Assembly: GCA_902798585.1 (NCBI GenBank)
Contig: CADBXF010000011.1
Coordinates: 1-64,000 of the forward strand
Length of the DNA: 64,000 nucleotides
Source: an uncultured Lachnospiraceae bacterium
GTDB lineage: Bacteria > Bacillota > Clostridia > Lachnospirales > Lachnospiraceae
Direction: 5' to 3'
Numbering within the stretch: position 1 is the first letter of the stretch; the number at the start of each line of letters is the position of its first letter. Below the pieces are notes generated by a model. The model worked only from the letters and a program-made list of their open reading frames with translations. It searched no databases and had not been told where the DNA came from. Positions 1 to 64,000 of the stretch are shown piece after piece. Both the position numbers and the translations under genes were made by a program.

Positions 1-2
1 GC

Positions 3-125
3 CTGGTTGACCAGGAGTTCCAGTTCGGTGACGGCGACAAGGCTACTGTTGCTCAGTGGCTCGCTAAGCAGGACAAGGATCTGAAGATCACCGCTTTCAA
101 GCGCTTCACACTCATAGCAGACTAA
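3..125 (+). CDS. C-terminal end of an unrecognised protein (partial)
   Basis: An open frame enters from the left edge and runs for 40 codons to a TAA that overlaps the ATG of the next gene (TAATG). The tail is rich in Lys and Asp and ends in FTLIAD. I do not recognise the family from so short a piece. The tight stop-start overlap says it was co-transcribed with the following FAH-family gene. It lies in the Bacteroidota-like segment that is probably foreign to the rest of the contig. Confidence 0.5.
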   Translation: MVDQEFQFGDGDKATVAQWLAKQDKDLKITAFKRFTLIAD

Positions 126-666
126 TGAAGATCTTCGCTATAGGAATGAATTATGCAGCCCACAACAGTGAGCTGCATAATTTCGTTAAACGCCCCGACG
201 AGCCAGTGATCTTCACCAAGGCCGACTCAGCGATATTAAATCAGGGGAAGCCCTTCTTTATCCCCGACCAGTGGGGACGTATCGACTACGAGGCAGAGAT
301 GGTGGTACGAATCTGCCGACTGGGAAAGAATATCCCCGAGCGTTTTGCTCACCGTTATTATGATGCCGTCACGGTAGGCATCGACTTCACCGCCCGCGAC
401 CTCCAGAAGAAAGCCTCTGAGAAAGGTCAGCCATGGACCATCTGCAAAGGCTTCGACGGTTCGGCAGCCATCGGTGGGAGGGCTGTACGAGTGACATGCT
501 TTACAAGGTAGATGAGATCATCGCCTATATCTCACAGTTCTTTACCTTAAAGACAGGCGACATCCTTTATACCGGTACCCCAGCGGGTGTAGGACCCGTG
601 CATATCGACGACCATCTGGAGGGATGGCTCGAGGAAAGGAAGGTGCTGGAGTTTAATTGTAAGTAG
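125..666 (+). pseudogene. Fumarylacetoacetate hydrolase family protein, broken by an internal out-of-frame gap
   Basis: The first frame (125 to about 475) gives a FAH-fold start: IGMNYAAH, then the acidic metal-binding stretch around DYEAEMV, and GIDFTARD. The second frame (about 512 to 666) gives the C-terminal part, with [17 protein letters not shown], typical of the family. The two halves are in different frames. About 20-25 residues normally found between GFDGSAAIG and the DMLYKVDE segment are missing, since the total is 542 nt where a single-domain member needs roughly 610. FAH-fold enzymes hydrolyse or decarboxylate 2-oxo-diacid type substrates; the substrate here is unknown. The protein style matches Bacteroidota (Prevotella). 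Natural decay is possible, but an assembly gap is more likely. Confidence 0.7.
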
Positions 667-708
667 TATTCTACAATAAATCAGCGCAATATCCGTTATT
701 ATAGAGAA

Positions 709-983
709 GTGAAAAATTGTCGGAGGCTTATAATAAGCTTGACTCTTATGCTTCTCTGCTTACAGGGTATTGCACAAGAGGCTGTCACCTTGCCCTCGCA
801 GGAGGCCAGGCGGGGAGCCGACATATCACCATCAGAACGCTATGTCCAGCACTCTGTGTTGCAGAGTGGCAAATGGGCAAAGATAAGAATTGCCGAGAGT
901 GGGATATACCAGCTGTCGGCAGCATTGATACGTAAATGCGGATTCTCGGATATCACGAAGGTGAAGGTATACGGCTATGGTGG
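709..983 (+). CDS. porU: PorU-like type IX secretion C-terminal signal peptidase, N-terminal fragment
   Basis: From a GTG start the product has a signal peptide (hydrophobic stretch LIISLTLMLLCLQG followed by IAQ), then a segment with SVLQSGKWAKIRI, ESGIYQLS and KVKVYGYGG. This is the conserved opening of PorU, the sortase-like protease of the Bacteroidota type IX secretion system. PorU normally exceeds 1,100 residues; here the reading breaks off after about 90, where the sequence changes to a UDP-galactopyranose mutase gene. Firmicutes do not carry type IX secretion, so the fragment supports a chimeric contig end. The identification rests on these short motifs only. Confidence 0.6.
974..983. 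other. Chimeric junction between a Bacteroidota fragment and the Firmicutes contig
   Basis: Upstream, the reading frame spells the PorU motif KVYGYGG. In another frame the same bases begin MVERMLEG, an internal motif of UDP-galactopyranose mutase. The two genes share the short string ctatggtgga, a microhomology on which an assembler or a real recombination could have joined them. Neither gene is complete on its open side. Confidence 0.75.
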
Positions 984-1486
984 AGCGGATGCTTGAGGGT
1001 ATCCCTGTTCAGCTCGGCGTGGATTATCTCGCCGACCGCGAAAAATGGGACGCACAGGCGAAGCGAATCGTATTCACCGGAGCTATCGACGAATTTTACG
1101 GCTTTTGCTTCGGAAATCTCGCCTACCGCAAAGTTACTTTCGAACATGAGGTGCTCGACACCGATAACTTCCAAGGAAATGCGGTTGTGAATTATACCGA
1201 GAGGGAGATTCCGTACACGAGAATTATCGAGCATAAGCATTTTGTGTTCGGAAAACAGCCAAAGACCGTCATATCGAAAGAGTATCCGACGGAGTGGAAA
1301 CCGGGAGAGGAGCCGTATTATCCCGTGGGAGACGCGGCCAACCGGGAGCTGTATGAGCGATACGCCGAGCTTTCGAAGAAGGATGCGAAGGTGATCTTCG
1401 GCGGCCGGCTCGGAGAGTATAAGTATTACGACATGGACAAGGTTATTGCGCGCGCGCTTGAAAAAGCGGCGGAGGAGTTTGCATAA
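977..1486 (+). CDS. glf: UDP-galactopyranose mutase, C-terminal fragment
   Basis: The 169-residue frame matches the second half of Glf, the FAD enzyme that converts UDP-galactopyranose to UDP-galactofuranose for surface polysaccharides. Visible family motifs are VERMLEGI, LGVDYLAD, a GAIDEFYG stretch, EREIPYTRIIEHKHF, SKEYP and the FAD-binding end with FGGRLGEYKYYDMD. A complete Glf has about 365 residues, so some 200 N-terminal residues, including the Rossmann FAD motif, are missing at the contig junction. The ATG at 977 is an internal methionine, not the true start. It converges on the HtrA gene across a shared terminator. Confidence 0.85.
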   Translation: MVERMLEGIPVQLGVDYLADREKWDAQAKRIVFTGAIDEFYGFCFGNLAYRKVTFEHEVLDTDNFQGNAVVNYTEREIPYTRIIEHKHFVFGKQPKTVISKEYPTEWKPGEEPYYPVGDAANRELYERYAELSKKDAKVIFGGRLGEYKYYDMDKVIARALEKAAEEFA

Positions 1487-1545
1487 GGGAGTGCGCATGG
1501 TGCGGCATCCCGGATTCGGCAGAGAATAACAGCGGAAAATAAGGG

Positions 1546-1592
1546 AAAGGGGCTGACGCGGCGGTGAAAAATCACCCGGTGACAGCCCCTTT
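1546..1592. terminator. Bidirectional terminator between glf and the HtrA gene
   Basis: AAAGGGGCTG pairs with CAGCCCCTTT, with an inner hairpin GGTGA/TCACC, and the ends give A- and T-rich flanks on both strands. It sits between two convergent genes. Confidence 0.75.
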
Positions 1593-1624
1593 CTATGGGT
1601 TTTCATTAAACGATAATTTGCATG

Positions 1625-2830
1625 TTAATCTTCCGGCATCCGTGTTTTGTCCATCAAAGTGACAGGCAGTTCAATCTCGGTTCGTTCGCCGTCGGAAATC
1701 CGGCTGATTCGAAGTCTGATTTCCGTGCCGGAGCGGTAGGATGTGACGCGACCGGTGAGCTGCGAATTTTCCATAACCCGAATATCGTTGACCGCGAGGA
1801 TAATGTCTCCGGGGAGAATCCCTGCTGCTTCAGCAGAGCCGCCCGGTATAACCGAGTTGACATAAACGCCCTTCGGCCAGCCGTAGTAGGTTTCCATCTC
1901 GGAAGTTACGGTTGTGATGTAGACGCCGAGATAGCCGGCCTCCTCCTTCGGGAAGGACTCCGCACGACTGAGCTCGTTCAAAATCGGGAGCGCCTGGGCG
2001 ATGGGAATTGCGAATCCCATGCCTTCCACTGCTTCGGCGGTATATTTTGCGGAATTGATTCCGATAACCTCGCCCTTCAGGTTAATCAATGCGCCGCCGC
2101 TGTTGCCGGGGTTGATTGCCGCGTCGGTCTGAATCAGATATTGTGCAGTTCCGTTCTCGGACAGAACTTCGCGCTCGACCGCACTGACGAAACCGACGGT
2201 CACGGAAGTGCCGTAGCCGAGGGCATTGCCGACGGCAATTACCATCTCGCCGACTGCCGGGTCCTTGTCCGCCGCGAGTTCGGCTACCCGGTAGGAGGCT
2301 GCAGCAGCCTCGGGTATCGAAGCGCGGGGGGCTGTCAAAATCGCCAGATCTCCGACTTCATCGGAGCCCCGAACAGTGAACCGGACATCGCTTCCGTCCG
2401 GAAAAATCACGGTTACGGAATCGGCGGCTTCAATGACATGGTAGTTGGTCGCTACATAGATAAGGTTTTCGTCCTGCGAAAGGATGATTCCCGAGCCCTG
2501 TGAAGTGCCCTGCGTCGGCCGCCCGAAGATATCCGTGCGGGTGACTTCGGAGACGACCTGAACAATTGAGGAGAGAGCCTTTTCCGCGAGGTCGGTGATT
2601 GCAACATCATCGCGAAGCGCGACATCGCTGTCACCGGTCCGGTCCAGAAGAGGCTGTGAGCCGGAAGTTGTCGGGGTAGGAGAAGCCGTTGCCGATTTTT
2701 CCTGGGCTACGGCGCGCTCGCCGGAGCCGCGATTGCCGATTCGACCTGCGATGGTCGTGATTCCGCAGAAGGAACCGACTGCGACAGCCAGAAACAGAAC
2801 GACAAATACGATTTTGCGAATCACGGACAT
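1625..2830 (-). CDS. HtrA/DegP-family serine protease with one PDZ domain
   Basis: A 401-residue S1C protease for quality control outside the membrane. The start is the ATG at 2830, preceded by a GAGAGGAGA ribosome site; the longer frame adds ten residues without one. An uncleaved N-terminal membrane anchor covers about residues 4-28, followed by a Ser/Thr/Pro linker to residue 70. The trypsin-like domain shows the triad His131 (ATNYHV), Asp161 (GDLAIL) and Ser244 (NPGNSGGA). One PDZ domain spans roughly 295-390 (YLGVYI, GGSAEAAGILPGDIIL). This membrane-anchored, single-PDZ layout is the usual Gram-positive HtrA form. It stands alone on the minus strand, divergent from clpX, another proteolysis gene. 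Confidence 0.9.
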   Translation of the reverse strand: MSVIRKIVFVVLFLAVAVGSFCGITTIAGRIGNRGSGERAVAQEKSATASPTPTTSGSQPLLDRTGDSDVALRDDVAITDLAEKALSSIVQVVSEVTRTDIFGRPTQGTSQGSGIILSQDENLIYVATNYHVIEAADSVTVIFPDGSDVRFTVRGSDEVGDLAILTAPRASIPEAAAASYRVAELAADKDPAVGEMVIAVGNALGYGTSVTVGFVSAVEREVLSENGTAQYLIQTDAAINPGNSGGALINLKGEVIGINSAKYTAEAVEGMGFAIPIAQALPILNELSRAESFPKEEAGYLGVYITTVTSEMETYYGWPKGVYVNSVIPGGSAEAAGILPGDIILAVNDIRVMENSQLTGRVTSYRSGTEIRLRISRISDGERTEIELPVTLMDKTRMPED

Positions 2831-2951
2831 AGCGAATCTCCTCTCCGCAGCAGTAGACACAGCTGCTCTCTCTGATTGACTTCATGATAACGGCTGTTTG
2901 TGTTTGATTTGTGACAGCTTTGTTAAAGTCCTGAGAGACGGGGCGCGCCAC

Positions 2952-2980
2952 TTGCATTTACAGCCGTTTGCGTGTACAAT
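2952..2980 (+). promoter_or_regulatory. Sigma-A type promoter of clpX
   Basis: TTGCAT (2952-2957) and TACAAT (2975-2980) are separated by 17 bp, about 95 bp before the clpX start. Confidence 0.6.
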
Positions 2981-3075
2981 GTGATTGACGCGGGTAAATG
3001 TCACGGGAGAGATTGCGAGTGAGGAAAACTTGTGCGAAAAGAAACAAAGGAAATTGAAGAAAGGGTGGTTTACTT

Positions 3076-4590
3076 ATGAGTACGGATGACAAGAGAGATT
3101 CGAACGACAGCGATAGGAAAGACGAGCGGTACTGCATGATGTGCCGCAGAAAAGCGAGCGATGTCGGCCCGCTGATTACGATTCCGCCGGGATTTGCCGT
3201 TTGCGGAAGCTGTATGCAGACAATGATGAACGAGGCGATGCGGGCATTTTCCGCCAAAGACTCCGCGACTCCGGGCGTCGGTGAGAAAAACGAGTCCGCG
3301 AAGAAAGACATAACCGACACGGACGCGTCCGAACCGGAGGTCGTTTCCGCAAAGGACGACGAGAAGCATGACGGCACGGACGACGGGGAGGACAAAGGAA
3401 AAAACTCCGGCGGCATCCCGTTCGGCGGAGTCCGTTTCGTTTTCCAGGATATGCTGCAGGGAGAGAGAAACCGGGTAAAACCGAAGAAGAAAGTGAAGGA
3501 AGAGGAACTTCCGGATGTGATGGATATTGCGGCTCTTCCGGCGCCGCATGAGATTAAGGCCCGCCTCGATGAATATGTGGTCGGTCAGGAGCATGCCAAG
3601 AAAGTTATCAGCGTCGCCGTGTACAACCATTACAAGCGCGTTCGCCGTCAGGAGGAGGAAGCGTTTAAAAACGATGTTGTGATTGAGAAATCGAACATGC
3701 TGATGATCGGACCCACGGGATGCGGCAAGACATATCTCGTGCAGACGCTCGCGAAACTCCTCAATGTGCCGCTTGCGATTACCGACGCGACATCCCTGAC
3801 GGAGGCCGGATATATCGGAGACGATGTGGAGAGCGTCCTCTCGAAACTGCTCGCGAACGCGGAAAATGATGTGGAGCGCGCGGAGCACGGCATCGTATTT
3901 ATCGACGAGATTGATAAGATTGCCAAGAAGAAAAATACCACAAGCCGCGATGTCAGCGGCGAGAGCGTGCAGCAGGGGCTTCTGAAGCTCCTCGAGGGCG
4001 CCGATGTGGAGGTGCCTGTCGGAGCATCCAGCAAGAACGCGATGGTCCCTCAGGAGACCATCAACACCCGCAACATTTTGTTTATTTGCGGCGGCGCGTT
4101 TCCGGGGCTTGACGAGATAGTCAAGACGCGTCTCACCAAATCCTTTACGATGGGCTTCAATGCCAACTTAAAGGATACCTACGACAACGATCCCGATCTG
4201 CTCTCCAAGACGACGATGGAGGATCTCCGGGAGTACGGTATGATTCCGGAGTTTATCGGCCGTCTTCCGATGGTGTTTGCACTCCGCGGACTCGATAAGG
4301 AAGCGATGAAGCGCATTCTGGTAGAGCCGAAAAATGCCATTCTGAAGCAGTATCAAAAGCTTCTCGCAATGGATGAAGTGAAGCTTCAGTTTGACGACTC
4401 CGCGCTCGATGTGATTGCGGAGGAGGCGGTTGCCAGAGACACCGGTGCGCGGGCGCTTCGGTCGATAATCGAGGAGTTCATGCTCGACATCATGTATGAG
4501 ATCCCGAAGGACGATACCATCGGTACCGTGACAATCACCGGGGATTACATTCGCGGAAAGGGAGCGCCGATTATCGAGATGCGTGCATAA
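3076..4590 (+). CDS. clpX: ATP-dependent Clp protease ATP-binding subunit ClpX, with a long acidic linker
   Basis: ClpX is the AAA+ unfoldase that feeds tagged proteins to ClpP. The N-terminal zinc-binding domain has Cys20, Cys23, Cys43 and Cys46 (CMMC and CGSC). The AAA module follows, with Walker A GPTGCGKT near residue 211, pore loop GYIGDDVES, Walker B VFIDEIDK near 275, and the sensor-2 segment TGARALRSIIEE. At 504 residues it is about 80 longer than usual; the extra sequence lies between zinc finger and AAA domain (about residues 58-120) and is rich in Asp, Glu, Lys and Ser. No clpP is adjacent, so it acts with a ClpP encoded elsewhere. Confidence 0.97.
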   Translation: MSTDDKRDSNDSDRKDERYCMMCRRKASDVGPLITIPPGFAVCGSCMQTMMNEAMRAFSAKDSATPGVGEKNESAKKDITDTDASEPEVVSAKDDEKHDGTDDGEDKGKNSGGIPFGGVRFVFQDMLQGERNRVKPKKKVKEEELPDVMDIAALPAPHEIKARLDEYVVGQEHAKKVISVAVYNHYKRVRRQEEEAFKNDVVIEKSNMLMIGPTGCGKTYLVQTLAKLLNVPLAITDATSLTEAGYIGDDVESVLSKLLANAENDVERAEHGIVFIDEIDKIAKKKNTTSRDVSGESVQQGLLKLLEGADVEVPVGASSKNAMVPQETINTRNILFICGGAFPGLDEIVKTRLTKSFTMGFNANLKDTYDNDPDLLSKTTMEDLREYGMIPEFIGRLPMVFALRGLDKEAMKRILVEPKNAILKQYQKLLAMDEVKLQFDDSALDVIAEEAVARDTGARALRSIIEEFMLDIMYEIPKDDTIGTVTITGDYIRGKGAPIIEMRA

Positions 4591-4624
4591 TGCGCGAAAA
4601 TGTTGTATTTTCCGTAAAATCTGC

Positions 4625-4653
4625 TTGCGGGAGAGCTGTTTTTGCCATATAAT
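4625..4653 (+). promoter_or_regulatory. Promoter of the zinc-ribbon membrane protein
   Basis: TTGCGG (4625-4630), 17 bp spacer, perfect TATAAT (4648-4653). A small hairpin CCCGCC-TTCG-GGCGGG follows in the leader near 4670-4684. Confidence 0.6.
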
Positions 4654-4757
4654 TATACTATGGTTCTATCCCGCCTTCGGCGGGTGCGTACGGAGGATGA
4701 TACGAATGCCGACAGGGCAAAAACGATAAGCGCTTATGCGCGGAAAGAAGGCATGAC

Positions 4758-6032
4758 ATGTTTTGTAATAAGTGCGGAAACCCGTTGATTGAGGGCGCCA
4801 TGTTCTGCGGTGTCTGCGGGGCAAAAGTAGCGGAGATGCCGGTTCCGGCAACGGCCGCCGCAGCTCCCGTGGTTGAAGCAGTTGCTCCCGCAGCGGAATA
4901 TGTACAGCAGACGGCGGAGGCCGTGGCAGCGCCGGTGGCAGAAGCAGTAGCGCCGGTAGTTGAAGCAGCGCCCAAGGCGGTTGAGGAAATCGTAGCAGCG
5001 CCTGCGGCTGCAGTTGCTCCCGCAGCGGAATATGTACAGCAGACGGCGGAGGCCGCAGCAGCGCCGGCGGCAGAGGCAGTAGCGCCGGTAGTTGAGGCAG
5101 CGCCCAAGGCGGTTGAGGAAGTTGCAGCAGCGCCTGCAGCCCAGGCCGCACCCGTTTACCAGCAGCCGGTACAGCAGCCTGCATTCCAGCAGCCGCAGCA
5201 GCCGGTACAGCAGCCTGCATTCCAGCAGCCGCAGCAGCCGGTACAGCAGCCTGTATTCCAGCAGCCGCAGCAGCCGGTACAGCCCGGACAGCAGCCCGTG
5301 TTTCAGCAGCAGGTACAGCCCGGACAGCAGCCTGTGTTCCAACAGCCGGTACAGCCCGGACAGCAGCCGATGTACCAGCCGGTATATCCGCAGGTACAGC
5401 CGCAGCAGCCGGTTCCGAAGAAGAAAAAGTCCAAGGCTCCGATTATTATTATCGGCATTTTGCTTATTCTCGTGATTCTTGCAGGAAGCGGAATCGCGTA
5501 TCTCACCTTCTTTGATCGCAACGGTGACAAGACCTATTTCGGCATCGATTTGAACATCTTTGACTTCACGCAGCTCTCCGACAAGGAGGAGAAGGCATTC
5601 CTCGAGCTGGTCGGACCGGTTGACGAGGCATTTGCGACGCTGAGCACCGCGAAGTTCAAGAAATCGATTCCGGATTACGGTGTTGAATATGCGTTACGGC
5701 TCTTCGGAGCAAAGGATGTATTCGGCCTTCTGGAGGACAACTATGACAAGTATCTTGCCGACAAGTGCGGCGAGGTGACGAAGGTTTCCGAGAAGGCCTA
5801 TATGGCGTTCGAGGTTAAGGACACGGATGCACTCCTCGGAAAAATCAAGAAGGAGATGGGCGCAGGAAACATCGCTATCGAGAAAGCTTACCTTGTTGAG
5901 AACATTTCCAAATATACCGGTGACAAGGGAACGCAGGTGATGTCCGATTTCTATATCTTCTTCTACGACGGAGAGGAATGGAACATCCTTCTTATCAACG
6001 AGAAATGCAGAGAGACATTCGGTCTCGAATAA
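4758..6032 (+). CDS. Zinc-ribbon membrane protein with Ala/Val and Gln/Pro repeat stalk
   Basis: The product has four visible parts. Residues 1-25 form a zinc ribbon (CNKC and CGVC). Residues 30-135 are Ala/Val/Glu/Pro-rich and hold a 44-residue unit present twice, 132 bp apart in the DNA. Residues 135-215 are a Gln/Pro stalk built from repeats such as QQPVQQPAF and QQPVQPG. A Lys-rich patch and one membrane helix (about 226-250) precede a 170-residue C-terminal domain I do not recognise. By topology the ribbon and stalk are cytoplasmic and the C-terminal domain external. The zinc ribbon plus low-complexity plus single helix layout is common in Lachnospiraceae proteins of unknown role. No function is assigned. 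Confidence 0.85.
   Translation: MFCNKCGNPLIEGAMFCGVCGAKVAEMPVPATAAAAPVVEAVAPAAEYVQQTAEAVAAPVAEAVAPVVEAAPKAVEEIVAAPAAAVAPAAEYVQQTAEAAAAPAAEAVAPVVEAAPKAVEEVAAAPAAQAAPVYQQPVQQPAFQQPQQPVQQPAFQQPQQPVQQPVFQQPQQPVQPGQQPVFQQQVQPGQQPVFQQPVQPGQQPMYQPVYPQVQPQQPVPKKKKSKAPIIIIGILLILVILAGSGIAYLTFFDRNGDKTYFGIDLNIFDFTQLSDKEEKAFLELVGPVDEAFATLSTAKFKKSIPDYGVEYALRLFGAKDVFGLLEDNYDKYLADKCGEVTKVSEKAYMAFEVKDTDALLGKIKKEMGAGNIAIEKAYLVENISKYTGDKGTQVMSDFYIFFYDGEEWNILLINEKCRETFGLE
4881..5144 (+). repeat. Two tandem 132-bp units inside a coding region
   Basis: The segment beginning gttgctcccgcagcgg at 4881 recurs at 5013 with few changes. Each copy encodes 44 residues of Ala/Val/Pro/Glu-rich sequence containing AAEYVQQTAEA. 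The repeat keeps the frame, so it is a protein-level duplication. Confidence 0.8.
5158..5412 (+). repeat. Short Gln/Pro coding repeats
   Basis: Units of 24-36 bp encoding QQPVQQPAFQQP and QQPVQPGQQPVF follow one another. They keep the reading frame throughout and form a flexible stalk before the membrane helix. Confidence 0.8.
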
Positions 6033-6194
6033 CTATTCGATGACTTTGAGAAAGCGGCCGGTCGGTCGCTGTGAGAAAAACAACAGGGAGACCGGTGCGG
6101 CGGCGCTGGTCTCTTGTGTTTCAAAAGGGGAAACTGCCGAAGACGGCATAGAAAGAAAGGAAAACCGGTGTGGGGCCGGTGTTGAGAGTAATTC

Positions 6195-7730
6195 ATGCGT
6201 AGTATTAAAAAGTATTTTACAGGGAAAAATGTTGCAACGGGAATTTTGGTGCTGGTTGCCGCATGGCTGGTAATAACCGCCGTATGGCTGAAGATTCGCT
6301 TCGGCACCATGGACATGACCACCATATTGTTTCAGCTGAAGGTGCCGATGAGCGGCGCCGATTCCGGCAATTTCTATGAGATTTTCATTCTTCTGTTTAC
6401 CATTGGACCGGCCGTGCTTCTTGCGTGGATCGGTATTCTGAAGCTTGCGGCGGTTCTCCGAAAGCGCAGAGCGGATCGCGGGAAGAGCACGATAATTCTG
6501 CATCGGTTTCTAGCGCTTCGCCGGGTTATCGCGGTTTTCATGCTGATTGGGGCGGTCTGCTTCATCGGGTATCGTCTTCATATCGTAAAATATGTCTTTG
6601 CGCAGTTCGGGAACTCGCCGATTTACAAGGATGAGTACCGGGATCCGAAGACGGTTAAAATCACGGCCCCGGAGAAGAAGCGCAACCTTATTTACATCTA
6701 TATGGAATCCATGGAGTGCTCGTTCAGCGACCGCGAACACGGCGGCATTGCAGCGACGAACATGATTCCGGAGATGACGGCGCTCGCTGTCGGCAATGTG
6801 AATTTTACGGCGTCGGACAGCTCGGAGCTGAACGGTGCGGTGCCTGTTACGGGAACCACCTGGACGATGGCTTCGCTGGTCGCGCAGACCTCCGGCGTGC
6901 CGCTTACGATTCCCATCGGGGAAAATGCGATGGGAAAGCGCCCGTACAAGACATTTCTCCCGGGGACCTACAGCCTCGGACAGGTGCTTCGGGAGCAGGG
7001 GTATGAACTCTCCATCCTGCTCGGCTCGGAGAAAGAGTTCTCGGGCGCCGACATTTATCTCTCCACGCACGGAGATTACAAGATTCTCGATCTCAATACC
7101 TACCGCCGGAACGGAACGCTGTCGAAGGACTATTTCGTATGGTGGGGATTTGAGGACGAGAAGCTGTATTCCTATGCGAAGGATGAGATTACGGAGCTTG
7201 CGTCCGGCGAACGGCCGTTTGCGTTCACGATGATGACGATGGATACGCATTTTACGAACGGTTATCGCTGCCGGCTGTGTGAAAATGAATTCCGCGACCA
7301 GTACAGCAATGTCATCGCGTGCGCATCCCGCCAGTTAGACTCCTTCCTGAAATGGCTTTCCGAACAGCCGTTTTACGAGAATACCACGGTCGTGATTGTC
7401 GGCGATCACCCCACGATGGACACAAAGTATACCAACTCGCTCAAGTATGCGAGCGAAAAATACGAGCGCAAGAGCTATTGCGCCATCCTGAATTCCGCAG
7501 TCGCCTTCGACCTCGGTCAGACGAGACATTTTACTTCGATGGATATGTATCCGACTACGCTTGCGGCGATGGGCTTCTCCATTGAAGGGAACCGTCTCGG
7601 GCTCGGCGTGAATCTCTTCTCGTCGGAGAGTACGATGCTCGAAAAATACGGAGCGCAGAAACTGAACGATCTCCTTGAGGAGCGTTCGGATTTCTACGAC
7701 CAATTGATGTACGGAGAGGACGAAAAGTAA
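6195..7730 (+). CDS. LtaS-like phosphoglycerol transferase / sulfatase-fold membrane enzyme
   Basis: A 511-residue alkaline-phosphatase-fold enzyme of the type that moves phosphoglycerol onto lipoteichoic acid or surface glycans. Three membrane helices lie at about 15-32, 60-85 and 108-126, fewer than the five of classical LtaS. The catalytic domain begins near residue 155: metal ligand Glu in YMESMEC, nucleophile Thr in TGTTWTMASL, MDTHF, and the ligands in VGDHPTMD. It follows the zinc-ribbon gene after 160 bp that hold a weak hairpin. A phosphoethanolamine transferase is an alternative, but the substrate cannot be told from sequence. Confidence 0.8.
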   Translation: MRSIKKYFTGKNVATGILVLVAAWLVITAVWLKIRFGTMDMTTILFQLKVPMSGADSGNFYEIFILLFTIGPAVLLAWIGILKLAAVLRKRRADRGKSTIILHRFLALRRVIAVFMLIGAVCFIGYRLHIVKYVFAQFGNSPIYKDEYRDPKTVKITAPEKKRNLIYIYMESMECSFSDREHGGIAATNMIPEMTALAVGNVNFTASDSSELNGAVPVTGTTWTMASLVAQTSGVPLTIPIGENAMGKRPYKTFLPGTYSLGQVLREQGYELSILLGSEKEFSGADIYLSTHGDYKILDLNTYRRNGTLSKDYFVWWGFEDEKLYSYAKDEITELASGERPFAFTMMTMDTHFTNGYRCRLCENEFRDQYSNVIACASRQLDSFLKWLSEQPFYENTTVVIVGDHPTMDTKYTNSLKYASEKYERKSYCAILNSAVAFDLGQTRHFTSMDMYPTTLAAMGFSIEGNRLGLGVNLFSSESTMLEKYGAQKLNDLLEERSDFYDQLMYGEDEK

Positions 7731-7884
7731 GCCCTGCGGTCTTGCAATACATGCGTTTCGTATGTTATTATATTATTTGTACCGTGAGCGCGGCAGACGG
7801 CGTTTAACATGCTGCCGCCACGCTTTTCCCGGTTATGTTTCCCGATAAATCAGTCTGCTTTTGACGGACGGAAAGGAGGTTCCG

Positions 7885-9765
7885 ATGGTCGGTTCGATTC
7901 CCAAGCTGTATCAGGAGTACAGGAAGCGTCTGGAAGATGTCGATATGATTGAGCGCGAGCTTTTGCGCACCGACAATCTCGAGGACTGGCTGGAACGCCT
8001 GAATCGCAAATCGGACCTCATCCGCAAGTATTACAAGCAGACCGAGAAGGAAATCAATACTCTGATCAACCCGATTCTTTACGGGGAGAAGCCGCTTGAT
8101 GACAAGACGGCAAAGGAGTTGTACGAGGGCGCTTACGCGTACTATGAAAATGTCATGTGCGACGATGTGATGGAGTCGCAGATGTTTGTCCGGCTGTGGG
8201 AATATTACGAGTCGCAGGGGGATGAGTTCAACGAGCGTTCGTGCCGTTGCGCATTTTCCAACAACGCGTTTCTGAATGTCGAGGGAAATCTCCGAAAACT
8301 CGCGATGGAGCAGGCGGACTGGGTCAGCTCTTACATGGACCGTATTGATCATCTTCGCCGCATCCACGCGAACGATGAAGATTTTTTCATGGATGTCAAG
8401 CGCGTGCTCGGAACACTCCGCAGCCGCTATGAGATGGAGAGTTCCCAGTTTGAGCCCGATATCAGCCGCATGATTGCCTGCTTTAACGACATGTCCAAAA
8501 TCCGCAAATATCGCTCGTATTTCAGCGATGCGGAATGGGAGAGCATCGAGAAGCCGCTGCAGGAAGTGGGCGCGGATGTATGCTTTATGGCGGTTCTGCA
8601 CTGGAATTCCGTCGATGAAAAGATTAAGGAAGCTTTGGGACCGACCTATCCGCTCGGCTTCATCGAGCAGATTAAGCTGCCCGCGGAAGAGCGTGATATG
8701 AAGGTTTATGTCGGCTATATCGTGTACGCATTTTACACGGGACTCCTGAAGCCGGAGCAGACCTTCACGCTTCTTCGTGCATACAGCCATTCCGTGGAAA
8801 ATGAGTACGATTTCAATGCGCCGAACTGGTTCGATCAGCCTGCAGCCAGCCGTTTCGGAGTCATCACGACGACTACGAAACCGATGCTTGAGATGATTGA
8901 GGCCTTCAACTGCGATAAAGCAAAAAAGATTCGAATGAAGGCGGAGCTGTTTTACGAGATTCAGACCTATATCGAGACGATTCCCCGCGAATGTAAATGC
9001 AAGGAGTATCTCGACCAGGCGCTGTATCATCTGCTGTATGATCTGATTCCGTTCATCGACGAGGATGACATGGCAATCGAGTTCATCGATTGCATGATTA
9101 TCAGCCGGCAGATGGCAACCCTGATTCACACCGTGATGACGGCCAAACTCTCGGAGACGGTTTTGAAGGCGTTGATTGCAAAACGCCCGGAGATGTTTCT
9201 GGAAGTTCTGGGAATCGACGATCCCGACGAGGTTGCGGAGTACACGGAGTTTCTTAAGAAACTGATGTATAATGCGGCGCGCTGCCACGATATCGGCAAG
9301 ATTTTGATTGCGAACATTGTCAATACGCAGATTCGCAGACTTTCGGACATGGAGTATTCCTACATCAAATTCCATCCGAAGTGGAGCTATGAAATTCTGA
9401 TGCGCAACCGGAATCTGCAGCCGTATGCGGAGATTGCCCTCGGCCATCATCGAAGCTTTGACGGGAAGAGCGGCTATCCGATGTATTTCAACAACCGGAA
9501 GAGCAAATTCCGCATTCTGATTGACCTTCTGACCGTGTGCGACTGTATGGATGCCGCGACGGATGTGTTCGGCCGCAATTACACCAAGGGCAAGACCTTT
9601 GAATCCGTGATGGCGGAGTTTTCACGGAGCGCGGGGACGCACTACAATCCCGAGATTGTGGACTTTATCGTGAACAATGAGGAACTGAAGACGACCCTTC
9701 GGGAGATGACTTCCGAGGCCGGCCGTGCGGATCGTTATTTCCACATTTACCGACGCTATCGATAG
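7885..9765 (+). CDS. HD-GYP-like phosphohydrolase domain protein with uncharacterised N-terminal region
   Basis: The start at 7885 has a strong AAAGGAGGT site seven bases upstream. Residues 1-440 are mostly helical, with no domain I recognise and no signal peptide or membrane helix. The C-terminal HD domain has ARCHDIGK (HD near 468), HPKWSYEIL, LGHHRSFDGKSGYP near 519, and CDCMDAATD. The HHRSFDG and GYP elements resemble HD-GYP proteins, many of which cleave cyclic-di-GMP, though several ligands of the strict signature are altered. A cytoplasmic signalling or nucleotide phosphohydrolase role is inferred. It is a single gene between the LtaS-like gene and glnS. Confidence 0.75.
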   Translation: MVGSIPKLYQEYRKRLEDVDMIERELLRTDNLEDWLERLNRKSDLIRKYYKQTEKEINTLINPILYGEKPLDDKTAKELYEGAYAYYENVMCDDVMESQMFVRLWEYYESQGDEFNERSCRCAFSNNAFLNVEGNLRKLAMEQADWVSSYMDRIDHLRRIHANDEDFFMDVKRVLGTLRSRYEMESSQFEPDISRMIACFNDMSKIRKYRSYFSDAEWESIEKPLQEVGADVCFMAVLHWNSVDEKIKEALGPTYPLGFIEQIKLPAEERDMKVYVGYIVYAFYTGLLKPEQTFTLLRAYSHSVENEYDFNAPNWFDQPAASRFGVITTTTKPMLEMIEAFNCDKAKKIRMKAELFYEIQTYIETIPRECKCKEYLDQALYHLLYDLIPFIDEDDMAIEFIDCMIISRQMATLIHTVMTAKLSETVLKALIAKRPEMFLEVLGIDDPDEVAEYTEFLKKLMYNAARCHDIGKILIANIVNTQIRRLSDMEYSYIKFHPKWSYEILMRNRNLQPYAEIALGHHRSFDGKSGYPMYFNNRKSKFRILIDLLTVCDCMDAATDVFGRNYTKGKTFESVMAEFSRSAGTHYNPEIVDFIVNNEELKTTLREMTSEAGRADRYFHIYRRYR

Positions 9766-9800
9766 GTAAAAATCATTTTTCGGATTTCCGTTTTTGGGGC

Positions 9801-9829
9801 TTTACTTTACCTTCGGTTTGTGTTAGAAT
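9801..9829 (+). promoter_or_regulatory. Promoter of glnS
   Basis: TTTACT (9801-9806), 17 bp spacer, TAGAAT (9824-9829) with an upstream TG (extended -10). The start codon follows 29 bp later. Confidence 0.55.
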
Positions 9830-9858
9830 GCCATAAATATTTTTTTTTGGAGGCTTTG

Positions 9859-11562
9859 ATGGCTACGGAGATGAATTTGGATTTGGCGGAGACAAATACC
9901 GAGCCGGTATCCAAGAATTTTATTGAAATGATTATCGAGAAGGACCTTGCGGAAGGAAACTGCAAGAAGGTGATTACACGCTTTCCGCCCGAGCCGAACG
10001 GGTACCTTCATATCGGACATGCGAAGGCTATACTGCTTAATTACGGTCTGTCGAAAAAATACGGCGGTCAGTTCAATCTGCGATTTGATGACACGAACCC
10101 CACGAAGGAGAAGACGGAGTTTGTGGAATCTATCGCGCAGGATGTGCGCTGGCTCGGTGCCGATTTCGAGGACCGTTTGTTTTTTGCCTCGAACTATTTT
10201 GAGGAGATGTACGAGGCCGCCATACGCCTGATTAAGAAGGGCAAGGCGTTTGTGTGCGATTTGACCGCGGATGAGATTCGCGAGTACCGCGGAACTCTCA
10301 CGGAGCCCGGAAAGAACAGTCCGTATCGCGACCGCAGCATCGAGGAAAATCTTCGCCTCTTCGAGGGGATGAAGAACGGAGAGTTCCCGGATGGTTCGAA
10401 GGTATTGCGCGCGAAGATCGACATGGCTTCGCCGAATATCAATATGCGTGACCCGGTCATTTACCGCGTGGCCCGCATGACGCACCACAACACGGGAGAC
10501 CGCTGGTGCATCTATCCGATGTACGATTTTGCGCACCCGATTGAGGACGCCGTGGAGGGAATCACACACTCCATCTGCACGCTTGAGTTCGAGGATCACC
10601 GCCCGCTTTACGACTGGGTGGCCATCGAGTGCGGCTACAAGACGAAGCCGGAGGAAGCGCCGAAGCAGATCGAGTTTGCCAAGATGTACCTGACCAATGT
10701 TGTCACGGGCAAGAGATATATCAAGAAGCTTGTTGAGGACGGCACGGTAGACGGCTGGGATGACCCGCGTCTTGTGACAATTGCAGCGCTTCGCCGCCGC
10801 GGTTTCACGCCGGAGTCGCTCAAGCTCTTTATGGATTTGTGCGGCGTTTCAAAGAGCAATTCTTCGGTTGATTACGCGATGCTCGAGTATTGTATCCGCG
10901 AGGATCTGAAGCTCAAAAAATCCCGCGTAATGGCGATTGTCGACCCGATAAAGCTTGTGATTGACAACTATCCGGAGGATGTCACCGAGGATGTAACGGT
11001 CTCCAACAATCCGGAAAATGAGTCTCTCGGCAGTCGTACGGTACCGTTCGGCCGCGAGCTTTACATCGAGAGAGAGGATTTCATGGCGGAACCGCCGAAG
11101 AAATATTTCCGTCTCTTCCCGGGCAATGAGGTTCGCCTGATGGGCGCTTATTTTGTACGCTGTACGGGCTTTGATGCCGATGCAGACGGCAATGTGACAT
11201 GTGTTCACTGCACCTATGATCCCGCGACGAAGGGCGGCGAGTGCGCCGACCGCAAGGTCAAGGGAACAATTCACTGGGTGAATGCGAAGACCGCGATTCC
11301 CGCGACGATTCGTCTGTATGAGAATCTCGTCGATGAGGAAAAGGGTGTGTATGACGAGGAGACCGGCAAGGTCAATGTCAATCCGAATTCACTGATTATC
11401 CGCGAGGGCTTTGCGGAGCCGTCGGTGGCCGGAGCGAAGGCGTTTGACACCTTCCAGTTCCTGCGCAACGGTTACTTCTGCGTCGACTGCAAGGACAGTA
11501 CGCCGGAGAAGCTTGTATTTAACCGCGTATGCTCGATGAAGAGCAGTTATAAGCCGGTATAG
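9859..11562 (+). CDS. glnS: Glutaminyl-tRNA synthetase
   Basis: A 567-residue class I synthetase that charges tRNA-Gln directly. The ATG at 9859 follows a TTGGAGG site; the earlier in-frame TTG lacks one. Motifs: [15 protein letters not shown] (HIGH), [37 protein letters not shown], and the C-terminal anticodon-binding beta-barrels. The KMSKS equivalent is degenerate (TGKRYIKKL), in the place where the E. coli enzyme has MSKRKL. Having GlnRS means tRNA-Gln need not depend on Glu-tRNA amidation. It is followed closely by the DUF6062, DUF6106 and guaB genes. Confidence 0.96.
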
Positions 11563-11632
11563 ACTACAGGAGCGGACGGCGGGCTTTGTTCCGTCGGGCG
11601 AAGAACAGACAGGACGTTTTGCGGAGGTGCCG

Positions 11633-12364
11633 ATGAAAGAACAGCTCTATACCATCCCGGTCAACGATGCATTTGACGCGGACACGGAGTGTCCGGTTTG
11701 CGCGATGCATGACAAACTTCAGGCAGACGCCGTGGACTTTGTCATGGGACCGAGCTATATGGAGGATGATGTCCGAATGGAGACGAACGCGATCGGCTTC
11801 TGCAGCAGGCATCTTCCGTTGCTTTATAAGAATCAGAACCGTCTCGGACTCGGTTTGATGATGCTCACCTACATGGACCGGCAGATTAAGGAGATTGAGA
11901 CGCTCTCGAAGAAGAAACGGGGCGGCGGTTCACTGTTTTCCCGCGCGAAAGAGGGCGATGCGCTGGCGGAGTATCTCGCCGGGCAGCAGAACTCCTGCTA
12001 TGTGTGCAAGCGCATGGCAAAATCCTACGAGCGGTATCTGGTGACGACCCTGTATCTCTATAATACCGACAGTGCCTTCCGCGACAAATTTGCCCGGTGC
12101 AAGGGCTTTTGCATGAAGCATTACGGAGAGCTTCACGCGATGGCGCCGTCGCATCTAAGCAGGGCAAACCTCGAGGAGTTCGACACGGTGATGAACCGCA
12201 TTTTCCTTGAGAATATGACGCGTGTGCGGGACGATCTGGAGTGGTTCACGGACAAATTCGACTACCGGAATGCGGATGCGCCGTGGAAAAACTCGAAGGA
12301 CGCACTGATTCGCGCCATTCAGAAGACCAACGCGATTTCCGTTGAGGAGAAAGCGAAAAAATAA
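11633..12364 (+). CDS. DUF6062 family protein with two CxxC-CxxH modules
   Basis: A 243-residue soluble protein starting at 11633 after GCGGAGGTG. It holds two similar cysteine/histidine modules: ECPVC with GFCSRH in the first third, and SCYVCKRM with GFCMKH in the middle. Each offers two Cys plus Cys-His, enough for one zinc or another metal site. The family is widespread in Lachnospiraceae and its function is unknown. The gene sits 70 bp after glnS and 32 bp before a DUF6106 gene, so co-transcription is likely. A direct link to translation is not shown. Confidence 0.75.
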   Translation: MKEQLYTIPVNDAFDADTECPVCAMHDKLQADAVDFVMGPSYMEDDVRMETNAIGFCSRHLPLLYKNQNRLGLGLMMLTYMDRQIKEIETLSKKKRGGGSLFSRAKEGDALAEYLAGQQNSCYVCKRMAKSYERYLVTTLYLYNTDSAFRDKFARCKGFCMKHYGELHAMAPSHLSRANLEEFDTVMNRIFLENMTRVRDDLEWFTDKFDYRNADAPWKNSKDALIRAIQKTNAISVEEKAKK

Positions 12365-12396
12365 CGGCCCGTTCGGGTTGTCGTGAGGTGATGTAA

Positions 12397-12909
12397 ATGC
12401 GTGGTGACGGTTGTTATACGGAATGTACGGTCCGCAAGTCGGCGACAGTTACGGACGGCATAATCAAAGGCCTGATGGTGTTTACAGGCTGTGCCGTGAC
12501 TTTGCTCGGTATGCTGATTCATCCGTTGATTCTCCTGGTTGCGGCAGTAATCTGGTATGTGATTACCTTGATTTGGCCGCGTTTTCAGGTGGTTTATGAG
12601 TATGTCTTCGTAGACGGACAGCTGGATTTTGACAAAATTCTCGGCGGTAATGCGAGAAAGCATGTGAAGCGCATCGATATGGAGCAGGTTTTGATGGTTG
12701 CCCCAGAAAATTCCCATGCGCTCGACGGATACCGCCATCTTACCGTGAAGCCGTTTGATTTTACATCGCTGGCTTCGGGAGAGGGACATCGCGTGTATGT
12801 AATTGCCGTTCAGGGAGCGAAGGACACCGAGCTCATCCGGTTTGAGCCGGACGAGACGATGGTCACCCTGATGAAGCAGAAGTCCCCGCGAAAGGTTTCG
12901 GAGTACTAA
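12397..12909 (+). CDS. DUF6106 family membrane protein
   Basis: A 170-residue protein with two adjacent membrane helices (about residues 22-45 and 46-62, GLMVFTGCAVTLLG and LVAAVIWYVITLIW) followed by a soluble C-terminal domain that is probably cytoplasmic. The helices come directly before a YEYVFVDGQLDFDKI stretch, which is the conserved feature I associate with DUF6106. No catalytic motif is visible. It precedes guaB by 26 bp. Confidence 0.6.
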   Translation: MRGDGCYTECTVRKSATVTDGIIKGLMVFTGCAVTLLGMLIHPLILLVAAVIWYVITLIWPRFQVVYEYVFVDGQLDFDKILGGNARKHVKRIDMEQVLMVAPENSHALDGYRHLTVKPFDFTSLASGEGHRVYVIAVQGAKDTELIRFEPDETMVTLMKQKSPRKVSEY

Positions 12910-12923
12910 TAAAATATATATAA

Positions 12924-14393
<1,470 letters not shown>

Positions 14394-14476
14394 TCAGGAG
14401 AGGTTTGAGTGCCTCCGGGAGACCGGCAGGATAATCGAACAGTGTGGCGTTGGACTATGAGGAAGGGGGGAACTCC

Positions 14477-15199
14477 ATGGCGGTAATGAGCAAGAAGGAG
14501 TGGCTGCGACGCCGCAGGCGCAAAAAAAAGATACGCAAGTACACGATTCTCGGCGGTATGGCGGTCGCATTTATTCTGGTTCTTTTGCTGGTGATTAAGC
14601 TCTTCACCTGGATTTTCAGCGGAAGCGATGACGGTATCGTCAAAAAGGTCGACGATGTCAAAGTTACGCAGAAGCTTCTGACGAAGGACGACAGCACAAG
14701 ACCGGGAACACCGCTTACAAGCGTGAAAACGGTTGTGATTCACGATGACCCGACACCGGATACGACGGCGATGCAGCGGCGTGATTACTACGAAAGCCGC
14801 AGGGACGCACACAACGACAAGGATTCCCTTGAGAGTATGCATTTTATCGTCGGACAGGACGGTTCCATCGTACAGTGTATTCCGATTAACGAGGCTGCGT
14901 ATGCATCGAAATCCCGGAATGTCGACGGAATCTCCGTCGAGTTCTGCGGAACGAATGCGGACGGCACAATCAGCGCGAAAGCGTATGAGAGTCTGGTTAA
15001 ACTGGTCGGATATCTGTGTGACGAATTTGACATCAAGGCGTCAAGCCTTCAGCGTCATTTCGATGTGACCGGAAAGAATTGCCCGCAGTATTTCAGTATG
15101 CACGAGGATGCGTGGACGCAGTTCCAGGCAGATGTAAGCAAGGCGGCAGACGGCAAGGACTTCTCTACAGACAATCCGATTGTCAAGAAGAGTTCCTGA
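14477..15199 (+). CDS. N-acetylmuramoyl-L-alanine amidase, membrane-anchored (Amidase_2)
   Basis: Cuts the lactyl amide between MurNAc and L-Ala in peptidoglycan. The start at 14477 follows GAAGGGGGG. A basic N-terminus (residues 6-20, mostly Arg and Lys) and one membrane helix (about 23-45) anchor it. The amidase domain covers roughly 80-220: zinc ligand His in VVIHDD, MHFIVGQDGSIVQCIP, AAYAS, GISVEFC, and the second His and Cys in RHFDVTGKNCP. The usual HYT triplet after the first ligand is HDD here. It is the last gene before a convergent terminator. Confidence 0.88.
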   Translation: MAVMSKKEWLRRRRRKKKIRKYTILGGMAVAFILVLLLVIKLFTWIFSGSDDGIVKKVDDVKVTQKLLTKDDSTRPGTPLTSVKTVVIHDDPTPDTTAMQRRDYYESRRDAHNDKDSLESMHFIVGQDGSIVQCIPINEAAYASKSRNVDGISVEFCGTNADGTISAKAYESLVKLVGYLCDEFDIKASSLQRHFDVTGKNCPQYFSMHEDAWTQFQADVSKAADGKDFSTDNPIVKKSS

Positions 15200-15253
15200 G
15201 CATCGCGCCGAAAAGAAGCTATAGTATTGCAGAAGATATTGTTTAAAACAAGA

Positions 15254-15293
15254 AACCCTCTCCGCCGGGTGACCGGCGGGGAGGGTTGTTTTT
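15254..15293. terminator. Bidirectional terminator, amidase / MacB-like gene
   Basis: A long stem AACCCTCTCCGCCGG / CCGGCGGGGAGGGTT with a four-base loop and T-rich 3' side lies between convergent genes. Confidence 0.8.
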
Positions 15294-15323
15294 GTGTTCC
15301 GAAACAGTCTGCTGCACCGGGAG

Positions 15324-18071
15324 TTACTCGGTGCGGAGCGCGGTAACCGGGTCTTTGCGGGCGGCAATTCGCGAAGGAATGATGCCGGCAATCAATGTGA
15401 GTCCCATGCTGATGAGGATGAGGATGACAGCGCCCATAATCGGAAGCTTGGACAATCCGTGAACCTCGGCAATCCGGTAGATGATAATGTTGATCGGAAT
15501 ATTCAAAATCAGTGTGGTCAGGATACCGAATGCACCGGCGACGAAACCGATAATCAGCGTCTCCGCGTTGAAGACGCGGGCGATATCGCGTTTGGAAGCA
15601 CCGATGGCGCGGAGAATACCGATTTCCTTAGTGCGCTCCAGAACGGAGATGTAGGTGATGATACCGATCATAATCGACGACACAACCAACGAGATGGCTA
15701 CAAATGCAATTAAAATGTAAGTGACGGCATTAATCATTCGCGTAATGGAGGACATGAGCAACGCAACATAGTCGGTGTACTCAATCTTACGGTCCTCATT
15801 TTCCGCGGTTTGCTTCTCGTTATACTCGGCAATAATTTCCACAATCCGGTCCTTGGCCTTGAAATCCTTCGGGAAAATGCTGATGGAGTGCGGATCTTCA
15901 AGGTCTGCGCTGCTCAGCTTCGCGATATTGATATCGTAGGTGCTCACGGACTGACCGGAGTTCGCATACTGCTTAAACGAGGACATCAGCACTTCGTCGG
16001 GGAGAAGATCGAGCATCTCGGTCGGGGAAACGGTTTCGCCGGCTTCAAGCTTCGCCGTAATTTCATCGTAACGGCCGGTCTTATCACCCTTGAAGAAGGA
16101 AATCAGCATTCCGGAGAGGCGCGTGATTTCTTCCTCGGTCATCTTCTCGAGCTGCGCGGCAACCATCTGGCGAAGCTCATTGGCTGACGGGGACTTCGGT
16201 ACTTCGAAAGGAAGACCTGTGAAGACATCGAGGTTCGGATTGGCAATCTGCTGTTTGACGATATCCCGTTTTGCGGTTTCATTTATGATATATTCCATGA
16301 GCTCGTGGCGATATCCGATGGCGCCCGAGACTGAGGAGGACATTGCTTCCTCGCCGGGGCGAATGATGCCGACTACGGACAGAACCGTCGAGCGGCTGTT
16401 GTCCGCGAGCAGTTTCTCCATATAAGCGACATCGGCGGAATAATCCTTCCAGGTTGCCGATTCGTCGTCATACACATAAAAATCCGCGGGAAGAACCAGA
16501 CGGAAGTTGAGCGAGAGCAAATCCTCGTAGGAGAAGGAAATTTTGGTGCTCTCGTGTTTTTCACCGGCCATAATCTTGCGGAAGGTGTCCGAAATCTCGT
16601 CCGGGTCTTTAAGCGCGAGAGAGTAGAGCGTATAATCGCTGATTTCATTGTTTCTGTCGACGACAAGCACGACTTCATTGAAAGCGCTCGGCCACCGGCC
16701 GGCGATGAGATCGTACTGCTCGTTCAAAAGCTCTTGATTGTCAATCATCTCGCTCCACACGGACATGCCGCGGGTCGTACCGCCGATGTTCATCATGCTG
16801 CTCATCTCGGTGATGGCGGAGTCGGAGATGCCCATGGCGGACCAGAAGCTGTTGATGATTGTGCTCGGGTTGAGCTGGTAAATACCCTGCGCGGTGTCCG
16901 CTTTATAAATCTGCGGAACAACATTGTAGGAATAGCGGATGTCCGTCACCAGAGAGGACAGTTCGGTGTTGCCGTCCAGAAATTTCTTAAAGGAGCGGAG
17001 ATCGTTGGTCTTGATTTCGGACATCATCGTGTTGAGAATCTCCCCCATCATGTCGCTGCTGTAAATCCGACCGTCCTCGTGGCGCTCGACATCGGCGTTC
17101 GAGAGACCGAGAATGGCGGAAATCATCGCCGAGGAGTCTGCGGTCTGCCGCTGAATCGTAAGCGGGTAGGAGGAAAGCGTATCTTCCTGTACGCGCTGGA
17201 TGAAAGTGTTTACACCGTTGCTCAGGGAAAGAATCAATGCGATACCGATGATACCGATGCTTCCGGCAAATGCCGTGAGGATGGTGCGCGCTTTCTTCGT
17301 CATCAGGTTTGTGAGCGAGAGCGAGAGCGCTGTGAGATACGACATGGAAGTGCGGTTGGGCTTGGCGTCCGTCTTTGCCTGCATCTCCTCCTCGGTGAGA
17401 GGGCGGCTGTCGGAGGTGATAAGACCGTCCAGAAGGCAGATGGTTCGCGTTGCGTAGGCCTGGGCGAGATCGGGATTGTGCGTAACCATGATGACAAGCT
17501 TTTCCTTGGAAATCTCCTTGAGAAGTTCCATAATCTGAACGCTTGTCGCGGTGTCAAGGGCGCCGGTGGGCTCGTCGGCAAGCACAATGTCGGGATTGTT
17601 GACAAGTGCACGCGCGATAGCGACACGCTGCATCTGACCGCCGGACAGCTGGTTGGGCTTCTTCGAGAGCTGGTCGCCGAGACCGACATCCTCGAGGGCT
17701 TTGCGCGCGCGGTCGCGCCGCTCCGACTTCGAGACGCCGGAGATCGTGAGCGCAAGCTCGACATTCTTGAGAACCGACTGATGGGAAATCAGATTGTAAC
17801 TCTGGAATACAAAGCCGATGCTGTGGTTGCGGTAGGAGTCCCAATCCTTGTCTTTGTACTGCTTCGTGGAGCGACCGTTGATGACAAGATCGCCGCTGGT
17901 GTACTTGTCCAACCCTCCGATGATATTGAGAAGGGTTGTCTTGCCGCATCCGGAAGGACCGAGAATCGCGACAAATTCGCTCTCCCGGAAGGAGAGGTCG
18001 ATACCCTTAAGCGCGTGAACGACGCTGTCGCCGATCGGGTAGTCCTTCTTGATGTCGTGTAGTGAAAGCAT
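15324..18071 (-). CDS. MacB-type ABC transporter, ATPase fused to FtsX-like permease
   Basis: A 915-residue single-chain half-transporter. The ATG at 18071 has GAGGAAT upstream. The ATPase domain has Walker A GPSGCGKT (39-46), signature LSGGQMQR (about 141), and Walker [13 protein letters not shown]. After the first permease helix (near 280-305, KARTILTAFAGSIGIIGIA) comes a roughly 480-residue extracytoplasmic domain, and the last 130 residues carry three helices of the FtsX domain (AVTYILIAFVAISLV, ERTKEIGILRAIGAS). MacB-fold proteins are mechanotransmitters rather than classical pumps. No membrane-fusion partner or two-component system is adjacent, so the substrate is unknown; Gram-positive relatives often export peptides or lipids. 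Confidence 0.9.
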   Translation of the reverse strand: MLSLHDIKKDYPIGDSVVHALKGIDLSFRESEFVAILGPSGCGKTTLLNIIGGLDKYTSGDLVINGRSTKQYKDKDWDSYRNHSIGFVFQSYNLISHQSVLKNVELALTISGVSKSERRDRARKALEDVGLGDQLSKKPNQLSGGQMQRVAIARALVNNPDIVLADEPTGALDTATSVQIMELLKEISKEKLVIMVTHNPDLAQAYATRTICLLDGLITSDSRPLTEEEMQAKTDAKPNRTSMSYLTALSLSLTNLMTKKARTILTAFAGSIGIIGIALILSLSNGVNTFIQRVQEDTLSSYPLTIQRQTADSSAMISAILGLSNADVERHEDGRIYSSDMMGEILNTMMSEIKTNDLRSFKKFLDGNTELSSLVTDIRYSYNVVPQIYKADTAQGIYQLNPSTIINSFWSAMGISDSAITEMSSMMNIGGTTRGMSVWSEMIDNQELLNEQYDLIAGRWPSAFNEVVLVVDRNNEISDYTLYSLALKDPDEISDTFRKIMAGEKHESTKISFSYEDLLSLNFRLVLPADFYVYDDESATWKDYSADVAYMEKLLADNSRSTVLSVVGIIRPGEEAMSSSVSGAIGYRHELMEYIINETAKRDIVKQQIANPNLDVFTGLPFEVPKSPSANELRQMVAAQLEKMTEEEITRLSGMLISFFKGDKTGRYDEITAKLEAGETVSPTEMLDLLPDEVLMSSFKQYANSGQSVSTYDINIAKLSSADLEDPHSISIFPKDFKAKDRIVEIIAEYNEKQTAENEDRKIEYTDYVALLMSSITRMINAVTYILIAFVAISLVVSSIMIGIITYISVLERTKEIGILRAIGASKRDIARVFNAETLIIGFVAGAFGILTTLILNIPINIIIYRIAEVHGLSKLPIMGAVILILISMGLTLIAGIIPSRIAARKDPVTALRTE

Positions 18072-18186
18072 AAGTAATTCCTCTTTTTTCCTCAACATTC
18101 CGGAACAAATCCGGTACAACTGAACATTTTAATCCAAGTATACACAAAAAAGTCATGCGGAAAATGGTTTATCCGCTACTTATCCG

Positions 18187-18666
18187 CTACAGAGCGAGAA
18201 TAACATCCTTGCCGGTTGCGGGAAGCTGGCGGCAGGAGACGCCTGCGGAGGCAAACATGCGCTTGGCGGCGATGTTCGCAGGGGTCAGATTGTATTTGTC
18301 GCTCTGATAAATAACCTCGGTGATTCCCGCCTGAATGAGCGCCTTCGTGCATTCGTTGCAGGGGAAGAGCGTTGTGTATACGCGCGCGCCCTTCATGTTG
18401 GTTCCCGTGTAGTTGAGAATGGCGTTCAGCTCTGCATGGCACACATAGAAGTATTTTGTCTCGAGATCGTCGCCCTCGCGCTCCCAGGGATACTCGTCGT
18501 CCGAGCAGCCGCGCGGCATTCCGTTGTAACCCACCGAGAGGATGCGGTTCTCGGGGCTGACGATGCAGGCGCCGACGCAGGTGCTCGGATCCTTGCTCCG
18601 TTTGGCCGAAAGAAGAGCAATCCCCATAAAATACTCATCCCAGGACAGATAGTTCGTGTTTTTCAT
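18187..18666 (-). CDS. dCMP deaminase (ComEB family)
   Basis: A 159-residue zinc deaminase that turns dCMP into dUMP for thymidylate synthesis. Zinc and catalytic residues: His and Glu in CHAELNAI, and the two Cys in PCNECTKAL. The N-terminal WDEYFMGIALLSAKRSKDP and the substrate loop VGYNGMPRGCSDDE are typical of the family. The start at 18666 has GGAGAAGGG upstream. It lies in a minus-strand series with typA and the MacB-like gene. Confidence 0.92.
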   Translation of the reverse strand: MKNTNYLSWDEYFMGIALLSAKRSKDPSTCVGACIVSPENRILSVGYNGMPRGCSDDEYPWEREGDDLETKYFYVCHAELNAILNYTGTNMKGARVYTTLFPCNECTKALIQAGITEVIYQSDKYNLTPANIAAKRMFASAGVSCRQLPATGKDVILAL

Positions 18667-18741
18667 AGTTCCCTTCTCCTTTATGTGATTCTGTTAAACC
18701 GTGTGCGCCGGGTGAAGTCCCGGCCTGCACAGCGGGTTGTT

Positions 18742-20565
18742 TCAGTTTTTGCGCGATGCGCGCTTCCGCTCAAGCGAATCGAGAATCCTCTTGCGGATGC
18801 GAAGATTTTTCGGAGTGACCTCCAAAAGCTCGTCGTTGTCGATGAATTCGAGGCACTGCTCGAGACTCATGACGCGCGGCGGCGTGAGGCGGAGCGCTTC
18901 GTCGGCAGCGGAAGAGCGGGTGTTCGTGAGCTGCTTCTTCTTGCAGACATTGACCTCCACATCCTCGGGCTTGCCGTTTTCCCCGACTACCATGCCGGCG
19001 TACACCTTGTCGCCGGGGCTGATAAAGAGGCTGCCGCGTTCCTGCGCGTTGAACAGACCGTAGGTCACGGCTTCGCCGCTCTCAAATGCAATCAGGCTTC
19101 CCTGCGAGCGGTAATTCAAATCGCCCTTGTACGGCGCGTAACCGGCGAACACCGTGTTGATGATACCCTCGCCCTTCGTGTCGGTGAGGAATTCGTTCCG
19201 ATAGCCGATCAATCCGCGAGCGGGGATGGAAAATGTCAATCTCGTGGAACCTGCGCCGAAGGAGCTCATTCCCTGAAGCTCGCCCTTGCGCGCGGAGAGC
19301 TTCTCGATGACGCTTCCCGCATAGGCTTCGGGAACATCGACCACGCATTCCTCCATGGGCTCGGTCTTGCGGCCCTGTTCGTCCTCGCGGTAGATTACCT
19401 GCGCCTTGCTGACGGCAAATTCATACCCCTCGCGGCGCATATTCTCGATGAGAACCGAGAGATGCAGCTCGCCGCGGCCGGAAACCTTGAAAGCCTCGGT
19501 GGTGTCGGTCTCCTCAACGCGGAGCGAGACATCGGTGTTAAGCTCGCGGAAGAGGCGTTCGCGGAGATGTCTGGAGGTGACGAATTTGCCTTCCTGACCG
19601 GCCAGCGGGCTGTCGTTGACAAGGAAATTCATCGAGATTGTCGGCTCGGAAATCTTCTGGAACGGGATTGCCTGCGGATTCTCCGGAGAGCAGAGCGTAT
19701 CCCCGATATGAATGTCGCTGATGCCGGAGATTGCGACGATGGAGCCGACGGTTGCCTCAGCGACCTCGACTTTCTTGAGGCCGTCGAATTCATAGAGCTT
19801 GCTTATTTTGACGCGTCGCATCTTGTCGGGGTCGTGGTGGTTGACGATGACGCAGTCCTGATTGACGCGAATCGTACCGTTGTCCACCTTGCCGACGCCG
19901 ATGCGGCCGACATATTCGTTGTAATCGATGGTGCTGATGAGAACCTGCGTGCCGGCATTCTCGTCGCCTTCGGGAGCCGGGATATAGTCGAGAATGGTCT
20001 CGAAAAGAGGCTCCATGCTGACGGGCTTGTCCGTGAGCTCCAGGATGGCGACGCCGCTCTTGGCGGAGGCGAAGACGATAGGGCAATCCAGCTGTTCCTC
20101 GTCGGCATCCAGATCAATGAGGAGCTCGAGAACCTCGTCGATTACCTCCTTCGGACGGGCCTCGGGGCGGTCGATTTTGTTGATGCAGACGATGACCGGA
20201 AGATGCAGCTCAAGAGCTTTCTTCAAGACAAATTTGGTTTGCGGCATCGGTCCTTCGAAGGCGTCCACGAGAAGAACCACGCCGTTGACCATCTTTAAGA
20301 CACGCTCCACCTCGCCGCCGAAATCGGCGTGCCCGGGAGTGTCGATGATGTTGATTTTCACGCCTTTGTAGAAGACGGCGGTGTTTTTCGAGAGAATAGT
20401 GATACCGCGCTCGCGCTCGATATCATTGCTGTCCATCACGCGCTCCTCGACAACCTGGCCGGTGCGGAAGACGCCGCTCTGCTTTAAGAGCTCGTCCACC
20501 AGAGTGGTTTTGCCGTGGTCAACATGGGCGATGATGGCGATATTGCGAATGTCGTTTCTTTTCAT
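18742..20565 (-). CDS. typA: Ribosome-associated GTPase TypA/BipA
   Basis: A 607-residue translational GTPase related to EF-G/LepA that assists ribosome assembly and stress adaptation. I start at 20565 ([12 protein letters not shown]), which matches the family N-terminus; the longer frame adds 16 residues. G1 AHVDHGKTT, the switch region with [14 protein letters not shown]3 [15 protein letters not shown]4 NKIDRPEA, followed by domain II, an EF-G III-like domain and the family C-terminal domain ([16 protein letters not shown]). All expected domains are present. Confidence 0.96.
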
Positions 20566-20627
20566 AGGTATCTGCGTCCTGATAATAGATAGATTTTTGG
20601 TTTCGGCCCGCAAAAGCCGACGCTACC

Positions 20628-20656
20628 ATTGTATCACAAGAAGGCTTATTTTCAAA
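20628..20656 (-). promoter_or_regulatory. Promoter of typA
   Basis: Read on the minus strand: TTTGAA (20656-20651), 17 bp, TACAAT (20633-20628) with a TG two bases upstream, about 60 bp before the start. Confidence 0.5.
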
Positions 20657-20698
20657 TAGATAAGGTGACCAACAATGCGCGCGCGTATGCGTAAAATC

Positions 20699-20727
20699 TT
20701 GTGCATTTGCACTTGTTATGATACAAT
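20699..20727 (+). promoter_or_regulatory. Possible promoter with extended -10, upstream of the dapA promoter
   Basis: TTGTGC (20699-20704), 17 bp, TACAAT (20722-20727) preceded by TG. The stretch from 20728 to the dapA promoter at 20857 has no ORF of note but begins with an inverted repeat CGGCAGC (20738-20744) / GCTGCCG (20762-20768). It may be a second dapA promoter or drive a short RNA. Confidence 0.35.
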
Positions 20728-20856
20728 GCGAAAATGACGGCAGCGGTACGGGATTCCGCGGGCTGCCGCGATACGCGAGCGGAGGCACAGGGGAGCGGAG
20801 AGCGAAAAAAACGGGTGAGAATTGCGCGGGATTTGCGATTTGCCCGATTCAATTTC

Positions 20857-20885
20857 TTGACATGCGCATGGGGAAATGGTAAAAT
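20857..20885 (+). promoter_or_regulatory. Main promoter of dapA
   Basis: Consensus TTGACA (20857-20862), 17 bp spacer, TAAAAT (20880-20885). The leader of about 70 nt contains a stem TTTTTCGG / CCGAAAAA (near 20899-20923). The rest of the gap between typA and dapA shows no gene. Confidence 0.75.
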
Positions 20886-20964
20886 CAATCCTGTATGATT
20901 TTTCGGTAGAAGAATCCCGAAAAACCTCAAACAGATACGATTTCTGATATAACGGAGGTTTGTT

Positions 20965-21849
20965 ATGTCTATTTTCAAGGGTTCGGCAGTCGCCATCATC
21001 ACACCGTTCAAAAACGGGGGCGAGGTCGATTATGAAAGTTTTTCGAAGGTTATTGAATTCCAGATTGCGAACAAGACCGATGCGATTGTCGTGTGCGGCA
21101 CGACGGGAGAGGCATCGACCCTCACGCACGAGGAGCATCTGGATGTAATCGCATATTGCGTCAAGCAGGTGGCGGGCCGTGTGCCGGTCATTGCCGGAAC
21201 GGGTTCCAACTGCACCGAGACCGCAAAATACCTCACGAAGGAGGCGGACGCTTTGGGCGCGGACGCCATGCTTGTGGTGACGCCGTATTACAACAAGGCG
21301 ACGCAGAACGGTCTTGTGGCGCATTTCACGGCGGTTGCTTCGGTGACGAAGAAGCCGATTATCCTCTACAATGTGCCGTCGCGCACCGGGTGCAAGATGA
21401 CTGCGCAGACGATTGCAACGCTGTACAAGACGGTCGACAATATTGTCGCTGTCAAGGAGGCGACGGGAGATATCACGGTCGCTACGGAGATTGCCGCACT
21501 CACGAACGGTGAGATGGATATTTACTCCGGCAACGACGACATGATTGTGCCGATTCTTTCCATCGGCGGCAAGGGCGTCATCTCCGTGCTCTCGCATGTG
21601 ATTCCGGAGCAGGTGCATGAGATGGTTGCCGCATACCTGCGCGGCGATGTGAAGAAGGCCGCAGATATGCAGGTGAAGTATTTCCGCCTTGCGAAGGATC
21701 TCTTCCTGGAGGTCAATCCGATTCCGGTGAAGGCCGCGACCTGTATGATGGGTCAGTGCGACGGAAGTGTCCGCATGCCGTTGTCGGTGATGGAGCCGCA
21801 AAATGCCGCGGTTCTCAAGGCCGAGATGGAGAAGCAGGGCATCCTGTAA
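20965..21849 (+). CDS. dapA: 4-hydroxy-tetrahydrodipicolinate synthase
   Basis: Condenses pyruvate with aspartate semialdehyde, the first step unique to the lysine/diaminopimelate branch. The 294-residue TIM barrel shows CGTTGEAST (Thr pair contacting the substrate), PYYNKATQNGL with the catalytic Tyr, NVPSRTGC, and the Schiff-base Lys in IVAVKEATGD near 163. The start follows AACGGAGGT. It is followed by a hairpin and then dapB, the next enzyme. Confidence 0.97.
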   Translation: MSIFKGSAVAIITPFKNGGEVDYESFSKVIEFQIANKTDAIVVCGTTGEASTLTHEEHLDVIAYCVKQVAGRVPVIAGTGSNCTETAKYLTKEADALGADAMLVVTPYYNKATQNGLVAHFTAVASVTKKPIILYNVPSRTGCKMTAQTIATLYKTVDNIVAVKEATGDITVATEIAALTNGEMDIYSGNDDMIVPILSIGGKGVISVLSHVIPEQVHEMVAAYLRGDVKKAADMQVKYFRLAKDLFLEVNPIPVKAATCMMGQCDGSVRMPLSVMEPQNAAVLKAEMEKQGIL

Positions 21850-21860
21850 TTTGACTTGTT

Positions 21861-21911
21861 CGGGTCTTGCGGCACGCATGCTCTGCGCTGCCGCGGGCCC
21901 GTTTTGTTGTT
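21861..21911 (+). terminator. Terminator-like hairpin between dapA and dapB
   Basis: CGGGTCTTGCGGCA pairs imperfectly with TGCCGCGGGCCCG, followed by TTTTGTTGTT. It may stop part of the dapA transcripts before dapB. Confidence 0.6.
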
Positions 21912-21938
21912 ACTATCGCTAATTTTTCGGAGGGTAAA

Positions 21939-22694
21939 ATGACGAGAATCATCATGAACGGTTGCAACGGTCATATGGGCTGTGTGATTACGCAGCTTGT
22001 CGCGGAGGATGACGATGCGACAATCGTCGCGGGCGTTGACCTGGTCGCGCCGAAGGATCCGGAATATCCGGTATACGCCGCATTCGAGGATGTGAAGGAG
22101 GAGGCGGATGTCCTGATTGATTTTTCGACGCCGAAGATTTTGACGAAGCTCCTCGCGGAGGCGAAGAAGCGCAGCATGGCCGTTGTGCTCTGCACGACCG
22201 GCTACACGAAGGAACAGATTGCGGAGATCAACGAGGCGGCGAAGGAGTTGCCCATCGTTCGTTCCGCCAACATGTCCCTCGGCGTCAATGTTCTGATCCG
22301 TCTGGTGCAGGAGGCTGCGAAGAAGCTGGCGACGGAAGGGTTTGACATCGAGATTGTGGAGAAGCATCATCGCCTCAAGAAGGACGCTCCGAGCGGTACC
22401 GCGCTGGCGATTGCGGATGCCATCAACGAGGTTTTGCCGAGCGCGCGAGAGTATGTGTTTGACCGCTCCGGACGAAGCGAGCAGCGCCCGAAGGAAGAGA
22501 TCGGCATAAGCGCTGTCCGCGGCGGAACCATCGTGGGGGACCACGACATCATTTTCGCCGGTACGGACGAGGTGATTACCGTGAGCCATACGGCATATTC
22601 GAAGGCAATCTTCGGCAAGGGCGCCGTGGTTGCCGCCAAATTCCTTGCGGGTCAGAAGCCCGGTCTTTACACCATGAAGGATGTCATCGGCTGA
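21939..22694 (+). CDS. dapB: 4-hydroxy-tetrahydrodipicolinate reductase
   Basis: Reduces the DapA product with NAD(P)H. The ATG at 21939 follows TCGGAGGG; the upstream in-frame extension overlaps the hairpin and is not part of the protein. The 251-residue product has an N-terminal nucleotide fold NGCNGHMG, the loop VLCTTGYT, and the catalytic segment EKHHRLKKDAPSGTAL with His and Lys. C-terminal signature region includes RGGTIVGDHDIIFAG. Together with dapA it supplies meso-diaminopimelate. Confidence 0.96.
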   Translation: MTRIIMNGCNGHMGCVITQLVAEDDDATIVAGVDLVAPKDPEYPVYAAFEDVKEEADVLIDFSTPKILTKLLAEAKKRSMAVVLCTTGYTKEQIAEINEAAKELPIVRSANMSLGVNVLIRLVQEAAKKLATEGFDIEIVEKHHRLKKDAPSGTALAIADAINEVLPSAREYVFDRSGRSEQRPKEEIGISAVRGGTIVGDHDIIFAGTDEVITVSHTAYSKAIFGKGAVVAAKFLAGQKPGLYTMKDVIG

Positions 22695-22764
22695 AAAACC
22701 GAGCTTTGACAATGATTAACATGCGCTCCGCCCGGGAGGGCCGAAGCGCGGCAGGAGAACAGAC

Positions 22765-23712
22765 ATGATTAAGGTGGAACATCTGGTGAAGCAATACGGC
22801 GAATTTCGCGCCGTGGACGACCTCAGCTTCACCGTGGAAAAGGGAGAAATTCTCGGTTTCCTGGGGCCAAACGGCGCGGGCAAATCGACGACCATGAACA
22901 TGATTACCGGCTACAATTCCGCGACGGAAGGCGATGTGACAATCAACGGCTTCAATGTCTACGATGAGCCGGAGAAGGCTAAGCGCTGCATCGGATATCT
23001 TCCGGAGATTCCGCCGGTATATCCCGACATGCGCGTGAAGGAGTATCTCAGGTTCTGTACGGAGCTCAAGGAGATTCCCAAGAAGCAGCGCGCAGCGGAG
23101 GTTGACCGCGTGATGGAGCTTCTGCATGTGACGCATATGCAGAACAAGCTGATCAAACATCTGAGCAAGGGATACCGCCAGAGAGTGGGTCTTGCGCAGG
23201 CGCTCGTCGGCAACCCCGAGGTGTTGATTCTCGATGAGCCTACGGTCGGCCTCGATCCGATGCAGATCACCTGGATGCGAGAGCTGATTCGCAGCCTCGG
23301 CAAGGAGCACACAATCATTTTAAGCTCGCACATTCTCTTTGAGGTAAATGCGGTCTGCGACCGCGTTCTGATTATCAATCACGGCAAAAAGATCGTGATT
23401 GACACGCCGGACAACATCATTCGCACGCTCGGCGGAACCAGCGGTGTCCGCATTGCGGTTCGCGCTTCGGAGGAGGACTTCCGCGCTGCGGTTGCGACCC
23501 TTCCCAACATCGCGCGCGTCGAAGTTTTGCCGGAAAATGTCGGTGAGGGAATTACAACCTACGGCGTATATTCCTCGGACGGCGCGGAGCTGCGTGACCG
23601 TTTGTTTGCGCTGTGCGCAGCCCGCGGCTTTGTGCTGTACGAACTCAATTCCATCCAGAAGACGCTGGAGGATGTATTCATCGAAATGACCGGAAAGGGG
23701 GACACGGTATGA
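22765..23712 (+). CDS. ABC transporter ATP-binding protein, GldA-like
   Basis: A 315-residue ATPase of the ABC-2 exporter class. Walker A GPNGAGKST (34-42), signature LSKGYRQR (about 133), Walker B VLILDEPTVGLDP (about 154), H-loop SSHILFEV, then an 80-residue C-terminal extension common to GldA/CcmA-like ATPases. Its stop overlaps the ATG of the permease gene (ATGA). The following genes are GldF-like, GldG-like and DUF4340 proteins, so this is the energy unit of that complex. Function in non-gliding bacteria is unknown. Confidence 0.9.
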   Translation: MIKVEHLVKQYGEFRAVDDLSFTVEKGEILGFLGPNGAGKSTTMNMITGYNSATEGDVTINGFNVYDEPEKAKRCIGYLPEIPPVYPDMRVKEYLRFCTELKEIPKKQRAAEVDRVMELLHVTHMQNKLIKHLSKGYRQRVGLAQALVGNPEVLILDEPTVGLDPMQITWMRELIRSLGKEHTIILSSHILFEVNAVCDRVLIINHGKKIVIDTPDNIIRTLGGTSGVRIAVRASEEDFRAAVATLPNIARVEVLPENVGEGITTYGVYSSDGAELRDRLFALCAARGFVLYELNSIQKTLEDVFIEMTGKGDTV

Positions 23713-24575
23713 AAGCGATTTACAAGAAAGAGCTGAGATCCTATTTTACGTCGTTCCTCGGGTATCTCTTTATTGCGTTTTTGCTGGTTTTTGTCGGAGT
23801 GTTTCAGTATCGCTATAACCTGAAAGCCGGATTTGCGAACTTTGCCTATGCCATCGACGGAACCGCGACATTGTTCCTGTTTTTGGTTCCGATGCTTACG
23901 ATGAGAATTTTAGCCGAGGAAAAGCGGCAGCGCACGGACCAGTTGATTTACACCTCGCCGGTGAGTGTTGAGCGGGTTGTCCTCGGAAAGTACCTTGCGC
24001 TGGTAACCGTATTTGCCATCGCCGTTGCGATTATCTGCTTTTACCCTCCGGTATTGAAAAGATACGGGGCGACGAATTATAAGGTTGCCTATACAACGCT
24101 GGCTGCATTTTTTCTTCTCGGATGCACATATATGGCAATCGGTATGTTCGTTTCTGCGCTTACAGAGAGTCAGGTGTTCGCTGCAGTAGTCACTTTTATC
24201 GTGATTCTGTTCACATTGATGATTGATATGCTCGTGATGATGCTGCCGAGCGGGCATGTTCTTGCCTTGATTGTATTGATTGCGTTGGCGCTGGTTATTT
24301 CCGTTATCACCTATGTGATGATGAAAAGTAAAATCGTTACGGGGCTGTTTGCAGTGGTAAGCATTGCGGGGTTAAGCATCGCCTATGCGATTAATCCCCT
24401 CAGCTTCGACGGGAGCCTTGCGAAGGTTTTCGGATGGTTATCGGTACAATCCCGCTTTTCGTTGTTCCGGTACGGTATTGTCGATATTTCCTCGTATGTT
24501 TATTTTGTAAGCATGTGTGTGCTCTTCGTATTCCTGACCGTTCAGGCAATCAAGAAGAGAAGATGGGAGGCGTGA
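23709..24575 (+). CDS. ABC-2 type permease, GldF-like
   Basis: A 288-residue membrane protein with six predicted helices (first at about 16-35, last at about 262-282) and no signal peptide. The short N-terminal KAIYKKELRSYFTSFLGYLF motif is typical of permeases paired with GldA-like ATPases. ATG at 23709 overlaps the ATPase stop. The earlier in-frame codons lie inside the ATPase gene and are ignored. It is followed after one base by the GldG-like gene. Confidence 0.88.
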   Translation: MKAIYKKELRSYFTSFLGYLFIAFLLVFVGVFQYRYNLKAGFANFAYAIDGTATLFLFLVPMLTMRILAEEKRQRTDQLIYTSPVSVERVVLGKYLALVTVFAIAVAIICFYPPVLKRYGATNYKVAYTTLAAFFLLGCTYMAIGMFVSALTESQVFAAVVTFIVILFTLMIDMLVMMLPSGHVLALIVLIALALVISVITYVMMKSKIVTGLFAVVSIAGLSIAYAINPLSFDGSLAKVFGWLSVQSRFSLFRYGIVDISSYVYFVSMCVLFVFLTVQAIKKRRWEA

Positions 24576-24576
24576 C

Positions 24577-26025
24577 ATGAAGACATCGGTTCGTTCCCGC
24601 AAATTTCGCGGCGGTGCATATGCCACGGTAATCTCGTTTCTTGTAATTATTGTGCTGCTTGCAGTGAATCTGGTTTCGGGCAGCATGTTTGAAAAAATCG
24701 ATGTAACGGCAACACATAAGTATTCTATCGCGGATGAGACCAGGGATTATGTGGCCGGGGTTGATGTTCCGATTGACTTCTATTATGTGACAAGTGAGGG
24801 GGAAGAGGACCTCATAATTAAAACTGCGGCAGAGTTGATTGCCGCCGCTAATGACCGATTTACATTTACCGTAAAGGATCCGATTCAGTATCCGCAGTTT
24901 GTCTATCGGTATAACCAGATGCAGGATATCACGAACAACAGTATCATTGTTGTTAACGGAGCTGATCCCGAGCGATTTACTTATATCGATTCCGAGGAAA
25001 TGAAGAGATATAAGTTCGACAGCCAGACGCTTGCTTTTATTCATACCGGATATGATGCCGAGGTTGAAATAGTCAAGGCGATTGTGGATGTTACGACAGA
25101 TACAAAAGGCACCGTTTATGTTATGAACAACCACAATGAATGGTTGGCATATCAGAATGAGAAAGACAGCGGACATGTCACGGAGCCTTTCGCGAATCTG
25201 CTGAAATTGAATTCGTTGCGCTTGAAATACCTGAACCTTTCCGTTGCGGGAGCGGTTCCGAATGATTGCGATATCCTGATTATCGGCGCTCCGCAGACGG
25301 ATTTGACAGCAAATGAGGTCAAGGTTATCGAGGACTATATGACGGCCGGCGGAACCGTAATTCTGGTTGTGTATCTGGGAAGTGAGCAGCTCCCGAATTT
25401 TCAATCGCTTCTCAAGTATTACGGCGTACATACCGGCGCGGGAATTCTTTGCGAAGGGGATCCCGATCGTACAAACGACGGGCAGCCGTCGTTCCTTCTG
25501 GCAGAGTATGCGGGAGGAAACACACAATGGCCGTTTACCAGCCCGATGTATGTCGATAAGGCGCCTCGAAACACGACAACGATAACGAAGGTTATTCAGA
25601 CATCGAAAAATGCATATGTTAAGGCGATGAATGCATCCACATCCGCGAAGGAGCCCGGCGATGAATCCGGCCAGTATCCGCTTCTGCTGAAGGTGGAAGA
25701 CACTTTCCATGGGGCGACCGGAACCATGTATGTGTTCGCTTCTTCCATCTTCCCTTCCGACAGTTTGATGGACAGCAGGTCGTCCTACACGAACCGGGAC
25801 TGCTTCATGAGTTGTATTTATGAGCGGGTCGGCGGAAATGATGATGTGCTGACAGTTCCCGAAACTACAGCCTTTGAAGAAGCACTTCAGATGTCTACCA
25901 ATCAAAGAAACCGCATTGCCACGATTTCCTTCATGATTCCGGTTGTGATTCTTTTTGTCGGAATCTTCGTGTTCCTTCGCAGACGCGTTGAGAAGGTCGG
26001 TACGGCGGAAAAGGGTGGGGAATGA
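24577..26025 (+). CDS. GldG-like auxiliary protein of the ABC system
   Basis: A 482-residue protein with a helix near the N-terminus (about 13-33) and one at the C-terminus (about 446-466), enclosing a large extracytoplasmic region. The middle contains the GldG/IFT52-like region: PIDFYYVTSEGEEDL, LLKLNSLRLKYLNL, NDCDILIIGAPQTDLTANEV and YMTAGGTVILVVYLG. In gliding Bacteroidota, GldG partners GldF; here it is a clostridial relative. It ends in a four-base overlap with the DUF4340 gene. By eye it is less G+C-rich than its neighbours. Confidence 0.85.
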   Translation: MKTSVRSRKFRGGAYATVISFLVIIVLLAVNLVSGSMFEKIDVTATHKYSIADETRDYVAGVDVPIDFYYVTSEGEEDLIIKTAAELIAAANDRFTFTVKDPIQYPQFVYRYNQMQDITNNSIIVVNGADPERFTYIDSEEMKRYKFDSQTLAFIHTGYDAEVEIVKAIVDVTTDTKGTVYVMNNHNEWLAYQNEKDSGHVTEPFANLLKLNSLRLKYLNLSVAGAVPNDCDILIIGAPQTDLTANEVKVIEDYMTAGGTVILVVYLGSEQLPNFQSLLKYYGVHTGAGILCEGDPDRTNDGQPSFLLAEYAGGNTQWPFTSPMYVDKAPRNTTTITKVIQTSKNAYVKAMNASTSAKEPGDESGQYPLLLKVEDTFHGATGTMYVFASSIFPSDSLMDSRSSYTNRDCFMSCIYERVGGNDDVLTVPETTAFEEALQMSTNQRNRIATISFMIPVVILFVGIFVFLRRRVEKVGTAEKGGE

Positions 26026-27413
26026 AACGATCGAGTATTATTTCGCTTGCGGCGCTGATTGTTGTCGCCGCAGCGCTTACGGCGGTGTTTTTGCTCCTGA
26101 AAAACAAGGAAAATAAACCGCCGGCAGAGGAACAGGTTAAGTATTTTACGGTGAAGACGGTGGATGCCGCGGGCGTCGATAAGCTTGTGCTTAAGAGCGA
26201 CCTGTACGAGGGCGTCTTTACAAAACAGGGGGAGGAATGGTTTAATGACCAGGATCTCCTGAACCAGTCTGTCATCGCGCAGTTTCCGGATCTTTTGCTT
26301 TCCAATCTCCGCGCGATGGCCAAAATCGAGGACCCCGCGTCGGATGCGGAATACGGGCTGGACAAGCCCTCCGCGGTGCTGGAAGCATACAAGGGCGGCG
26401 AGAGAGTCGTGAAAATCGAGCTCGGCGACAAGGTTCCGACGAAGGAATATTACTATTGCCGTTTCGATGACTCGACGGCGATTTATACCGTTTCGGACAA
26501 CTATGCGAGAATTCTCCTGAGGGAGCGCGCCTACTATGTGAGCAAAGTTTCGCTTCCGAGCATTGCCGGAATCAAAAACATCACCGAAGTCATTTTGGAG
26601 GGAGAGCTCTTCCCGGAGTTCCATGCTGCGAAGAACCGCGAAAATCCTTATGATTATTCCGGCGCCGGCGTGTTCCCCTGGTATTTTACGAAACCGTACC
26701 GCGCGCAGTGGGAAGCCGATGTCGTCGGCGGCAACTGGATGGACCAGCTCGAGACATACCTCACGATTTACACCGAGGAAGTTCGTACCGTTTATCCCGA
26801 TGAGTTTGCGCGATACGGGCTTACTAATCCCGCAGCGACTTTGACGGTTCGCTATGAGAGCGAATCCCGCACCGAGAAGCGAGAGTATGTGCTCGAAATC
26901 GGCAATCAGGATCCCGAGACCGGCAATTACTACGCCGCAGTCAGGGGCATGAATGTCCTTCTTGTGATGAAGGAGAGCAATGTGAAAAGAATGTGCGAGG
27001 TTGATGTCTTCGGGACGACATACCACGCATTGTTCTACCCCGGAATCCGCGAGTTCTCCAAGGTAATCGTGACAGCAGGGGATTTTACGCAGGTCTTCAC
27101 CCACGAGACAATCGGCGGAGAGGATGTTTATGCGCTTGACGGGGTGACGGTTACGAACCAGGAGGCGCTTTCGTGGACGCAGATGGTTGTTTCGCTCAAG
27201 GCAACCGCATTCGAGCCGTCGGAAACTCCGGCGGAGGAGCCGATTCTCACGATTGTTGTAGAGCCTGCGAATCCGCAGAAGCTGAATCGGATTGAAACCC
27301 GCATTTTCCGAGGAGAGAACGGAACGGATATCGTGGAGAGACTCGGGGTATGCGACTGCACGATGGATTCCCGGTCTGTGGACGCCTTTATTCAGGCAAT
27401 CAGCGGTAGTTGA
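26022..27413 (+). CDS. DUF4340 domain-containing protein
   Basis: A 463-residue exported or membrane-anchored protein: one N-terminal helix (about 5-26), then extracytoplasmic DUF4340-type repeats. Two beta-rich segments are recognisable by similar sentences (DAEYGLDKPSAVLEAY and ARYGLTNPAATLTVRY, each followed by a lysine/glutamate-rich strand and a NYYAAV/YYYCRF type turn). DUF4340 proteins travel with GldG-like ABC genes in many phyla. Likely the external component of the same complex. Confidence 0.85.
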   Translation: MKRSSIISLAALIVVAAALTAVFLLLKNKENKPPAEEQVKYFTVKTVDAAGVDKLVLKSDLYEGVFTKQGEEWFNDQDLLNQSVIAQFPDLLLSNLRAMAKIEDPASDAEYGLDKPSAVLEAYKGGERVVKIELGDKVPTKEYYYCRFDDSTAIYTVSDNYARILLRERAYYVSKVSLPSIAGIKNITEVILEGELFPEFHAAKNRENPYDYSGAGVFPWYFTKPYRAQWEADVVGGNWMDQLETYLTIYTEEVRTVYPDEFARYGLTNPAATLTVRYESESRTEKREYVLEIGNQDPETGNYYAAVRGMNVLLVMKESNVKRMCEVDVFGTTYHALFYPGIREFSKVIVTAGDFTQVFTHETIGGEDVYALDGVTVTNQEALSWTQMVVSLKATAFEPSETPAEEPILTIVVEPANPQKLNRIETRIFRGENGTDIVERLGVCDCTMDSRSVDAFIQAISGS

Positions 27414-27512
27414 GCTGGTTGCCGGAGCAAAATGTAACATTCCCGGCAGGGTAACCTGCGCGGTCTGACGCTCCGGTCGGTTTCGGAGCGGAATAGAAAT
27501 ATACGAAAGGAT

Positions 27513-27545
27513 ATGGCGGATTTTTCCGCCGGACAAAGAGTATGA
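27513..27545 (+). CDS. Possible ten-codon leader peptide coupled to pheS
   Basis: ATG at 27513 opens a frame [10 protein letters not shown] whose TGA overlaps the pheS ATG (ATGA). GAAAGG lies just upstream, slightly too close for an ideal ribosome site. The coding bases also form a hairpin GGCGGA-TTTT-TCCGCC. pheS itself has only a weak ribosome site, so coupling is plausible but unproven. Confidence 0.3.
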
Positions 27546-28561
27546 AAGAACGGTTACAGGCGATTCGCAACGCCTGCTTTGAGAAGCTTGAGCAGGCACA
27601 GTCTCTGGATGTGCTGAACGAGATTCGCGTGGAGTTTCTCGGCAAGAAGGGCGCACTCACGGAAGTGTTAAAATCGATGAAGGATGTCGCTCCGGAGGAG
27701 CGTCCCAAGGTCGGCGCGCTGGTTAACGATGCGCGCACGGCGATTGAGAACCGGTTGGAGGAAGTAAAACAGGCGCTTGAGCGGAAGCTTTCCGAGCTGC
27801 GCATGGCGGAGGAGACCATCGATGTCACGCTTCCCGCGAAGCGCATGACCGAAGGCCATCGCCATGTAAACAATATTGCCCTCGCCGAGGTGGAGCGCTT
27901 CTTCGTCGGCATGGGATATGAGATTGTAGACGGTCCCGAGGTCGAGGAGGATTACTACAATTTCGAGGCGCTGAATATCCCCGCTAACCATCCCGCAAAG
28001 GATGAGCAGGATACATTTTACATCAACGGCAAAATCCTTCTTCGCACGCAGACCTCCTCGGTGCAGGCGCGAATTATGGAGAAGGGCAAGCTCCCGCTTC
28101 GGATTCTGTCCCCCGGCCGCGTATACAGAGCGGACGAGGTCGATGCGACGCATTCGCCCTGCTTCCACCAGGTGGAAGGCCTTGTGGTGGACGACAACAT
28201 CACATTTGCGGACCTGAAGGGAACCCTTGCGGAGTTCGCGAAGGAGATGTTCGGCGCCGAGACAAAGGTAAAATTCCGCCCGCATCATTTTCCGTTTACC
28301 GAGCCCTCGGCCGAGATGGATGTTTCGTGCTTTAAGTGCGGCGGAAAGGGCTGCCGTTTCTGCAAGGGCAGCGGCTGGATTGAGATTCTGGGCTGCGGCA
28401 TGGTACATCCCCGCGTTCTGACGATGAGCGGCATCGATCCGGAGAAGTACACCGGTTTCGCCTTCGGCGTCGGTCTGGAGCGAATCGCGCTTCTCAAGTA
28501 TGAAATCGACGACCTTCGCCTTTTGTACGAGAATGATCTTCGGTTCCTGAAGCAGTTCTGA
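27542..28561 (+). CDS. pheS: Phenylalanyl-tRNA synthetase alpha subunit
   Basis: The 339-residue catalytic subunit. An N-terminal coiled coil (about 1-85) precedes the class II domain: [12 protein letters not shown], motif 2 region [35 protein letters not shown], and motif 3 [15 protein letters not shown] CxxC-x4-CxxC cluster ([12 protein letters not shown]) precedes the [13 protein letters not shown] segment. It is 41 bp before pheT. I looked for a T-box leader and did not find one. Confidence 0.97.
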
Positions 28562-28602
28562 TTACGGCATTTTACGGAAAATAACTTTGAACGGAGAATA
28601 GT

Positions 28603-31035
28603 ATGAATACATCGTTATCATGGATCAAGGCCTATGTTCCGGACCTTGACTGTACGGCTCAGGAATACACGGACGCGATGACTTTAAGCGGTTCCAAGGT
28701 GGAAGGCTTCGAGCGTCTGGATGAGAATCTGGAGAAGATTGTCGTGGCGAAGGTGCTCTCGATTGCCCCGCACCCCGATGCAGACAAATTGATTGTATGC
28801 CAAATGCAGGTCAGCGCCGACGGCGAGACCCTGCAGATTGTGACCGGCGCGCCCAATGTGACGGTCGGCGCACTGATTCCCGTCGTTCTCGACGGCGGCC
28901 GCGTTGCGACGGACCATGACGGAAAGAAAGTGCCCGGCGGCACGAAGATTACGAAGGGAAAGCTCCGCGGGGTAGAGTCGTTCGGCATGATGTGCTCCAT
29001 CAACGAGCTGGGTTCCTCGCGGGAGTTCTATCCCGAGGCGCCCGAGTACGGCGTTTATATCTTTGATCCGGAGTTGTATCCGAATGTCAAGCCGGGCGAT
29101 TCCGCAGTGAAGGCGCTCGGTCTCGACGATGTGAATTTTGAGTACGAGATTACTTCAAACCGCGTGGATTGCTTCGGCGTGATCGGCATCGCGCGCGAGG
29201 CTGCCGCCACCTTCGGCAAGAAGTTCTGCCCGCCCGTTATCACGGAGACCGGCAACAAGGAAAATGCAGCCGATTACATCTCGGTGGATGTTCAGGCAAC
29301 GGACCTCTGCTCCCGCTATGTGGCACGCGTTGTAAAGAATATCAAGCTGGCTCCGTCGCCTCTGTGGATGCAGAGAAGACTTGCCTCCAACGGCATCCGT
29401 CCGATCAACAACATCGTCGACATCACGAACTATGTGATGGAGGAGTACGGCCAGCCGATGCATGCGTTCGATTACGACACGATTGCAGGCAAAAAGATTG
29501 TGGTTCGCCGCGCTGCAGTCGGGGAGACATTCACTACTCTTGACGGGCAGGAGCGCAAGCTTGACCCTGATGTCCTGATGATCTGCGATGCGGAGAAGAG
29601 TGTGGGTATCGCCGGCATCATGGGCGGTGAGAACAGCAAGATTACGGAAAATGTTAAGACGATGCTCTTCGAGGCGGCATGCTTCGACGGCACCAACATT
29701 CGCCTTTCGGGCAAGCGCCTCGGCATGCGCACGGACGCACAGGCGAAGTTTGAGAAGGGCCTCGACCCGAACACTACAATGGAGGCAATGAACCGTGCGT
29801 GCCAGCTTATCGAAGAGCTCGGAGCCGGAGAGGTTGTCGGCGGATGCGTGGATGTATATCCGAATCCGAAGCAGCCCTGGAGAGTGAAGTTTGATTATCA
29901 GAGAACGAACCGCGTTCTCGGCACGGACATCGACAAAGAGACGATGATCCGCTATTTTGAGACCATTGACCTGAAGTATGACTGGGCTACCGGCGAGGTG
30001 ATTGTTCCGACATGGCGCCAGGATGTATTGTGCCACGCCGATCTCGACGAGGAGGTTGCGCGCTTCTTCGGCTATGCCAATATTCCGGTGACGCTGCCGA
30101 AGGGTGCCGTCAAGGGTATCATTCCTCTTGATCGCAGACTCAACGATATCGCGAGAGATGTTGCCGAGCAGTATGGATTTTCCGAGGCGATGACTTACAG
30201 CTTCGAGAGCCCGAAGGTGTTTGACAAGCTGTTGCTCGCGGCGGATGACAAGCTCCGCGCCACTGTGACAATCGCGAACCCTCTGGGCGAGGATTTTTCG
30301 GTGATGCGCACGACGCCGTTAAACGGCATGCTGACATCCCTTTCCACCAACTTCAACCGACGCAACAAGAACGGCCGCCTCTATGAGATGGCGAAGATCT
30401 ACCTTCCGAAGGCGGTTCCGGTGACGGAGCTTCCGGACGAGAGGATTCAGTTCACGCTGGGCTTCTACGGCGACGGCGACTTCTTCGATATGAAGGGCGT
30501 GATGGAGGATTTTGTCGGCCGAGTCGGCATGAAGGGAACCCTTACATACAAGAACGACGGAGCTTATCCGTTCCTGCATCCCGGCCGTCAGGCGGAGATG
30601 CTCTACGAGGGCGAGACCATCGGTTATCTCGGAGAGATTCACCCGACGGTTGCACAGGCCTACGGCATCGGCGACCGCGTCTATGTCGGCGTGATCGACA
30701 TGCCGAAGATCTGCGAGAAGGCAAGCTTCGACATCAAATACGAGGGCATCGCGAGATTCCCGGCTGTGACGAGAGACCTTTCCATGGTCATGAAGAAGTC
30801 CGTGCTGGCGGGCGATGTGGAGGAGGTTATCCGCAGGAACGGCGGCAAGCTTTTGGAGGAGTACCATCTCTTCGACATTTACGAGGGTTCGCAGATTCTG
30901 GAGGGTCACAAGTCGATGGCTTACTCCGTGACGCTGCGCTCGAAGGATCACACGCTGACCGATGAGGAGATTACCGGCGTGATGAACGGAATTCTGAAGG
31001 GACTTGCGGCGCTCGGCGTTGAGCTTCGCCAGTAA
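28603..31035 (+). CDS. pheT: Phenylalanyl-tRNA synthetase beta subunit
   Basis: The 810-residue partner of PheS. Domains in order: N-terminal, EMAP-like tRNA-binding domain (about 40-150, VLSIAPHPDADKL), B3/B4 editing domain (about 210-385, SGKRLGMRTDAQAKFEKG), B5 (about 405-475), catalytic-like core (about 490-690, with FSVMRTTPLNGML) and FDX-ACB anticodon domain (about 715-808, FPAVTRDLSMV). Length is normal. ACGGAGAA precedes the start. Confidence 0.97.
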   Translation: MNTSLSWIKAYVPDLDCTAQEYTDAMTLSGSKVEGFERLDENLEKIVVAKVLSIAPHPDADKLIVCQMQVSADGETLQIVTGAPNVTVGALIPVVLDGGRVATDHDGKKVPGGTKITKGKLRGVESFGMMCSINELGSSREFYPEAPEYGVYIFDPELYPNVKPGDSAVKALGLDDVNFEYEITSNRVDCFGVIGIAREAAATFGKKFCPPVITETGNKENAADYISVDVQATDLCSRYVARVVKNIKLAPSPLWMQRRLASNGIRPINNIVDITNYVMEEYGQPMHAFDYDTIAGKKIVVRRAAVGETFTTLDGQERKLDPDVLMICDAEKSVGIAGIMGGENSKITENVKTMLFEAACFDGTNIRLSGKRLGMRTDAQAKFEKGLDPNTTMEAMNRACQLIEELGAGEVVGGCVDVYPNPKQPWRVKFDYQRTNRVLGTDIDKETMIRYFETIDLKYDWATGEVIVPTWRQDVLCHADLDEEVARFFGYANIPVTLPKGAVKGIIPLDRRLNDIARDVAEQYGFSEAMTYSFESPKVFDKLLLAADDKLRATVTIANPLGEDFSVMRTTPLNGMLTSLSTNFNRRNKNGRLYEMAKIYLPKAVPVTELPDERIQFTLGFYGDGDFFDMKGVMEDFVGRVGMKGTLTYKNDGAYPFLHPGRQAEMLYEGETIGYLGEIHPTVAQAYGIGDRVYVGVIDMPKICEKASFDIKYEGIARFPAVTRDLSMVMKKSVLAGDVEEVIRRNGGKLLEEYHLFDIYEGSQILEGHKSMAYSVTLRSKDHTLTDEEITGVMNGILKGLAALGVELRQ

Positions 31036-31045
31036 TCGGTACCGT

Positions 31046-31507
31046 ATGAAAATGTCAGACAAACTGCGTACCTTTCTGACGGTCCTGTTCGTAATCTACC
31101 TTGCGGCGCTTGTGTACGGATTGTTCTTCGCGACACAATTCGGGCGCACGCAGGAGCTTGAACACGGCGTCAATTTGGTCCCGTTTGCGGAGATCTTCCG
31201 GTTCTGGAAAGGACCGGAGAGCCTTGCAAACTCGCAGTTTTGGTACAATGTGGTCGGAAATATCGCGGTGTTTGTGCCCCTCGGCTTTTTCACGGCATTG
31301 CTTCTTCAGAGGCGCGGCTACGGAGTCTTTGCGCTTGCCGTGACATACATCGTAAGCCTTCTTGCGGAGGTGATGCAGTACCTTCTTAAGGTCGGTACCT
31401 TTGATGTTGACGACGTCATTTTAAATACTTTCGGCGGACTGCTCGGTATCCTCATCGCCGCGGTAATCCGGAAGAAGTACGATGTGCGCGACCCCCGCGG
31501 GCGGTAA
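31046..31507 (+). CDS. VanZ family membrane protein
   Basis: A 153-residue protein with four predicted helices and the VanZ-type signatures NLVPFAEI, NVVGNIAVFVPLGFF and the acidic FDVDDVILNTFGGLLG. VanZ homologues are linked in some species to teicoplanin resistance, but most small stand-alone copies have no assigned role. It begins ten bases after pheT, taking the ATG at 31046 because the longer frame overlaps pheT. Confidence 0.88.
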   Translation: MKMSDKLRTFLTVLFVIYLAALVYGLFFATQFGRTQELEHGVNLVPFAEIFRFWKGPESLANSQFWYNVVGNIAVFVPLGFFTALLLQRRGYGVFALAVTYIVSLLAEVMQYLLKVGTFDVDDVILNTFGGLLGILIAAVIRKKYDVRDPRGR

Positions 31508-31544
31508 CGCACAATATGCGGTTTGAAATGTTACGGAGGTTCCC

Positions 31545-31868
31545 ATGAACATTCCGATTCCCGAAAAAACAACGGTTCATTACAAGGGGCGGCAGCGGTC
31601 CATCCTGGGGATGGTATCCCTCGGGGTCGGGCTGTCGGCCCTGTTCTTCCTTGTATTCCTGATTCTGTACGGGCGCTCCCATGAGCTCCCCGGAATCGGC
31701 GGGCTGGGGCTTGCCAACGGTTTCCTGGCCATCGCCGGGACACTGTGCGCCACCACCGCGCGCAGGGAGACACCTTTTCTGGACGGCTATGCTCTGGCAG
31801 GTCTGATTCTGAATCTGGGAATCATTGTGGCAACCTTCTCATTAATGTTGATCGGCGCAGCGCTGTAG
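31545..31868 (+). CDS. Small membrane protein, DUF6142-like
   Basis: A 107-residue protein with three hydrophobic helices (about 20-42, 50-68 and 80-105) and a short basic cytoplasmic N-terminus (HYKGRQRS). A TTACGGAGG ribosome site supports the start. Layout resembles the DUF6142 family of small Lachnospiraceae membrane proteins; the assignment rests on topology and length. It stands 22 bp before the M29 peptidase gene. Confidence 0.55.
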   Translation: MNIPIPEKTTVHYKGRQRSILGMVSLGVGLSALFFLVFLILYGRSHELPGIGGLGLANGFLAIAGTLCATTARRETPFLDGYALAGLILNLGIIVATFSLMLIGAAL

Positions 31869-31890
31869 GCGCCGGTTCGGAGGACGGAAA

Positions 31891-33978
31891 ATGAAACAAA
31901 GAAAGACAGAAAAACCGGCGATGCTTTCGTGGGGCAGCGAGGAGCGTGAGCGCCTTTCGCTGGTGACGGCGGGACTGAAGCGTTCCTCCAAAGCGGCAAA
32001 TGCACCCGCCGGACTCGCGGAACTTTCGGAGCTTGTTGCCACCTGCAAAAAGCTTTCCGACGCGGTACAAAACGGTGCGTGGGAGACGATGGGACGCGCG
32101 GGGCGGGAAGCATTTCACGAGGCCTGCTTCGGGATGCTTCGCGAAGAGGCATACCGCACATCAATCCTGAATCCCGATGTGAGTGCTAAAACCTACGGTA
32201 ACGCATATGCGCAGGTGATTTCCGCACTCGGCGCCGAGCTGCAGGAGACAATCCCGTACCTGATGCGCGGCATTCGCAAGCCGTTTTTGTATGCCTGCGA
32301 GCTGATTGCCGAGGTGTTCGGACACATCGAGAAGGACGGCGTCGACCGCGGCATCAAGCAGAGCCTTTACTACTATGTGCATGATTATTTCCGGGAGTAT
32401 TCGGAGCTTCGCGTATACGAGCGCTACAACGAGACTGCGGCAAAGCAGCTTGAGGAGACGGTGCGCCGTGCGGCGGAGAACGAGGACTGCCTGTATGACT
32501 TCGGTATCCAGGTTGCGGACGGAGCGGTGCAGATTCACCGCTTTCTGGCAGAGCAGCCGCAGGAGACTATCGACCTGATGGCGAAGACCTTCGTGAACGG
32601 CTATCTGGACAGCTTCGAAACGATGCGGATTGACCGAAGCAAAAAGAGCTCGGTATCGCTGGAGACAGAGCTTGGGTTTGAGCGCGTCACGGCCCGCGCG
32701 GCAACGATGTTCCGCGAGGCGGGACTCGAGCCGCATATGTTCCTGCAAAACCGCCTTCTGGTCAATAAGGCTTCGTATCAGACCCGGGGAATCTGCGGAA
32801 GCTCGTTAAACCGTCAGGCGACCTACGATCATCGAAACAACGCGCTTTTGGTGATGCAGCGGTCATTGCTTGATGTGTGCATCACAAGTCTTCGCGAGGC
32901 GATGGAGCCGTACCGCGCGGTGATGGCGGAGTACGCCGGACCTGCGGTGCAGGAGGTGTTCGGTGTTCCGGATATCGAGTTTGTAAACAAGAAGCCGGTG
33001 CCCACCGCCAAGGGACGCACCGCGGGATATATCAGCGAGCTGCAGGGCCGCATCGTAGGCCTTGTCACACAATACATCAAGCCGGAGGAGAGGACATTTA
33101 CAATCATCGCCTATCCGGTTCCCGCTATCGGCGAGCGCTTTGCGGAGGTGTTCCGCGAGACCATCGCCTGCAATACGCTTCCGAATGCGCGCTATAAGGA
33201 GATTCAGCAGAAGCTGATCGACATGCTTGACCGGGGCGCCTATGTGACCGTCACCGGCCGCGGCAAGAACGAGACGAAGATGAAGGTGATGCTCCACACG
33301 CTCAACGACCCCGCAAAGCAGACCAACTTCGAAAACTGCGGCGCGGATGTCAACATCCCCGTGGGCGAGGTGTTCACGTCGCCGGTTCTGACCGGCACGG
33401 AAGGAACGCTCCATGTGACAAATGTGTGCATCGAAGGCATCTCCTACAAGAATCTCCGCATCACCTTTGAAAACGGCATGATTCGCAGTTATTCCTGCGA
33501 AAATTTCAAGACGGAAGCGGAAAATAAGACCTTCCTCGACGAGACGATTCTGATGCATCACGAGACGCTGCCAATCGGCGAGTTCGCCATCGGAACGAAC
33601 ACGACGGCGTACGCCATGGGCATCCGCTGCAATGTGCAGGAGAAACTGCCGATTCTGATTGCGGAGAAGACGGGACCGCATTTTGCGGTGGGCGACACCT
33701 GCTACAGCCACTCGGAGGACCACGCGTTGTACAATCCCGACGGCAAGGAAATCATCGCCCGCGAGAACGAGGTTTCGGCGCTTCGCAACACCGATCCGGC
33801 AAAGGCGTACATGAACTGTCATACGGACATCACGATTCCATACGATGAGCTCGGCGAGATTAAGGTGCACGACAACGAGGACAGAGTGATCGGCACGATT
33901 ATCAAAGACGGGCGGTTCGTCGTGCCCGGCACCGAGGAGTTGAACAAGCCCCTGGAGGAGCTTGAAAAGAACAGATAA
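31891..33978 (+). CDS. M29-family aminopeptidase with a long N-terminal extension
   Basis: The C-terminal half (about 320-680) is an M29 metallo-aminopeptidase domain: TGTEGTLHVTN, MHHETLPIGEFAIGTNT, EKTGPHFAVGDTC and YSHSEDH supply the expected Glu, His and Asp metal ligands, with two catalytic metals inferred. M29 enzymes such as AmpS have about 410 residues; this one has 695. The extra 280 N-terminal residues look helical, with no motif I know, and no signal peptide, so the enzyme is cytoplasmic. The extension may be a regulatory or oligomerisation domain. Confidence 0.85.
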   Translation: MKQRKTEKPAMLSWGSEERERLSLVTAGLKRSSKAANAPAGLAELSELVATCKKLSDAVQNGAWETMGRAGREAFHEACFGMLREEAYRTSILNPDVSAKTYGNAYAQVISALGAELQETIPYLMRGIRKPFLYACELIAEVFGHIEKDGVDRGIKQSLYYYVHDYFREYSELRVYERYNETAAKQLEETVRRAAENEDCLYDFGIQVADGAVQIHRFLAEQPQETIDLMAKTFVNGYLDSFETMRIDRSKKSSVSLETELGFERVTARAATMFREAGLEPHMFLQNRLLVNKASYQTRGICGSSLNRQATYDHRNNALLVMQRSLLDVCITSLREAMEPYRAVMAEYAGPAVQEVFGVPDIEFVNKKPVPTAKGRTAGYISELQGRIVGLVTQYIKPEERTFTIIAYPVPAIGERFAEVFRETIACNTLPNARYKEIQQKLIDMLDRGAYVTVTGRGKNETKMKVMLHTLNDPAKQTNFENCGADVNIPVGEVFTSPVLTGTEGTLHVTNVCIEGISYKNLRITFENGMIRSYSCENFKTEAENKTFLDETILMHHETLPIGEFAIGTNTTAYAMGIRCNVQEKLPILIAEKTGPHFAVGDTCYSHSEDHALYNPDGKEIIARENEVSALRNTDPAKAYMNCHTDITIPYDELGEIKVHDNEDRVIGTIIKDGRFVVPGTEELNKPLEELEKNR

Positions 33979-34011
33979 AACGCGCTGCAGACGGCGCAAT
34001 GGGAGGATAAC

Positions 34012-34521
34012 ATGGCTAAGGTTGGAATTGTAATGGGAAGTGATTCGGATCTGCCGATTATGGAGAAAGCGGCGGCGATCCTCGAAAAATTCGGTATTGA
34101 GTACGAGATGACCATCATCTCGGCGCATCGTATGCCCGATGTCTTCTTTGATTATGCAAAGAGCGCGGAGGAGCGCGGATACGAGGTGATTATCGCGGGA
34201 GCCGGCGGTGCGGCCCACCTTCCCGGAATGTGCGCGGCAATCTTCCCGCTTCCGGTAATCGGCGTTCCGATTCATACCAAGGCGCTCGGCGGCGTGGATT
34301 CGCTGTACTCCATCGTGCAGATGCCTTCGGGTATCCCGGTGGCAACCGTTGCGATTGACGGCGGTGCGAACGCAGGAATACTCGCGGCGAAGATTATCGC
34401 GACGCACGATGCGGAACTGCTCGGGAAGATTAAGGCCTACAAGCAGGAGCTCAAGGACGGCGTCATGGCCAAGAAGGAGCGCCTTGAGAGCGTGGGCTAT
34501 CGCGAGTATGCGCAAAAATAA
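34012..34521 (+). CDS. purE: N5-carboxyaminoimidazole ribonucleotide mutase
   Basis: Class I PurE, 169 residues, interconverts N5-CAIR and CAIR in purine synthesis. Signatures: MGSDSDLPIM, SAHRMPD with the catalytic His, AGAGGAAHLPGM, and TKALGGVDSLYSIVQMPSG. A class I enzyme usually depends on PurK, which is not in this window. It opens a cluster with purM, purN and purD. Confidence 0.96.
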   Translation: MAKVGIVMGSDSDLPIMEKAAAILEKFGIEYEMTIISAHRMPDVFFDYAKSAEERGYEVIIAGAGGAAHLPGMCAAIFPLPVIGVPIHTKALGGVDSLYSIVQMPSGIPVATVAIDGGANAGILAAKIIATHDAELLGKIKAYKQELKDGVMAKKERLESVGYREYAQK

Positions 34522-34641
34522 GCGCTGACAAAAGCACAGATTATTTTACGGTCGGATTCGATAAGCACCGCTTATCATTGGCATGAAAAAGAAACAGCAA
34601 AAAAGCAACGGAACAAGGGTGCGCAATCGCTTGTTTTGTGA

Positions 34642-34647
34642 TACAAT
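34642..34647 (+). promoter_or_regulatory. Extended -10 of a purM promoter
   Basis: TACAAT with upstream TG (TGTGATACAAT) lies 45 bp before purM; no good -35 is seen. A hairpin GATAAGC/GCTTATC (about 34560-34576) lies upstream. Confidence 0.4.
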
Positions 34648-34691
34648 GAGGGCGGCCGCAGGGCGGATTACGATTTGCAAAGGAGACCAAT

Positions 34692-35625
34692 ATGGATTAT
34701 AAGAATGCCGGTGTGGACATCGAGGCTGGCTATCGCGCCGTGGAATTGATGAAGAAGCATGTGAAAGAGACAATGCGTCCCGAAGTACTCGGCGGACTCG
34801 GCGGCTTTTCCGGAGCTTTTTCCCTGGATCGATTCATGACGATGAAGCATCCCACGCTCGTTTCGGGAACGGACGGCGTCGGAACGAAACTCAAGATTGC
34901 GTTTCTCATGGACAGGCATGACACAATCGGTATCGATTGCGTCGCCATGTGTGTGAATGATATCGCCTGTGCTGGCGGTGAGCCGTTGTTCTTCCCTGAT
35001 CGGCGGCGAGACCGCGGAGATGCCGGGCTTCTATCCGGTGGACGAGTATGATCTTGCCGGATTTGCAGTAGGTATCGTCGACCGCGATGAGATTGTGGAC
35101 GGAAGCAGGGTTCAGGCCGGAGACGCCGTAATCGGTATCGCTTCTTCGGGTATCCACAGCAACGGATATTCGCTGGTTCGCAAGGTGTTCGATATGCGTG
35201 AAGCGACATTGGCGCGCTACAACGACTCTCTCGGAACAACGCTCGGCGAGGCATTGCTGGCGCCGACGAAGATTTATGTGAAGGCGCTTCGCTCCCTCAA
35301 GGAGGGCGGCGTGACCGTGAAGGCCTGCAGCCATATCACGGGCGGCGGATTCTATGAGAACATTCCGAGAATGCTTCCCGAGGGTAAGCATGCCGTTATC
35401 CGCAAGGACAGCTATACGGTTCCCGCAATCTTCGACCTTCTGGCGAAGACGGGCAACATCGAAGAGAAGATGATGTATAACACATACAACATGGGTATCG
35501 GTATGATGGTTGCCGTAGACAGCGACAAGGCAGACGAAGCGATTCGCCTCCTCAAGGCTGCCGGAGAGACCGCTTATGTTGTCGGTGAGATTACCGACGG
35601 CGATAAGGGTATCACGATTTTGTAA
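34692..35625 (+). pseudogene. purM: Phosphoribosylformylglycinamidine cyclo-ligase, interrupted
   Basis: AIR synthetase makes aminoimidazole ribonucleotide. The first frame gives the N-terminus ([45 protein letters not shown]). From about 34996 a second frame resumes at [14 protein letters not shown] and runs to a normal end ([28 protein letters not shown]). The total of 934 nt is about 100 short of the usual gene, and the missing part is the conserved stretch of roughly 31 residues between EPLFF and LIGGET. As it stands the gene is not functional, yet everything else is intact and the pathway neighbours are complete, so a sequence or assembly gap is more likely than decay. Confidence 0.9.
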
Positions 35626-35630
35626 TAGCA

Positions 35631-35670
35631 ACGCCCGGACGCCGGCTGCGGTCAGCGCCGGGCGTGTTTT
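35631..35670 (+). terminator. Terminator-like hairpin between purM and purN
   Basis: ACGCCCGG (35631-35638) pairs with CCGGGCGT (35658-35665), with an inner GC-rich part, then GTTTT. Confidence 0.6.
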
Positions 35671-35720
35671 GCATATTCCTGCCTGCCCGTGCGGTGGCAG
35701 AGTGACACGGAGGTCAATAC

Positions 35721-36347
35721 ATGCGTACAGTGGTTATGGTGTCCGGCGGCGGCACCAATCTGCAGGCGATTCTGGATGCCGTTTCCGACGGAACAATCAC
35801 AAACACGGAGATTTGCGGCGTCATCAGTAACCGCGCGGATGCGTATGCGCTCACACGCGCGGCCGAAGCGGGAATTCCCGGTGTCTGCGTCAGCCGTAAG
35901 GCATACGGGACGCGCGAGGAGTTTGAAAATGCACTGCTTGCGGCAGTGGATTCGTTTGCACCCGATCTGATTGTGCTTGCGGGTTTTCTGGTTATCATTC
36001 CGAAGGAGATGATTCGCCGGTATGAGAGACGAATTATCAACATTCATCCCTCGCTGATTCCCTCATTTTGCGGGGACGGCTTTTACGGGCTGCATGTGCA
36101 CGAGAGAGTGCTTGAGCGCGGCGTGAAGGTGACCGGGGCCACGGTGCATTTTGTGGACGAGGGAACCGATACGGGTCCGATTCTTCTGCAGAAGGCGGTT
36201 GCGATTCAGCCGGACGATACGCCGGAGGTTCTGCAGCGGAGAGTTATGGAGCAGGCGGAGTGGATTATTCTTCCGCAGGCGATTGATGCGATTGCCAACA
36301 ATCGGATTCGCAGGGATGCGAACGGAAATTTCTTTATTATGAACTGA
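35721..36347 (+). CDS. purN: Phosphoribosylglycinamide formyltransferase
   Basis: The folate-dependent GAR transformylase, 208 residues. Motifs: VSGGGTNLQAI (phosphate binding), GFLVIIPKEM, catalytic Asn-His in INIHPSLIPSF, and HFVDEGTDTGPIL with the catalytic Asp. The start at 35721 follows ACACGGAGG. It directly precedes purD by 22 bp. Confidence 0.96.
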   Translation: MRTVVMVSGGGTNLQAILDAVSDGTITNTEICGVISNRADAYALTRAAEAGIPGVCVSRKAYGTREEFENALLAAVDSFAPDLIVLAGFLVIIPKEMIRRYERRIINIHPSLIPSFCGDGFYGLHVHERVLERGVKVTGATVHFVDEGTDTGPILLQKAVAIQPDDTPEVLQRRVMEQAEWIILPQAIDAIANNRIRRDANGNFFIMN

Positions 36348-36369
36348 TTCAGGGAGGGTTACGGATACT

Positions 36370-37647
36370 ATGAATATTTTGGTCATCGGCAGCGGCGGAA
36401 GAGAACATGCGATTGTGACGGCGATTGCAAAGAGTGATAAGGCGACGCGCATTTTTGCGGCTCCCGGCAACGCCGGAATTGCGGAGCTTGCGACATGTGT
36501 TCCGATCGGTGTTCTGGAGTTTGACAAACTGATTGCTTTTGCGAAGGAAGAGAAGATTGACCTGACGGTTGTCGGTCCCGACGATCCGTTGGTCGGAGGT
36601 ATCGTCGATGCGTTCGAGGCAGCGGGACTGCGCGTGTTCGGACCGCGTGCAAACGCTGCGATTGTCGAGGGCAGCAAGGCATTTTCGAAGGAATTGATGA
36701 AGAAATACGGTATTCCCACAGCGGCTTACGAGACCTTCAGCGACGCCGAGGAGGCGACCGCTTACATTCTTGCGCAGAATCGGTATCCCGTGGTATTGAA
36801 GGCCGACGGTCTGGCTTTGGGCAAGGGCGTGCTGATCTGCAACACCGAGGAGGAGGCTGTGGCCGGCGTAAAGGAGATTATGCTGGACAAGCACTTCGGC
36901 AAGGCCGGCGACAAGATGGTCGTGGAGGAGTTCATGACCGGCCGTGAGGTTTCCGCTCTTTGCTTCTGCGACGGAAAGACGATTCGCTGCATGACCAGCG
37001 CGCAGGATCACAAGCGTGCGGGCGACGGCGATACGGGACTCAACACCGGCGGTATGGGAACTTTTTCCCCGAGCCCGTTCTATACGCCCGAGATTCATGA
37101 AGTCTGCATGGAGAAGATTTACAAGCCCACGGTGGCGGCAATGGCTGCGGAGGGGCGTCCTTTTGTCGGCGTTCTGTATGTCGGCCTGATGCTCACTCCC
37201 GAGGGTCCGAAGGTTGTTGAATATAATGCGCGATTCGGTGACCCCGAGACGCAGGTGGTTTTGCCCCGCATGGAAAATGACATCGTCGATGTCTTTGAGG
37301 CCTGTATCGACGGGACGCTTGATCGAATCGAGCTTTCGTTCGCGGACAATGCCGCGGTCTGCGTTGTTCTTGCTTCCGACGGATATCCGCAGAAGTACGA
37401 GAAGGGCTTCCCGATTTCCGGCCTTGAGGCGTTCCGCGGAAGCAGCGAAGCGTTTGTATTCCACGCGGGAACGAAGTTCGGCGCCGACGGCGCGGTGCTC
37501 ACAAACGGCGGACGCGTGCTCGGCGTGACGGCGCTCGGAGCCGACTTAAAGGAAGCGCGTGCCAACGCGTATAAGGCGACAGAGAAGATTTCCTTCGCCA
37601 ACAAATATATGCGGCACGATATCGGCAAGGCGATTGACGAGGCATGA
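36370..37647 (+). CDS. purD: Phosphoribosylamine-glycine ligase
   Basis: GAR synthetase of the ATP-grasp superfamily, 425 residues. N-terminal VIGSGGREHAIV, PDDPLVGGIVD, ATP-grasp core with KADGLALGKGV, EEFMTGREVSAL, QDHKRAGDGDTGLNTGGMG, and the metal-binding VEYNARFGDPETQVVLPR. AGGGAGGG precedes the ATG. PurD makes the substrate of PurN, and PurN's product is used by PurL before PurM. Confidence 0.97.
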   Translation: MNILVIGSGGREHAIVTAIAKSDKATRIFAAPGNAGIAELATCVPIGVLEFDKLIAFAKEEKIDLTVVGPDDPLVGGIVDAFEAAGLRVFGPRANAAIVEGSKAFSKELMKKYGIPTAAYETFSDAEEATAYILAQNRYPVVLKADGLALGKGVLICNTEEEAVAGVKEIMLDKHFGKAGDKMVVEEFMTGREVSALCFCDGKTIRCMTSAQDHKRAGDGDTGLNTGGMGTFSPSPFYTPEIHEVCMEKIYKPTVAAMAAEGRPFVGVLYVGLMLTPEGPKVVEYNARFGDPETQVVLPRMENDIVDVFEACIDGTLDRIELSFADNAAVCVVLASDGYPQKYEKGFPISGLEAFRGSSEAFVFHAGTKFGADGAVLTNGGRVLGVTALGADLKEARANAYKATEKISFANKYMRHDIGKAIDEA

Positions 37648-37657
37648 GAGGAGTTTT

Positions 37658-38710
37658 ATGACGAAACGAATGGCTCTTTGTATCCTGTCGGCGTTGCTTA
37701 CGGCAGTCTGCATGGGGTGCGGTTCACAGAACAACACGAAAAATGTGTCCGCGGAGGATGTGACGCCCGCAGCACCGACCGAAACCCTGATGTCGGAATT
37801 GTCCGGCACACCCGCAGCAACACCGACAGCGACGACACTACCGACGGAGGCGCCGACCGCGACACCGACTGACGCGCTGACGCCGGGAGCGGAGACGACC
37901 GATATTACGGTACAATGCCCTTCGGAAATTCTCACAAAGCGGGATACCGTGTCATATGCTTCTTTTGAACACGGGACTTACTATTCGTCGATTTGCGATA
38001 CAACGCGGGGATATACGGTGCTTCTTCCTCCGGGGTATACGACGGAGAAGAAGTATCCCGTTGTGTATCTTCTGCACGGCATTTTCGGCAACGAGAACTC
38101 CTTCGCAGGCGATAAGACGCTTCCGGTGCTGATTGACAACATGATGGCCGACGGGTTGTGCGGCGAGTTTATCTTGGTGTGCCCGGACATTTTTGCCGGC
38201 GGGAACGGATTTGTCACGACACCCGCGTTTACCGTCGAAGCAATGGCAGCGTACGACCGTTTCGCGCAGGAGCTGATTACCTGCCTCATGCCGGAAATCA
38301 ACGGGAAATATGCGGTCATGGAAGGGCGTGACGGGACAGCGATTGCCGGATTTTCCATGGGAGGGCGTGAGGCGCTGTACACCTCGCTTCTGTATCCGGA
38401 GTACTTCTCCGAGGTTTGCGCCATCGCACCTGCGCCCGGCATTGTGGAGTGCACGGATAAGTTCATGCACCATGAGGGGTCGCTGAAGGAGGAAGAGGTA
38501 AAATACAAGGAAGGCACGATTCTTCCGAATCACATTTTGATCTGCTGCGCGAAGCGTGACTCTGTCGTCGGTCAATATCCGTCTTCCTATGCGCAGCTGT
38601 ATGAAAAGAACGGGATTCCCCGTATTTGGTACGAGATTCCCGATGCCGATCATGATCAGAGGGCGCAGTATTCGGGGCTTTACAATTTTCTTCAGTGGAT
38701 CGGAAAATAA
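37658..38710 (+). CDS. Putative lipoprotein esterase (esterase D / feruloyl esterase-like alpha/beta hydrolase)
   Basis: A 350-residue exported protein. The first 20 residues form a lipoprotein-type signal ending in CMGCGS, followed by a Thr/Pro/Ala-rich stalk (about 35-80) that would span the wall. The catalytic domain has YPVVYLLHGIFGNENSF (oxyanion region), nucleophile Ser in GFSMGGREAL, and the His in DADHDQRAQY. Relatives include feruloyl and acetyl-xylan esterases as well as general esterases; the substrate is not determined. The start follows GAGAGGAG, ten bases after purD, although the role looks unrelated. Confidence 0.8.
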   Translation: MTKRMALCILSALLTAVCMGCGSQNNTKNVSAEDVTPAAPTETLMSELSGTPAATPTATTLPTEAPTATPTDALTPGAETTDITVQCPSEILTKRDTVSYASFEHGTYYSSICDTTRGYTVLLPPGYTTEKKYPVVYLLHGIFGNENSFAGDKTLPVLIDNMMADGLCGEFILVCPDIFAGGNGFVTTPAFTVEAMAAYDRFAQELITCLMPEINGKYAVMEGRDGTAIAGFSMGGREALYTSLLYPEYFSEVCAIAPAPGIVECTDKFMHHEGSLKEEEVKYKEGTILPNHILICCAKRDSVVGQYPSSYAQLYEKNGIPRIWYEIPDADHDQRAQYSGLYNFLQWIGK

Positions 38711-38784
38711 GCGCGTATCGGGGTTGAATCGCCGGCACGGAAGTGCCTGTCGATAAATACAATTTTATAAGGAGGTATGGAACT

Positions 38785-39495
38785 ATGGGAAGTATCAGGA
38801 AGTATGTTGCGGAGCTCATCGGAACAATGGTCTTGGTGATTATGGGCTGCGGAACGGCGATGACGGTCGGCTGTGATGCCGTGCTCGGAGGCGGTTATAT
38901 CCTCACGGCGCTCGCATTCGGCCTCGCGATTGTTGCACTGGCATACAGCGTCGGAAATATCTCCGGCTGCCATGTCAATCCGGCGGTTTCGATTGCGTTT
39001 TGGATTCAGGGCGATCTGAAGACGAAGGAGTTCTGCGGCTATATCATCTCGCAGACAATCGGAGCTCTGCTCGGTGCGTTTGTCCTCAAGGGCGTTTTCT
39101 CGCTCGGTGAAATCACCGACATGACCAAGGCGCTCGGAAGCAACGGAATTGCAGGCGTAAAGGACAGCATTGCCGCGGGTTTGATTGTGGAGTGCATCCT
39201 GACTTTTATCTTTGTCTTCGCAATTCTCGGCGTAACTTCGAAGAAAGCGGGACACGGTCATGTTGCGGGGCTTGTAATCGGCCTCACACTCGTGCTGGTT
39301 CACATCCTCGGTATCGGTTTGACCGGCACTTCGGTTAACCCTGCCCGAAGCCTGGGACCGGCAATTGTGGCAGCAATCTTCGGCAATACCACGCCGATTG
39401 CGGATGTGTGGATTTTCATAGCGGGACCGCTTGCAGGCGCTGTTCTTGCGACCGTCGTATACCGGTTCCTCGACCCTGCAGAGCAGACGGAGTGA
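38785..39495 (+). CDS. Aquaporin (MIP family channel)
   Basis: A 236-residue channel with six helices and two half-helices carrying the NPA boxes HVNPAVSIAF and SVNPARSLGP. The Arg after the second NPA is present. The start at 38785 follows AAGGAGGT; the upstream in-frame extension precedes that site. The sequence after the second NPA resembles water-selective AqpZ rather than GlpF, which has NPARD. Monocistronic, with its own terminator. Confidence 0.93.
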   Translation: MGSIRKYVAELIGTMVLVIMGCGTAMTVGCDAVLGGGYILTALAFGLAIVALAYSVGNISGCHVNPAVSIAFWIQGDLKTKEFCGYIISQTIGALLGAFVLKGVFSLGEITDMTKALGSNGIAGVKDSIAAGLIVECILTFIFVFAILGVTSKKAGHGHVAGLVIGLTLVLVHILGIGLTGTSVNPARSLGPAIVAAIFGNTTPIADVWIFIAGPLAGAVLATVVYRFLDPAEQTE

Positions 39496-39523
39496 CGCAG
39501 GACAACTGAAAAACAGCCGTATC

Positions 39524-39553
39524 GCCGGGAGGTTTTAAGCCTCCCGGCTTTTT
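39524..39553 (+). terminator. Terminator of the aquaporin gene
   Basis: GCCGGGAGG / CCTCCCGGC with a six- to seven-base loop and a run of five Ts. Confidence 0.8.
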
Positions 39554-39705
39554 ATGTGCGGAAGTCAGCTGTCCGGCCGTGCATTTTCCGCGGGCGCGGT
39601 TCGGCGCCCGGGAAAGCCCCGCACGAAAAATCCTTTATGTTGTACAGAAACAGTCGAAAACCGGATTTTTCTTCAATATTTTGTGCTTAAAAGGAAGGAT
39701 TTGTC

Positions 39706-39734
39706 TTGCAATTCTACAACAGTCGTATTAAAAT
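39706..39734 (+). promoter_or_regulatory. Promoter of the SH3b wall hydrolase
   Basis: TTGCAA (39706-39711), 17 bp, TAAAAT (39729-39734), 53 bp before the start. The rest of the gap 39554-39705 shows no gene. Confidence 0.6.
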
Positions 39735-39787
39735 GGAAATGATAAGTTATTCTTACGGAAAATGTCTGTGAAACGGTTGGGTTTGGA

Positions 39788-42691
39788 ATGAAGCGTTTAT
39801 CCAGAATCGCGATTGTATCGGTCGTTGTGCTGATACTGACGCAGACGGCAGGGCTCTTTCGGGCGCTGCCCTGTTTTGATGCTTCCGCTGCAGCATACCG
39901 CATCTCGGGAACCGTCACCGCCAATCAGCTGAATCTTCGAAAAGGTCCCGGGACTGCCTACGACAGGCTGGCCACGCTCAAGAAGGGCCACTCGGTGACC
40001 GTCATCGGAAGGGCGTCGTCCTCCGACGGCAAACAGTGGTATCAGGTTGAGACGACGGTCTCCGGAAAGAAGCTGACCGGTTATGTCTGGGCGGACTATG
40101 TAAAGACGACACAGACGGTACCGTCGGTGACACCTACGCCCAAACCGACGGCAACACCGAAACCGACGAACACTCCGACACCGACAATCACACCGGGGAC
40201 AGAGTATGCGGGCCGCATCGGAACCGTTACGGTGACGCGCATGAATGTTCGCTCGGGCGCTTCGTCATCGTATTCGATTCTCGGGAAAATATATAAGGGA
40301 GACACCGTAAAAATTCTTTCGGAAAGCAAAGATTCCAAGGGGCAGAAGTGGTACCGTGCGACGGTGACCGTCAGCGGGAAGAGCCGTGAGGGATATGTGT
40401 TCGCGGACTATATCCGCGTCTCAGCGCCGACTCCTACGCCGACGAACACACCTACGCCGACCAATACGCCGACGCCTACGAATACGCCTGCGCCGACAAA
40501 CACGCCGACTCCCACCAACACGCCGGTGCCTACGAACACGCCGACAGCGGCGCCCGTGAAGCCGACGGAGGTTCCGATTCGCGAGACCGGCGCTACCGTC
40601 ACCGGTTCCGCCTTGAATATGCGCGTAGGACCGGGAACGGAGTATCCGAAGGTGACGAAATTTTCCGCGGGACAGAAACTCAAAATACTCTCGTTTGCGT
40701 ATGAGGCGGACGGAGAGATCTGGTACGAGGCGACGGCGGAGGTCGGAGGCTGTACCTATCGCGGTTTCGTCTACGCCGATTATGTAAAGACAGACAAGGC
40801 ATATCCGCTGGTGGAGAGCAACAACAGCGGAGCCATCCGATATGCGGAGCCGGAGACCGGAGCGGCCGCCGTCGGGCTGCGCGCCTCCTTTGCGCACAGC
40901 TATGAATATGCAGGGGTCGTGACCGGAAGCGCTGTCAATCTGCGCTCCGGCGCCGGAACCGGCAACGCCTCGCTTGTGAAGCTTCCGAAAAATCAGACCG
41001 TTCTGATTTGCGGACAGGCTTCGGTGGGAAGCGTCATCTGGTATCATGTCGCAGCCGACCTGAACGGAAAGCACTACGAGGGCTATATGTCCGGGACTTA
41101 TGTGCGTACCGATTACTCGGGCGGCGGAATCTGGGCAACTGTGACATCCGGCGATATTACGCTTGTTAAGGAGCCGAAGAGCGGAGCTTCCGCGGTCGTC
41201 GGGAAGGACGGAAAGAAGCGTGTTCTTGCGGCGAAGGAAGCCGTATATTGCACCGGCGAGGAGCAGGAAGGCGAGACAAAATGGATGCTTGTCGTGGCGA
41301 AGGACGGAGATTCCACGGTGACCGGCTATGTGCAAAGGCAGAAGCTTGTGTGGTCGGACGCCGGAATACCGGAGCCGTTTTCACCGGTGACCGATGAGGG
41401 CCGTTTTGCGGAGACACTCCGCAAGGAGGGTTTCCCGGAGAGCTATATTCCGGGACTTATCGCACTTCATCGCCTGCATCCGCAGTGGAAATTCAAAGCG
41501 TATCAGACCGGCATCGACTGGAGCGCGGCAATCACGGGCGAGAATACCATCGGAAACAACCTGATTGAATCGAGCGCCGGCCGCGACTGGCTGTCGTACG
41601 CTGAGGGCTCATACGACTATGCCACGGACAGGTTCCGCGCATTTGACGGAAGCAGCTGGGTGATGATTTCCCCGGCGGGGTTGCAGTATTACATGGATCC
41701 GCGCAACTGGCTCACGGAATCCGCGGTATTCATGTTCGAGGATCTTCGTTATGACCCGGAGACGCAGACGCTTGAAGGCGTTGAGAACATACTGAAGGGC
41801 ACGGCGATGTACCGGACGACCTTCACCTACACGGATGATTCCGGCGCGAAGAAGACGATTTTGTATTCGCAGGCCTTCATGGATGCCGCGGAGTACAGCG
41901 GCGTCAATCCGTATCATCTTGCGTCGCGTGTGAAGCAGGAGGTCGTGACGGGCTCCGGATTTTCCAAGAGCGCCACGGGAACGGTTGAGGGCTTCGAGGG
42001 CTATTACAACTTCTATAATATCGGGGCGTACAACTCGACCGCCGCACTCGGCGCAATCAAGAACGGTTTGAAGTTCGCAAAATACGGCGGCACCGGCAGC
42101 GCGCTCAACAAATCCTGCATGATTCCGTGGAACAATCGCTACCGCGCGATTGTCGGCGGTGCCTACTATATCGGCAGCACCTACATTAACCGCGGACAGA
42201 ACACAATCTATCTGCAGAAGTACAACGTGACTTCGACGACGCGGTACGGGCATCAGTATATGTCCAATGCGCGCGCTCCGAAGTCCGAGGCCTCGAAGGT
42301 GTATCAGGCGTACAAAAACATGAGCGGATACAACGAGATGGCACTGACATTTTCCATACCGGTATATAAGAATATGCCGGAGACCCCCGTTGCGGAGCCT
42401 TCCGATGTCGGATGTCCGAACCCGTACCTGTCCTCGCTCAAGATTACGACGGCGTCCGGAACGGCGGTTACCCTGTCTCCGGGCTTCTCCGCCGACGGAA
42501 TGCAATACACGGTGAAGGTTCCCAAGGGGACCGGATCGGTAACGGTTTCGGCGACGCCGGTTTCCTCCAAAGCGAAGATTGCGGGAACGGGAAAGCACAC
42601 CGTCTCAGGAGCGTCGACGCGCATCGTGCTGACGGTCACGGCGGAGAGCGGAGCAGTGACCAATGTGATTGTCACGGTGAAGACAGAGTGA
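39788..42691 (+). CDS. Secreted cell-wall hydrolase: multiple SH3b domains, glucosaminidase domain, cadherin-like C-terminus
   Basis: A 967-residue exported protein. A signal peptide (about 1-36) precedes SH3b-type domains at about 40-105, 141-208, 265-335 and 372-440, with a more diverged fifth at about 445-520. Typical phrases are LNLRKGPGTAYDRL, MNVRSGASSSYSIL and LNMRVGPGTEYPKV. The first two are followed by Thr/Pro/Asn-rich linkers, the second built from TPTPTNTP repeats. Residues 535-860 form an N-acetylglucosaminidase domain (GH73/LytD type; LASRVKQEVVTGSGF supplies the likely catalytic Glu). The last 90 residues resemble a cadherin-like beta-sandwich (YLSSLKITTASG, YTVKVPKGTGSVTVSA). 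It probably trims peptidoglycan during growth or separation. Confidence 0.88.
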   Translation: MKRLSRIAIVSVVVLILTQTAGLFRALPCFDASAAAYRISGTVTANQLNLRKGPGTAYDRLATLKKGHSVTVIGRASSSDGKQWYQVETTVSGKKLTGYVWADYVKTTQTVPSVTPTPKPTATPKPTNTPTPTITPGTEYAGRIGTVTVTRMNVRSGASSSYSILGKIYKGDTVKILSESKDSKGQKWYRATVTVSGKSREGYVFADYIRVSAPTPTPTNTPTPTNTPTPTNTPAPTNTPTPTNTPVPTNTPTAAPVKPTEVPIRETGATVTGSALNMRVGPGTEYPKVTKFSAGQKLKILSFAYEADGEIWYEATAEVGGCTYRGFVYADYVKTDKAYPLVESNNSGAIRYAEPETGAAAVGLRASFAHSYEYAGVVTGSAVNLRSGAGTGNASLVKLPKNQTVLICGQASVGSVIWYHVAADLNGKHYEGYMSGTYVRTDYSGGGIWATVTSGDITLVKEPKSGASAVVGKDGKKRVLAAKEAVYCTGEEQEGETKWMLVVAKDGDSTVTGYVQRQKLVWSDAGIPEPFSPVTDEGRFAETLRKEGFPESYIPGLIALHRLHPQWKFKAYQTGIDWSAAITGENTIGNNLIESSAGRDWLSYAEGSYDYATDRFRAFDGSSWVMISPAGLQYYMDPRNWLTESAVFMFEDLRYDPETQTLEGVENILKGTAMYRTTFTYTDDSGAKKTILYSQAFMDAAEYSGVNPYHLASRVKQEVVTGSGFSKSATGTVEGFEGYYNFYNIGAYNSTAALGAIKNGLKFAKYGGTGSALNKSCMIPWNNRYRAIVGGAYYIGSTYINRGQNTIYLQKYNVTSTTRYGHQYMSNARAPKSEASKVYQAYKNMSGYNEMALTFSIPVYKNMPETPVAEPSDVGCPNPYLSSLKITTASGTAVTLSPGFSADGMQYTVKVPKGTGSVTVSATPVSSKAKIAGTGKHTVSGASTRIVLTVTAESGAVTNVIVTVKTE
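40430..40560 (+). repeat. Coding repeats for the TPTPTNTP linker
   Basis: Short 12-24 bp units reading as Thr-Pro-Thr-Asn-Thr-Pro follow one another with many synonymous changes (acgcct, acacct, acgccg). The synonymous drift shows selection on the protein, not on the DNA. Confidence 0.8.
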
Positions 42692-42718
42692 TGCGACAGG
42701 AAAAATAAAATGACAACG

Positions 42719-42752
42719 AAAAAGGCCTCCCGATGAACGGGAGGCCTTTTTG
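42719..42752. terminator. Bidirectional terminator of the wall hydrolase and the minus-strand RNA
   Basis: AAAGGCCTCCCG (42721-42732) pairs with CGGGAGGCCTTT (42738-42749) around ATGAA, with A-run on the left and T-run on the right, so it works for both strands. Confidence 0.8.
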
Positions 42753-42907
42753 CGATATTTAGAGAAGAGAGAAAATAATCGGGAAATATGTCTTTGCATA
42801 TCCCGCTTAGCCAACAAAGTTAAAACGCATACTATATTGAGAGAGGGCACGCCCCCACGGGAGTTGCCTCGCAGCGCGAGGACGTGCTCGGAGAATTTCA
42901 TGCTGAC
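42719..42907 (-). ncRNA. Candidate structured small RNA, about 190 nt
   Basis: A consensus promoter (42914-42942, minus strand) points into a stretch without a credible gene that ends at a strong terminator. On the minus strand the RNA could form an outer stem GAGCACG / CGTGCCCTC enclosing the hairpin CCTCGC-GCT-GCGAGG and a small CCC/GGG hairpin, followed by a single-stranded AU-rich part (GTTTTAACTTTGTTGG) and a stem GGGATATG / CATATTTCCC. Size, promoter and terminator would suit a 6S-type RNA, but I could not confirm the family's long rod structure, so the class stays open. The plus-strand ORF covering part of it has no ribosome site and an atypical composition. Confidence 0.5.
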
Positions 42908-42913
42908 TTGCAT

Positions 42914-42942
42914 ATACTACAACCGACATAAGCAAGTGTCAA
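42914..42942 (-). promoter_or_regulatory. Consensus promoter of the candidate small RNA
   Basis: On the minus strand: perfect TTGACA (42942-42937), 17 bp spacer, TAGTAT (42919-42914). The remainder of the gap, 42943 to 43121, is A+T-rich and shows no gene. Confidence 0.65.
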
Positions 42943-43121
42943 CAGACCAAATTTTCAATTTTTTTGAAGTGCGAAAAAAGTGCAAGAAAATACGACGAAA
43001 AATCGCAAAAATTAATGTTGGACGATGCGAAGCTACATCATACGGTATAATAAAGTTATACGAAAGAATAATAGTTTAAATCTACGCAGTACAGAAAATA
43101 GGGGCGGGAAAGACATTTTTC

Positions 43122-43150
43122 TTGATTTTGGTTTGTGCGGGAAGTAAAAT
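43122..43150 (+). promoter_or_regulatory. Promoter of nagB
   Basis: TTGATT (43122-43127), 17 bp, TAAAAT (43145-43150). A small inverted repeat CGAT-AGAACC-ATCG lies in the leader near 43184-43197. Confidence 0.6.
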
Positions 43151-43233
43151 GAAATGCGGTAGTGGGGCGGTGTCAGAACCCGCCGATAGAACCATCGGAA
43201 CCGAAACCACTGAATTAAAGGAGATTACCGAAA

Positions 43234-43956
43234 ATGAAAGTCATCGTATGCAAAAATTATGATGAAGTATCCGCAAAATCCGCGGAGATTGTTGCAGAGG
43301 TTATGAAGAAGAAGCCCAATGCCGTGCTCGGTCTTGCGACCGGTTCCACGCCGGAGGGTATGTATGCGAAGCTCGCCGAGATGAACAAGGCGGGCGAGAT
43401 TGATTTTTCGCAGGTTACAACGGTAAATCTGGATGAGTATTATCCGATCAGCCCCGACAATGACCAGAGCTATCGGTATTTCATGAACAAGAATCTGTTC
43501 GACAAGGTCAACATCGACAAGACGCACACGCATGTTCCGCAGGGAAGTGCAGCGGACGGCGAGGCTGAGGCGAAGAGATACGAGGCGTTTGTACGCTCCC
43601 TCGGCGGTGCGGACATCCAGGTGCTCGGCATCGGAAGAAACGGTCATATCGCATTTAACGAGCCCGACGACGAGCTTGTTCCGGTTACGCATGTCACCGG
43701 CCTTACCGAGGATACCATCGACGCCAACGCGCGCTTCTTCGCAAGCGCAGCCGATGTTCCCACGCACGCACTTACGATGGGTATGGGAACGATTCTCTCC
43801 GCGAAGAAGATTATCATTCTTGCGAACGGAAAGAACAAGCACGACGCTGTGGCTAAGATGCTCAAGGGAACAGTAACCACGAGCTGCCCGGCATCGTTCC
43901 TCAACCTGCATGACGATGTTGTTCTCGTGTGTGACGAGGATTGCTACAACGGTTAA
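43234..43956 (+). CDS. nagB: Glucosamine-6-phosphate deaminase
   Basis: Converts glucosamine-6-phosphate to fructose-6-phosphate and ammonia, the catabolic exit of amino sugars. The 240-residue protein shows GLATGSTPEGMYAKL, catalytic Asp in VNLDEYYPI, GIGRNGHIAFNEP with the His, and the C-terminal MGMGTILSAKKI. It lacks the extra C-terminal segment of the allosteric enterobacterial enzyme, as usual in Firmicutes. An AAAGGAG site precedes the ATG. The next genes are glmM and a hexosamine kinase-like gene. Confidence 0.96.
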   Translation: MKVIVCKNYDEVSAKSAEIVAEVMKKKPNAVLGLATGSTPEGMYAKLAEMNKAGEIDFSQVTTVNLDEYYPISPDNDQSYRYFMNKNLFDKVNIDKTHTHVPQGSAADGEAEAKRYEAFVRSLGGADIQVLGIGRNGHIAFNEPDDELVPVTHVTGLTEDTIDANARFFASAADVPTHALTMGMGTILSAKKIIILANGKNKHDAVAKMLKGTVTTSCPASFLNLHDDVVLVCDEDCYNG

Positions 43957-44016
43957 TTATTCGGTATCCGGCGGACACTGAAATCCGCCGGAGTCCGGAA
44001 TCAGGAGGATATCAAC

Positions 44017-45372
44017 ATGGGTAAATATTTCGGAACCGACGGATTCCGCGGACAGTCGGGAGTTGATTTGACGGCGCAGCACGCATTTAAAATCGGTCGC
44101 TTTCTCGGATGGCACTACAGCCAGGCCGGCGGACAGGCGAAGATTGTAATCGGCAAGGATACGCGTCGCTCGTCCTATATGTACGAGAACGCGCTCGCTG
44201 CGGGAATCACAGCTTCGGGCGCCAATGCATATCTGCTGCATGTAACGACGACGCCCTGCGTATCGTACATCACCAGAACGGACGGCTTTGACTGCGGTAT
44301 CATGATCAGCGCAAGCCACAATCCTTACACCGACAACGGCATCAAGCTGATGAACGGCGACGGCGAGAAGATGGACGACGCGCTGCAGGATGAGATTGAA
44401 AAATATATCGACGGCGAGATTGAGGAGATTCCTTTCGCGACCGGCGAGAACATCGGCTGCACGGTGGATTACTACACCGGACGCAATCGTTACATCGGCT
44501 ACCTCGCAAATGTTGCAACCAAGTCGTTTGAGAACCGCAAGGTTGCGCTCGACTGCGCAAACGGCAGCTCCTGGATGATCGGGCGCGCGGTGTTCGACGC
44601 TCTCGGTGCGAAGACATTTGTCATCAACAACGAGCCGAACGGAACGAACATCAACCGCGGCTGCGGCTCCACGCACATCGAGGGTCTGCAGGAGTTTGTG
44701 AAGGAGAAGAAGGTCGATGTCGGCTTTGCCTTCGACGGCGATGCGGACCGTTGCCTTGCCGTGGATGAGAACGGCAATGTCGTAAACGGCGACCAGATTA
44801 TGTATATCTGTGCCAAGTATTTGAAGAAAATCGGTCAGCTGCCGAGCAACACCGTGGTTACGACCATCATGTCGAACTTCGGACTGTACAAGGCGCTTGA
44901 CCGCATCGGTATCGGCTACGAGAAGACGGCGGTCGGAGACCGTTTCGTGTATGAGAACATGAAGGAAAATGATCATCTGATCGGCGGCGAGAACTCCGGC
45001 CATGTCATTTTCCGCAAATATGCGCGCACGGGCGACGGCATCCTCACCGCAATCATGGTCATGATGGTTATGATTGAGACACAGCTTCCGCTCTCGGTTC
45101 TCGCTTCCGAGGTGGAGATGTATCCGCAGGTGCTCAAGAATGTTGTTGTCGATGACAAGAAGGCAACGATGGACGATCCGGCAGTGAAGCTTCAGGTTGA
45201 GGCGTGCATGGCCGAGCTCGGAGATCAGGGTCGTGTGCTGCTCCGTCCGAGCGGTACCGAGCCGGTGCTTCGCGTGATGTCGGAGGCTTCCACCTATGAG
45301 ATCTGCGAGAAGCATGTGGATGCCATCATCGAGTCCATGAAGAAGAACGGACATCTCCTGAAGATTAAGTAA
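44017..45372 (+). CDS. glmM: Phosphoglucosamine mutase
   Basis: Turns glucosamine-6-phosphate into glucosamine-1-phosphate on the way to UDP-GlcNAc. The 451-residue alpha-D-phosphohexomutase has FGTDGFRG, the phosphoserine loop ISASHNPY, magnesium loop AFDGDADRC, sugar loop GGENSGHVI and phosphate loop RPSGTEPVLRVM. TCAGGAGG precedes the ATG. Next to nagB it sets the balance between amino-sugar use for wall building and breakdown. A related phosphomannomutase role cannot be fully excluded. Confidence 0.9.
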   Translation: MGKYFGTDGFRGQSGVDLTAQHAFKIGRFLGWHYSQAGGQAKIVIGKDTRRSSYMYENALAAGITASGANAYLLHVTTTPCVSYITRTDGFDCGIMISASHNPYTDNGIKLMNGDGEKMDDALQDEIEKYIDGEIEEIPFATGENIGCTVDYYTGRNRYIGYLANVATKSFENRKVALDCANGSSWMIGRAVFDALGAKTFVINNEPNGTNINRGCGSTHIEGLQEFVKEKKVDVGFAFDGDADRCLAVDENGNVVNGDQIMYICAKYLKKIGQLPSNTVVTTIMSNFGLYKALDRIGIGYEKTAVGDRFVYENMKENDHLIGGENSGHVIFRKYARTGDGILTAIMVMMVMIETQLPLSVLASEVEMYPQVLKNVVVDDKKATMDDPAVKLQVEACMAELGDQGRVLLRPSGTEPVLRVMSEASTYEICEKHVDAIIESMKKNGHLLKIK

Positions 45373-45377
45373 AGACA

Positions 45378-46487
45378 ATGAAAACGATCGGAACAGAACG
45401 AATTCTGCGAAGATACGGAATAGCGGGAAGCGTCGTCTCGGAGGAAGAACTGTGCGGAGGGAATGTCAATCTCACGTACAAAGTGACCGTCAGGGACGGC
45501 GCTTCTTTCAAAACCTATCTTGTGCAGAAAATCAATGCGAATGCGCTGCCGAGCGCGAAGGACTGCGCACGGAACATGGCTCTTGTGACGGATCACCTCG
45601 AGCGGCACGGCATACGCACACCGAAGCTGTACGCCGTCGGCAGAAGCGGCGAGCGCTTTGTCAGCGAGAAAAATGCCTTCGGCGTCGAGGAGGAATGGCG
45701 GATCGAGGAGTATGTTTCCTCCGTTGCGCTGTCCCCGGAGAATCCGACGGTCATCCGCGAGATGGCGCGGGCGTTCGGGCGGTGCAATGCGGCGCTTTCC
45801 GACCTGAATCCGGGGCTTTTGCGGGAGACCGTGCAGGGGTTTCACGACACCTATGCCCGATTCCGGCAGCTCTACCGGGCGGCGGAGTCGGATGTGTGCG
45901 GCCGGGCGGACGGCGTGCGCGCGGAGCTTGCCGCACTGAAGGCGCTCGAGGCGGACGCATGCCGGGTTTCGGTTGCGTATACAGCCGGAAAATACCCGAT
46001 TCGCGTGACGCACAACGATACGAAGTTCAACAATGTGCTTTTTACAACCGAAGAGCCGCCTTACGGGGCGGTTGTGATTGACTTTGACACGGTGATGGCC
46101 GGAATGATTGCCTATGATTTTGCGGACTCGGTGCGGTCGGTTGCGAAGGTGACCGGCGGAAGCCCCGCAGAGCCTACCGCGGTGCTCGATGCGGCGCGCT
46201 TTCGCGCCGTGGCGGAAGGGTATCTCGCGGAGACGGCAGCAATCATGACGCCGGCGGAGTCCGAAGCGATGGTGCCGTGCGTGCTGGCCGTGACGGCGGA
46301 GCTGTCGGCGCGGTATCTCACGGACTATCTCGCCGGGGACCGGTATTTCAAGATTGCCTACCCGGAGCAGAACCGCGACAAGGCAAGACTGAACCTTGCG
46401 CTCGCGCAGAATATCGCATCGCGCAGCGAGGAGCTTGCGAACATCTATGCGGATGTGCTCGCCGGACTGTCGGAGAGCGGAAGGTAA
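45378..46487 (+). CDS. Phosphotransferase-fold kinase, N-acetylhexosamine 1-kinase-like
   Basis: A 369-residue kinase of the aminoglycoside phosphotransferase/choline kinase fold. The N-lobe has the glycine-rich GGNVNLTYKV and the Lys in LVQKINANALPS. The catalytic loop is THNDTKFNNVLF and the metal Asp pair is in VIDFDTVMAGMIAYDFADS. The wording THNDTKxNN and DTVM matches NahK, which phosphorylates GlcNAc or GalNAc at C1. It starts five bases after glmM, so co-expression with amino-sugar genes supports this. A homoserine kinase-like or other small-molecule kinase remains possible. Confidence 0.75.
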   Translation: MKTIGTERILRRYGIAGSVVSEEELCGGNVNLTYKVTVRDGASFKTYLVQKINANALPSAKDCARNMALVTDHLERHGIRTPKLYAVGRSGERFVSEKNAFGVEEEWRIEEYVSSVALSPENPTVIREMARAFGRCNAALSDLNPGLLRETVQGFHDTYARFRQLYRAAESDVCGRADGVRAELAALKALEADACRVSVAYTAGKYPIRVTHNDTKFNNVLFTTEEPPYGAVVIDFDTVMAGMIAYDFADSVRSVAKVTGGSPAEPTAVLDAARFRAVAEGYLAETAAIMTPAESEAMVPCVLAVTAELSARYLTDYLAGDRYFKIAYPEQNRDKARLNLALAQNIASRSEELANIYADVLAGLSESGR

Positions 46488-46616
46488 GCCACGGTATGCT
46501 TTGACGGGGGAGAACGGGAAATCGCAGGAACACCGAAACACGGCGCTGCGAACAATTACGAAAATACGGCGGACGGCGGAAAATGCCGGACTGCTTTACG
46601 GTACGGAGGATAAAAA

Positions 46617-47015
46617 ATGGGAACTTTCGGCAGCCTTTCCGAGGCGCAGGAGTATTTTACGGGGGATCGCTTTGCGACGGAGAGCGGTATGGTAATCCGG
46701 GGGCTCGGCGAAGATTATGCGGAGACGGCCATGACGCTCACGGAGCATCATAAAAATGCAAACGGCGGAGTGATGGGCGGCGTCATTTTTACGCTCGCGG
46801 ATTTCGCGTTCGCCGTGTGCGTGAACCAGATTCACAAGCCTACGGTCGCGCAGCAGGTGAGCATTAACTACCTCGGCGCGCCGAAGGGAAAACAGCTGTT
46901 TGCGAAGGCCGTGTGCCGCAAAAACGGACGCACGAGCACAATCGTCAATGTGGATGTTACGGATGAGACCGGGCGCGATGTGGCGCAGTTCACGGGAACC
47001 GGTTTTAAACTGTGA
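46617..47015 (+). CDS. PaaI-like hotdog thioesterase
   Basis: A 132-residue single hotdog domain with the helix motif NANGGVMGGVIFTLADFAFAVC and strand SINYLGAPKGKQLFAKA, as in PaaI/YbgC-like acyl-CoA thioesterases. The catalytic acidic residue is the Asp in LADFAF. The start follows TACGGAGG. Substrate unknown; no phenylacetate genes nearby. It lies 129 bp after the kinase gene. Confidence 0.85.
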   Translation: MGTFGSLSEAQEYFTGDRFATESGMVIRGLGEDYAETAMTLTEHHKNANGGVMGGVIFTLADFAFAVCVNQIHKPTVAQQVSINYLGAPKGKQLFAKAVCRKNGRTSTIVNVDVTDETGRDVAQFTGTGFKL

Positions 47016-47069
47016 GAGACTGCCGTGTGCAGTATTCACAACGAAATGCGAAAAACGGGCATAACTTTC

Positions 47070-47122
47070 TATCCGGCGGCGCACTTGTTTTTGTTGTAAG
47101 TGGCCGCCGGATATGTTATACT
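47070..47122 (+). promoter_or_regulatory. Promoter of thrC framed by an inverted repeat
   Basis: TTGTAA (47094-47099), 17 bp, TATACT (47117-47122). The perfect repeat TATCCGGCGGC (47070-47080) / GCCGCCGGATA (47103-47113) has its right arm in the promoter spacer and its loop covers the -35. It could be an operator or the terminator stem of the thioesterase gene, though no T-run follows. Confidence 0.5.
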
Positions 47123-47173
47123 TTCAGCGATTGTGCGGATTTTTATACCGCAATCCCGATTCGGAGGTATTCC

Positions 47174-48644
47174 ATGATGGATATGATATACAAAAGTACC
47201 CGCGGCGGAGCAGGCGAGGTGACGGCTTCGCAGGCTATTTTGCAGGGGCTTGCGCCCGACGGCGGACTGTATGTTCCGACGATGATGCCGAAGCTTACGC
47301 ACACGAGCGCTCACGGTGCTGTCGCTGTTCCTTACGGACTACACGACGGAGGAGCTTACGGCCTGCATCGATGCGGCTTACGATTCGAAGTTTGACACGG
47401 AGGAGATTGCGCCGCTTGTTCAGGCGGACGGCGCATACTATCTGGAACTCTTTCACGGCGCGACGATTGCGTTTAAGGATATGGCCCTGAGCATTTTGCC
47501 GCATCTTATGACGACCGCGGCGAAGAAGAACGGCATCACCGACGGAATCGTTATTCTGACGGCGACCTCGGGCGACACAGGCAAGGCGGCGCTTGCGGGC
47601 TTTGCGGATGTTCCGGGAACGAAGATTATCGTGTTTTACCCAAAGAACGGTGTGTCTGCCGTTCAGGAGCGTCAGATGGTGACGCAGAAGGGTGAGAATA
47701 CCGCGGTCATCGGCATCACCGGCAATTTCGACGATGCGCAGACGGGCGTCAAGAAGATGTTCAACGACGCTGCGATGAAGGAGGAGCTTGCGGCGAAGGG
47801 ATACCGCTTCTCCTCGGCCAACTCCATCAACATCGGCCGTCTGGTTCCGCAGATTGTGTATTACACCTACGCCTATGCGAAGCTTCTTGCGGAGGGACAC
47901 ATCGCGGACGGTGAGAAGATCAATGTGACGGTGCCTACCGGTAACTTCGGAAACATCCTCGCCGCATATTATGCAAAGCAGATCGGCGTGCCGATTGACA
48001 AGTTGATCTGCGCCTCGAACACCAACAAGGTGCTGTTCGATTTCTTCCAAACCGGCGAGTACGACCGCAACCGTGAGTTTGTGCTTACAAGCTCGCCTTC
48101 CATGGACATTTTAATCTCGAGCAACCTCGAGAGACTGATATATCACATTGCTGGGGATGACAGCGCTGTGACCGCGGAGCTTATGAAGAAGCTTGCGGCC
48201 GGCGGCAAATACGACATCACCGACGCGATGAAGAAGGGGCTTTCGGATTTTGTGTCCGGCTTTGCGACGGAGGACGATACGGCAGCGGCGATTCGCTCGC
48301 TGTACGAGCTCACGGGATACGTCATCGACCCGCATACGGCGGTCGGCGACAGCGTGTACCGCAGATACGCGAAGGCGAGCGGCGACGCGACGAAGACGGT
48401 GATTGCTTCGACGGCCAGCCCGTTCAAGTTTGCAAGAAGCGTAATGTCCGCAATCGAGGGCAGGCGCTCCGAAGAGCCGGATATGGATCTGATTGAGCGG
48501 TTGTCGAAGACGGCCAATGTGGCGCTTCCTCCGGCAATCATCGAGCTCAAGACGGCTCCGGTTCGGCATGACACGGTTTGTGAGACCGCGGAGATGCCCG
48601 ATGTGGTTCGCAATATTTTGACAAAGCAGGTGTGTGGGAAATGA
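47174..48644 (+). pseudogene. thrC: Threonine synthase, interrupted near the N-terminus
   Basis: The enzyme makes threonine from phosphohomoserine with PLP. Frame one (47174 to about 47300) encodes YKSTRGG, VTASQAILQGLAPDGGLYVP and MMPKLT. Frame two then runs from about 47307 to 48644: LSLFLTDYTTEEL, ELFHGATIAFKDMAL (PLP Lys), TATSGDTGKAAL, SSANSINIGRLVPQ, VPTGNFGNILAAYYAK. About 15 residues and the frame are lost between PKLT and VLSLFLTDY. The rest is intact. This resembles the gaps in purM and FAH, so I suspect assembly. The stop overlaps the next ATG. Confidence 0.9.
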
Positions 48645-49144
48645 TGGAGAGTATTGCCAACTGGTACACGAATTCGCTCGGAAGCTGGCTGCCGAAGGAG
48701 GTTTTCGTATTTTTCGTATCGATGCTTCCTTTCATCGAGCTGCGAGGAGGACTTCCGATAGCGTCGGTTCTCGGGATTCCGATTGTGAAAGCCAATGTGC
48801 TCTGCATCGTCGGAAACCTGCTGCCGATTCCGTTTATTTTGCTTTTCATCAAAGCGATTTTCCGCTTTATGAAGAATCACAATATTCTGAAGTCGCTGGT
48901 GGAAAAGCTGGAGGCCCGTGCGGAGCGAAAGTCCGAGGGTGTCGAGAAGGGTGAATTTATATTCCTTCTGCTGTTCGTCGGTATTCCGATTCCCGGGACC
49001 GGTGCATGGATGGGCTCCTTAATCGCGGCGCTTCTTGAGTTCAAACTCAGCCGTGCGATTCTCGCGATTCTTCTCGGTGTATTGATGGCTGCGGTTATCA
49101 TGAACCTCGTATCCTTCGGACTGCTTCCGGCAGCGCTCGGGTAA
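48641..49144 (+). CDS. Small multidrug export family protein (COG2426)
   Basis: A 167-residue membrane protein with four or five helices. Signature features are the SMLPFIELRGGLPIASVLGI segment and FVGIPIPGTGAWMGSLIAALL. The family was named for a proposed drug export role that has little support; transport function is uncertain. The ATG overlaps the thrC stop (ATGA), implying translational coupling. Confidence 0.85.
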   Translation: MMESIANWYTNSLGSWLPKEVFVFFVSMLPFIELRGGLPIASVLGIPIVKANVLCIVGNLLPIPFILLFIKAIFRFMKNHNILKSLVEKLEARAERKSEGVEKGEFIFLLLFVGIPIPGTGAWMGSLIAALLEFKLSRAILAILLGVLMAAVIMNLVSFGLLPAALG

Positions 49145-49195
49145 ACAGCGGGCCGGAGATCGGCGGGACGGTTTGTAAAGTTTTTAAGAAAACAG

Positions 49196-49224
49196 TTTCA
49201 TTTTTCAGTGCACTGTGGTATGAT
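49196..49224 (+). promoter_or_regulatory. Possible promoter of degV
   Basis: TTTCAT (49196-49201), 17 bp, TATGAT (49219-49224), 64 bp before the start. Confidence 0.4.
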
Positions 49225-49288
49225 TCGCAGTGATTGTTGAGGGAAAGCCGGCATCGGGCCGGACAAAAGCTAATATTTTGTTGGGGAA

Positions 49289-50173
49289 ATGAACATGAAC
49301 AATTACACATTGCTTACGGATGTCACCTGCGATCTCGATGCGGAGACATACGATTCCTACGGTATTGTCTGCATTCCGATGGGATTCCGTCTGGGCGAAC
49401 GCGAATATATGCACTATGCCGACGAGCGCGAGATCAGCACGAAGGAGTTCTATGAGCGGCTGAAGGCAGGGGAGATGCCCTCCACAACGCAGATCAATCC
49501 GATGGTGTATCACGACTATTTCGAGGCGAGCCTCAGAGAGGGAAAGGATGTTCTCTATCTCTGCTTCTCCTCGGGTCTGAGCGGTACCTACAATACGGCC
49601 CGCATGATTGCCTCGGAGCTCTCGGAGGAGTATCCGGATCGCAGAATCGAGGTGTATGACACGCGGTGTGCGTCCGCGGGAGAGGGCTTTGTCATCTGCA
49701 AGGCCGGCGAGGCCTACAGGGCAGGGGCGTCGATTGACGAGATTTTAAAACTCATGGAGTACGCGGTGCTTCACGCCTGCCACTGGTTTATGGTCGACAA
49801 CCTGATGCATTTAAAGCGCGGAGGGCGGCTTTCGTCCATCGAGGCAATTCTCGGAACTGCGCTGAAGATTTCGCCGATTCTTTCCGTGGATGAGGAAGGA
49901 AAACTGGTGGTTGTCTCGAAGGAGCGCGGTGCGAAAAATGCTATCGCGTACCTTGTGAAGCGGCTGAAGCAGGATGCGTATAATCCGCAGGAGCAGACCG
50001 TGTTTTTGGCTCATGCGGGGTGCCCGGAGAAGGCGGAGTACCTGAAGAAAATACTTCTCAGCGAAGGCCTCGTGCGGGATGCAAAGATATATCAGGTCGG
50101 TCCGATTATCGGAAGCCATGTCGGGAACGGCATGTGTGCAATGGTATTTGAAGGGGAGAACTACAAGTTCTGA
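49289..50173 (+). CDS. DegV family fatty-acid-binding protein
   Basis: A 294-residue two-domain protein of the DegV/FakB type, which holds a fatty acid for phosphorylation by FakA or an equivalent kinase. It shows LTDVTCDLDAE near the N-terminus, PSTTQINP, the central FSSGLSGTYNTA and AGEGFVICKAGE, the LMHLKRGGRLSS motif and the C-terminal QVGPIIGSHVGNGM. These are the conserved lipid-contacting elements. The start may be 49289 or the ATG two codons later. No fakA is nearby. Confidence 0.9.
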   Translation: MNMNNYTLLTDVTCDLDAETYDSYGIVCIPMGFRLGEREYMHYADEREISTKEFYERLKAGEMPSTTQINPMVYHDYFEASLREGKDVLYLCFSSGLSGTYNTARMIASELSEEYPDRRIEVYDTRCASAGEGFVICKAGEAYRAGASIDEILKLMEYAVLHACHWFMVDNLMHLKRGGRLSSIEAILGTALKISPILSVDEEGKLVVVSKERGAKNAIAYLVKRLKQDAYNPQEQTVFLAHAGCPEKAEYLKKILLSEGLVRDAKIYQVGPIIGSHVGNGMCAMVFEGENYKF

Positions 50174-50215
50174 CCCGCGAATATAGAAACAAGTTGCGAA
50201 AGAAAGGAAATCGCT

Positions 50216-51463
50216 ATGTATTCATTTGACGACGTGAAGACGGCAGATCCGGAGCTTGCACAGAGTATCGAGCTCGAGCTTGCCAGACAGAGAGACAACA
50301 TCGAATTGATCGCCTCGGAGAACCTTGTGAGCAAGGCTGTGATGGCGGCAATGGGCAGCGTTCTTACGAACAAGTACGCCGAGGGTTATCCCGGAAAGCG
50401 CTACTACGGCGGATGCCAGTGCGTGGATATCGCCGAGAACCTCGCCATCGAGCGTGCGAAGAAGCTCTTCGGCTGCGAGTATGTCAATGTTCAGCCGCAC
50501 TCCGGCGCACAGGCCAACATGGCGGTTCAGTTTGCACTCTTAAAGCCCGGCGACACCGTGATGGGTATGAATCTTGCACACGGCGGTCATCTGACGCACG
50601 GCAGCCCGGTCAATTTCTCAGGAACTTACTTTAACATCGTTCCTTACGGCGTTAACGACAACGGTTTCATCGATTACGACGAGGTGGAGCGCATCGCGAA
50701 GGAGTGTCAGCCGAAGCTGATTATCGCGGGCGCAAGCGCTTACGCAAGAAAAATCGATTTCAAGCGCTTCCGCGAGATTGCGGACGAGGTCGGCGCTTAC
50801 CTGATGGTAGATATGGCTCACATCGCAGGTCTTGTTGCCGGCGGTTACCATGAGAGCCCGATTCCGTATGCGCATGTTGTTACCACGACGACGCACAAGA
50901 CGCTCCGCGGACCGAGAGGCGGTATGATTCTTTCCTCGCAGGCATTTGCCGACGAGCACAAGTTTAACAAGGCCGTATTCCCGGGCATCCAGGGCGGTCC
51001 TCTGATGCATGTCATCGCGGCCAAGGCCGTATGCTTCAAGGAGGCGTTGGAGCCTTCCTTCAAGGAGTATGCAGGCAACATCGTGAAGAACGCGCAGGCG
51101 CTTTGCAAGGGACTGCAGAGCCGCGGCTTCAAGATTGTATCCGACGGCACGGACAACCATTTGATGCTTGTTGATCTCATCAACATGAACATCACCGGAA
51201 AGGATGCCGAGAAGCTCCTCGATGAGGTTCACATCACCTGCAACAAGAACACGATTCCGAACGATCCGGCATCGCCGTTCGTAACCAGCGGCATCCGTCT
51301 CGGAACGGCAGCAGTTACTTCCCGCGGAATGAGCGAGGCCGACATGGACAAGATTGCCGAGGCCATCGCCCTTGTGATCAAGAACCCGGGCGACGAGGCC
51401 AAGAAGGCCGAGGCTTACGCCATCGTCAAGGGTCTGACCGACAAGTATCCGCTGTACGAGTAA
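50216..51463 (+). CDS. glyA: Serine hydroxymethyltransferase
   Basis: Interconverts serine and glycine and loads one-carbon units on tetrahydrofolate, needed by PurN and thymidylate synthesis. The 415-residue PLP enzyme shows [52 protein letters not shown] and the PLP-lysine segment [22 protein letters not shown] precedes the ATG. It ends in a strong terminator. Confidence 0.97.
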
Positions 51464-51482
51464 TCAAAAAACATTTCTCAGG

Positions 51483-51513
51483 AAAGACCTCCCGGACAAA
51501 GGGAGGTCTTTTT
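51483..51513 (+). terminator. Terminator of glyA
   Basis: AAAGACCTCCC / GGGAGGTCTTTTT with an eight-base-or-shorter loop. Confidence 0.85.
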
Positions 51514-51517
51514 GCGA

Positions 51518-51546
51518 TTGTTTTCCGACGGCGGCTGTGGTACAAT
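51518..51546 (+). promoter_or_regulatory. Promoter of topB
   Basis: TTGTTT (51518-51523), 17 bp, TACAAT (51541-51546), 33 bp before the start. Confidence 0.55.
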
Positions 51547-51578
51547 AGGAGCACTCGGAGAGAGGAAAGGAAGCGACT

Positions 51579-53769
51579 ATGAAGCAGTTGTACATCGCGG
51601 AAAAACCAAGCGTGGCGCAGGAGTTTGCAAAGGCGCTGCATGAGAATTTTTCGCGGAAGGACGGGTATCTGGAGAGCGACGGGAGCGTGGTGACCTGGTG
51701 CGTGGGACACCTGGTTACCATGAGCTATCCGGAGGTGTACGACCCGGCGCTTAAGCAGTGGAAAGCGGAGACCCTGCCGTTTCTGCCCAAGACTTGGAAG
51801 TATGAGGTCATCGGCAATGTGAAGAAGCAGTTCGACATCGTGAAGGGGCTTTTGAACCGGGACGATGTGGAGCGCATCTATGTATGCACCGACTCCGGGC
51901 GTGAGGGAGAATACATTTACCGGCTCGTCGATCAGATGGCGAAGGTGCCGGACACGAAGGACAAGCGGAGAGTCTGGATTGATTCGCAGACCGAGGAGGA
52001 AATCCTGCGCGGCATCCGCGAGGCAAAGCCGCTGTCCGCCTACGACAATCTGTCCGACGCCGCGTATCTTCGGGCGAAGGAAGACTATCTGATGGGCATC
52101 AATTTTTCCCGGGCGCTGACCATCAACTACGGAACGCTTCTTCGGAGCCACATGCAGGTGGAGCGTCTCGGAGCGATTTCCGTAGGGCGCGTGATGACCT
52201 GCGTTCTCGGCATGGTTGTGCGCAGGGAGCAGGAGATTCGTAATTTCGTAAAGACACCGTTTTACCGCGTGATGGGTACCTACGCGCTCAGCGGCGAGAA
52301 TTTTCACGGCGAATGGCGTGCGGTAAAGGGCTCAAAGTATTTTGAATCGCCGCTTCTTTACAAGGAGAACGGCTTCCGCAAGCGCGAGGATGCGGAGGCT
52401 TTGATTGCGATGCTCGGCGGCGTGAAGGAGGAGGCGGTCCCGGGAGATGCCGGTTCCGCGACGCCGGGGACGGACAACGGGCAATCCGCGCCTTCGGCGG
52501 ATGCGCAAAATGATACCCGCACAAGGTACGGGACGGATCCGACCGACGAGAGGCTACGATTCCCGTCAGGCGACGCTTGCCAACATCGAAAAGAAGAAGG
52601 AAAAGAAAAATCCTCCGCTGCTGTTCAACCTGGCGGAGCTTCAGAACGAGTGCTCGCGGCTGTTCAAAATCAGCCCCGACGAGACCTTGAAAATCGTGCA
52701 GATGCTCTACGAGCGGAAACTTGTGACATACCCGAGAACCGACGCGAGAGTCCTCTCGACCGCGGTTGCGAAGGAAATCACGAAAAATTTAGGCGGCCTG
52801 CAGAAGAACGGAGATTACCTTCCGTATGTACGGCAGGTCAAGGAATACGGGCTGTATGCGAAGATTGCAGGGACGAAGTATGTAAACGACAAGCAGATTA
52901 CGGATCACTACGCCATCATTCCGACCGGCGAGGGACTCTCGGAGCTGCCGTCCGTCGGAGAGCTCGCCCGCAAGGTTTACGACCGCATTGTACGGCGTTT
53001 CCTGGCGATTTTTTATCCGCCGGCGGAGTATGCGAAGGTTTCCATGGAGCTGGTGCTCCGGGACGAGCATTTCTTCAGCAGCTTTAAGGTTCTCGAGAAG
53101 CCGGGATATCTTGCCTTGTACGGCACGGAAGAGGCGAAATCCGCCGGTTCCGACGAGCCGAAGAACGCCAAGGGCGACAAGGACAAAGAGGACGGGAAGG
53201 ACGACGGTAAGCCCGAGGAGGAGCCGGAGGAGGTTCTCGACACAGCGCTCTTTGACCGTATCAAGGCGCTCAAAAAGGGCGAGAAGATCGATGTCGCAGG
53301 GTATGAGCTTCGCGAGGGCGAGACCAAGCCGCCGAAGCGATACACTTCGGGCTCCCTGATTCTCGCGATGGAAAATGCCGGACAGCTCATCGAGGATGAG
53401 GAACTCCGGGCGCAGATCAAGGGAAGCGGTATCGGCACGAGTGCGACCCGCGCCGAGATTCTCAACAAATTAATCAAGATCAACTACCTGAATCTCAACA
53501 AAAAGACGCAGGTGATTACGCCGAAGAAGCTCGGCGAACTGGTGTATTATGTGGTTTATGTCTCCATCCGCTCACTCTTAAATCCCGAGCTTACCGCAAG
53601 CTGGGAGAAGGGGCTTACTCAGGTGGCGGACGGGACTACCACGGAGCAGGAGTACCTTGCCAAGCTCGAAGCGTATGTCACAAAATGGACGGAGTACGCA
53701 AAGACGAAGAAGGACCACGATGTGCTGCTAAATCAGTTTCATGTTGTGGATTCCTACTACCGCAGATAA
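51579..53769 (+). pseudogene. topB: DNA topoisomerase III, frame-broken in mid-gene
   Basis: A type IA topoisomerase. Frame one (51579 to about 52540) holds the Toprim domain (YIAEKPSVAQEFAKAL, WCVGHLVTM, CTDSGREGEYIYRLV) and FVKTPFYRV. Frame two, shifted by one, resumes at about 52555 with SRQATLANIEKKK, PPLLFNLAELQNECSR, the active-site Tyr in LVTYPRTDARVLS, and the C-terminal IGTSATRAEIL. Between them lies a low-complexity stretch in which relatives have only a short link. The combined 730 codons fit a complete enzyme, so either an indel or a small gap broke the frame in this linker. No slippery site for programmed frameshifting is visible. Confidence 0.88.
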
Positions 53770-53838
53770 AAACGACCGTCGCGCACAACAGCGGCGGATT
53801 TGCGAAAGAGCAGGCAGCGGAGTTCGGAAGGAAATGCA

Positions 53839-54540
53839 ATGAGTTATGTGGATTTTACGGATGTGACGAAAGTGTACCGCGTCGGGGAAGTGACCATCCC
53901 GGCGCTGAACGGCGTTACATTTTCCGTGGAAAAGGGCGAAATCTGTGTCGTGGTCGGCGCGTCCGGCGCGGGCAAGACGACGATTCTCAATATTTTGGGC
54001 GGCATGGATTCCGCTACGGGAGGGAAGGTTTGTCTGGACGGCGCGGAAATCTCCGCGTTTTCGAAGAAGCAGCTGACCGAATACCGCAGGACGGACATCG
54101 GTTTTGTGTTCCAGTTTTACAATCTTGTGCAAAATCTGACCGCGCTTGAAAATGTTGAACTCGCGTCGCAGATTTGCCGCGAATCGCTGCCGGCTGCGGA
54201 GGTTTTGGCAGCGGTGGGGCTTTCGGAGCGGATGCAGAATTTTCCGGCGCAGCTCTCGGGCGGCGAGCAGCAGCGCGTTGCGATTGCAAGGGCGCTTGCG
54301 AAGAAACCGAAGCTTCTTCTGTGCGATGAGCCGACCGGCGCGCTCGATTATAAGACCGGCAAGGCGATTCTGGCGCTTCTTGCGGAGACGGCGCGCAAAT
54401 ACGATATGACGGTCGTCATCATCACGCACAACCAGGCGATTGCGAAGATGGCAGACCGCGTGATTGAGGTCGGCAGCGGCCGAATCAAGGCAATGTATAA
54501 GAACGAAACAGTCACACCGATTGAGCAGATAGAATGGTAA
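53839..54540 (+). CDS. ABC transporter ATP-binding protein (MacB/LolD type)
   Basis: A 233-residue ATPase. Walker [11 protein letters not shown] near 37-46, signature LSGGEQQR, Walker [13 protein letters not shown], and H-loop IITHNQAIA. These are hallmarks of the subfamily that drives FtsX-fold permeases. The start at 53839 follows GGAAGGAAA. Its stop lies inside the first codons of the permease gene, indicating coupled translation. It probably exports or extracts peptides or lipoproteins; the substrate is unknown. Confidence 0.92.
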
Positions 54541-57092
54541 GAGTCATGACTAAAGGAATGCGAACAACCACATGGCGGGAAATCCGCAGCAGTCTCGGGA
54601 GATATCTCGCGATTGCTGCGATTATTGCGCTTGGGGTCGGATTTTTCGCGGGGCTTCGAAACACAACGACGGACATGCTTGCCACGGCCGATCGATACCT
54701 TGCGGACCTTTCGATGTTTGATTACCGGTTCGCTTCGACAATCGGCTTTACGGAGGACGAGCTTGCGGCGCTTCGAAACGACCCGCTTGTCGCAGCCGCG
54801 GACGGCGAGATTCAGACGACCGTGCTTTACCGCGACGATTTCTACGGGGATGACCGCGTCTTCGTCGTGCACTCCGTGACCGACGGTGTCAACACGCTTA
54901 AGATTACCGAAGGCCGCATGCCGCAGGCGCCGGATGAATGTGTGCTCGATGCGCGCAATTACGGGGCGGACCGTATCGGAACTGTTGTGAGGATTGCGGA
55001 GGAGTTCACGGGCGACGGAGAGGATGCGCTCTCTTCGGATATCCTGTTAAAATACCGCGAGTACCGCGTTGTAGGGCTCGCATTTTCCCCGTTGTACCTG
55101 AATTATGAGCGCGGAACGACGGAACTCGGCGACGGCACGGTCGGCGGCTTTTTATACATCCCGAGGGAAGGCTTTGCATCGCAGGTGTACACTTCGCTGT
55201 ACGCGATTGTGAACCGCGGGGAGGAGGCCTACTCGAAGGAATACGGGGAGCTTCTGTCGCGGACGAAGGAACCGATGGATGCGCTGTGCGGGCGGCTGTG
55301 CGAGATGCGGAGAGAAAGCGTTTCGGAGACTGTTCGCGAGCGGGTTCGCGAGAGAGTCGCCGCCGAATTCGCGAAGGTCGGTCTGCCGGTTCCGGACGAT
55401 TATGCGTACCCGTATTCGGAATATGACAATGTCGAATATGTGCGCTATACGGTTGACCGAAACACGAACATCGGCTATGTATGCTTCGACAACGACGCAC
55501 ATATTGTCGAGGGAATCGCAACGGTGTTTCCGGCGTTTTTCATTCTTGTGGCGGCGCTTGTGTGCATGACGACCATGAGCCGGATGATTGAGGAGCAGCG
55601 CACGCAGATCGGGGTGATGAAAGCGCTCGGCTATACCGGCCCGGCGATTGCGTTAAAGTATGTGATCTACGCGGGAAGCGCCGCTGTGATCGGCGGCGTT
55701 GCGGGGTATTTTATCGGATGCCGCGCACTGCCGGCCGCAATCTGGAAGGTGTACGACATCATGTACGGCTTCACGGATACATTGGTCTATGTGCGCACGC
55801 CGAGGTTGTTTGCATTTTGCATGGCGGTCGCCGTCCTATGCCCCGTGGGTGTCACAATCGTGAGCATTGCCCGCGCGATGCGCGAGGTTCCGGCGGAGCT
55901 GATCCGGCAGAAAGCGCCCAAATCCGGGCGGCGCATTCTGCTTGAGCGCGTCGGTTTTATCTGGAACCGGCTGTCGTTCCTCGCGAAGGTTTCGGTGCGC
56001 AATGTCGTGCGCTACCGCAGGCGGTTCTTTATGATGGTCATCGGTATCGCGGGCTGTATGGCGCTGCTCATTGCGGGGCACGGCATCCGCGATTCCATCA
56101 CGACAATTACCTCCGTGCAGTACGGCGAAATCGAGCATTACGATTTCACGGTGCGGCTTGCGGACGGAGCGCGTGAGGACTTCCTTCGGGATTCCGGCGA
56201 TTTGATTGCCGGAGCGACATTTCTCGCGGACACGGCGGTCACGGTGATTGCCGGCGACCGGACAAAGGACATTTATCTCTATGTGCCCGAGGTCGAGGAG
56301 GTGTTCGCGGAATATGTGACGCTCTCGGATGCGAAGGGTCGGAAAATGCCGATGCCGAAGCGCGGGGAATGCTATATAAACGATGATTTCGCGGACCGCC
56401 TTAACATTTCCGCAGGCGATACGGTTGTGCTTCGCAGGGAAGGAAAGCGTGACGCCGAGGTTTCAGTCGGCGCAATCATCCGGAATTATGTCGGAAACTG
56501 CATGTATATGACGAAGGAGACCTACCGCGACTGCATGGGGGAGGAGCCGGAGTTTGCCACGGCGTTCGCTCTGGCGAAGGAGGGCAGCGATCCGTTTTTC
56601 GTCGGCGCGCAGCTTGCGAAGATCGACGGGGTCGCGTCGGTGAGCATCGTCAAAGAGTTCAAAGAGCGGATTGCCTCAATGCTCGACCGGTTAGACATCA
56701 TCGTCGTGATTGTGATTGTATGTGCGGCCGCGCTTGCGGGAATCGTACTCTTCAATCTGACAAATATAACGATTACCGAGCGAATCCGCGAGATTGCAAC
56801 CATCAAGGTGCTCGGGTTCCGAAGCATGGAGACGGCAGTCTATGTGTTCCGTGAAAATCTGATGCTTACGGCGGTCGGAGCCGTGGCAGGCATACCGCTC
56901 GGACAGCTTCTGCTTACCTTTGTCATGTCCAAGATTCATGTGGATCTTGTCTCGTTCCGCGTGTATGTGGGCGCGGGAAGCCTTGCGATGTGCTTTGTAT
57001 ATACCTTTATGTTTGCGCTCCTTGTGGATGTCCTTATGTACCGGCGTCTCGATAATAACGACATGGCCGAGTCCCTGAAGAGCATTGAGTAG
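54534..57092 (+). CDS. FtsX-like permease of an ABC transporter
   Basis: An 852-residue membrane protein with two FtsX domains. A helix near 20-40 is followed by a roughly 250-residue external domain; three helices at about 325-440 form FtsX domain one (MIEEQRTQIGVMKALGYTG). A further helix near 495-515 (FFMMVIGIAGCMALLIAG) precedes a second external domain, and the last 130 residues have the second FtsX domain (ERIREIATIKVLGFRS). The start may be 54534, overlapping the ATPase stop, or the ATG at 54546. No regulator or substrate gene is adjacent. Confidence 0.9.
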   Translation: MVRVMTKGMRTTTWREIRSSLGRYLAIAAIIALGVGFFAGLRNTTTDMLATADRYLADLSMFDYRFASTIGFTEDELAALRNDPLVAAADGEIQTTVLYRDDFYGDDRVFVVHSVTDGVNTLKITEGRMPQAPDECVLDARNYGADRIGTVVRIAEEFTGDGEDALSSDILLKYREYRVVGLAFSPLYLNYERGTTELGDGTVGGFLYIPREGFASQVYTSLYAIVNRGEEAYSKEYGELLSRTKEPMDALCGRLCEMRRESVSETVRERVRERVAAEFAKVGLPVPDDYAYPYSEYDNVEYVRYTVDRNTNIGYVCFDNDAHIVEGIATVFPAFFILVAALVCMTTMSRMIEEQRTQIGVMKALGYTGPAIALKYVIYAGSAAVIGGVAGYFIGCRALPAAIWKVYDIMYGFTDTLVYVRTPRLFAFCMAVAVLCPVGVTIVSIARAMREVPAELIRQKAPKSGRRILLERVGFIWNRLSFLAKVSVRNVVRYRRRFFMMVIGIAGCMALLIAGHGIRDSITTITSVQYGEIEHYDFTVRLADGAREDFLRDSGDLIAGATFLADTAVTVIAGDRTKDIYLYVPEVEEVFAEYVTLSDAKGRKMPMPKRGECYINDDFADRLNISAGDTVVLRREGKRDAEVSVGAIIRNYVGNCMYMTKETYRDCMGEEPEFATAFALAKEGSDPFFVGAQLAKIDGVASVSIVKEFKERIASMLDRLDIIVVIVIVCAAALAGIVLFNLTNITITERIREIATIKVLGFRSMETAVYVFRENLMLTAVGAVAGIPLGQLLLTFVMSKIHVDLVSFRVYVGAGSLAMCFVYTFMFALLVDVLMYRRLDNNDMAESLKSIE

Positions 57093-57103
57093 CGCGAAAT
57101 TGC

Positions 57104-57132
57104 TTGACAATCCGTCGGGGCAGCGATATAAT
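57104..57132 (+). promoter_or_regulatory. Consensus promoter of yicC
   Basis: Perfect TTGACA (57104-57109) and TATAAT (57127-57132) with 17 bp between. Confidence 0.85.
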
Positions 57133-57196
57133 CTTTTGTTAGTGTGACGTAGTATGCGATTGTATCGCCTGCGCGCCCGGAAAGGATGAGAATCCA

Positions 57197-58075
57197 ATGG
57201 TCAGGAGCATGACGGGGTTCGGTCGTTTTGAACTGAACGAGGACGGAAAGAAACTTACGGTGGAGATGAAGTCCGTTAACCATCGCTACTGTGAGATCGG
57301 AATTCGGCTTCCGAAGAAACTGAATTTCTTTGAGACGGCAATCCGCAACATTGTGAAAAAGTATGCAGCTCGCGGCAAGATCGATATGTATCTGTACTAC
57401 GAGGAGGAATCCGACAGTACCGAGAGCGTGCACTACAACAAGGCGATTGCGGAGCAGTACATCCGCTATATGAAGCAGATGGCCGACGAATTCAATCTCT
57501 CTTCGGATATCTCCGTCACGAGTCTCGCCCGCATGCAGGATGTGCTGGTTGCGGAGGAATCCGAGCCGGACGAGGACACGCTCATGCCCTTTGTGGAGAG
57601 AGCGGTTCGCGGAGCGTGCGAGCGGTTTGTGGCCACGAGAACGACCGAGGGAGCGGAGCTTCGCAGCGATGTGGAGTCCAAGCTCGACTCGATTTTGGCG
57701 GGGGTCGATGAGATTGTAAAGCGCTCGCCGGAGATTGTCTCCGCATATCGCGCAAAGCTTCTTGCGAAGGTGCAGGAGGTGATGGGGGACACGCAGGTGG
57801 ATCCCCAGGCGCTTGCAACCGAGATCGTCACCTACGCCGACAAGATCTGCACGGACGAGGAGACGGTTCGCCTTCGCGCCCATGTAAAGAGCATGCGCGA
57901 CACCCTCGACGCCACGGAAAATGTCGGCCGGAAGCTGGATTTCATCGCGCAGGAGATGAACCGCGAGGCCAACACGATTCTTTCCAAGGCAAATGATCTT
58001 GCCGTATCGGACATTGCAATCAATCTGAAGACGGATATCGAAAAAATCCGCGAACAGATTCAGAATATCGAATGA
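57197..58075 (+). CDS. YicC/YloC family endoribonuclease
   Basis: A 292-residue protein with the family opening RSMTGFGRFEL, VEMKSVNHRYCEI and RLPKKL, a long coiled middle, and the closing DUF1732-like segment REANTILSKANDLAVSDI, IKTDIEKIREQIQNIE in essence. E. coli YicC and B. subtilis YloC act as RNases. It has its own consensus promoter and precedes rpoZ by 30 bp. In many Firmicutes remA and gmk stand between yloC and rpoZ; both are absent here. Confidence 0.92.
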   Translation: MVRSMTGFGRFELNEDGKKLTVEMKSVNHRYCEIGIRLPKKLNFFETAIRNIVKKYAARGKIDMYLYYEEESDSTESVHYNKAIAEQYIRYMKQMADEFNLSSDISVTSLARMQDVLVAEESEPDEDTLMPFVERAVRGACERFVATRTTEGAELRSDVESKLDSILAGVDEIVKRSPEIVSAYRAKLLAKVQEVMGDTQVDPQALATEIVTYADKICTDEETVRLRAHVKSMRDTLDATENVGRKLDFIAQEMNREANTILSKANDLAVSDIAINLKTDIEKIREQIQNIE

Positions 58076-58105
58076 GTATCACAAGATGAAAAGGAGAAAG
58101 AAACT

Positions 58106-58477
58106 ATGATTCATCCGTCTTACAAAGATTTGCTTGAAGTTGTTAATGCAGACGCGGAAGAGGGCGATCCTACCGTTACGAGCCGTTATTCCATCGTTCT
58201 GGCGACCGCGAAGCGCGCCAGACAGATCATCAACGGTTCCGCACCTTTGGTGACGCCGAAGTGCGAGAAGCCGCTCTCCATCGCCGTACAGGAAGTATGG
58301 GAAGGCAAGGTGAAGATTCTCGGCAAGGACGAGGAGATTCCCGAGGATAAAATCGCCGGCGGCGCAGATGCGGAGTCCGCAAACGGCGACAGCGTACCGG
58401 ACTGGGAAGCAGCGCTTGAAGCCGCGGAGAACGGCGAGAAGTTCGAACTTACCTCCGGCGAGGATGCACAGGCATGA
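58106..58477 (+). CDS. rpoZ: RNA polymerase omega subunit with acidic C-terminal extension
   Basis: The small subunit that helps assemble RNA polymerase. The core (about residues 1-70) has TSRYSIVLATAKRARQI and KPLSIAVQEV. Common Firmicutes omega proteins have about 65-75 residues; this one has 123. The extra 50 residues are acidic and rich in Glu, Asp, Ala and Gly. AAAAGGAGA precedes the ATG. It shares the yicC transcript and ends at a strong terminator. Confidence 0.92.
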   Translation: MIHPSYKDLLEVVNADAEEGDPTVTSRYSIVLATAKRARQIINGSAPLVTPKCEKPLSIAVQEVWEGKVKILGKDEEIPEDKIAGGADAESANGDSVPDWEAALEAAENGEKFELTSGEDAQA

Positions 58478-58489
58478 TTTTGCTGCACG

Positions 58490-58516
58490 GAGCGGGCACG
58501 ATGCCCGCTCTTTTTT
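58490..58516 (+). terminator. Terminator of the yicC-rpoZ operon
   Basis: GAGCGGGCA-CGA-TGCCCGCTC followed by six Ts. Confidence 0.88.
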
Positions 58517-58618
58517 AGCCTTTCGACTGTGGGAAAGGTGGATTTGAACAAAAAAAACGGTTGTATTTCCCGCGTTTTATGGAAATTGCCGTTATCCGTA
58601 AAAAAGGCGAAATTGGAC

Positions 58619-58647
58619 TTGCATTTTTCACAATCTTTCTGTACAAT
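58619..58647 (+). promoter_or_regulatory. Promoter of gapA
   Basis: TTGCAT (58619-58624), 17 bp, TACAAT (58642-58647). Confidence 0.6.
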
Positions 58648-58655
58648 GGTTAAGG

Positions 58656-58684
58656 ATTTTTAGAAACCTAAACAGTCTAAAAAT
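58656..58684 (+). promoter_or_regulatory. Inverted repeat at the gapA transcription start
   Basis: Perfect ATTTTTAGA (58656-58664) / TCTAAAAAT (58676-58684) begins about nine bases after the -10 and so covers the predicted transcription start. It may be a repressor operator or a 5' stabilising stem of an abundant mRNA. Confidence 0.5.
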
Positions 58685-58714
58685 ATTATAACAAAACTCA
58701 GGAGGAACAAAATC

Positions 58715-59743
58715 ATGGCAGTAAAAGTAGCTATCAATGGTTTTGGACGTATCGGTCGTCTGGCTTTCAGACAGATGTTTGGTGCGGAAGGATATGAGAT
58801 TGTTGCTATCAACGACCTTACGACCCCTTCCATGCTCGCTCACCTTTTGAAGTATGACTCTTCTCAGGGTCGTTACATCGCCGTAGGTGAGGAGGATACC
58901 GTAACCGCTAACGATGAGGAAGGTACCATCACCGTTAAGGGCAAGACGATCAAGATTTATAAAGAGCCCGATGCAAACAATTGCCCTTGGGGTCAGCTCG
59001 ATGTAGATGTAGTTCTCGAGTGCTCCGGCTTCTATGCATCCAAGGCTAAGGCACAGGCGCACATCAACGCCGGCGCTAAGAAGGTTGTTATTTCCGCTCC
59101 TGCAGGAAATGACCTTCCTACCATCGTTTACAATGTTAACCACAAGACGCTGTCGAAGGATGACACCATCATCTCCGCAGCTTCCTGCACCACGAACTGC
59201 CTCGCTCCTATGGCTAAGGCTCTCAACGACCTTGCTCCGATCGAGTCCGGTATCATGTGCACGATTCACGCTTACACCGGCGACCAGATGATTCTTGACG
59301 GTCCGCAGAGAAAGGGCGACAAGAGACGCAGCCGTGCAGGCGCTGTCAACATCGTTCCGAACTCCACCGGTGCTGCTAAGGCTATCGGTCTTGTTATCCC
59401 TGAGCTCAACGGCAAGCTCATCGGTGCTGCTCAGCGTGTTCCTACGCCGACCGGTTCCACGACGCTTCTGTTCGCAGTAGTTGACAAGGAAGTTACCAAG
59501 GACGAGATCAACGCCGCTATGAAGGCTGCTGCTAACGAGTCCTTCGGTTACAACACCGAGGAGATCGTTTCCTCCGATATCATCGGCATGAAGTTCGGTT
59601 CCCTGTTCGATGCTACCCAGACCATGGTCAGCCCTCTTCCGGACGGCAAGACCCAGGTTGAGGTTGTTTCCTGGTATGACAACGAGAACTCCTACACCAG
59701 CCAGATGGTTCGTACGATCAAGTACTTCGCTGAGTTGAAGTAA
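58715..59743 (+). CDS. gapA: Glyceraldehyde-3-phosphate dehydrogenase, type I
   Basis: A 342-residue glycolytic enzyme. NAD fold [14 protein letters not shown], the catalytic Cys in [13 protein letters not shown] near residue 155, the catalytic His in [31 protein letters not shown] and the end [14 protein letters not shown] are all present. Codons lean to the highly expressed set (GTT, GCT, GGT, ATC), unlike average genes here. CAGGAGGA precedes the ATG. First gene of the glycolytic block, with its own terminator. Confidence 0.98.
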
Positions 59744-59778
59744 TTATCGTTCCAAACGAATATTCCGAATGGATGATG

Positions 59779-59812
59779 AGGTCCGGTCCACAATTTGGAC
59801 CGGACCTTTGTT
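59779..59812 (+). terminator. Terminator or attenuator between gapA and pgk
   Basis: AGGTCCGGTCC (59779-59789) / GGACCGGACCT (59797-59807) then TTGTTCTTT. pgk has no obvious promoter of its own, so partial read-through is likely. Confidence 0.75.
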
Positions 59813-59843
59813 CTTTACAACAAACAAGAAAGGAAGCAAAATC

Positions 59844-61067
59844 ATGTCTTTAAACAAGAAATCCGTTGACGATTTTAATGCAGCAGGCAAGAGAGTACTG
59901 GTTCGCTGCGATTTCAACGTTCCGCTCAAGAACGGCGTTATCACCGACGAGACCCGTATCGTTGCAGCTCTTCCTACCATCAACAAGCTTTTGAATGACG
60001 GCGCAAAGGTTATCCTTTGCTCGCATCTGGGCAAGGTAAAGAACGGCCCCAACGAGGGTGAGAGCCTTGCTCCCGTTGCAGAGCGTCTCTCCGAGAAGCT
60101 CGGCAAGAAGGTAACGTTTGTTGCCGATTACAATGTTACCGGCGCTGACGCTACGGCTGCCGTAGCTGCCATGAAGGCCGGCGATGTGGTTCTTCTTCAG
60201 AACACGCGTTTCCGCGGTTCCGAGGAGACCAAGAACGGCGAGGCTTTCAGCAAGGAGCTCGCTGACCTCTGCGACGATTATGTATGCGACGCTTTCGGTT
60301 CCTCCCACAGAGCACACGCTTCCGTAGCAGGCGTTACGGATGTTGTACGCGCTAAGGGCGGCAACTGCGCTGTAGGTTACCTGATGCAGAAGGAGATCAA
60401 CTTCCTCGGCAATGCCGTAGAGAATCCGGTTCGTCCTTTCGTAGCAATCCTCGGCGGCGCTAAGGTTGCAGACAAGCTCAATGTTATCAACAACCTCCTC
60501 GAGAAGTGCGATACGCTCATTATCGGCGGCGGTATGGCTTACACCTTCCTGAAGGCTAAGGGCTACGAGATCGGTACTTCCCTTTGCGACAACGAGAAGA
60601 TTGACTACTGCAAGGAGATGATGGACAAGGCCGAGGCTCTCGGCAAGAAGCTTCTTCTTCCGGTGGATACCGTTGTTACCGCTTCCTTCCCGGATCCGAT
60701 TGATGCTCCTATCGAGACCGAAGTTTTCGATTCCGACAAGCTTCCGGCTGACAAGATGGGTATGGATATCGGCCCGAAGACGCAGGCTTTGTACGCAGAG
60801 GCTGTAAAGACCGCAAAGACGGTTGTTTGGAACGGACCTATGGGCGTATTCGAGAATCCTACGCTTGCAAAGGGTACCATCGCTGTTGCAGCAGCATTGG
60901 CTGAGACCGACGCTACGACAATCATCGGCGGCGGCGACTCGGCAGCAGCTGTCAACCAGCTCGGATTTGCCGACAAGATGTCCCACATCTCGACGGGCGG
61001 CGGCGCTTCCCTTGAATTCCTTGAGGGCAAGGAGCTTCCGGGCGTTGCGGCGGCAGACGACCTTTAA
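59844..61067 (+). CDS. pgk: Phosphoglycerate kinase
   Basis: Transfers phosphate from 1,3-bisphosphoglycerate to ADP. The ATG at 59844 follows GAAAGGAAG; the longer frame crosses the terminator. The 407-residue protein shows [17 protein letters not shown], the [14 protein letters not shown] loop, [21 protein letters not shown] and [10 protein letters not shown]. Like gapA it uses strongly biased codons. Confidence 0.98.
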
Positions 61068-61106
61068 TCAGTGATAAGGTAAATTCTTTAAGTGGAGGCT
61101 ATGACA

Positions 61107-61859
61107 ATGGCTAGAAGAAAGATTATTGCCGGCAACTGGAAGATGAACATGACTCCCTCCCAGGCTGTCGAGCTTTGCGGGACCCTGAAGGACCTCGTAA
61201 AGAATGATGATGTTGATGTAGTATATTGCGTACCCGCAATCGATATCGTACCGGTTGTTGCAGCCGTTAAGGGCAGCAATGTAAAGGTCGGTGCTGAGAA
61301 CTTCTACATCGAGGACAAGGGCGCATTTACCGGCGAGATTTCCGCTCCGATGCTCCTTGACGCAGGTGTTGAGTATGTGATTATCGGTCACTCCGAGAGA
61401 AGAGACATCTTCGGCGAGAACGACATCCTGATCAACGCCAAGGTTAAAAAGGCATTTGCCGCTGGTCTCAAGCCTATCCTTTGCTGCGGTGAGTCCCTTG
61501 CGCTTCGCAAGAACGGCACCTACAAGGATTGGATTTGCCGTCAGATCAAGTGGGATCTGAGCGGTTTGACCGCAGAGCAGGTTAAGACGCTGGTTATCGC
61601 TTACGAGCCTATCTGGGCTATCGGTACCGGCGAGACCGCTACCGCAGAGCAGGCCGAGGAGGTTTGCAAGCTCATCCGCGATTACATCGCAGAGCTTTAC
61701 GATGCGGAGACGGCTGAGGCAGTTCGCATTCAGTACGGCGGATCGATGAACGCAGGCAACGCTGCAGAGCTTCTTGCAATGCCCGACATCGACGGCGGTC
61801 TGATCGGCGGCGCTTCTCTGAAGCCCGACTTCGGTAAGATTGTAAATTACAACAAGTAA
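61107..61859 (+). CDS. tpiA: Triosephosphate isomerase
   Basis: A 250-residue TIM barrel. The ATG at 61107 is eight bases after GTGGAGG; the ATG two codons earlier is too close. Lys in NWKMN, His in [12 protein letters not shown], Glu in [11 protein letters not shown], and the phosphate loop QYGGSMN are present. It follows pgk by 39 bp, and is followed by a hairpin before gpmI. Confidence 0.98.
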
Positions 61860-61870
61860 GAATGGTGACG

Positions 61871-61903
61871 CCGGCGCGGGAATCCCCTGCGCCGGTTTCC
61901 TTG
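61871..61903 (+). terminator. Hairpin between tpiA and gpmI
   Basis: CCGGCGC (61871-61877) / GCGCCGG (61889-61895) with a GGGAATCCCC-type inner part, followed by TTTCCTT. The T-run is broken, so termination may be partial. Confidence 0.5.
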
Positions 61904-61936
61904 GAAGATTGATTACAGACAGGAGATCGAACGATT

Positions 61937-63499
61937 ATGGCGAAGAAACCTACCGTACTTTTGATTCTCGACGGTTACGGTTTGAATGAGAAAACCGAGG
62001 GAAATGCGGTTGCACAGGCGAAGACGCCCGTGATGGACCGCTTGATGAAAGAATGCCCGTTTGTGAAGGGCAATGCGTCCGGCATGGCAGTCGGCCTTCC
62101 GGACGGTCAGATGGGAAATTCCGAGGTCGGACATCTGAACATGGGTGCCGGCCGAATTGTATATCAGGAGCTGACACGCATCACGAAGGAGATTATGGAC
62201 GGGGATTTCTTCAAAAACGAGGAGCTCCTCGCAGCTGTTGAGAACTGCAAAAAGTTCGACAGCGCGCTGCATCTGTACGGTCTTCTCTCGGACGGCGGCG
62301 TTCACAGTCACAATACGCATCTGTATGCGCTCCTCAAGCTCGCGAAGGACTGCGGACTTTCGAAGGTCTATGTACACTGCTTCCTCGATGGTCGTGACAC
62401 GCCTCCGGCAAGCGGCGGAGATTTTGTTGCCGCACTCGAGGAGGAGATGAAGAAGATCGGCATCGGCGAAGTAGCGACCATCAGCGGCCGTTACTATGCG
62501 ATGGACCGCGACAAGAACTGGGATCGTGTCGAGAAGGCGTATGCCGCTCTGGTATACGGCGAGGGCAACACCGCCGACAGCGCCGCCGAGGCGATGAAGG
62601 CAACCTACGCCGACGGTGTTACAGACGAATTCATGATTCCCACGGTTATCCTCAAAAACGGCGCTCCGACCGCGACAATCAAGGAAAATGATTCCGTTAT
62701 TTTCTTTAATTTCCGCCCGGACCGCGCGCGTGAGATTACGCGCACCTTCTGCTGTGAGGATTTCGACGGTTTCGTCAGAAGAAACGGATATTTTCCGGTG
62801 AAGTATGTATGCTTCTCAGAGTATGATGTGACGATTCCGAACAAGACGATTGCGTTTAAAAAGATTGAAGTTACCAACACCTTCGGGGAGTGGCTTGCGG
62901 CCAACGGCCTCAGACAGGCAAGAATTGCCGAGACCGAGAAGTATGCGCATGTAACCTTCTTCTTCAACGGCGGCGTAGAGGCTCCGAACGCAGGCGAGGA
63001 CCGCATTCTGGTGGATTCGCCGAAGTATGTTCCGACCTACGACAAGAAGCCCCGCATGAGCGCTTACACGGTTTGTGATGAGCTCAGCAAGGCAATCACA
63101 AAGAAAAATGAAGACGGCTCCGCATACTACGATGTCATCATCTGCAATTTTGCGAACCCCGACATGGTCGGTCACACCGGCGTTCTGGCGGCGGCAACCG
63201 AAGCTATCGAGGTTATCGACAAGTGTCTCGGTGAAATCGAGAGCTTTGTGAAGGAAGTCGGCGGCGTGATGTTTGTCTGCGCTGACCACGGCAACGCGGA
63301 GCAGCTTGTTGATTACGAGACGGGAGCACCGTTTACGGCGCACACGACGAACCCGGTTCCGTTCATTCTGGTGAACGCAGAGCCCGGAACGAAGCTTCGC
63401 GAGGGCGGTTGCCTTGCCGATATCATCCCCACGCTGATCGAGTTGATGGGCATGGAGCAGCCGAAGGAGATGACCGGAAAAAGTCTCCTTGTGCGATAA
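61937..63499 (+). CDS. gpmI: 2,3-bisphosphoglycerate-independent phosphoglycerate mutase
   Basis: Moves the phosphate from C3 to C2 of glycerate using manganese. The 520-residue two-domain enzyme has LLILDGYGLN, the catalytic Ser in GQMGNSEVGHLNMGAGR, FLDGRDTPP, SGRYYAMDRDKNWDR, NFRPDRAREITR and the metal motif CADHGNAEQL. ACAGGAGA precedes the start. Enolase is not in the window. Confidence 0.97.
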   Translation: MAKKPTVLLILDGYGLNEKTEGNAVAQAKTPVMDRLMKECPFVKGNASGMAVGLPDGQMGNSEVGHLNMGAGRIVYQELTRITKEIMDGDFFKNEELLAAVENCKKFDSALHLYGLLSDGGVHSHNTHLYALLKLAKDCGLSKVYVHCFLDGRDTPPASGGDFVAALEEEMKKIGIGEVATISGRYYAMDRDKNWDRVEKAYAALVYGEGNTADSAAEAMKATYADGVTDEFMIPTVILKNGAPTATIKENDSVIFFNFRPDRAREITRTFCCEDFDGFVRRNGYFPVKYVCFSEYDVTIPNKTIAFKKIEVTNTFGEWLAANGLRQARIAETEKYAHVTFFFNGGVEAPNAGEDRILVDSPKYVPTYDKKPRMSAYTVCDELSKAITKKNEDGSAYYDVIICNFANPDMVGHTGVLAAATEAIEVIDKCLGEIESFVKEVGGVMFVCADHGNAEQLVDYETGAPFTAHTTNPVPFILVNAEPGTKLREGGCLADIIPTLIELMGMEQPKEMTGKSLLVR

Positions 63500-63512
63500 C
63501 GCAAAATTGTGC

Positions 63513-63541
63513 TTGCATTGTACCGGCGAATGTGATAGAAT
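63513..63541 (+). promoter_or_regulatory. Promoter of secG
   Basis: TTGCAT (63513-63518), 17 bp, TAGAAT (63536-63541). Confidence 0.6.
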
Positions 63542-63596
63542 CATCGTGCTGTGTTAAAACCACGCACAACAGTTGATTCGGAGGGTTGTTAATTTT

Positions 63597-63836
63597 ATGA
63601 GAACACTTGTAATGGTTGTATATATTTTGGTTTGTGTCGCTTTGACTGCAATCGTTTTGATGCAGGAGGGAAAGAACGCCGGCTTGGGCGGCTCCATCAG
63701 CGGAGTTGCCGATACCTACTGGGGCAAGAACAAGGGCCGTTCGATGGAGGGTATGCTGGTAACGCTTACGCGTGTTCTGGCTGCCGTATTCATCATTCTT
63801 TCCGTCGTTCTGAACATGTCGTTCTGGACGAAATAA
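63597..63836 (+). CDS. secG: Preprotein translocase subunit SecG
   Basis: A 79-residue subunit of the SecYEG channel with two helices (about 4-20 and 53-75) joined by the Gly/Lys-rich loop QEGKNAGLGGSISG that marks the family. The ATG at 63597 follows CGGAGGG at a slightly long distance. secG followed by rnr is a standard Firmicutes order. Confidence 0.93.
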   Translation: MRTLVMVVYILVCVALTAIVLMQEGKNAGLGGSISGVADTYWGKNKGRSMEGMLVTLTRVLAAVFIILSVVLNMSFWTK

Positions 63837-63852
63837 ACCATGAAGTTCGCAG

Positions 63853-63884
63853 GCGACACTTCTTCCGGGGAGTGTCGCTTTTTT
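63853..63884 (+). terminator. Terminator of secG
   Basis: GCGACACT (63853-63860) / AGTGTCGC (63871-63878) and six Ts. Confidence 0.85.
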
Positions 63885-63917
63885 CATTTTTTTGATCAGA
63901 CAGGAAGTTAAGCAGTT

Positions 63918-64000
63918 ATGTCGGAAGTTACGGACAACACACGGCGAAGGGAATTGATTCTGGCGCTGCTGCGGGATCCGCGGTACAGCCCCATGCGGCC
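63918..64000 (+). CDS. rnr: Ribonuclease R, N-terminal fragment
   Basis: An ATG at 63918 after AGGAAGT opens a frame reading to the window edge (27 codons and two bases). It begins with a short charged stretch, then RRRELILALLRDPRYSPM, which resembles the helix-turn-helix start of RNase R. The position after secG, where rnr and then smpB usually follow, is the main support. Too short for certainty. Confidence 0.6.
   Translation, partial: MSEVTDNTRRRELILALLRDPRYSPMR

Follow-up and report, generated by a model that had tools for sequence, protein, structure and literature searches.

The window (the whole 64,000-nucleotide stretch of DNA analysed, taken from the 2.59-Mb genome G000) carries on its minus strand, between positions 42716 and 42942, a sigma-A promoter that leads into structured non-coding sequence ending in a bidirectional terminator (Table 1). 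The promoter boxes of this small RNA (sRNA) give 10 of 12 matches, and the terminator also serves the convergent gene because T runs are present on both strands. An earlier note on this DNA had claimed such a promoter and a strong intrinsic terminator, and both were found as described. The sRNA gene lies between a convergent gene for a secreted wall protein and a divergent nagB-like gene, after which a phosphoglucosamine-mutase-like gene comes next. Upstream of the sRNA promoter a further block is conserved in all 11 genomes that carry the element, with a consensus near TGACGTAAATNTTGCATTTT; lying between the divergent sRNA and nagB, it represents a candidate regulator site, this function being putative. 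The earlier note had additionally proposed an operator in the form of an inverted repeat (TGACTTGC / GCAAGTGTCA) over the promoter. The repeat is present, at 42904–42911 and 42932–42941, but its role as an operator found no comparative support, as the aligned upstream sequences of the relatives showed no evident counterpart.

Table 1. Features of the sRNA locus and its neighbours (positions in the window).
Feature	Position	Strand	Evidence or remarks
Convergent neighbour: secreted SH3-domain wall protein	39788..42691	+	Pfam SH3_3; synteny, fixed neighbour in relatives
sRNA transcript, ~190 nt	42716..42907	-	5' end inferred, ~7 nt past the -10 box; T run of the terminator as 3' end
Bidirectional intrinsic terminator, 14-bp stem	42719..42751	.	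T runs on both strands; covarying pairs
Seed C, AUUUUCUCUCUUCUC, invariant	42762..42776	-	Complement in group 1 pilT leader and in pilD-pilM spacer
Stem 2, sequence variable, hairpin kept	42780..42805	-	Compensatory changes between relatives (hand alignment)
Seed B, CCCUCUCUCAA, invariant	42837..42847	-	Complement in group 2 pilT leader and at minor-pilin start codon
Stem 1, GCACGUCC...GGGCGUGC, with small apical hairpin	42847..42887	-	Compensatory changes
Motif A, unpaired 5' element, GAAAUUCUCC (GAAAAUCUCC in the other subgroup)	42890..42899	-	Alignment; unpaired probability 0.42-0.86
-10 box TAGTAT, 17-nt spacer to -35 box	42914..42919	-	TAGTAT/TAGAAT/TAAGAT in relatives
-35 box TTGACA, sRNA promoter	42937..42942	-	Kept in 11/11 genomes
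Conserved block upstream of sRNA promoter, own copy GTCGTATTTTCTTGCACTTTT	42976..42996	-	Alignment of relatives
Divergent neighbour: glucosamine-6-phosphate isomerase family, nagB-like	43234..43956	+	Pfam; synteny

Homologues of the element were identified by blastn in 10 congeners, and a covariance model trained on all 11 copies (the own one and those of the 10 congeners) recovered the same 11 of 22 genomes sampled from one rumen Lachnospiraceae genus, with E-values from 1e-17 to 1e-25 and nothing convincing elsewhere among these 22. Among 299 Lachnospiraceae genomes, in which the best 10 candidates per genome were scored and weak homologues could therefore escape, the model returned the window's own copy alone; two borderline matches of this family-wide search (E ~0.06-0.07) were discarded as the motifs were absent. 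A pattern scan of ~85,000 species genomes yielded 10 contigs, all of them from Lachnospiraceae MAGs that apparently represent the same relatives, several being of rumen or forestomach origin, while viral contigs and plasmids gave no match. All 11 carriers retain TTGACA with a spacer of 17–18 nt. In the carriers examined the element is flanked by the SH3-domain wall protein gene on one side and by nagB on the other, or lies beside glmM where nagB was not found, and genomes without the sRNA are also without this arrangement of the SH3-domain gene and nagB.

The transcript comprises, from 5' to 3', GAAAWUCUCC, stem 1 (GCACG...CGUGC), seed B, the variable stem 2, seed C and the terminator, and its consensus fold consists of two hairpins with CU-rich single-stranded linkers. 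The CU-rich motifs (CCUCUCUCAA in B and AUUUUCUCUCUUCUC in C) are conserved throughout the carriers, seed B being identical in 11/11 and seed C likewise except for its first base (A in 10/11), and both seeds are mostly unpaired by prediction. The 193-nt RNA folds better than 200/200 dinucleotide shuffles (z = -4.8), while after removal of the terminator the z-score is -1.5 and 18/200 shuffles fold equally well; most of the signal thus stems from the terminator, and single-sequence folding is therefore weak evidence. It is conservation, rather than folding of the single sequence, that settles the reality of the RNA gene. The earlier note had proposed an alignment of relatives as a check for covarying pairs, and compensatory changes were indeed found. 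In the stems included in the test (stem 1, its apical hairpin and the terminator; 26 pairs), 95.7% of cells pair and double changes occur in 12/26 pairs; the covariation score of 0.317, against 0.203 for shuffles, was reached by 0/500 shuffles, a control that leaves relatedness in. Slid registers, a control that removes relatedness, drop to 38-61% paired in every case below the true one. Compensatory changes in stem 2, such as U-A/C-G and G-C/U-A, were read from the hand alignment. The RNA gene, its structure and its conservation, together with the predicted openness of the seeds, are in this way established directly.

The conserved sequence could in principle belong to a short mRNA for a small protein, and an open frame does run through the motifs in some genomes (MKFSEHV...GVPSLN in the window). 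Such a reading is extremely unlikely, as the spacing of the conserved blocks is 0, 1 or 2 modulo 3 depending on the species, stops occur in frame, a ribosome-binding site is absent ahead of any shared start and the substitutions track base pairing, not codons. No conserved protein was identified among the carriers, and the earlier statement that no credible protein lies here is upheld by the unkept frame and the in-frame stops.

At the curated gathering scores of Rfam 15, neither the window nor any of eight homologous loci matched a family. Relaxing the threshold to E = 10 produced 17 Rfam matches at the region, with neither 6S nor RsaE among them; one of these, a weak match to Phe_leader (30.7 bits against a gathering score of 55), was dismissed since its alignment lies mainly over the terminator hairpin. 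The earlier note had suggested a 6S-type RNA, a suggestion that did not survive the scan with the 6S covariance model that it had itself proposed: RF00013 has no match in the region even at E = 10. The true 6S RNA of this genome was located at G000:C11:81374-81553 (E = 8e-15), on the same contig and outside the window, and 6S was found in 58/61 genomes searched. A length of ~190 nt and a terminator are what the element shares with 6S RNA, whereas its sequence, fold and genomic position all differ; the long irregular helix of 6S, with a central bubble that mimics an open promoter, is absent and two hairpins stand in its place. A polymerase-binding role as 6S RNA, or as a paralogue of it, may thus be considered virtually impossible. 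Conversely, the conserved promoter, covarying stems, unpaired motifs, terminator and fixed locus, combined with the absence of a reading frame and of an Rfam family at the gathering threshold, strongly support the claim of an undescribed small RNA. The accompanying idea of a new class is overstated, since the RNA would behave like known base-pairing sRNAs with C/U-rich seeds. It is a genuine sRNA family, new to Rfam and restricted to one clade, of a functional kind that is already known.

All 22 genomes were searched for exact complements of seed C (GAGAAGAGAGAA) and of seed B (TTGAGAGAGGG). Beyond the RNA gene itself, pilT (identified by TIGR01420, E = 1e-129) was the sole gene returned in more than two carrier genomes, namely in six (through seed B in G014, G008, G020 and G019, and through seed C in G002 and G009). 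Inspection of the pilT leaders located a complement in 11/11 carriers as opposed to 0/8 non-carriers, and in the carriers its position is shared, at 71-76 nt ahead of the AUG. The tract reads GAGAAGAGAGA(G)A in group 1, which consists of the window's own species, G002, G006 and G009, and (UUG/CA)GAGAGAGG(G/C) in group 2, the other seven carriers; it pairs with seed C in the four species of group 1 and with seed B in the seven of group 2. The longest exact match in carrier leaders is 9-12 nt, a length reached by 0-5/1000 shuffled leaders, in contrast to 5-6 nt in the eight non-carrier leaders, as attained by chance in most shuffles. This complementarity is again a direct result. In a pilT tree the carriers form one clade (support 100/100), and the co-occurrence of the sRNA and its target sites therefore counts as one evolutionary event. 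The four species of group 1 form a supported subclade nested among group 2 (98/94), which is consistent with a single switch of the complement in the pilT leader, from seed B to seed C.

The pilT tract is located in a conserved hairpin region of the leader, ~15-38 nt from the inferred mRNA start in leaders with a readable promoter, leaders assigned to a wrong upstream TATACT having been left out of this distance. When the site was blocked in silico, the predicted exposure of the pilT Shine-Dalgarno sequence shifted slightly and inconsistently between species, with the 5' end mis-set for some leaders, a result that favours neither activation nor repression of pilT. The eight genomes without the sRNA have a different, simpler pilT leader. 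The leader of the carrier clade contains a conserved structured 5' region (GGRAGCC...GGCUUYC arms, a UCGG hairpin and a AUGCGCAAAA stretch) that is absent from other species, and this leader may itself be subject to regulation. In G008, a second gene for a PilT-like ATPase has a 12-nt match to the seed C region in its upstream sequence.

Two further pilus loci carry complementary sites. Exact complements of seed C, 10-20 nt in length, are present in the pilD-pilM spacer of 4/7 carriers compared to 0/9 non-carriers; the longest single match is that of G006, with 20 nt exact within a 26-bp duplex (one G-U, -46 kcal/mol), while matches of 10-12 nt occur in the window's own genome, G014 and G008, and a clear site is absent from this spacer in G004, G010 and G019. 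Additionally, the start codon region of a minor pilin gene (PilV/ComGE-like), AUGAGAGAGG, offers 9 nt that pair with seed B in 7/7 carriers versus 0/9 non-carriers. This site was recognised in six carriers first, and in the seventh (G006), located after the prediction had been made, it was again present. The other protein identities rest on PilM_2 (E 7e-11), a PilC-like GspF match (E 1e-107) and type IV pilin N-termini, whereas the prepilin peptidase (pilD) was named from its sequence pattern, NCBIfam giving no match.

The background of chance matches was assessed by a scan for exact matches in an 18% sample of the own genome (464 kb). On both strands of this sample, outside the RNA gene, seed B matches over at least 9 nt 13 times and seed C over at least 10 nt 22 times, so that a match in any given 100-nt leader is expected with a probability of the order of 1e-3. 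The pilus category was noticed after the fact; pilT is the top recurrent match of an unselected search, and the pilM match is the longest. Sites that match as well or better do exist in the own-genome sample, for example at C1:148875 and C5:27507, and since other genes also match, the pilus is possibly not the sole target and further targets are likely. The first of these sites (G000:C1:148875-148896) is the strongest exact seed C match of the sample (15 nt), lies immediately upstream of a terminator-like stem that follows an aminotransferase-like gene and is possibly a 3' UTR sponge site. A further target may exist in the sister genomes G009 and G002, where a gene for a secreted protein (MRIFGKGR...) is preceded by a 12-nt seed C complement, ~32 nt ahead of the gene start. 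The adjacent nagB gene was evaluated as a target of motif A (seed A) and rejected, as it offers 5-7 bp at the Shine-Dalgarno sequence and ranks 360/388 by duplex energy in a ranking without pilT and pilM.

These background matches bear on the question of whether the RNA, while a real trans-acting sRNA, is a broad regulator of many purine-rich ribosome-binding sites, with the pilus accounting for some of its dozens of matches and not for its principal role. Seeds B and C are of low complexity, and together with the UCUCC motif near the 5' end they have the appearance of generic anti-Shine-Dalgarno sequences; weak matches to many purine-rich sites are therefore to be expected; other perfect matches of 10-15 nt, upstream of a membrane sensor gene at C5:27507 and in the 3' region at C1:148875, and the Shine-Dalgarno-proximal match of the secreted protein gene in G002 and G009 point the same way. 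On the other hand, neither the pilT nor the pilM site coincides with a Shine-Dalgarno sequence, and sites are kept across species at three distinct pilus loci while no other exact-match gene extends beyond two sister genomes, which renders a mainly broad role rather unlikely. Even less probable, to the degree that we attach little weight to it, is a protein-binding decoy whose CU-rich motifs bind an RNA-binding protein, with the pilus complementarity secondary or accidental. Invariant unpaired pyrimidine motifs could indeed serve as protein sites, but a decoy leaves unexplained why homologous pilT leaders complement seed B in one subgroup and seed C in the other, as well as the 26-bp match in the pilM spacer.

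The reading that we prefer, and hold to be probable, is that the element encodes a trans-acting sRNA of ~190 nt, with its own promoter and terminator, that tunes type IV pili by base pairing with pilus mRNAs. It possesses what would be expected of such an RNA: an intergenic location with a promoter and an intrinsic terminator of its own, a covarying conserved structure without a conserved reading frame, and conserved unpaired seeds with complementary sites kept across species (pilT 11/11, minor pilin 7/7, pilM spacer 4/7). The predicted connection with type IV pili is well supported. According to the proposed mechanism, the two stems would hold the CU-rich seeds B and C open for pairing with purine tracts in type IV pilus mRNAs. 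Three targets are predicted: in the pilT leader, the hairpin region close to the 5' end (~74 nt ahead of the AUG); in the PilV/ComGE-like minor pilin gene, the start codon; and, between pilD and pilM, the tract in the spacer. We infer pairing in the cell, and its outcome, from this complementarity: for the minor pilin the most likely outcome would be repression by covering of the start codon, while for the pilT and pilM transcripts it would be altered stability or folding, because these sites lie away from the ribosome-binding site. A more elaborate version, which we put forward tentatively and regard as doubtful in its entirety, would have one dedicated sRNA balance pilus assembly against retraction: it would lower assembly by covering the minor-pilin start codon and pairing in the pilM region, and protect the mRNA of the retraction motor PilT near its 5' end, with the pilT site having been exchanged within the clade, from one that pairs with seed B to one that pairs with seed C. 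If the proposal is right, rumen Lachnospiraceae would have a concrete post-transcriptional switch for their surface filaments that can be put to the test, and a target site would have moved between the seeds of one sRNA within a genus.

Among known systems, multi-seed C-rich sRNAs that act on Shine-Dalgarno regions include LhrC of Listeria and IsrR of Staphylococcus. Their design is akin to that of the sRNA described here, although they are multicopy or iron-regulated families of other genera, while the present sRNA is without an Rfam match. RoxS/RsaE of Bacillus and Staphylococcus is likewise a trans-acting Firmicutes sRNA with several unpaired C-rich regions, and the comparison is invited by the CU-rich seeds of our sRNA and by the location of its predicted sites, one covering a start codon and another close to the 5' end of an mRNA. 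The two differ in their seeds (CCCCU as opposed to CU repeats), locus, stems and predicted targets. RoxS/RsaE has several unpaired UCCC-like motifs; the sRNA described here does have unpaired invariant motifs, although these are CU repeats (UCUCC, CCCUCUCUC and UUUUCUCUCUUCUC). No sequence or covariance-model match to RoxS/RsaE was obtained at the region up to E = 10. In B. subtilis, RoxS prevents some mRNAs from being translated and shields another at its 5' end (PMC5419742). The sRNA proposed here would resemble RoxS in this respect, for which RoxS would serve as a precedent for both modes within one sRNA. The literature searched contained no report from Clostridia of a small RNA that pairs directly with mRNAs of type IV pili. 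In Clostridioides difficile, a c-di-GMP riboswitch controls type IV pilus genes. This is similarly an RNA-based control of type IV pili in Clostridia, but the riboswitch is a cis-acting metabolite sensor, whereas the sRNA described here is a separate gene whose product would act in trans.
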